Source of the DNA: Bacteroidota bacterium
Lineage (GTDB): Bacteria; Bacteroidota; Bacteroidia; Bacteroidales; DTGW01
NCBI GenBank assembly: GCA_020049015.1
Contig: JAIFLP010000062.1
Location: 1-32,523, forward strand
Reading direction: 5' to 3'
Length of the DNA: 32,523 bases
Positions 1 to 32,523 of this stretch are shown one piece after another. The position numbers and the translations under genes are program-made. The first letter of the stretch is position 1. Every line of letters begins with the position of its first letter. The notes under the pieces were generated by a model, which worked only from the letters and a program-made list of their open reading frames with translations, did no database searches and was not told where the DNA came from.

Positions 1-75
1 GAAAATTATTGATATCACAAATTTGTTAGGGTGCATAAGAAAAAACGATTCCGACTGCGATTTTTTAATAAAATA

Positions 76-107
76 TTTTGATTTAGTTATCCTTTAAGAT
101 AACTTTG
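76..107 (+). promoter_or_regulatory. Bacteroidota-type promoter (-33 TTTTG at 76-80, 19-nt spacer, -7 TAACTTTG at 100-107) with overlapping palindromic operator AGTTATC-CTTTAA-GATAACT (85-104)
   Basis: Motifs and spacing read directly; perfect 7-bp inverted repeat overlaps the -7 box just upstream of the toxin ATG at 112. Confidence 0.7.
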
Positions 108-111
108 CATC

Positions 112-447
112 ATGGCAAGACAAATAATATTTCACAGAGACTATTTCTTGGATTTTTATAAAAGCCTTGATGTTAAGGTTAAAACAAAAATTCAATATGT
201 ATTTGAATTGATAAAACAGGTAGATAGAGTTCCTGAAAAATTTCTTGCCCCAATGACTGGATATGATGGATTATTTGAGATTAGAATTGAATTTCAGTCA
301 AATATTTATCGGGTATTCAGTTGTTTCGATAAGGGACAATTGGTTGTTTTATTAAATGGATTTCAAAAAAAGACACAGAAAACGCCAAAAGATGAGATAG
401 AAAGAGCGATGCGATTAAAAAATGAATATTTTCAACTTAAAAAATAA
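112..447 (+). CDS. higB: HigB/phage Gp49-like (RelE/ParE superfamily) toxin
   Basis: 111-aa protein with 'GYDGLFEIRIEFQSNIYRVFSCFDKGQLVVLLNGFQKKTQKTP' typical of Gp49-like toxins; followed 5 nt later by an XRE antitoxin. Confidence 0.85.
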   Translation: MARQIIFHRDYFLDFYKSLDVKVKTKIQYVFELIKQVDRVPEKFLAPMTGYDGLFEIRIEFQSNIYRVFSCFDKGQLVVLLNGFQKKTQKTPKDEIERAMRLKNEYFQLKK

Positions 448-452
448 TAATT

Positions 453-752
453 ATGGATAAGTATAGCGGAATTAAGACTTTTGACGAGTTGATAGAAACT
501 GAACATGGAAAACTCGGTACAGAAAGCAGAAATGAGTATGAAGAACGAGCGCAAATGTTTATTGTAAGTGAGATGCTGAAAGAAGCAAGAAAGGATGCTA
601 ATATGACTCAAGAACAATTAGCCGTAAAAGCTGGAACGAAAAAGAGTTATATTTCAAAGATAGAGAATGCTAAAGGAAATATTCAACTATCTACCTTGAT
701 AAGGATATTTGAAAAAGGATTGAATCGTAGAGTTGGATTGACATTTTTATAA
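453..752 (+). CDS. higA: XRE-family HTH antitoxin (HigA-like)
   Basis: HTH signature 'MTQEQLAVKAGTKKSYISKIENAKGNIQLSTLIRIFEKGL'; directly downstream of the toxin. Confidence 0.85.
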   Translation: MDKYSGIKTFDELIETEHGKLGTESRNEYEERAQMFIVSEMLKEARKDANMTQEQLAVKAGTKKSYISKIENAKGNIQLSTLIRIFEKGLNRRVGLTFL

Positions 753-1110
753 TAATTACGCACCTTAACAACGGGTAATAAAACATGCCGGTTTTGTAGG
801 TTATTGAGCATTTCATCTCGCATCAAATTTTGTATCGTTGGATAGAGATGTAGTTCCGAAGTTCGGCACGAATTTATGCCCGCGAACGATAGGAAATATT
901 TTGTTTGGACGGGCGGAAAAATGGGATATGGAAACAAATCAAAAATATATTTTGCTGATAAATTATTCAACTATACTCATAAACTTATAGTTATTCATAT
1001 TATAGCAAAAGGCAAATTGAAATATTTAATAGAATCATGATTTTTACTCCGAGAGGCTGAAAATGTTTTTGTATATTTGGTTATCAGTTATTGGATCAAA
1101 TTATGTAGAT

Positions 1111-1450
1111 ATGGAATGTGAAAAAATTAAATCTCTTGATGATTTTTATCAATCTCTAAACGGCATGCCGATAACTAAAGAAAACGCAATATATAGAGGT
1201 CAGTCAAATATAGAATGGCCTTTAAAACCGAAATTACTAAGACAAAATGTAAGTAATGATCACGAAATATTTGAAAAAACTTTTTTTGTGCCCTTTCATC
1301 AAGATATAAACATACCGTTTCTCGAAAATAAAGATCCTCTAGTGATGGTAATGGTTTTACAGATCATGATGAATATTATTTGCAATAAATATTGAGAAGG
1401 CTTATGTGTTCTTTGATAATGAAAAATATGATATTGAAAATTTATGTATT
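1111..1450 (+). pseudogene. Decayed FRG-domain protein
   Basis: N-terminal 'IKSLDDFYQSL...AIYRGQSNIEWPLKPKLLR' matches FRG domains, then the frame degenerates; a later frame reads 'EKAYVFFDNEKYDIENLCINGL', suggesting deletion or frameshift. Confidence 0.6.
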
Positions 1451-1457
1451 AATGGTC

Positions 1458-4124
1458 TTATTTGCTTAAATAAATCAAAAATTTATTTGCCAAATATTTA
1501 AAACCTGAGGTACGACTTACTTCATTGTGTGGGATTAGCAAGTATTTCCATGCTTTGCCTTCGTTTTGTAAGGTGTACTCGGTTGCGTGTTTGCAATAGC
1601 GAACGGCAGCTTCTTTTTTGGCAACAACGCTTTGTTCTTCGGTTTGGTCGGAACGTTTTACTTCAATCATGTATATGGTTGAGGGGGTTTCGACTACAAA
1701 ATCGGGTTCGTAGCGTTTTGAGTTGTTGTCCCAATAAATACGGAACTGGTTAGGTGCCGGACGCATCCACTTTAATACGTCTTTATCGTTGTCTAAAACA
1801 AACGAAAGGTCTTGTTCGGCTTTGCTGTCAAATTTATAATCGAAGTGACAGGCTTTCTCAAAACCTCTGAAAACGTATTTAGGTATGTTTTTTGTCGGGT
1901 TTATAATATCCCGATAATCTCGATAACCTTTATTGACTAATGCTGAAAAACTCCATTGCTCGATACGCACAAAGGGGAATACCTTTGGGTCAATATATTC
2001 GGGTGTTGAAAGAACAAAATGTTCTTTCATTTGCGTGTAAATCTTTTCGGCAATAGCTGTTTTGAATTGATAAACCGTAAGGTTTAGTTCTTTGTCGTTG
2101 GGTATATTGTTTTTGAGGGCTTCGAAAGCTTGTGAAGCCAATTGATATAAAAGGTCTGAATTGTCGTCGTAATCTATTTCGGGATAGTTGATAAGCTCGG
2201 CAATGATTAATTTAACTGGATTGCCATACGAACCGCTGGCTTTGGCTTTGAGGGTTTCGACATTGCGACCGTCACGTAAATCCATACGGATAATTTCCTG
2301 CTCTAATGCTGTATAATTGATGCCTGAAATATCTAAAGTGAATGAATTAAACGAAGCGATAACGTCGCCTTGAACCAAGTCCATACGTGGAATTTCGATG
2401 ATATTGTTTTTGTATTCCGTAACCATTTTCTCGTAAATGGCTTCGGCTTCTTCTACAATTTGTTTTGCAAACATATTGAGCTGACCTGTATTTAAGTTTT
2501 GCTCAACCTGACGGATAACCTTACGTTTTACTTCTTCTTTGTTTAAATCTTCAACTTTGCGAACGCCCTGCATGGTATTAAAATCGGGCAATACATTTAT
2601 GATTGCTTTTTTTGCATCTAATGTATTTTGCGCCTTCTGCTTCTTTTCGGGTTCTGCAATTTTGTGAATTTCCTTTTGCTCGTCCTCAAATTTGGTTTGA
2701 ATGGATTCTTTGGCAACCACCACTTCTGTTTTTTCTTTTAAATCGGTTTCATCGATTTCGATGAAACTCATTTTGTTCAGTACTGAATTTGGGTCTTTCG
2801 CTGCGTGAGCAACAATGGTAAGTTTATCAATTTTATCGTCGCCGGTACGTTTGCCCTCGTAAGGTAAGCGTAAACCACGACCAATGGTTTGCTCGACCAA
2901 AATACTGGCATTGGCTGCACGAAGTGGAACAATGGTATAAAGATTGGTTACGTCCCAACCTTCTTTTAGCATGTTTACGTGTATTACAATTTCAATTTTA
3001 TTATCGGGATGCTCTAAACTAAGGAATTGCGGAGCAATGAAATCGTCGTTTTTGGTTGATGAATCGATTTGCAGAGCTTTATCTTTGTATTGACCTTCGA
3101 AGAAATCGTCGGAATTTACAAGCTCGTGTATTTCGTTGGCGTGGCTAATGTCTTTACAAACCACTAAAATGAATGGTTTTACCAGTTTTATATTGTTGTT
3201 GGCTGCGTATATTTCGAGTTCATTTTTGGTGTCCTGATGAATACTGATTGCATCTTCGAGTTTGATAATTTCAATTTCCCGTTCGGACATTCCTTTGGAA
3301 TTGAAATTTTTGCGTGTAGCAATTGCAGGACTTTTTACATATTTTTTATCGTCCAAAGCCTGTGCCAAGGAGTATTCGTACACCACGTTGCGGAACGCAA
3401 CGCCATCCTGACCAATAGGGGTTGCGGTAAGTTCTAAGCCAAGAACGGGCTTTAGCTCGTTTATGGCGTTTTTACTGGCATCGCCGTGGTAACGGTGTGC
3501 CTCGTCCATAAGAATTACCAAGTCGTCGAGTTTAGAAAGATATTCCCAATAGCTTTGTCCTAAATATTCTGATAGTCTTTTTATTTTAGGGGCTTTGCCT
3601 TTTTCTGCTCCACGGTTTGCCTCGGTGGTATCACGATTGAACTTTTGGATATTGAATATATTGATACGGATTTCCTGCTCGCTGAAAAGGCGACCTTGTT
3701 GTGCATAATTTTCGCCAGTAATAATGCGGGGTTGATTGTGTACAAACTCGGCAATACCATTGAACACATATTTGTAATAGGCAGGATTGCCAAAGTCTTC
3801 AATTAATTTTTCGTAGATGGTGCTGCCCGGAGCAAGGATAAAAAAGTTGCGTATGCCTTTTTGCAAATACAAATAGGTAATAAAAGCACCCATTAACCTT
3901 GTTTTACCTACCCCCGTAGCTATTGAAAAAGCAAGCGAAGGAAATTCACGCTCGAAATCGGTGCAGGTAGGAAATTTTTCTTTAACCTTTTGCAGTTCGG
4001 CAATCAAATCGACTTCTTTATTCAAGCTAAGTGTGTCGGATAGTTGTGCCACAATATCGAGCGAATCCTGCAAGGGTTCGCGGAGCGAAAGGCGTTGTTT
4101 AATGGAGTTGGCAGTATTATTCAT
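1458..4124 (-). CDS. Type III restriction Res-like DEAD/DEAH helicase with C-terminal PD-(D/E)xK nuclease
   Basis: Walker A 'ATGVGKTR', 'DEAH' box, 'TIGRGLRLPY', C-terminal 'YEPDFVVETPSTIYMIEVKRS' nuclease motif. Confidence 0.88.
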   Translation of the reverse strand: MNNTANSIKQRLSLREPLQDSLDIVAQLSDTLSLNKEVDLIAELQKVKEKFPTCTDFEREFPSLAFSIATGVGKTRLMGAFITYLYLQKGIRNFFILAPGSTIYEKLIEDFGNPAYYKYVFNGIAEFVHNQPRIITGENYAQQGRLFSEQEIRINIFNIQKFNRDTTEANRGAEKGKAPKIKRLSEYLGQSYWEYLSKLDDLVILMDEAHRYHGDASKNAINELKPVLGLELTATPIGQDGVAFRNVVYEYSLAQALDDKKYVKSPAIATRKNFNSKGMSEREIEIIKLEDAISIHQDTKNELEIYAANNNIKLVKPFILVVCKDISHANEIHELVNSDDFFEGQYKDKALQIDSSTKNDDFIAPQFLSLEHPDNKIEIVIHVNMLKEGWDVTNLYTIVPLRAANASILVEQTIGRGLRLPYEGKRTGDDKIDKLTIVAHAAKDPNSVLNKMSFIEIDETDLKEKTEVVVAKESIQTKFEDEQKEIHKIAEPEKKQKAQNTLDAKKAIINVLPDFNTMQGVRKVEDLNKEEVKRKVIRQVEQNLNTGQLNMFAKQIVEEAEAIYEKMVTEYKNNIIEIPRMDLVQGDVIASFNSFTLDISGINYTALEQEIIRMDLRDGRNVETLKAKASGSYGNPVKLIIAELINYPEIDYDDNSDLLYQLASQAFEALKNNIPNDKELNLTVYQFKTAIAEKIYTQMKEHFVLSTPEYIDPKVFPFVRIEQWSFSALVNKGYRDYRDIINPTKNIPKYVFRGFEKACHFDYKFDSKAEQDLSFVLDNDKDVLKWMRPAPNQFRIYWDNNSKRYEPDFVVETPSTIYMIEVKRSDQTEEQSVVAKKEAAVRYCKHATEYTLQNEGKAWKYLLIPHNEVSRTSGFKYLANKFLIYLSK

Positions 4125-4734
4125 TTACGCTAAGCTTTATTCGTTTTGATGTAATAATTTTTGCTGAGTTACAACCTTTAATTCTAATCTTCTTTGTAAC
4201 AATTAAATTTTCAATACTCCATTCCTCTTTCACAAAAGAGAATAATGTGCTATTAAAATCGGACACAAGATTTGGAAATGAAATAATTGCATACACTAAT
4301 TGTTCCTTATCAATTATGTTTTTCTCTCTGAAATATTCTACTGTTGAAATAATTTGAGAAACCATTTTTTCGGGATAATTCAAGTCATCACGTATTCTGA
4401 ATGCAGCAGCTTCATTATTTGCATATTTGGTTTCAATTGTTAAAACCCAACTTTTACTATCAAATTCCGATGGAAAAGAAATGCATTCGCATTGACTTGC
4501 CTGTGAACCACGAGAAATCGGAAGTGCATTTTCTCCAAATGTATCTATCAAAATAGTTAATTCGTTTGCATTGTAAAGGCAAACACTATTTATTTCATTT
4601 TGCTTTATATTAAATATATCAACACCTTTAGTTTTGTCAATATCTTTCCAGTCAACAATGTGTATTTCAGGATAATTAACTTCTTGAAAAGTATGCTTTT
4701 CATTAGGAAGAGTTGCAAGAATTTTATCCTTCAT
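4117..4734 (-). CDS. Unknown 205-aa protein coupled to the AAA ATPase; possible PD-(D/E)xK-like fold
   Basis: ORF overlaps upstream ATPase by 11 nt and downstream res by 8 nt; contains 'FDSKSWVLTIETKYA' (D...ExK-like). Family not recognised. Confidence 0.75.
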   Translation of the reverse strand: MKDKILATLPNEKHTFQEVNYPEIHIVDWKDIDKTKGVDIFNIKQNEINSVCLYNANELTILIDTFGENALPISRGSQASQCECISFPSEFDSKSWVLTIETKYANNEAAAFRIRDDLNYPEKMVSQIISTVEYFREKNIIDKEQLVYAIISFPNLVSDFNSTLFSFVKEEWSIENLIVTKKIRIKGCNSAKIITSKRIKLSVNE

Positions 4735-5992
4735 TGTTGCCTATTTTTAGATATGTCAACAAATCATAATACTCTTCCATAACATCATTCATAATACCAT
4801 TGAAGTAATGTTTACTAATAGTGCCGGTATCGTTATTTTTTATTTGACGTATGGTGCCTTTTCCATATTGAATTTCCCAAACAGAAACTAATTCAGGGTT
4901 AATCCATGAATATTTGCTTTGTAGTTCGTTTTGAACTTCTTTTGGAATATTATCTTTCACCAAACCACCCATCATGCAGTTATTTAAGGCATAAAGAACA
5001 TAAGGACTATGTGTAGTTATAATCAGCGTATGATTTCTATCTTTATCTGTTACCTTTTCCAACAGGTGATAGATTAATTCTTTTTGGGTTTCAGGGAATA
5101 GGTTTTGTTCAGGTTCTTCAATAATTACATTAGAAAAATGATAGTCAGTAGATAAGCCTATTTTGTTCCATATTTTTTCTTTTGTTTCTTCAAGTAATTT
5201 AGCATTAGAAGAATCCTCAGACTTATGTTGAAATTTTTGAGTTTTTAACATCCAGTCATAATCTGCATGCATACTTTCCGGTAATAATTCTCTAATGTAC
5301 TTTTCTTCAGCTGGGGAAGTGAATTTTTTTTGCAAATACAAGGCATTAAACATATATTCAGAAACAACAAGTAGCGGAATAATTGATTGTTGACCACTAG
5401 AAGACCGTTGTAATAATATCTTTTTCTTGTTTACTAATGTTAAAATATCCGACTTGGACTGACTATCATATTTGTAAGTTACGTCAATCGATTTCAATGG
5501 ACTAGGATATTCTTTATCTTTTGTAAGAGTTTCTTTGAAAGACATCCAATCTGTCAGAAAATTTATAATATTGTCGTAGCTATCACTGTACTTTTGTAAA
5601 TTGGGTATAGCCGCAGCAAAATTTCTTTCGGCTGGTATATACTCAATTTTTAAATTTTTGTACCTACTTGCATTTGCTTTAGGCATAATACTAGCTTCCC
5701 TCAAAATGCCTTTTACTTTGAAACTAATTTTCGTCCATTCACTTTCGTAGGTTATTTCCGATTTATCGGAAAAATACTCTTCATCCATCCTGTGGAATTT
5801 AAGTAAACCACTATAAAAATCGTATTCGCCACCGGTTAGAAGGTAATTTTTCTCGTACCAGCTACATTGGCTGCAAATTTTTGCAATGGTACTTTTACCA
5901 CTACTTTGAGGGCCCATGAATACATTGATTTTATTCAAATCGAATGTTGCTTCGGTTATTGGACCAATATTTTTAATTGTTAAACTTGCCAT
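4724..5992 (-). CDS. ABC-type AAA ATPase (AAA_21/OLD-like ATPase domain, no evident TOPRIM)
   Basis: Walker A 'GPQSSGKST', signature 'SSSGQQS', Walker B 'VIIEEPEQNLFPETQ', H-loop 'ITTHSPYVL'. Confidence 0.88.
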   Translation of the reverse strand: MASLTIKNIGPITEATFDLNKINVFMGPQSSGKSTIAKICSQCSWYEKNYLLTGGEYDFYSGLLKFHRMDEEYFSDKSEITYESEWTKISFKVKGILREASIMPKANASRYKNLKIEYIPAERNFAAAIPNLQKYSDSYDNIINFLTDWMSFKETLTKDKEYPSPLKSIDVTYKYDSQSKSDILTLVNKKKILLQRSSSGQQSIIPLLVVSEYMFNALYLQKKFTSPAEEKYIRELLPESMHADYDWMLKTQKFQHKSEDSSNAKLLEETKEKIWNKIGLSTDYHFSNVIIEEPEQNLFPETQKELIYHLLEKVTDKDRNHTLIITTHSPYVLYALNNCMMGGLVKDNIPKEVQNELQSKYSWINPELVSVWEIQYGKGTIRQIKNNDTGTISKHYFNGIMNDVMEEYYDLLTYLKIGNNEG

Positions 5993-6003
5993 ATTCGTAT
6001 ATT

Positions 6004-7650
6004 TTAGAATAATGTTCCTTGAATGTTCTTATTGTCATTTATTTCCTGAACAGATATTTCAATATCCTCCGGTTCAATTTCTTCTGTTTCATCAACAGGC
6101 ATATTTACAATATTGAGGCTGTAATCTTCTTTACCAAATTCGCACCTGCCCAGCAGCATTTGAGGTATTTTTTTGATGGTTATATTGCTGTATTTGCCCT
6201 TACACTCGTTTTGAAAACTCTTGCAACAAATAAGCAAACTTTCGCCCGGTTGCATTTCTTCCTGTATTTGGTCGAGGCTTTCAACGGTAATAAATTGTGT
6301 GGTGGTATAAATAAAATCTTGCCCGCTGCTGGTACCCTGTTTCCAATACAAACTATCGTGGGGTTGGTATTTAAAACCTTCTTGCTTTGCCATTGCGGCG
6401 GCTAACATGGTGGGGTTGTATTGGCTATCAATTACCCAATTGCCGTATTTGTCTTTTTGTAACATGCTTGGGGCAAGGGTGTAAAACTTGAAGCCACCAC
6501 CGCCTTGCCAATCAACAGCTTTACTAATGCCGCCTTGCTCACCATCAACCACTTGTTTTAAGCGTGGAAAACAGTGTGTTTTTGCATGTTCTCCCAATTC
6601 AATTCCAATCCACCTGCGACCCATTTTGTGAGCAACTGCTGAGGTAGTTCCTGAACCGAGGAATGAATCGAGGACGAGGTCGCCAGAGTTTGAAGCAATT
6701 GTTAATACTCTTTCAATTAATCGCTCTGGCTTTGGGGTTTCAAAAGCATTTTCATTACCGAAGAGCTTATTAACTTCTTTTTTAGCCTCTTGATTATGTC
6801 CAACTTCACTATTCGGCCACCAAGTCCAAGCTGAAATTCCATTTATTTCACTTAGGTAAGTCTTTTTTCGAGGAACGGAATCACCATTTATTCCAAACCA
6901 AATTTTACCTTCTTTTTGTAATTCTAAAAATACTGGTTCAATATTTCGCCAGCAGGAACCAGCTCGTGGAGAATATTTTTTCCCTGAAGGTGTTGTTATT
7001 TCATACATTTGATTAGGTCTAAAACCTTTTGCCATGTAATCAGCCGAAACCCAAGGACCATTTGCATCATTGTCTGGGTTACTATATCTTTCTAATTGAT
7101 TATTAGATGATGGCAACATATTTAATTCCTTTTTGAAATCTTCAATACATTTTGCATAAACTAATATATGGTCATGTCCTGCACCTATTGTGGCTCTCAT
7201 ATCAGGTTGAATCCTTTTTTGCCATACAACGTTTGCAACAAAGTTTATTCTTCCAAAAATCTCATCACACATTACTTTGCAATAGTGAACCTCATTGTCG
7301 TCTAATGTAACCCAAATACTTCCATCATTTTTAAGAAGTGTTCGTAGTAATTCAAGTCTTGGTCTAATTAAATTCAACCAAAGCGAATGTTCTACGCCAT
7401 CATCATAATGTTCGAATGCATTGCCCGTATTGTAAGGCGGGTCAATATAAATACACTTTACTTTTCCTGCATAGTCTTGTTCGAGGGCTTTAAGTGCAAG
7501 TAGGTTGTCGCCATGTATGAGCATGTTTTCGCTCTTGGGGTCGCCGTAACTATATTCGGGATTCTCGATAAGGATACGTGGTTCGAGCTTTGGTTCATCG
7601 CCTTTGCCAATCCACGTAAGTTCGAGTTTTTGTAGTTTATTTTGAGACAT
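6004..7650 (-). CDS. Site-specific DNA N6-adenine methyltransferase, type III Mod-like (beta class)
   Basis: 'DPPYNTGNAFEHYDD' motif IV followed downstream by 'DLVLDSFLGSGTTSAVAHKMGRRWIGIEL' motif I. Confidence 0.9.
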   Translation of the reverse strand: MSQNKLQKLELTWIGKGDEPKLEPRILIENPEYSYGDPKSENMLIHGDNLLALKALEQDYAGKVKCIYIDPPYNTGNAFEHYDDGVEHSLWLNLIRPRLELLRTLLKNDGSIWVTLDDNEVHYCKVMCDEIFGRINFVANVVWQKRIQPDMRATIGAGHDHILVYAKCIEDFKKELNMLPSSNNQLERYSNPDNDANGPWVSADYMAKGFRPNQMYEITTPSGKKYSPRAGSCWRNIEPVFLELQKEGKIWFGINGDSVPRKKTYLSEINGISAWTWWPNSEVGHNQEAKKEVNKLFGNENAFETPKPERLIERVLTIASNSGDLVLDSFLGSGTTSAVAHKMGRRWIGIELGEHAKTHCFPRLKQVVDGEQGGISKAVDWQGGGGFKFYTLAPSMLQKDKYGNWVIDSQYNPTMLAAAMAKQEGFKYQPHDSLYWKQGTSSGQDFIYTTTQFITVESLDQIQEEMQPGESLLICCKSFQNECKGKYSNITIKKIPQMLLGRCEFGKEDYSLNIVNMPVDETEEIEPEDIEISVQEINDNKNIQGTLF

Positions 7651-7661
7651 ATATATTTAGC

Positions 7662-8567
7662 TTATTTTAGCCATAATGGCTGGTTTTGCCAGTTGTTTTT
7701 CAGGCCTAATGCTTTTGGGTCAACACTTGGGAACTTTGCCAATAAATTAACTAAATTGGTTTTGAAATTATTACTGGGTTGTATAGTGTCTAAAAGATAT
7801 TTTAAACAGCACAGATGAATATATAAAAATTGGAAATCGCTTTCAGTTATAACATCGGAAATCCATGGATTTGGAGGATTGGGCAATAATTTGGGTCTTC
7901 CTGGTAAGTTTTTGTTCCAAATACGGCTGTGGTGGGCGCAATAATTGCGAATTTGAGCTATAGATTGTAGCCAGCTTGGTAAAAAAGTATGGTTTGCTGT
8001 ACCATATTCCTTAGCAATGATATCTTTCGATTTTATGTTGTTTTTTAAATTGCCATAAAGTTTTGATAAACTTCCAAAACTTGTTAATTCAAGGGTTTTC
8101 CATGCCGGAGGAAATCTCAAATCATCTTTGTGTTTTTTCTTGTGTTCTTTTATAAACGCATCTTTGGATCTTTCAATTTCAAGGTCAATAGATGCTAATG
8201 TTTTAATAATTTCGCTAGAATTAATAAATAAATCAATGTTTTGAAACCACCAAGGGCCAAACTCGTGCGAAAGGTGATAAATTAGTTTCGTTCTTAGACT
8301 AATTTCTATTTTTTCAATTGCATCAAAAATTAGAATTCGCAATTCTCTATCGAAATTATATAAAGCAATAACATCTTTAAAACGGCTATTGGGTTTAAAT
8401 TGATGCGCATCTTTATCCGCCTGCATTGGCCACCAATAACCAGCAAGGCGATAATAACTAATATGCGACAAATAATGCTCAGCATTATCGCTTTCTTCAA
8501 TAGCCAAACCTCTTTCTTTAAGTTTAACTATTTGTTCCTGAATACTTGATGCCTTTTTTTCAAACAT
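7662..8567 (-). CDS. Abi_2/AbiD-AbiF family abortive infection protein with HEPN RNase motif
   Basis: 'HYLSHISYYRLAGYWWP...FDRELRILIFDAIEKIEISLRTKLIYHLS...SIAQIRNYCAHHSRIWN'; RNYCAHH (7929-7949) is the Rx4-6H HEPN motif. Confidence 0.88.
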   Translation of the reverse strand: MFEKKASSIQEQIVKLKERGLAIEESDNAEHYLSHISYYRLAGYWWPMQADKDAHQFKPNSRFKDVIALYNFDRELRILIFDAIEKIEISLRTKLIYHLSHEFGPWWFQNIDLFINSSEIIKTLASIDLEIERSKDAFIKEHKKKHKDDLRFPPAWKTLELTSFGSLSKLYGNLKNNIKSKDIIAKEYGTANHTFLPSWLQSIAQIRNYCAHHSRIWNKNLPGRPKLLPNPPNPWISDVITESDFQFLYIHLCCLKYLLDTIQPSNNFKTNLVNLLAKFPSVDPKALGLKNNWQNQPLWLK

Positions 8568-8586
8568 AGTAAAGATGAAAATTATG

Positions 8587-8627
8587 TAAAAAAATACCCG
8601 CTGGCAAATTTATGCCAATCGGGTATT
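8587..8627 (-). terminator. Intrinsic terminator between ncRNA candidate and abi gene
   Basis: Minus strand AATACCCG-AT-TGGCA-taaatt-TGCCA-G-CGGGTATT followed by a T run. Confidence 0.8.
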
Positions 8628-8755
8628 TGTATAATAAAATAGGGTTGCTAAGTGTGCATTAAAAAAAGGCAAAGCAACCACGTTATGACAAGCTATAAAA
8701 GCAAAAGACACACCCTGGGACGCTGTTCTTAAGGGTAGCGTGGTGTGTACTGTTA
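8588..8755 (-). ncRNA. Candidate structured small RNA upstream of the Abi_2/HEPN gene (AbiF-associated RNA-like)
   Basis: Bounded by Bacteroidota-type promoter and intrinsic terminator. Stem 8708-8714/8742-8748 (ACACACC/GGTGTGT) continues into 8720-8724/8737-8741 (ACGCT/AGCGT); second stem 8643-8649/8673-8679 (GGTTGCT/AGCAACC). Confidence 0.65.
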
Positions 8756-8758
8756 CTG

Positions 8759-8788
8759 CAAACATACTACAAAATTTTAAAATTGCAA
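8759..8788 (-). promoter_or_regulatory. Bacteroidota-type promoter for ncRNA candidate
   Basis: Minus strand TTG (8788-8786), 19-nt spacer, TATGTTTG (8766-8759), matching TTTG / TAnnTTTG. Confidence 0.65.
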
Positions 8789-8855
8789 CATTTTTACTAT
8801 AAAAAAAAACAAACAAGGACCTCGAAATTTCATTAAACCCTATTGGCATGAGTAT

Positions 8856-9068
8856 CGTTTTGTTGACATCAATAAAATGATTAGAAACCTCGTCACCACT
8901 GGTTTTACAGCTTTCTTGAGCCTTATTTATGGCATTTAAATAATTACACCATTTGGTATATCCTAAAAGTTCTTGCAATTCTCTAGTAAGCCAATATTCA
9001 ATGCCATCTTGTTCGTAAGAGTATTTTTCAAATTGTTTATTGAGTTTGGTAATCGTGTTCTTTTCCAT
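8856..9068 (-). pseudogene. Truncated DinD-like protein (N-terminal ~71 codons)
   Basis: 'FEKYSYEQDGIEYWLTRELQELLGYTKWCNYLNAINKAQESCKTSGDEVSNHFIDVNK' is DinD-like; the rest of the 152-aa ORF runs into the promoter/ncRNA/terminator region. Confidence 0.75.
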
Positions 9069-9071
9069 ACC

Positions 9072-11981
9072 TTATATCAATTTCCATTTAATTGTAAATA
9101 AATCTGTTGCCTTAATGCTTTGTTTTAAACGTCGTTCAACTTCGGTTAGGAGTTCCTCTTTGCGTTCGTCGATAGTGTCTTGTGCTTCGAATAGATTTTG
9201 ACGTTTTTCGCTACGTTTCTTTTCGAGGTCTTTGATGGCACGTTGTGCTTTTATCTTGGCTTCGAGGTTAAGCATTTTCTTAGCTTCCGATTTGCGAAGC
9301 TTAATTTCGGCATCGAGGTCTTTAATTTCTTTATCGAGGCTTATTTTCATGTCATCAGCCCATTGGTCGAGCTTATCCATTTCGGTATCGAAAAAATCTT
9401 TATTGCGATTTGAATTTTCGTCAATAACAGCCTGTTTTTCGGAGAAAAGAATTTCTTCGAGTTTTTTCTTTGTATCAGAAGTGACATTGCAAGTTCCGTT
9501 TTCAGTAGCAATAAGCGAAAACATACGATGCGCCAGTTCATTTTCAACTATAGTACCATCGTCGGTAAAACAGGCAGCAATGAGGTAATCTTCATATTCG
9601 AATGAATTAATTTCGAGGTGGCTCAATTGCAACCAACCAGATTGCCCTGTATATGGCTTTAAAGCCGAAATTAAAACAGGGGAATTTGTTAAATCAAAAG
9701 CAAGTTCATTGCAAGGCGTTTTAATAGCCTTGCAGGCTTCTAATATGCGTTTTGCAAGTTTATGACCAACTCGGTATATATTGGTGTCGTCGGGAACATG
9801 AACGTCAGATTTTCGTTGCCCTTCCTGTGGCTTAAGAATCATATAAGGGCCTTTGTGGATGTTTTCGCCAGAGAATGGATTCCTCTCTAATACAAAAGAA
9901 AAGTTATTATCATTAAACTGTGCCGAATTATTTAGGTAGAACTTTGTAGTAGCCCATAATCGTTCTTCGAAACGATTAAGATATTCTTTACTGGCACGAA
10001 GGTTGGTGCGGAGTTTGTCTTTTACTTCTTCATCGAAATTTTCGATAAGCATTTTTCGGGTTTCATGAACTTTTTCCGAAATATTAGCTTTAAGTTCTTC
10101 TTGAAGTAAATTAAAAGCTTTTTCGATTTCATTGGTATTGCGGCAACTGTTGTATATTTCGGCAATGCGTTTTTCGAAATCAACACCATTGCCAATGCTA
10201 CCTAATACTTCATCAGAAGCCCCAAACACGCCATCGAAAAGTTTAAACTTTTCGGCAAGTAACTCATATACACGCTGGTCGGCAGCATTTTTTTTGTTGA
10301 GAAAATTGAAAACAACCACGTCGAATTTTTGACCGTAACGATGACAGCGACCAATGCGTTGTTCGATACGCTGCGGATTCCATGGTAAATCGAAGTTTAC
10401 AATTAAAGAACAGAATTGCAAATTGATACCTTCGGCAGCAGCTTCGGTTGCAATCATAATTGTTGCTTCGTTCTTAAAATATTCTACAATTGCAGCACGT
10501 TTATCTGCAGTAGCAGAACCGGAAAGTACGTCAGTATCTTTATGTTTTTTGCAATAAGCTTTGTGAATTTCGTTTGATTTCGGGTCGTTATTGACACCAT
10601 TAAAACAAACAACTTTGCCCCGATAACCTCTTGATTCGAGAAGATTATAAATAAAATCCTGCGTACGACGAGATTCTGTAAATATTAAAGCCTTTTGATT
10701 GGCTGCAAGTTTGTGCAATTCTGAAAACCCTCTTTCTAAGGCAGTAAAAAGTTTTTCGGCTTTATCGTTTTTCCTGATTTTATGTGCTAGATCACGAAAA
10801 CGTTCTAAATCAGCTTTTTCTTCTTTTATTAACTCAATTTCCTCATCGGTATATTCAATTTCTTCTTCAATACTTTCGGGTCCTTCATCTTCATTAGCCC
10901 ACTCGTCAACCACTTCTTCGAAAGTTTCAAAATCGAGAGCCAAATCTTCGGTTGTTGGCACTATGTGCTTTTCTATAATAGCATCCAGTTTTTTTACCAA
11001 TGCATCCAAAGTGCCATAAATAGCATAAGTAGATGAAGCCAATAATTTACGAAGAATTAAAGTCATTAACTGGCGCTGGCTCGATGGCAAAGCAAAAAGT
11101 TTATCCTGTTGCAAATAATCAGAAACCCATTTGTACAATGTCATTTCATCCTCACCGGGAAAATATTCTTCGACCAAAGGAACGCGCTTGGTGTATTTAA
11201 TATATTCCAGTACCTGACGGCGAAGGGTTCGTTTACAAACTGGCTGTAAACGGTTTCTTAAGTCAGTGAAATTTTCTTCTTCAACCAATCGGCTGAATTG
11301 GCTTTTAAAACTTTTTAAATCGCCAAAAACATAAGGGTCTATAAGACTTACCAAACCGTATAATTCGAGAATAGAATTTTGAAGTGGGGTAGCAGTTAAT
11401 AATACTTTTTTATAATCCTCTAAAGAATTTTTTATGGCATTGCCCATTTTGTTGGTAGGCTTATACACATTTCGAAGCCTATGAGCTTCATCAATGATAA
11501 CCAAATCCCAATTTGTGTTTTTTAAGTAGGCTGCTTTTGTACTGGCAAACTGAAAAGAGCAAATTACAATATTATCTTTTTGATTGAACGGATTTAAATT
11601 GCCTTCTTTAATGATATTGTTAAATGACTTTGATTCTAAAATAAAAGAAGGCAAGTAAAACTTATCAGCCAATTCACTATTCCATTGTTTTCGAAGGTTC
11701 GATGGGCAAATAATTATAAGTTTTCTTTTGCGTTCTGCCCATTGCTGAGAAAGAATAATACCAGCTTCGATGGTTTTACCCAATCCTACTTCATCTGCTA
11801 AAACTGCACCTTTGGAAAGTGGCGATTTAAAAGCAAATAAAGCAGCTTCGACCTGATGAGGGTTTAAATCTACCTGCGCATCCTGCAAGGATGCGGTAAG
11901 CTTACCAACGTCATTTGCAGGTAATTGCCTTGTTAGTTCATAGGCATAAAATTTTGCATGGTAGGATGTTATTTCTCTCAC
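9072..11981 (-). CDS. SNF2-family DEAD/DEAH helicase with C-terminal coiled-coil region
   Basis: 'LADEVGLGKTIEAGIILSQ', 'DEAH', 'LLTATPLQNSILELYGL', 'ATEAAAEGINLQFCSLIVNFDLPWNPQRIEQRIGRCHRYGQ'. Confidence 0.9.
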   Translation of the reverse strand: MREITSYHAKFYAYELTRQLPANDVGKLTASLQDAQVDLNPHQVEAALFAFKSPLSKGAVLADEVGLGKTIEAGIILSQQWAERKRKLIIICPSNLRKQWNSELADKFYLPSFILESKSFNNIIKEGNLNPFNQKDNIVICSFQFASTKAAYLKNTNWDLVIIDEAHRLRNVYKPTNKMGNAIKNSLEDYKKVLLTATPLQNSILELYGLVSLIDPYVFGDLKSFKSQFSRLVEEENFTDLRNRLQPVCKRTLRRQVLEYIKYTKRVPLVEEYFPGEDEMTLYKWVSDYLQQDKLFALPSSQRQLMTLILRKLLASSTYAIYGTLDALVKKLDAIIEKHIVPTTEDLALDFETFEEVVDEWANEDEGPESIEEEIEYTDEEIELIKEEKADLERFRDLAHKIRKNDKAEKLFTALERGFSELHKLAANQKALIFTESRRTQDFIYNLLESRGYRGKVVCFNGVNNDPKSNEIHKAYCKKHKDTDVLSGSATADKRAAIVEYFKNEATIMIATEAAAEGINLQFCSLIVNFDLPWNPQRIEQRIGRCHRYGQKFDVVVFNFLNKKNAADQRVYELLAEKFKLFDGVFGASDEVLGSIGNGVDFEKRIAEIYNSCRNTNEIEKAFNLLQEELKANISEKVHETRKMLIENFDEEVKDKLRTNLRASKEYLNRFEERLWATTKFYLNNSAQFNDNNFSFVLERNPFSGENIHKGPYMILKPQEGQRKSDVHVPDDTNIYRVGHKLAKRILEACKAIKTPCNELAFDLTNSPVLISALKPYTGQSGWLQLSHLEINSFEYEDYLIAACFTDDGTIVENELAHRMFSLIATENGTCNVTSDTKKKLEEILFSEKQAVIDENSNRNKDFFDTEMDKLDQWADDMKISLDKEIKDLDAEIKLRKSEAKKMLNLEAKIKAQRAIKDLEKKRSEKRQNLFEAQDTIDERKEELLTEVERRLKQSIKATDLFTIKWKLI

Positions 11982-12037
11982 TTTGAATACTCTTTATATA
12001 TTAATGAAATTGCTTTATAGGCACAAATTTCATTTTT

Positions 12038-12277
12038 TTAAATGGTTCTTATTTTATCGGCAAGCCAAAGGGCTTGCAGTTCATCTTCATTTACATTGAA
12101 AAAAGTGCTAAGCTTTTGTAAATGATTTCTTTTAATGGGTTTTTCGTTGTTCTCAACTTTACTTATGAAAGCACCATCGACTTCAATAATTGCTCCAACT
12201 TCACGTTGCATAAGATTACGGTTATCTCTTAATTCCAGCAGCCGTTCACCTAATGTTTTACTATTTGTTTGTTGCAT
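12038..12277 (-). CDS. XRE-family HTH regulator (controller-like)
   Basis: 79-aa HTH 'LGERLLELRDNRNLMQREVGAIIEVDGAFISKVENNEKPIKRNHLQKLSTFF' at the head of the operon. Confidence 0.85.
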   Translation of the reverse strand: MQQTNSKTLGERLLELRDNRNLMQREVGAIIEVDGAFISKVENNEKPIKRNHLQKLSTFFNVNEDELQALWLADKIRTI

Positions 12278-12282
12278 CGTTA

Positions 12283-12310
12283 AAAGTATAGTTTTAGCCT
12301 TGTCCTAAAA
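12283..12310 (-). promoter_or_regulatory. Probable promoter -7 box (TATACTTT) and operator TTTTAG-GACAAGG-CTAAAA for the XRE gene
   Basis: Inverted repeat arms 12292-12297 and 12305-12310; minus-strand TATACTTT at 12290-12283, 5 nt before ATG at 12277. Confidence 0.55.
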
Positions 12311-12609
12311 AGGTTAAATGTAGTAATATAATTAAAAATATTACTATAAAGATTTCAACTTTCTATATACACCTGTTTTTACCTTCTCAAAATGAATACC
12401 TCACGAATTGATGAGAAATACAACAATAGCCCTTTCGCTTAATTTACATTTCATTCCTATTGTTATTGCATCTTTACGTTTAAATTCGTTGGATAGTAAT
12501 AACTAGAGCACAAGATATAAACCACAAAAATATCAAAGAACTGCTGCCCAATAACTGGACTCAAACAGTGTAAAAATAGCACCTTATATTTTGCCATGCA
12601 AGATGTAGT

Positions 12610-13011
12610 TTACCGAAGGCTTACATACCAATGCTGTTTTTCATATTCCAACATTTCAAAGTCTTTTAATGCTAAACGCAACGGTTTAATTATTTCATCA
12701 GCATTGCCTTTTATTGTAAGCATTAATTCTGTTTCAGCTACTTCGTCAAGGTCGTCTGTATAAGAAACAGTCAAGCTATAATTATCACCATTTTTTGTTA
12801 TATCAAAAAAATATGCAGGTGCTTCAAGCCAAAATGTATTTCGTTTTGTTTCGTTGTCTTGTAGTTTAGTAGTTACATAAATTAGTTCGTCAACAGGGTC
12901 GTTAAAAACATTTGAAGCGTCAAAGTCTATTTGAAAGTCTTTATATCGAAAATCAACAGGCAGCCAACCACAATCTGGCGTTCCAAGTGTTATTGATATT
13001 CTGTTTTCCAT
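12610..13011 (-). CDS. Hypothetical protein (133 aa)
   Basis: Open frame with plausible composition; family not recognised. Confidence 0.65.
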   Translation of the reverse strand: MENRISITLGTPDCGWLPVDFRYKDFQIDFDASNVFNDPVDELIYVTTKLQDNETKRNTFWLEAPAYFFDITKNGDNYSLTVSYTDDLDEVAETELMLTIKGNADEIIKPLRLALKDFEMLEYEKQHWYVSLR

Positions 13012-13148
13012 TTTTCTATGTTTAGTTATTTATTCTTTTTGTGTGTCGTCCAACAATGAACTGTTAGTCGTAGTATATGACGTTTTTCTTGTATTTATCA
13101 AGCACGATTTATCTATTTGCATATTGTAATTATTAAAATTTGTTTTTG

Positions 13149-13577
13149 TCATTTTTTAACTATTTGTTTCCAATCTTTACTCCATAGAATTAAATTTGGC
13201 AATTGTTTGGTAATATCATCCTCATTTTCCTTTACAAATATTGCTAATTCAGGGTCTAACCACAATATAAAAGGACAATAAGACATTCCAACTTTTTTAT
13301 TCATGAGTAAAGAATTATTATCATCTTCTTCAAATTGATACGAAGTGCTAAAAGAAATTATATCTTTTGAAATGATATACTTATATAATCCGTTTTGTTC
13401 AGCATGTGATTTATCAAGTGGCTTAATAATTTTGGCGTCAAATTCCACCCTATTTTCATTGATATCAAAACGGGTTAGCTGAATTAACAATGTAACTCTT
13501 TCATGATAAATTGCAAGATTTTCTATTAAATTGTCTTTTAAGTTTTTAAACTCATTTATATACTCTTCGTTTGTCAT
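13149..13577 (-). CDS. Hypothetical protein (142 aa)
   Basis: Open frame with plausible composition; family not recognised. Confidence 0.65.
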   Translation of the reverse strand: MTNEEYINEFKNLKDNLIENLAIYHERVTLLIQLTRFDINENRVEFDAKIIKPLDKSHAEQNGLYKYIISKDIISFSTSYQFEEDDNNSLLMNKKVGMSYCPFILWLDPELAIFVKENEDDITKQLPNLILWSKDWKQIVKK

Positions 13578-13652
13578 AATTGAAAATGGATTTTTAGGTT
13601 AAACAATATAATGAAGCTACATTTTTAAAAATTGATTGGTGCTTATATTCAA

Positions 13653-13708
13653 TTTAAACCCGGTTCTTACCATAAATTTAAACCCGCTTATTCATCACAC
13701 TTAAACCC
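13653..13708. repeat. Three TTTAAACCC(G)-type direct repeats at ~24-bp periodicity
   Basis: TTTAAACCCG at 13653 and 13677, cTTAAACCC at 13700. Confidence 0.6.
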
Positions 13709-13852
13709 AAATTTTAATTGATACTTTAGCAAATATAGCAAATATTTTGTTTGAACTGGCAGAGAAAATGAGTTTGGAAGCGTTCTTGAGCCATTTTTGT
13801 TTATTATGTTTTATATTATACATTTATACCTAATTCCCAGTTTTCACATTTA

Positions 13853-13892
13853 TAAAAAAAAACCGCACAAATTAATATTTGTACGGTTTTTT
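13853..13892. terminator. Bidirectional intrinsic terminator at the yidC 3' side
   Basis: AAAACCG-c-ACAAA-ttaata-TTTGT-a-CGGTTTT flanked by A and T runs. Confidence 0.75.
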
Positions 13893-13943
13893 CATTCATT
13901 TGCAATTGCTATTTGAATAAAATAGAATGATGTGAAAACGAAT

Positions 13944-15818
13944 TTATTTCGTCAATTTCATCCCCCGGTCTTTTGCCATTTTTTCCAAGCGCTCCTGAAA
14001 TTTCGACTTCTTTACTGGTTTTGCTTTATGCTCATTTATCTTTCTCAGTATCTTCTGCTCATCTATCGACCGCCTGAAAATTTCGTTTTGTGCAATGGTT
14101 ATAACGTTTGCCAAAAAGTAATAATATGTCAATCCAGATGAAAAACTGTTCAACACAAACATAAACATTACTGGCATCATGTACATCATGGTTTTCATAC
14201 CGGGCATTTGCTGACTCGTATTGGTAGCGTTGCTCATGTACATCGTTATTATGGTGGTAATGGTCATCAGAATGGTGAATAAACTGATGTGGTTGCCATA
14301 AAAGGAACTGAGAAGCGGAATTTGAGTTGTCCAACTGTAAATAGAATCATATGTTGATAAATCATGCGCCCAAAGAAAACCTTCTTGTCTTAATTCTATT
14401 GAGGTAGGAAAAAATCGGAACATGGCTATTAGAATGGGCATTTGTAACAAAATAGGTAAACAGCCACCCAAAGGATTTACTCCTACTTTTTTGTACAATG
14501 ACATCATAGCTTGCTGGCGTTCCATTGGTTTTTCTTTTGGAATACGCTCATTTATTTCATCAACCTGAGGTTTCAACACTTTCATTCGTGCCATTGATAA
14601 ATATGATTTATAAGTCAATGGAAACAACATCATTTTGATGAATATGGTCAGCAACAATATGATCAATCCGTAATTGGTAATATAATCATTTAGGAAATTG
14701 AAGATGGGAATAATAAGCCATTTGTTGATCCATTTGATAATCCAACTTCCTATTTGAACATTATCTTCTAAATCCTGTCCGTATTTTTTTAAGGTGTTGT
14801 AATGGTTTGGTCCAAAATATATAGACAATGGAATAGAGCCATTATTTTCTTTTGGAAGGGCAAGACTAAAGTCGGCTGCATATTTTCCTACATGCCGCAG
14901 ATCTTCAATTTTTGATGCTTTGATGGAAGTGCTTTCAAATCCATTTTTAGCAATGAGGATGGAGGCAAAAAATTGTTGCTTAAAAGCTACCCAGCTAACT
15001 TGGGTATTGATTTCCTCAGATTTTGGCTTGTCTATATCCGTAGGAGTGATGCTTTCAGTATCTTCGTTTTTAAACTTATATGTAATTCCACTATAAGTTT
15101 GTTCGTTTTTGTAGTTGTCTTCCTGCGATTTCGCATACATCATCCATTCCATATCAACATTGCTCCAGCTTGATGATACTAATTCTCTGATGTTATTAAA
15201 TTTAATTTCAAAATCGATAAGATAATCACTATGCTTGATGCTGTAAACATATTCAATAAAACTTGAATCTCCCGCATATAGCCTTAAATGTAGCGATTTA
15301 ACAGAATCATTCTCAGTAATGCTAATGAGTTTCTCTTTTTCTTCAGCTTTGAAAAATAGTTCGCTGGTATTAATATTTCTACCTTGCGGGTTATCAAATT
15401 TCAATCCAAATGCGGTGGAGTCTCCATCAAATAAAACTACATGTTTTTTATCTGTGGTATTATAGTTTTTTAATTCAACCGAATAAGGTCTGCCACCTTT
15501 GTTTGAAACAGTAAGCTTTATTACTTCATTTTCTAATATGTAGAATTGAAGGCTGTCGTTTACTGATTTTCCAAATGATCCGTATTGTAAGGCTAATATG
15601 GAGTCATTTTTTATTTCAGGTATTTGTGTAGATATACTATCCGTTTTTTGAATTACGGCTGCTTGTTCTTCTCTCGATTTTTTAATCTCTACTTGAACCA
15701 ATGAATCTTGAATTCGCCTTTGTTCTTTAATTTCCTCTTCTGATGGTCGGCTAAAAATGCTAAATGCAATAATTATTCCTGCTATCAATACCAATCCTAT
15801 AATTCCGTTTTTATCCAT
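13944..15818 (-). CDS. yidC: Membrane protein insertase YidC
   Basis: 'YGLIILLLTIFIKMMLFPLTYKSYLSMARMKVLKPQVDEI', 'MMSLYKKVGVNPLGGCLPILLQMPILIAMFRFFP', long periplasmic N-domain. Confidence 0.95.
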   Translation of the reverse strand: MDKNGIIGLVLIAGIIIAFSIFSRPSEEEIKEQRRIQDSLVQVEIKKSREEQAAVIQKTDSISTQIPEIKNDSILALQYGSFGKSVNDSLQFYILENEVIKLTVSNKGGRPYSVELKNYNTTDKKHVVLFDGDSTAFGLKFDNPQGRNINTSELFFKAEEKEKLISITENDSVKSLHLRLYAGDSSFIEYVYSIKHSDYLIDFEIKFNNIRELVSSSWSNVDMEWMMYAKSQEDNYKNEQTYSGITYKFKNEDTESITPTDIDKPKSEEINTQVSWVAFKQQFFASILIAKNGFESTSIKASKIEDLRHVGKYAADFSLALPKENNGSIPLSIYFGPNHYNTLKKYGQDLEDNVQIGSWIIKWINKWLIIPIFNFLNDYITNYGLIILLLTIFIKMMLFPLTYKSYLSMARMKVLKPQVDEINERIPKEKPMERQQAMMSLYKKVGVNPLGGCLPILLQMPILIAMFRFFPTSIELRQEGFLWAHDLSTYDSIYSWTTQIPLLSSFYGNHISLFTILMTITTIITMYMSNATNTSQQMPGMKTMMYMMPVMFMFVLNSFSSGLTYYYFLANVITIAQNEIFRRSIDEQKILRKINEHKAKPVKKSKFQERLEKMAKDRGMKLTK

Positions 15819-15832
15819 TTTATATTTTAATA

Positions 15833-17449
<1,617 letters not shown>

Positions 17450-19369
17450 TTATTCGATCTTTGATTTTTCAATCATCGATATTTTTTCTTCCAAACTCTT
17501 CATTTCAGCTTTTGCTTCTTCAATCCTTTTCTGAACCTCGTTAATCATAGCTTCAGCATTTTTTGATTTCGCAAAAAATCCAATATTATTCTCCCACAAT
17601 AGAATATCGCTCTCTAATTTTTTTACTCTGTGAATGTATTTTTCACGCTCTTGTTTTAATCTGTTGTCCCCTTTAATTGAGGTACCCATGCTATCTACCT
17701 TATTCTTGAATTTAAGTAGGTTCTTTTTGCCATCGTCCATTTTTAATTGATCGAATAATTGATCGACCAATTTACGATACTTCTTTTGTATGTCTTCTTT
17801 TTTTGCAATGGGCACAAATCCTATTTCAGACCATCGCTGTTGAAATTCTTTAACCGAATTGAAATTGGCATCAGCATCTCCACCCAATTGAAAATTTTCT
17901 ATTTCAATCAGTAATGCTTCTTTCAATTTTAAATTATTTTCATATTCATTATCTACACTGGCAAAATGAGCATTTTTAGCATTAAAAAAACTATCGCATG
18001 CCAACCTGAAACGCTTCCAAATTGAATCGGAATGCTTTTTAGGAACCGGACCAATATCTTTCCAACGTTTTTGTAATTGAATCAGCTCATCACTCGTTTT
18101 CTTCCATTCGGTAGATTCTTTTAATGCTTCTGCTTGAAAACAAATATCTAGTTTTAGCTGTAGATTAGCATTCTGATCATCTTTTATTTTGGAATAGAAA
18201 TCGCGCTTGCGATTGAAAAAATCATCACATAAATTATGAAAACGTTGGTATACTTCTGTATTCTGCTTACGTGGCGCAAAACCTATAGTTTTCCATAATT
18301 CTTGAAGTTCAACAATTCCCGCAGTTTTTTCATCCCATTCTTTTACCGTTGAAATTTCTTGTTGCAATACCTCCTCTATTTTATCGCAAATATTGGTTTT
18401 AAGGTCTAGGTTTTTCTTTTGCGATTCTTTTAGATTTTCAAAATACTCTTGATGTGCCTTATTGATCTTGGCAGTAGCCGCTTTAAATCTATCCCATATT
18501 TCTACACGGTTTTCATTGGGTACCGTACCAATTTCACGCCACTGAACATGCAAATCTTGCAAAGTTTTAAACGACTTTACAACTGAGGATTCCATGATTT
18601 GTTTCTCCGCAGCAAGACATAATTCAGTTTTTAATTGCAAATTCTTTTTTAAATCTAAATCTCTGAGTTCTTTATTTAGTTTTAAGAAATCGTAAAATTT
18701 ATCAACATTGTGATGATAATTCTCATATAAATCTGAAACATTCGCTTGCGGTACCGTTCCTATTGTTTTCCATTTATCAACTAAGGCCTTAAACCGTTTG
18801 TGTATATCTGTAATTAATCCTTCTTTCGAGGGCAATTCTTTGATTTCTTCAAGAATTGCAGTCTTTTCTTTAAGATTTTGGAGTTTTATTGCTTCTAACT
18901 TCTGCGTGTGTTCATGCTTTTGCTCTTTATATTTTTTAATGAGCAGTTTTAATTCTTGTTCTTCAGTAGATTCCTGAACCTGAAAGTCCTCAATGATCCC
19001 TCCGCTTTCAACGAAAAGTTTTTTACTGGCCTCTATTTCTGATTTGTGTCTTTTGTAAAAAGCAATTTTCATTAAGTCAACCTCATCTCTCAATTGCTCC
19101 ACGCTTTTGCTTTCTAAAATTTCTTTGAGCTTTTTTACAATTTCTTTGCTGTCTAATCCTGCCAGCGCTTTTGTAAATACTTGCTCACGTGCTTCAATTT
19201 CAAGGTTTAACGGAACAATATCTTCTGTTTCATCAGATGAATTATCCTGATCTATTGGACTCTCTTCGGCCTGCGATTCTAATTCTCCTAAGATTTTAAT
19301 TTCTTCGGATTTTCCTTGTGCGTCAGGTGTTTCGTTTGAATGTATTTCCATAAAACTGCTTTTGTTCAA
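17450..19369 (-). CDS. DUF349 domain-containing protein, five repeats
   Basis: Five W-x-x-IG-x-(V/A)P repeat cores: WKTIGTVP, WREIGTVP, WKTIGFAP, WKDIGPVP, WSEIGFVP. Confidence 0.9.
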   Translation of the reverse strand: MNKSSFMEIHSNETPDAQGKSEEIKILGELESQAEESPIDQDNSSDETEDIVPLNLEIEAREQVFTKALAGLDSKEIVKKLKEILESKSVEQLRDEVDLMKIAFYKRHKSEIEASKKLFVESGGIIEDFQVQESTEEQELKLLIKKYKEQKHEHTQKLEAIKLQNLKEKTAILEEIKELPSKEGLITDIHKRFKALVDKWKTIGTVPQANVSDLYENYHHNVDKFYDFLKLNKELRDLDLKKNLQLKTELCLAAEKQIMESSVVKSFKTLQDLHVQWREIGTVPNENRVEIWDRFKAATAKINKAHQEYFENLKESQKKNLDLKTNICDKIEEVLQQEISTVKEWDEKTAGIVELQELWKTIGFAPRKQNTEVYQRFHNLCDDFFNRKRDFYSKIKDDQNANLQLKLDICFQAEALKESTEWKKTSDELIQLQKRWKDIGPVPKKHSDSIWKRFRLACDSFFNAKNAHFASVDNEYENNLKLKEALLIEIENFQLGGDADANFNSVKEFQQRWSEIGFVPIAKKEDIQKKYRKLVDQLFDQLKMDDGKKNLLKFKNKVDSMGTSIKGDNRLKQEREKYIHRVKKLESDILLWENNIGFFAKSKNAEAMINEVQKRIEEAKAEMKSLEEKISMIEKSKIE

Positions 19370-19493
19370 AAGGACGAAATTAATATATTGCTAAATAATA
19401 CTCAAATAAATATCAAATATTTATACGTTAATTATGTTTTAATTTTATTAATAGGGTAAAAATCTTAATTTTGTGGGTGTTATTCCATCTAAA

Positions 19494-20168
19494 ATGCACA
19501 TAGATATTATTACGGTTCTCCCTGCTTTGCTCGAAAGTCCATTAGATCATTCCATTTTGAAACGGGCTAAAAATGCAAATATAGTTAGCATTGGTATTCA
19601 TAACCTGCGAGATTATTCAATTGATAAGCATAAAAGAGTTGATGATTATTCTTTTGGAGGCGATCCGGGAATGGTTTTGATGATTGAACCTGTGGAACGA
19701 TGTATAAATTTTTTGAAAAGCCAGCGAAATTATAACGAAATTATTTATACTTCCCCTGATGGTGAAGTGTTTAATCAAAGAACAGCCAATCAGTTGTCAA
19801 TTACTGAGAATATCATTATTCTATGTGGTCATTATAAAGGTGTTGATCAAAGGATTAGGGATCATTTTATTACAAAAGAAATCTCGATAGGCGATTATGT
19901 GCTTACCGGAGGTGAGTTGGCTGCTTGTGTAATGGTTGATGCTATTGTGCGATTAATTCCGGGAGCTATTTCCGATGAGGTTTCTGCACTTACCGATTCT
20001 TTTCAGGACAATCTTCTGGCACCTCCTGTTTTTACAAGGCCTGCCAATTATAATGGATGGACGGTTCCAGAGATTTTGTTATCGGGGAATACTTCAAAAA
20101 TACGCGATTGGCAATTGGAGCAATCTTTAGAGCGCACAAAAAGATTGCGCCCCGATTTGCTAAGGTAA
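19494..20168 (+). CDS. trmD: tRNA (guanine-N1)-methyltransferase TrmD
   Basis: '[25 protein letters not shown]', '[18 protein letters not shown]', '[15 protein letters not shown]'; ATG at 19494 preferred over GTG at 19473. Confidence 0.95.
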
Positions 20169-20188
20169 AATAGAAAATATTTTTGAAA

Positions 20189-20953
20189 TCAAATTTTATC
20201 CTTCAGAGACCATTTTACAGCCAATGCAGCTCCTACAATTCCAGCATTATTCATAAGTTGAGCGGGAACCAAACTGCATTTTGTATTGAGTGTAAAATCA
20301 TATTTTGAATAATGTTTGCTTACCCCTCCGCCTATAATGATTAAATCAGGCCAAAATAAACTTTCCATGTAAGTAAGGTATTCATTGAATCTCTTACCCC
20401 AATCGGTCCAACTTAAATCTAATTTTTGTCTTGTGGCATCGGATGCATATTGCTCAGCTTCCTGTCCGTTTGGTAAAATAAGGTGACCTAACTCAGTATT
20501 TTCAACCACGTTACCATTGGAAAACAAAACGGTTCCAATACCGGTTCCAACAGTAATAATGAGTACAACTCCGCGTTTATCTTTTCCTGCTCCAAATTTC
20601 ATTTCAGCAAGACCTGCGGCATCTGCATCATTAATTATTCTAACCGGGCTTTTGGTTTGTTGACTGATAAGCGCTTCTATATTGGTTCCTATAAAAGACT
20701 TGTCAACGTTAGCTGCGGTTTTGGAAATTCCGCCCTGTATTACAGCGGGAAATCCAACCCCAATGGGGCCTTTCCATTCAAAATGCGATGCAATCTGGCT
20801 AATTACATCTGCTACAGCATCAGGTGTTGGAGCGTCCGGTGTAGGTATCCTGTAACGTTCAGTGAGGAGTTCTCCCTTCTTAGTGTGCACAATTGCCCCC
20901 TTAATACCCGAACCTCCAACATCAATGCCTAGAATCTTCTTCAAAATCATCAT
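20189..20953 (-). CDS. ppgK: ROK-family / polyphosphate glucokinase-like kinase
   Basis: '[16 protein letters not shown]', '[15 protein letters not shown]', '[10 protein letters not shown]', '[12 protein letters not shown]'; start moved to [11 protein letters not shown]. Confidence 0.8.
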
Positions 20954-21336
20954 TTTCTTTAAGGTAAAACCTTCTAAATCAACAACTAAATACATCAGTA
21001 TTTATAAAAACAATAATACCACTTTAATTTTGATTTAGCAAATTTTCGACTTATTAAAAGTTATTAACATTGCCGAAAATGCCTATTTTAATGTGGCTAC
21101 ATAAGACTGATAATTAGAAGGTTGGTTTTTCCTGTCAATATTGCATGCAATTAAGTCATTTTGTCGCTATGCTCACCGCAATAATTCTGCGTAATATTTT
21201 TTTATTTTAATTACATTTTGTAATGTTGCAGGCGAATTTGAGAAACAACTGTATATATAGTGTAGGGTAGTATTCATAAATTCCGGATTGGGAGGTATAG
21301 TCCTGACCGTTAGTGTATTAAACAAAATATTTTTAT

Positions 21337-22881
21337 ATGGCGTTACAAAACAAAATTGATGAGCTCCAGAAAAAAAGGGAGCAGGCTTTTCAAGGTGGCG
21401 GCGAAAAAGCTATGGAGAAGCAAAATGCAATGGGCAAATTATCCGCCCGCTCCAGAATTTTATCGATTGTAGATCTTGATTCTTTTCAAGAGTACGACTT
21501 GTTCGTTGAACATGAGGCACGTGATTTCGACATGGCTAAAAAGGTTTTGGCTGGAGATGGTGTTATTACAGGTACTGGAACCGTAAATGGTATGCCTATT
21601 TGTATTTATGCTCAGGATTTTACCGTTGCAGGTGGTTCGCTAGGTAGCATGCATGCCAAAAAAATTGTAAAAATTATGGACCATGCCCTGAAAATGAGAA
21701 TGCCTCTTATAGGTATTAACGATTCAGGTGGTGCCCGTATCCAAGAGGGTGTTAACTCATTAGCTGGTTATGGCGAAATATTTTTCCGCAATACACTGGC
21801 TTCAGGTGTTATTCCTCAAATCTCTGTTATCCTTGGTCCTTGCGCCGGTGGAGCAGTTTATTCACCTGCTTTAACCGACTACGTTTTTGTGGTAGATAAT
21901 ATTTCAAAGATGTTTATTACCGGGCCCGAAGTTATTAAAACGGTGTTGGGTGAGGAAATCTCAATGGAAGATCTAGGCGGTGCTCGTGTACATAGCGAAA
22001 TAACTGGTAATGCTCACTTCTTTGCTTATACTGAGGTAGAATGTTTCGAACAAATCAAAAAGTTACTTTCTTTTATTCCTCACAATAATCTTGAAAAACA
22101 CAGAACGCTTGAGGCTAAATTACCTAAACCCGAATTCAAAATTGGTGAAATTATCCCTGAGGATCCACGTCTACCTTACGATGTAAGAGATGTGATTAAA
22201 TCTGTAGTGGATGATTCTGATTTTTTTGAAATTCAGGAACGTTGGGCGGGTAATATAGTTATCGGTTATGGCCGTATTAATGGTCGTACTGTAGGTTTTG
22301 TTGCCAATCAACCTCTTGTGCTAGCAGGTGTTTTAGATGTTGATTCATCAAATAAAGCTGCCCGATTTATCAGATATTGCGATGCTTTTAATATTCCTAT
22401 TGTTACCTTAGTCGACCTTCCAGGTTATCTTCCAGGTGTTGATCAGGAACATGCAGGAGTTATTCGTCATGGAGCAAAAATCCTTTATGCATATAGCGAA
22501 GCTACTGTTCCTAAAATTTCTGTAATTCTCAGAAAAGCATACGGAGGTGGTTATATTGCCATGAATTCAAGACATTTACGTGCCGATTTCGTATTTGCAT
22601 GGCCTTCTGCCGAAATTGCTGTGATGGGACCTGAGGGTGCTGCCAATATCATTTTCCGTAAAGAAATAATGGAGGCTGAAAACCCCGATGAAATGAGGAG
22701 AATTAAAGTGAAGGAATATACCGAGAAATTTGCTAACCCTTATGTAGCAGCTTCTAAAGGATATGTTGATTCAGTAATTGCTCCTTCTGAAACCCGAAAA
22801 GTTGTTGCCCACGCTATTGAAGTTTCTGGCAATAAATTTATTGGCGGACCAAGCAAAAAACATGGCGTTCCACCTTTTTAA
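21337..22881 (+). CDS. Biotin-dependent acyl-CoA carboxyltransferase subunit (propionyl-CoA carboxylase beta / methylmalonyl-CoA carboxyltransferase-like)
   Basis: 'INDSGGARIQEGVNSLAGYGEIFFRN', 'GPCAGGAVYSPALTDYVFVV', 'LVDLPGYLPGVDQEHAGVIRHGAKILYAYSEA'. Confidence 0.93.
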   Translation: MALQNKIDELQKKREQAFQGGGEKAMEKQNAMGKLSARSRILSIVDLDSFQEYDLFVEHEARDFDMAKKVLAGDGVITGTGTVNGMPICIYAQDFTVAGGSLGSMHAKKIVKIMDHALKMRMPLIGINDSGGARIQEGVNSLAGYGEIFFRNTLASGVIPQISVILGPCAGGAVYSPALTDYVFVVDNISKMFITGPEVIKTVLGEEISMEDLGGARVHSEITGNAHFFAYTEVECFEQIKKLLSFIPHNNLEKHRTLEAKLPKPEFKIGEIIPEDPRLPYDVRDVIKSVVDDSDFFEIQERWAGNIVIGYGRINGRTVGFVANQPLVLAGVLDVDSSNKAARFIRYCDAFNIPIVTLVDLPGYLPGVDQEHAGVIRHGAKILYAYSEATVPKISVILRKAYGGGYIAMNSRHLRADFVFAWPSAEIAVMGPEGAANIIFRKEIMEAENPDEMRRIKVKEYTEKFANPYVAASKGYVDSVIAPSETRKVVAHAIEVSGNKFIGGPSKKHGVPPF

Positions 22882-22885
22882 TTAT

Positions 22886-23209
22886 ATGCAAATGAAGCAG
22901 TTTAATGATTTAAAACCCATTAATATTATGGGTACAGAATATCTTACCACTTTTACTAAGGCATACGAGAAACGCACCAATTGGGTGAAAAATAATCCCA
23001 AGCATATTTGTTCTTATATTCCAGGAACCATTTTGGAAATCAAGGTTAAAGAAGGTATGGTAGTTAAAGAAGGTCAGGAAATCCTTATTTTAGAGTCTAT
23101 GAAAATGGCTAATAAAATTAAGTCTCCTGCAAATGGAACTATCAAGGTTATTCATGTTACTTCTGGTGATAGAATACCTAAGGGCTTTTTAATGTTTGAA
23201 TTAGTGTAA
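22886..23209 (+). CDS. Biotin carrier (biotinyl/lipoyl attachment) protein
   Basis: 'SYIPGTILEIKVKEGMVVKEGQEILILESMKMANKIKSPANGTIKVIHV' with ESMKM biotinylation site; start chosen 4 nt after upstream stop. Confidence 0.88.
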   Translation: MQMKQFNDLKPINIMGTEYLTTFTKAYEKRTNWVKNNPKHICSYIPGTILEIKVKEGMVVKEGQEILILESMKMANKIKSPANGTIKVIHVTSGDRIPKGFLMFELV

Positions 23210-23236
23210 AATCTGAATCAAGGCTCAATTATTATA

Positions 23237-23269
23237 AAGCAGGTGCTATTTATGGTACCTGCTTTTTTT
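23237..23269 (+). terminator. Intrinsic terminator after biotin carrier gene
   Basis: AAGCAGGT (23237-23244) / ACCTGCTT (23257-23264) plus T run. Confidence 0.8.
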
Positions 23270-24086
23270 ATAAATAGCTCTCAAATACAGAATGATCCTT
23301 AAATTCCTTTTTTAACGCAATTTCATATTTGAAAATTCCAAATACCGAACTTCCACTTCCCGACATAGAAGCAAAGAGGGCTCCGAATTCATATAACTTA
23401 CTCTTTATTTCACTTATTTCTGGATGCTTTATAAAAACTGGCGCTTCAAATGAATTGGATAAGTAATTTTTCCATTCATCTACAGGGAGTGTTCCTAAAT
23501 TTTTTAGGTTGAATTCCGATGGGTGTGGTTTTACCAAACCATATGCTTCCTTTGTTCCAACATGAATAGGTGGTACTATCAAAACTAAAAAATACCTCTT
23601 CAAATCCAAACACATAGTCTCAATTTTTTCTCCTTTTCCATGGGCATAACAAGGTTCATTATGAATAAAAAAGGCACAATCACTGCCCAATTCCGCTGCC
23701 GCTTGCAATAATTCTTGTTGGCTTTTAAAAACTTCATACTTGTTGTTAAGTATTTTTAAAGCAGAGGCAGCATCTGATGATCCACCACCCAAGCCTGATC
23801 CGAAGGGTATGTTTTTATGCAAATGAATTTGTAAAGGGGGAATGGTAGTATGTCTGCGTGCAATTTGAATGGCTTTTGATACCAAATTGTCACTTGTATT
23901 GCCAGGTATTTCCAATCCACTGGTGCTAAAACTGTCTTCTTCAGTTCCATCAGACTTTTCAATTATCTCTAATGCATCCAACCATTTTACCGGGTAAAAA
24001 ATGGTTTCAATATTATGAAATCCATCGGGTCTCTTTTCTATTACATTCAGACCGATATTGATTTTTGCATTGGGAAAAACAAGCAT
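23268..24086 (-). CDS. ispE: 4-diphosphocytidyl-2-C-methyl-D-erythritol kinase
   Basis: 'FPNAKINIGLNVIEKRPDGFHNIET', 'IPFGSGLGGGSSDAASALKILN', 'FASMSGSGSSVFGIF'. Confidence 0.95.
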   Translation of the reverse strand: MLVFPNAKINIGLNVIEKRPDGFHNIETIFYPVKWLDALEIIEKSDGTEEDSFSTSGLEIPGNTSDNLVSKAIQIARRHTTIPPLQIHLHKNIPFGSGLGGGSSDAASALKILNNKYEVFKSQQELLQAAAELGSDCAFFIHNEPCYAHGKGEKIETMCLDLKRYFLVLIVPPIHVGTKEAYGLVKPHPSEFNLKNLGTLPVDEWKNYLSNSFEAPVFIKHPEISEIKSKLYEFGALFASMSGSGSSVFGIFKYEIALKKEFKDHSVFESYL

Positions 24087-24201
24087 GCCTAATATTTATT
24101 TATTAACACTATACCTTAGTTTGATTTGGTCTTGTTGAAAAAACACGGCACCAAATTGTTCAAAGCACAATAATAGTTTATAATTTTGAGAAAAAAATAA
24201 A

Positions 24202-25752
24202 ATGGCCGGAAAATTCACTCAGAAAGCATATCAACGCAAACCAAATCCTATTCTATCTGAAGGAGGGAAAATCCCACCTCAGGCGCTTGATCTCGAAGAG
24301 GCTGTTTTAGGGGCTATTATGCTTGAAAAGGATGCCATATCAAATATTATTGATATTCTTAAGGCTGAATGTTTTTATAAAGATGCTCATCAAAAAATTT
24401 TTAAGGCTGCTTTAGATTTATCGTCTCGCCATGATCCTATTGATATGCTAACAGTAGCATCTGAATTGCGAAAAGTAGGTGAATTAGAGAATGTTGGTAA
24501 TGTTGTATATTTATCTCATCTTACTGGTCAGGTTTCTTCATCAGCTCACATTGAATATCATTCCCGCATTATTGCTCAAAAATTTATCCAAAGAGAACTG
24601 ATTCGCATAGCCAGCGACATTCAAACCCGTGCTTATGATGAGGAAATGGATGTTGAAGACTTACTCGATTATTCTGAAAATCAATTGTTTGTACTTACTT
24701 CAGGTACTTTGAGTAAAGAAATGATGTCCATCAAGGATGTATTACATAAGGCCATTAGTGATATTGAAGAAGCCAGCAAAAGAGAGGATAGCTTGAGTGG
24801 CGTTCCTAGCGGATTTACAAAATTAGATAGAATGACTTCGGGCTGGCAACGAAGTGATTTGGTTATTATCGCTGCGCGTCCTTCTATGGGGAAAACGGCA
24901 TTTATTCTTTCTATGACCCGAAATATGGCGGTTGATCATAAAAGACCCATCGCTGTTTTTTCACTTGAAATGTCGGCGGTGCAAATTGTAAATCGTTTGA
25001 TAGTAGGTGAAACTGAAATAAGTTCAGATAAAATTAGGTCGGGAAAACTTACTCAAGAGGAATGGCGTCAACTTGAATCCCGCATCAAACCATTGGAGGA
25101 AGCTCCTGTATTTATTGATGATACCGCTGGAATTTCTGTTTTTGAACTTCGGGCCAAATGCCGAAGGCTTAAAAGTCAATATGGCATAGCCATGGTGATT
25201 ATTGACTATTTGCAGCTTATGACAGGAACACCCGAAACTAAAGGCAATAGAGAGCAAGAAGTGAGTACAATATCTCGTTCGTTGAAAGCTTTGGCAAAAG
25301 AATTGGATGTGCCGGTAATAGCCCTTTCTCAGCTAAACCGTTCGGTTGAAAGCCGCGCAGGAAACAAGCGGCCGCAATTATCCGATTTACGTGAATCGGG
25401 TGCTATTGAACAAGATGCCGACGTGGTAATATTTATTCACAGACCCGAAAAGTATGGTATTGAATATTTTGATGATGAAACAGCTGCTTCTACCAAAGGT
25501 ATTGCTGAAATTATTATTGCTAAACATCGTAATGGAGCTATTGGAGATGTGAAGCTTAAGTTTGAAGACCACTTAGCTAAATTTAAAGATCTTGAAGCTA
25601 TTGATGAGTTTGGCGATTTGGGAGTAGGAAATTATCAAAGTGTTGTGGTGGGTTCAAAAATGAACAACGATGCCGTTGAATTTGATTCGCAAAGTTTTAA
25701 TAAAATGAGCATCCAGCCCAATAGCGGATTCGATCACGAAGCCCCTTTTTAA
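24202..25752 (+). CDS. dnaB: Replicative DNA helicase
   Basis: 'PPQALDLEEAVLGAIMLEKDA', 'DLVIIAARPSMGKTAFILSMTRN', 'VIIDYLQLM', 'DLRESGAIEQDADVVIFIHRPE'; no intein-like insertion. Confidence 0.97.
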   Translation: MAGKFTQKAYQRKPNPILSEGGKIPPQALDLEEAVLGAIMLEKDAISNIIDILKAECFYKDAHQKIFKAALDLSSRHDPIDMLTVASELRKVGELENVGNVVYLSHLTGQVSSSAHIEYHSRIIAQKFIQRELIRIASDIQTRAYDEEMDVEDLLDYSENQLFVLTSGTLSKEMMSIKDVLHKAISDIEEASKREDSLSGVPSGFTKLDRMTSGWQRSDLVIIAARPSMGKTAFILSMTRNMAVDHKRPIAVFSLEMSAVQIVNRLIVGETEISSDKIRSGKLTQEEWRQLESRIKPLEEAPVFIDDTAGISVFELRAKCRRLKSQYGIAMVIIDYLQLMTGTPETKGNREQEVSTISRSLKALAKELDVPVIALSQLNRSVESRAGNKRPQLSDLRESGAIEQDADVVIFIHRPEKYGIEYFDDETAASTKGIAEIIIAKHRNGAIGDVKLKFEDHLAKFKDLEAIDEFGDLGVGNYQSVVVGSKMNNDAVEFDSQSFNKMSIQPNSGFDHEAPF

Positions 25753-25754
25753 AT

Positions 25755-26447
25755 CTATAGGATGTTTTTTATTTCAAGTAGTTGCTCTATTTCGAAACTC
25801 ACTTTTTCTTGGTGTTGATTTTTAAGTGGATTGAAATATATCTGATCAATACCTGCTTTGCGCGCTCCTAAAATATCAATATGTAATTCATCGCCTATCA
25901 TGATTGATTTTTCTTTCTTTGCATTTAACGTACTTAAAGCATGATAGAAAATTCTAACATCGGGCTTTACATAACCGCTGTTATCAGAGGTAATGATTTT
26001 CTTAAAATATTTTTCAATATGGCAATTTCGTAATTTCCTATATTGTACATCGTCAAAACCATTGGTTAAAATAGCCATTTGATAATTTGAATTCAAATAG
26101 TCAAGTAGTTCTATACAACCTTCTATCAAATGGGTCTTGCTGGGTATAATGTCTATATACATTTGGTTTAAAACCATAGGATCAATATTATTGCTTATCC
26201 CACATTCTTCTAAGGTTAATGTAAAACGATTTCTTAGCAGTAATTCTTTTGATATCGCTCCTTGTTTATATAATTCCCATTGACCTATATTATGCTTATC
26301 AAAGACAGTCATAAACATTTCTGTGCTACAATACTTTTCTACCTGTATTGCTTCAGAAATCTCTACCATGGTTTCATTCATGTTTTTATTGTAATCCCAA
26401 AGTGTTCGGTCGAGATCAAAATAAAGATATGCATACTTGCTTTTCAT
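25755..26447 (-). CDS. HAD-superfamily hydrolase (YjjG-like nucleotidase)
   Basis: 'YLYFDLDRTLWDYNKN', 'MAILTNGFDDVQYRKL', 'VKPDVRIFYHALS', 'MIGDELHIDILGARKAGI'. Confidence 0.9.
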   Translation of the reverse strand: MKSKYAYLYFDLDRTLWDYNKNMNETMVEISEAIQVEKYCSTEMFMTVFDKHNIGQWELYKQGAISKELLLRNRFTLTLEECGISNNIDPMVLNQMYIDIIPSKTHLIEGCIELLDYLNSNYQMAILTNGFDDVQYRKLRNCHIEKYFKKIITSDNSGYVKPDVRIFYHALSTLNAKKEKSIMIGDELHIDILGARKAGIDQIYFNPLKNQHQEKVSFEIEQLLEIKNIL

Positions 26448-26576
26448 GTTACAAATATATGAAATTTATTAAATTCATATATAGCTGAAATTTAAGTGTA
26501 TAGCATTTTTATCAATTTTTTATAAGCCCTGAAATAAATAAAAATGATTGTTTGAGTAAAAAAAAGCAACATTAAG

Positions 26577-26607
26577 TTTGATTTTATTTGCATAGTTACT
26601 ATATTTG
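26577..26607 (+). promoter_or_regulatory. Bacteroidota-type promoter upstream of RRM gene
   Basis: TTTG (26577-26580), 19-nt spacer, TATATTTG (26600-26607). Confidence 0.7.
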
Positions 26608-26715
26608 TATATGTAGGAGTGTTGTATGGTTTTTATTTTGGTCTCTTCTCAAATTGAATATCCTCAATGATACTGTACGCTTATTTTTTTATTAATTTTT
26701 TAATTTTTTTAGTTT

Positions 26716-27108
26716 ATGAACATTTTTGTTGCAAATTTGAATCTCAGTATTCAAAATGATCAATTGAAACAATTGTTTGAAGATTATGGCCAGGTTGATT
26801 CTGCTAAGGTAATCATGGATCGCCAAACCAATCGTTCAAAAGGGTATGGCTTTGTTGAAATGCCTAATGAAGAAGAAGGTCTAAAAGCAATTCAGGAGTT
26901 AGATGGCGCTGAAGTTGATGGAAGACCAATTACTTGTAAAAAAGCACGTCCTAAAGAAGAAGGAGGAGGCGGTGGCCGCGAAGGTGGTTTCCGTTCTAAC
27001 AATCGCGGTGGCGGTGGTGGTGGATACCAACGTCGTCCAGGTGGTGGCGGTGGCGACCGTGGTGATCGCGGTGGTAATCGTTTTTCTAGTAGAGTAGAAC
27101 GTCAATAA
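26716..27108 (+). CDS. RRM RNA-binding protein with Gly/Arg-rich tail
   Basis: RNP2 'IFVANLNL', RNP1 'KGYGFVEM', C-terminal GGGGGREGGFRSNNRGGGGGGYQRRPGGGGGDRGDRGG. Confidence 0.95.
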   Translation: MNIFVANLNLSIQNDQLKQLFEDYGQVDSAKVIMDRQTNRSKGYGFVEMPNEEEGLKAIQELDGAEVDGRPITCKKARPKEEGGGGGREGGFRSNNRGGGGGGYQRRPGGGGGDRGDRGGNRFSSRVERQ

Positions 27109-27109
27109 T

Positions 27110-27826
27110 CTATATGATCGATTCTAAGGGGTTGGCACTGTCAACCCCTTTTTTGTTTTCTTTTCCTGAAAGTACAATTACAAATTCTCCTTTCGTTCCC
27201 TTTTGCTCAAAATAATGTATTACTTCTGATAAGCTGCCTCTCACTGTTTCTTCAAATTGCTTGCTTATCTCCCTCGAAATACTTACCCTTCTGTCTTCTC
27301 CCGATATTTCTCTAATTTGTGTGAGCGTTTTTATGATCCTATAAGGCGATTCGTAAAAAATAATAGTGCGCTTTTCTTCAACAATCTCTCTTATCTTGGT
27401 TTGTCGCCCTTTTTTTATGGGTAAAAATCCTTCAAATACAAATGTGTCAGATGGAAGGCCTGAATTTACCAATGCAGGTATCAAGGCAGTTGCTCCAGGT
27501 AAACAATCAATCTGTATATCTTCTGTAATACATGCTCTTACAATCAAAAATCCTGGGTCTGATATCGAGGGTGTTCCCGCATCAGATATCAATGCTGCAT
27601 TTTCACCATTTTTAAGTCTTTGAATTATTTTTTCCAGACTCTTATGTTCATTAAATTTATGATAAGCAAACATGGGTTTGCTTATTTCAAAATGCTTTAA
27701 CAATACCGATGAGGTTCTCGTATCTTCTGCCAATATAAAATCTACTTCTTTTAAAACCCGCAATGCCCTCAATGTAATATCTTCAAGATTTCCTACAGGG
27801 GTGGGTACAATATATAATCGACTCAT
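27110..27826 (-). CDS. rsmI: 16S rRNA (cytidine(1402)-2'-O)-methyltransferase
   Basis: 'MSRLYIVPTPVGNLEDITLRALRVLKEVDFILAEDTRTSSVLL', 'LISDAGTPSISDPGFLIVRAC'. Confidence 0.95.
   Translation of the reverse strand: MSRLYIVPTPVGNLEDITLRALRVLKEVDFILAEDTRTSSVLLKHFEISKPMFAYHKFNEHKSLEKIIQRLKNGENAALISDAGTPSISDPGFLIVRACITEDIQIDCLPGATALIPALVNSGLPSDTFVFEGFLPIKKGRQTKIREIVEEKRTIIFYESPYRIIKTLTQIREISGEDRRVSISREISKQFEETVRGSLSEVIHYFEQKGTKGEFVIVLSGKENKKGVDSANPLESII
27126..27155 (+). terminator. Intrinsic terminator of RRM gene, inside the 3' end of convergent rsmI
   Basis: AAGGGGTTG-gcactgt-CAACCCCTT followed by T run. Confidence 0.8.
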
Positions 27827-28488
27827 TTTCTATACCTCCTTTTTAAGAGATTTAGTAACGAAATTACATGCTCATTCTGTTCATCCCAATGAAAATGATT
27901 GTTAATGTATGTTATAGATTCTTCAATACTGTTCATTTCATTGAATGCTTCAATGCTTTTATGATACAATGCTGCATTGTTATTAAATAGTTCGCGTGTG
28001 TACAAAAACCGATCGTTGATGCCTATCGCTTTAAAAAGATCTTGAATGGCTATTCCCTGAATAGTTTCAGAAGAGTATTGCTGTTTAGAGGCCTTTTCTA
28101 TACTGTCATTAATGGTAAGACTTTTCTGATTCAACTTTTCTGCGATAATTTCCTGTTCCTTCTTAGGTCCGTTTACAGGTTCCTTCGCTACAATATTTAC
28201 TTCATTTTGAGAATCCTGAATCTCCAATATCAATGATGCTGCAACAGGTTTCTGTTCTTTTAGATTTTCAGTAATTTCAGTTTTTTGAATGGCTGGTTTT
28301 TCATCTTGCAGTTTTTGCGAAGATGGAATGAATTCGCTATTTATGGTTTTAACTTCTGAATAAACAGCCCTTATGCTCTCTAGCACAATGTCTTTTTCAA
28401 TTTCACTCCAATTTCCATTTTGACTTTTTATTTGTTTAATGATGCTTTCTAACTGCTTTATAATTTCTGTACCTTTCATCGCACTCAT
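27823..28488 (-). CDS. Hypothetical protein, 4-nt overlap with rsmI
   Basis: 221-aa ORF whose stop overlaps the rsmI start (ATGA). Confidence 0.75.
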   Translation of the reverse strand: MSAMKGTEIIKQLESIIKQIKSQNGNWSEIEKDIVLESIRAVYSEVKTINSEFIPSSQKLQDEKPAIQKTEITENLKEQKPVAASLILEIQDSQNEVNIVAKEPVNGPKKEQEIIAEKLNQKSLTINDSIEKASKQQYSSETIQGIAIQDLFKAIGINDRFLYTRELFNNNAALYHKSIEAFNEMNSIEESITYINNHFHWDEQNEHVISLLNLLKRRYRK

Positions 28489-28573
28489 TTTTTGATTTCT
28501 TTTTTAATATCTCAGCGAAATAACTTTAATTTGTAAATTAATAAATAATAATCTGAATTTTAAAGAAATTTGA

Positions 28574-29149
28574 ATGTTTATTGAAGCAAATGCTAATCTT
28601 AGAAACGAAAGCGGATGTATTGAGGTGATAACAGGGTCAATGTTTTCTGGAAAAACAGAGGAATTGTTACGACGGCTCAAGAGAGCCAGTTATGCGCATC
28701 AAGGTGTTGCTTTGTTTAAGCATGCTTCCGATAAGCGATATTCTCTAACTGATGTAGTTACTCATGATGAGCAATCTTTTCGAGCCATTGCAATAAATAA
28801 TTCTTCTGAAATAATACCTTGGCTAAAGCAAGAGTCTGTAGTGGCTATTGATGAAGCTCAATTTTTTGATTTGGAATTGGCTGTAGTTTGCAATCAATTA
28901 GCCAACTCAGGCATTCGTATGATTGTTGCTGGGTTGGATATGGATTTTCTCGGTAAACCTTTTGGCCCTATCCCTGAATTGCTTGCTAATGCCGATTTTA
29001 TTACTAAACTCAAAGCAATTTGTGTATCTTGCGGTAATCTTGCGCATTTTTCTCATCGAAAATCCTCTGAAAATGAATTGATAGTTACCGGTGCGTATAA
29101 TATTTACGAACCTTTGTGCAGGTTTTGTTATCAAAAAGCAATGAAATGA
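28574..29149 (+). CDS. tdk: Thymidine kinase
   Basis: 'GCIEVITGSMFSGKTEELLRRLKRA', 'VVAIDEAQFFD', 'ICVSCGNLAHFSHRK'. Confidence 0.95.
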   Translation: MFIEANANLRNESGCIEVITGSMFSGKTEELLRRLKRASYAHQGVALFKHASDKRYSLTDVVTHDEQSFRAIAINNSSEIIPWLKQESVVAIDEAQFFDLELAVVCNQLANSGIRMIVAGLDMDFLGKPFGPIPELLANADFITKLKAICVSCGNLAHFSHRKSSENELIVTGAYNIYEPLCRFCYQKAMK

Positions 29150-31614
29150 ATTATGTAACGAGTGATATTGCTGCGATTTTAAATGCTGCGATTGTTGGAG
29201 ATCCCAATATTTTGCTTCATGGTATTTCTATTGATAGTCGTTCCGTAATTGTTAATGAGCCAACTCTTTTTGTAGCGTTAAAAACCAATAAAAATGATGG
29301 CCATCGGTTTATTAAAAGCCTATATACAGAAAAAAAAATCCGTGCTTTTTTGGTCTCGCAAAAACCAGATGATTGGGAAACAATGTCTGATGCTTGTTTT
29401 ATTCAAACCAACGATACTTTAATTGCTCTTCAAACTATAGCCAAGTACCACCGGTTACAATATCATTTTCCGGTATTGGCAATCACTGGTAGCAATGGTA
29501 AAACAATTGTTAAAGAATGGCTGTTTGAGTTACTTCATGTTGATAAAGAAATTGTTAGAAGCCCCAAGAGTTATAATTCTCAAATTGGGGTTCCTCTTTC
29601 AATACTAAATATGTCAGATAAACATGAATTGGCAATTATTGAAGCAGGAATTTCTAAGGTGGGTGAAATGACAGTATTATCCAGTATTATTCATCCCGAC
29701 TATGGGATATATACTAATCTGGGCGATTCTCATCAAGAAAATTTTGATTCATTATATCAAAAAGCCTTAGAAAAATCAAAGCTTTTTCTGACGGTGAAAT
29801 ATCTAATTTATTGTTCCGATTATCCAGAGGTGCACAAGGCTCTTAGCAATGTTTTGAATAAGAATATTAAGTTAATTAACTGGAGTACATCTGATAAAGA
29901 TGCTTCTGTATTTGTGTTGAGCAAAAAAGTGCAGGGCAATGTTACGATTATCACTCTTAATTGTAATGGAGAATTACATACATTTTCAATACCTTTTATC
30001 GACGCAGCTTCCATAGAAAATGCAATTCATTGTTGGGTTTTTCTGAAATATTTTGATGGCGATATGTTAAAGTTTATCCCTCGCTTTGAAAATATTCATT
30101 CTGTTGCCATGCGGTTAGAACTGAAGAATGGCAGAAATAATTGTACTATTATTAATGATACCTATAATTCCGATTTTAATTCATTGAAGATTGCTCTTCA
30201 GTTTATGTTGCAACAAGTCCAACATGAAAATCGAATAGTTGTACTCTCCGACATGCTTCAGTCAGGTAAACCGCATGAAATTATTTACAAAGAGATTGCC
30301 GAATTAGTAATTCATCAAAACATTTCGCTGTTTGTTGGGATAGGACCTAATATGATGAAGTTTAAACATTGTTTTCCAAAAAAATCTTTATTTTTTATTT
30401 CTACCGAAGATTTTTTAGCAGACGCGTCACATAGATTATTCAGCAATGCGGTTGTACTTGTTAAAGGTTCTCGTAATTTTAAATTTGAAAGTATCGTAGA
30501 TCTTCTTGAGCAGAAATCGCACCGCACTATTTTAGAAGTTAACCTCACCTCATTAATACATAATTTAAATTATTATCGTTCGCTTATAAAGCCTCAAACT
30601 AAAGTTATGGCTATGGTAAAAGCGTTCTCATACGGTAGCGGAAGTGTTGAGATTGCCAGCGAACTTCAATATCATAAAGTGGATTATCTTGCTGTAGCTT
30701 TTGCAGATGAAGGCGTTCACCTCCGACAAAAAGGAGTAAGCATGCCCATTGCTGTTATGAATCCGGAGGAAGGCGCATATAATCTTTTAATTGAATATCA
30801 ATTAGAACCCGAAATTTATAATTTAAATACGCTTTCTTTGTTGTTACATGCTTTAAAAACATCCAAAGTGTATCATTTTCCTATTCATATCAAATTGGAT
30901 ACAGGAATGCACCGTCTAGGGTTTCAAGAAGAAGAAATCGATTTATTGATACAAATATTGTCCGAAACAGATCATATCAAAATTATTTCCGTTTTTTCTC
31001 ACCTAGCAGCAAGTGATGAAGCAAGACATGATGAGTTTACTAAATCTCAGATTTCATTGTTTGAAAAAATGAGCAAGAAGATTCTCAATAGCTTTAATTA
31101 TCCTATAATGCGGCATATTTTGAATTCAGCCGGCATTGAAAGATTTTCAAATGCTCAGTTTGATATGGTTCGCTTGGGTATTGGTCTTTATGGTGTAGGA
31201 ACTGAGTTATCTTCAACTTTATTATTACCTGTAAGTTCTTTAAAAACATCTATATTGCAAGTAAAGAGAATAATGCGGGGTGAAACTATTGGCTATTCTA
31301 GAAATGCAATTGCCGTTGAGGATACCAATATTGCAATACTACCAATTGGGTATGCAGATGGCTTTAACCGAAAAAATGGTAATGGAACTGGAAAAGTATT
31401 CATAAATGGTAATTTTGCTCCTGTTATTGGTAACGTTTGTATGGATATGACCATTATTTCAATACAGAATATTGATGCAAAAGAAGGGGATACTGTTGAA
31501 ATATTCGGAACGGGATACCCCGTAACCGAACTTGCAAATTCTATTGGTACCATTCCATATGAAATATTAACCGCTGTTTCGCCTCGGGTTAAACGAATTT
31601 ATTATAAAGATTGA
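29146..31614 (+). CDS. Bifunctional UDP-N-acetylmuramoyl-tripeptide:D-Ala-D-Ala ligase / alanine racemase
   Basis: MurF part 'VLAITGSNGKTIVKEWL...NSQIGVPLSIL'; Alr part 'VMAMVKAFSYGSG...IKLDTGMHRLGF...IGYADGFNRKNG...GNVCMDM'; start overlaps tdk stop (ATGA). Confidence 0.93.
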   Translation: MNYVTSDIAAILNAAIVGDPNILLHGISIDSRSVIVNEPTLFVALKTNKNDGHRFIKSLYTEKKIRAFLVSQKPDDWETMSDACFIQTNDTLIALQTIAKYHRLQYHFPVLAITGSNGKTIVKEWLFELLHVDKEIVRSPKSYNSQIGVPLSILNMSDKHELAIIEAGISKVGEMTVLSSIIHPDYGIYTNLGDSHQENFDSLYQKALEKSKLFLTVKYLIYCSDYPEVHKALSNVLNKNIKLINWSTSDKDASVFVLSKKVQGNVTIITLNCNGELHTFSIPFIDAASIENAIHCWVFLKYFDGDMLKFIPRFENIHSVAMRLELKNGRNNCTIINDTYNSDFNSLKIALQFMLQQVQHENRIVVLSDMLQSGKPHEIIYKEIAELVIHQNISLFVGIGPNMMKFKHCFPKKSLFFISTEDFLADASHRLFSNAVVLVKGSRNFKFESIVDLLEQKSHRTILEVNLTSLIHNLNYYRSLIKPQTKVMAMVKAFSYGSGSVEIASELQYHKVDYLAVAFADEGVHLRQKGVSMPIAVMNPEEGAYNLLIEYQLEPEIYNLNTLSLLLHALKTSKVYHFPIHIKLDTGMHRLGFQEEEIDLLIQILSETDHIKIISVFSHLAASDEARHDEFTKSQISLFEKMSKKILNSFNYPIMRHILNSAGIERFSNAQFDMVRLGIGLYGVGTELSSTLLLPVSSLKTSILQVKRIMRGETIGYSRNAIAVEDTNIAILPIGYADGFNRKNGNGTGKVFINGNFAPVIGNVCMDMTIISIQNIDAKEGDTVEIFGTGYPVTELANSIGTIPYEILTAVSPRVKRIYYKD

Positions 31615-31664
31615 TAAAAAAAATAAATTCTGAATTTTAAGTTATTAATGTTGAATAGAATAAT

Positions 31665-32523
31665 ATGAATAAAATTTCTGTAGTAATTATTACTTTTAAC
31701 GAGGAAAAAAATATTGCCCGTTGTATTCATTCCGTGGAGGGATTAGCAGATGAAATTCTTGTTGTGGATTCATTTTCTAAAGACAATACAATAGCTATTT
31801 GCGAAGAATTAGGAGCAAAAGTTATTCAACATGCATTTGATGGATATATTGAACAAAAAAACTATGCTGTTTCTAAGTGCGAATTTGATTATGTTTTATC
31901 ACTCGATGCTGATGAAGCCCTTAGTGATCAATTATACGACTCTATTAAAAAAGTGAAAGAAGATTTGTCACATGATTGTTATTCTTTTAATCGCTTAACA
32001 TATTATGGTGGTCGTTTTATTAAGCATTGTGGATGGTATCCCGATGTAAAAATCAGATTGTGGGATAGAAGGAAAGGTTCGTGGGGTGGCGATAATCCGC
32101 ACGATAAAGTGGTAATGGATCCGACTTTCAAATTAAAACATTTGAAGGGTGATTTATTGCATTATACGTACGATTCAATTGAAGATCATTTAAATCAGGC
32201 GAATAAATTCACTACTATTTCTGCATTGTCTAAGTTTAATAAAGGAATACGCACAAATATAATTAAGATATATTTTTATTCAAAATTCAGATTTTTTCGT
32301 GACTATATTTTATACCTGGGATTTCTTGATGGCTTTTATGGATATATGATTAGTAAGATCAATGCATATAGTGTTTTTTTAAAGTATTCCAAGCTTTTAG
32401 ATATGCAACGTGAGAAAGATAATAGGAATATTAAATCGAGCATACATGCCACATTATTGGTAACAACATACAATAGAATTGAAGCGCTGGAATTGGTTTT
32501 AAAAAGTGTTTTGAATCAAAAAA
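31665..32523 (+). CDS. Glycosyltransferase family 2 (WaaE-like) with start of a second GT2 domain; runs off window end
   Basis: Manual translation: MNKISVVIITFNEEKNIARCIHSVEGLADEILVVDSFSKDNT...LSLDADEALSD...; continues in frame into HATLLVTTYNRIEALELVLKSVLNQK. Confidence 0.9.
   Translation, partial: MNKISVVIITFNEEKNIARCIHSVEGLADEILVVDSFSKDNTIAICEELGAKVIQHAFDGYIEQKNYAVSKCEFDYVLSLDADEALSDQLYDSIKKVKEDLSHDCYSFNRLTYYGGRFIKHCGWYPDVKIRLWDRRKGSWGGDNPHDKVVMDPTFKLKHLKGDLLHYTYDSIEDHLNQANKFTTISALSKFNKGIRTNIIKIYFYSKFRFFRDYILYLGFLDGFYGYMISKINAYSVFLKYSKLLDMQREKDNRNIKSSIHATLLVTTYNRIEALELVLKSVLNQK

What the first reader, a model, noticed from the sequence alone, without database searches (positions are those of the whole stretch)
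7662..8788. Candidate RNA-antitoxin / HEPN-toxin (AbiF-type) module: promoter, structured ncRNA and terminator directly upstream of an Abi_2 gene
On the minus strand there is a well-spaced promoter (TTG-19 nt-TATGTTTG, 8788-8759), ~168 nt with at least two long-range stems, then a strong intrinsic terminator (8627-8587). The start codon of an Abi_2 protein carrying RNYCAHH (HEPN RNase motif) follows ~20 nt later. Promoter, small RNA, terminator, RNase toxin is the layout of type III toxin-antitoxin loci (ToxIN-like). From memory, a conserved 'abiF' RNA motif upstream of Abi_2 genes has been described by comparative genomics, and AbiF-like HEPN proteins with ncRNAs have been proposed as relatives of Cas13; whether this RNA belongs to that family needs checking. 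The ORF track hides the RNA by calling the region coding (9068..8610).
Basis: partly seen in the sequence, partly recalled or inferred. Interest (0 to 1): 0.9.

Follow-up and report, generated by a model that had tools for sequence, protein, structure and literature searches.

The report
RNA-antitoxin/RNase pair, with phage decoys
A bacterial defence gene for an RNA-cutting toxin is preceded by a small folded RNA that probably holds it in check; the RNA belongs to a variant that current databases miss, and the same RNA without the toxin turns up in viruses that infect bacteria, often among their tRNA genes, as if carried to disarm the toxin.

Summary
On the minus strand lie a Bacteroidota promoter (TTG-19-TATGTTTG, 8788-8759), a folded RNA, an intrinsic terminator (8627-8587), and an Abi_2/AbiF HEPN protein (8567-7662; RNYCAHH). 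The RNA core (8754-8703) is present upstream of all 51 relatives examined, 4 nt after the -7 box in 40, with compensatory stem changes. Rfam's abiF model (RF03085) does not see it, yet architecture, toxin homology (PDB 8vz6, AbiF solved with its ncRNA) and intermediate sequences tie it to that family. My model finds it in 53 of 396 genomes of the phylum; RF03085 finds 5. The module sits in a swappable cargo slot of a type III restriction operon, after a truncated dinD gene. So this is an AbiF-type RNA-antitoxin/HEPN-RNase pair: a new variant of a known kind.

Following the RNA outward gave something less expected. 57 phage contigs carry it without adjacent Abi_2; in 22 of 39 distinct cases a tRNA lies next to it, and some contigs are crAss-like phages. 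The Rfam-type RNA also occurs without Abi_2 in four cultured phages (Acj61, CRP-143, PZL-Ah8, S-CREM1). The simplest reading is phage-encoded decoy antitoxins. No transcript or toxicity has been shown here.

The parts
8759..8788 (-). Bacteroidota-type promoter: TTG (8788-8786), 19-nt spacer, TATGTTTG (8766-8759)
   Evidence: Sequence; TTTG exactly 4 nt before the RNA motif in 40 of 51 loci, full TAnnTTTG in 35
8703..8754 (-). Conserved abiF-like RNA motif (class A), presumed antitoxin core: AACAGUACACACC A CGCU-loop-AGCG UCCCAG GGUGUGUCUUUU
   Evidence: Present in 51/51 loci; covariation; R1 81.0 bits; missed by RF03085
8637..8684 (-). Second hairpin with abiF-motif architecture (UUGCC..AAUGCACACUUA); possible second abiF motif, as in RCd22
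   Evidence: Fold z -2.1; same signature downstream of the motif in L120/L163 and L231, where L163's copy scores 30.4 bits with RF03085; in the window itself only 2.8 bits with R1, so tentative
8587..8627 (-). Intrinsic terminator between RNA and toxin gene
   Evidence: Hairpin -21.5 kcal/mol, z -6.5, followed by a T run; similar hairpin plus T run in 18 of 51 loci
7662..8567 (-). AbiF/Abi_2 HEPN RNase toxin, 301 aa, motif RNYCAHH at residues 207-213
   Evidence: PF07751 E 5.5e-58; PADLOC AbiD E 2e-77; PDB 8vz6 E 6.6e-62; R, N, H, H invariant in 103 sequences
8837..9068 (-). Truncated dinD (N-terminal 77 of about 288 codons); neighbour of the module, marks its upstream edge
   Evidence: NF008573 1-77; PADLOC PDC-S13 1-75 E 8.8e-24
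9072..11981 (-). SNF2 helicase (DrmD-like) of the operon that holds the cargo slot
   Evidence: PF00176/PF00271; NF038318 E 2e-202 but below its cut-off
6004..7650 (-). Type III adenine methyltransferase, starts about 12 nt after abiF stops
   Evidence: PF01555, PADLOC MTase_III E 3e-189
4724..5992 (-). AAA ATPase (PDC-M29A-like) of the same operon
   Evidence: PADLOC E 2.8e-59
1458..4124 (-). Type III restriction subunit of the same operon
   Evidence: PADLOC REase_III E 9e-149, PF04851

Best explanation
This is an AbiF-type module. A short transcript starts at about 8754, folds into one clear and possibly two abiF-like hairpins, and ends at the terminator at 8627-8587. Occasional read-through makes the AbiF mRNA. 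The RNA binds the HEPN RNase AbiF and holds it inactive; when the RNA is depleted, for example by a phage that shuts off or degrades host transcription, AbiF is freed and cuts RNA, stopping growth. The module is exchangeable cargo in a type III restriction operon. Shown here: the genes, the conserved and covarying RNA, the promoter spacing, the terminator, the intact RNase motif, the pairing of RNA class with toxin clade, and the cargo slot. Inferred from characterised relatives: transcription, neutralisation, RNase toxicity and phage triggering.
For: RNA motif upstream of all 51 loci; covariation with 0/500 shuffles reaching it and loss of signal on sliding; RNA class follows the AbiF tree (class A 3 changes against 25.6 shuffled, all classes 11 against 34); RF03085 at the same position in distant relatives and bridging hits by both models; 8vz6, AbiF solved with its ncRNA, is the only PDB match (identity of the entry from PMC12737573); RNA-antitoxin action shown for RCd22/AbiF of C. 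difficile (PMC12373285); cargo-slot comparison.
Against: No expression data. RF03085 itself does not match the window. The 8684-8587 part is not conserved in sequence, and in many relatives the motif lies only 20-40 nt before the start codon with no separate terminator, so the RNA could act mainly as a leader/attenuator. The host genome is a draft (197 contigs, 87% complete). A second abi_2 copy in the same genome (contig 58) is decayed, so such genes are readily lost.
Confidence: 0.88

Rival explanations
1. The RNA is only a cis-acting leader of the abiF mRNA: a transcription attenuator that keeps AbiF expression low and does not bind the protein in trans.
For: It always sits in the 5' region after a promoter at fixed spacing. 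In many relatives the hairpin with its CUUUUGCUUUU tail lies 20-40 nt before the start codon and could itself terminate. RCd22 also acts in cis by premature termination (PMC12373285).
Against: Conserved loop and bulge letters go beyond what a terminator needs. The same RNA exists without promoter-gene linkage in phage tRNA arrays and without Abi_2 in bacterial genomes. Relatives bind and neutralise the protein directly (PMC12373285).
Confidence: 0.08
2. About the phage-borne copies only: they are not decoys but relics of phage-carried abiF modules, or have an unrelated role in tRNA-array processing.
For: Two viral contigs (L188, L189) do carry RNA plus Abi_2. Bacterial genomes contain RNAs next to decayed abiF (L165, L174). 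No function was tested.
Against: Stem covariation is kept in viral orphans (98.4% paired, 42 double-changed cells against 11.8 shuffled). In many the host promoter is missing and replaced by a position 0-14 nt after a tRNA. 48 of 50 whole records lack Abi_2. Four unrelated cultured phages keep an RF03085 RNA with no Abi_2.
Confidence: 0.3
3. The RNA is a Bacteroidete trp leader or another Rfam family.
For: Best sub-threshold Rfam hit at 8555-8649 is RF01692, 36.8 bits, E 0.009.
Against: That hit is on the plus strand, below the gathering score of 49, and covers the terminator hairpin rather than the conserved motif.
Confidence: 0.01

Closest known systems
abiF RNA, RF03085 (with PbAbiF/AbiFr, PDB 8vz6)
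   Same: Outer stem, 1-nt 5' bulge, short inner stem, 11-12-nt loop, 6-nt 3' bulge; directly upstream of Abi_2; bridged by intermediate sequences
   Different: Loop and bulge letters differ (ACCCNNNAGAAC and UCCCAG instead of CUCUCAACGAU and CAAAUC); the Rfam model does not detect it
RCd22/AbiF of Clostridioides difficile phi027
   Same: Promoter, RNA, terminator, toxin in that order; RCd22 TSS 168 nt before the start codon, here about 187 nt; possibly two motifs
   Different: Here in a restriction operon, not in a prophage lysis module; RNA of another sequence class; no experiment done
Type III toxin-antitoxin loci (ToxIN, CptIN, TenpIN)
   Same: RNA antitoxin, terminator, then endoRNase toxin under one promoter
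   Different: Toxin is a HEPN RNase, not the ToxN fold; no array of tandem repeats (from general knowledge of ToxIN)
Pseudo-ToxI of phage PhiTE (RNA antitoxin mimic; PMC5086642)
   Same: Would be the model for the phage-borne copies: a phage RNA that stands in for the antitoxin
   Different: PhiTE's mimic arose in laboratory escape mutants; the copies here are widespread, natural, for AbiF, and often set among tRNA genes

Membership tests
AbiF / Abi_2 proteins (PF07751) | Abi_2 profile match over the cut-off | tested here: met
   196.7 bits against 25.6, E 5.5e-58
AbiF / Abi_2 proteins (PF07751) | HEPN RNase motif R-polar-xxx-H | tested here: met
   RNYCAHH at 207-213; R, N, H, H in 103/103 sequences
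AbiF / Abi_2 proteins (PF07751) | RNase activity and toxicity | not testable with these tools
   Known for relatives only (PMC12373285, PMC12737573)
abiF RNA family RF03085 (Rfam) | Rfam gathering score of 37 bits | tested here: not met
   No RF03085 match at gathering or at E <= 10; so not filed as an RF03085 member
abiF RNA family RF03085 (Rfam) | Same helix-bulge-helix-loop layout | tested here: met
   Compare (Rfam structure line)
abiF RNA family RF03085 (Rfam) | Homology through intermediates | tested here: met
   R1 finds RF03085 positives L079 and L080 and the same place in G266
Type III toxin-antitoxin systems | RNA antitoxin gene, terminator and endoRNase gene in one transcription unit | tested here: inconclusive
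   The layout is there in sequence; transcription itself was not tested
Type III toxin-antitoxin systems | RNA made of tandem repeats of one unit (ToxI-like) | tested here: not met
   One clear motif and at most one divergent second; so it works like type III but is not filed under ToxIN
Type III toxin-antitoxin systems | RNA neutralises toxin by direct binding | not testable with these tools
   Shown for RCd22/AbiF (PMC12373285), inferred here

The most novel reading that the evidence does not exclude
Phages of many hosts carry toxin-less abiF-type RNAs as natural decoy antitoxins against host AbiF. CrAss-like and other phages place them in tRNA arrays, directly after a tRNA's 3' end, so that tRNA processing would release them; T4-like and T7-like phages place them in or near tRNA arrays or next to capsid genes. 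This would be a widespread, RNA-based anti-abortive-infection strategy, and would give phage tRNA arrays a second role as carriers of antitoxin mimics.
Probability: 0.6. Interest if true: 0.88.

Novelty: new variant of a known kind. Interest (0 to 1): 0.72.

Why it matters
AbiF with its RNA has been proposed as the ancestor of Cas13 and its guide RNA (PMC12373285, PMC12737573), so the spread and partners of these RNAs bear on the origin of RNA-guided immunity. The window-type RNA shows that Rfam misses most abiF-type RNAs in this phylum (5 against 53 of 396 genomes), so AbiF surveys based on it are incomplete. The phage-borne copies turn an open question, how phages get past AbiF, into a direct test: remove the RNA from a phage and plate it on an AbiF strain. 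They also suggest a use for phage tRNA arrays beyond tRNA supply.

Tried and rejected
Rfam on the whole window and on 8500-8900: nothing relevant; RF01692 (trp leader) is on the wrong strand and below threshold. Lactococcal phage sk1, reported in the literature to protect against AbiF (title cited in PMC12737573), has no RF03085 or R1 RNA, so I could not link that old result to a decoy RNA. Bacillus phage P59 gave a 27-nt blastn hit inside a tRNA array, but RF03085 does not confirm it, so it is not counted. Blastn of the window motif against the phages collection found nothing, and against plasmids only one weak hit; the phage-borne window-type copies were found only by pattern plus covariance model. 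The second hairpin as an abiF motif is only weakly supported in the window. An AlphaFold job for AbiF did not finish; the sequence match to 8vz6 was used instead. Weinberg et al. 2017, which I recall as the description of the abiF motif, is not held, and the Zilberzwige-Tal 2025 paper did not come up in the searches, so both were read only through later papers.

Full report
THE LOCUS. The minus strand from 8788 to 7662 reads: promoter TTG-19-TATGTTTG, structured RNA, strong terminator, 19 nt, then a 301-aa Abi_2 protein. Abi_2 is followed after about 12 nt by a type III methyltransferase, then an AAA ATPase, an unknown protein and a type III restriction subunit, and is preceded by a SNF2 helicase. 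Between helicase and RNA lie the first 77 codons of dinD; a full DinD has about 288.

THE RNA IS CONSERVED. A scan of GTDB genomes with the protein gave 76 loci. The 230 nt before the start codon share a motif of about 52 nt: AACAGUAC-N-CNCC-A-CGCU-ACCCNNNAGAAC-AGCG-UCCCAG-GGNGNGUCUUUU. All 51 loci tested (the window and 50 relatives) have it, and in 40 the promoter box TTTG ends exactly 4 nt upstream. In the outer stem, column 9 pairs as UA, AU, UG, GC or CG in step with its partner; overall 98.2% of cells are paired, with 33 double-changed cells against 10.7 expected, and sliding the partner by one column drops pairing to about 25%. The sequences were selected by protein and by a loose sequence pattern, not by pairing.

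RELATION TO THE KNOWN abiF RNA. RF03085 finds nothing in the window. It does find the equivalent position in distant relatives L078, L079, L080 and L091. The Rfam structure is a 6-bp stem, 1-nt bulge, 3-bp stem, 11-nt loop, 6-nt bulge; the window motif is 7 bp, 1 nt, 4 bp, 12 nt, 6 nt. My model R1 finds L079 at 30.7 bits and L080 at 21.9 bits and shares a place with RF03085 in genome G266. In genome G053 a window-type motif is followed by a second hairpin that scores 30.4 bits with RF03085. I take the two as one family with divergent letters. Across 396 genomes of the phylum R1 matches 53 and RF03085 5. RNA classes A, B, C and Rfam-type follow the AbiF protein tree (11 changes, shuffled mean 34), as expected for toxin-antitoxin partners.

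THE PROTEIN. The only PDB match is 8vz6, an Abi family protein (E 6.6e-62), which is PbAbiF with its ncRNA (PMC12737573; PMC12373285). R, N, H and H of the HEPN motif are invariant in 103 sequences. PMC12373285 reports that R202 and H207 of the C. difficile AbiF are needed for toxicity and that RCd22 neutralises it by direct binding.

CARGO SLOT. Homologous operons in other genomes keep helicase, methyltransferase and restriction subunit at roughly 42-70% identity, but most carry different genes between helicase and methyltransferase: DUF3800, an HTH-M78 protein, AAA plus AIPR, RhuM, a Bro-N/DinD fragment plus PDDEXK_3. In the window the slot holds the dinD remnant and the RNA-AbiF unit. AbiF is thus one of several exchangeable cargos.

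ORPHAN RNAs IN BACTERIA. About 20 of the R1 hits have no Abi_2 within 1.5 kb downstream. Their neighbours include HsdR inside an hsdM-hsdS-hsdR operon (L163/L248), DarT, a ParE toxin, a HipA-like protein, an HTH antitoxin-like protein, a NACHT protein, AAA ATPases and a methyltransferase. Nineteen of 28 such genomes have no PF07751 match at all. A few are clear relics next to decayed abiF (L165, L174). Why the rest persist is unexplained.

ORPHAN RNAs IN PHAGES. A pattern fixing only core letters gave 67 viral contigs; its complement, as a control, gave none. Fifty-nine contigs score 47-83 bits with R1, and only two have Abi_2 beside it. Of 50 whole viral records searched, 48 lack Abi_2; many are fragments. 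The outer stem, whose five distal pairs the pattern did not fix, is paired in 98.4% of cells with 42 double-changed cells against 11.8. Of 39 distinct motifs, 22 lie within 60 nt of a same-strand tRNA or its T-arm and 17 begin within 10 nt of a tRNA 3' end; in L214 the RNA sits between tRNA-Thr and tRNA-Val in a 19-tRNA array. Some contigs carry crAss-like terminase and portal genes whose relatives infect Bacteroides, Flavobacterium and Cellulophaga, members of the phylum in which most class A AbiF genes were found. Independently, RF03085 itself is over threshold in four cultured phages that have no Abi_2: Acinetobacter Acj61 (58.0 bits), Synechococcus S-CREM1 (52.2, between tRNA-Asn and tRNA-Gly), Roseobacter CRP-143 (50.8, before the capsid gene) and Aeromonas PZL-Ah8 (50.1, before the capsid assembly gene). 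The S-CREM1 authors reported its abiF sRNA and noted three further phages in Rfam without proposing this role (PMC9964418). A phage RNA mimic of an RNA antitoxin is known from pseudo-ToxI of PhiTE (PMC5086642). I found no paper in the held library proposing phage decoys against AbiF; papers outside it were not searched.

HOW IT PROBABLY WORKS. Most transcripts stop at the terminator and give the RNA in excess; a few read through to make AbiF. The RNA occupies AbiF and blocks its RNase site. During infection the RNA pool falls and AbiF is released. Phages that bring their own copy would refill the pool. All functional steps are inferred from relatives.

VERDICT. Observation confirmed, interpretation supported, with the correction that this is not an RF03085 hit but a divergent class related to it. 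The phage-borne orphans are the more surprising outcome and are directly testable.

Noticed in passing
L181-L247 (IMG/VR contigs), e.g. L214:6419-6470, L183:3916-3967, L200:11849-11900: Window-type abiF RNAs without Abi_2 in phage contigs, often directly after tRNA genes in tRNA arrays; candidate decoy antitoxins.
   Followed up: yes
L304:2502-2538 (Acj61), L305:2502-2539 (CRP-143), L306:2502-2538 (PZL-Ah8), L269:2532-2568 (S-CREM1): RF03085 RNAs over threshold in cultured phages with no Abi_2 gene in the whole genome.
   Followed up: yes
L143-L169, L248 (genomes G053, G283, G112 and others): Solitary abiF-like RNAs in bacterial genomes, upstream of DarT, ParE, HipA-like, HsdR, NACHT and AAA genes, mostly in genomes with no Abi_2 at all; function unexplained.
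   Followed up: partly
window 9072-7650 and L296-L303: The helicase-methyltransferase interval of this type III restriction operon is a cargo slot with different defence-type genes in different genomes.
   Followed up: partly
window 8837-9068: dinD cut after 77 codons, ending about 50 nt before the abiF RNA promoter; the abiF module may have replaced its 3' part.
   Followed up: partly
G000 contig 58, 20516-21016 (L002): A second, decayed abi_2 copy in the same genome (in-frame stops), with no R1 motif.
   Followed up: no
L074:7855-7906 and 7933-7983; L025:820-869 and 1400-1449: Tandem abiF-type RNAs before one Abi_2 gene; in L074 two different classes side by side, as in the two-motif RCd22.
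   Followed up: partly
L307:2852-2915 and L308:1426-1495: DUF3800-VIII RNA beside a sub-threshold abiF-like RNA in a faecal phage, and a skipping-rope RNA inside the tRNA array of Bacillus phage P59; other orphan RNAs of unknown function may be antitoxin mimics too.
   Followed up: no
L091:1407, 2462, 3440: Three RF03085 copies about 1 kb apart in a Paludibacteraceae MAG, suggesting tandem AbiF units.
   Followed up: no
window 112-752 (+): Gp49-like toxin and HTH antitoxin pair (HigBA-like) at the edge of the same defence region.
   Followed up: no
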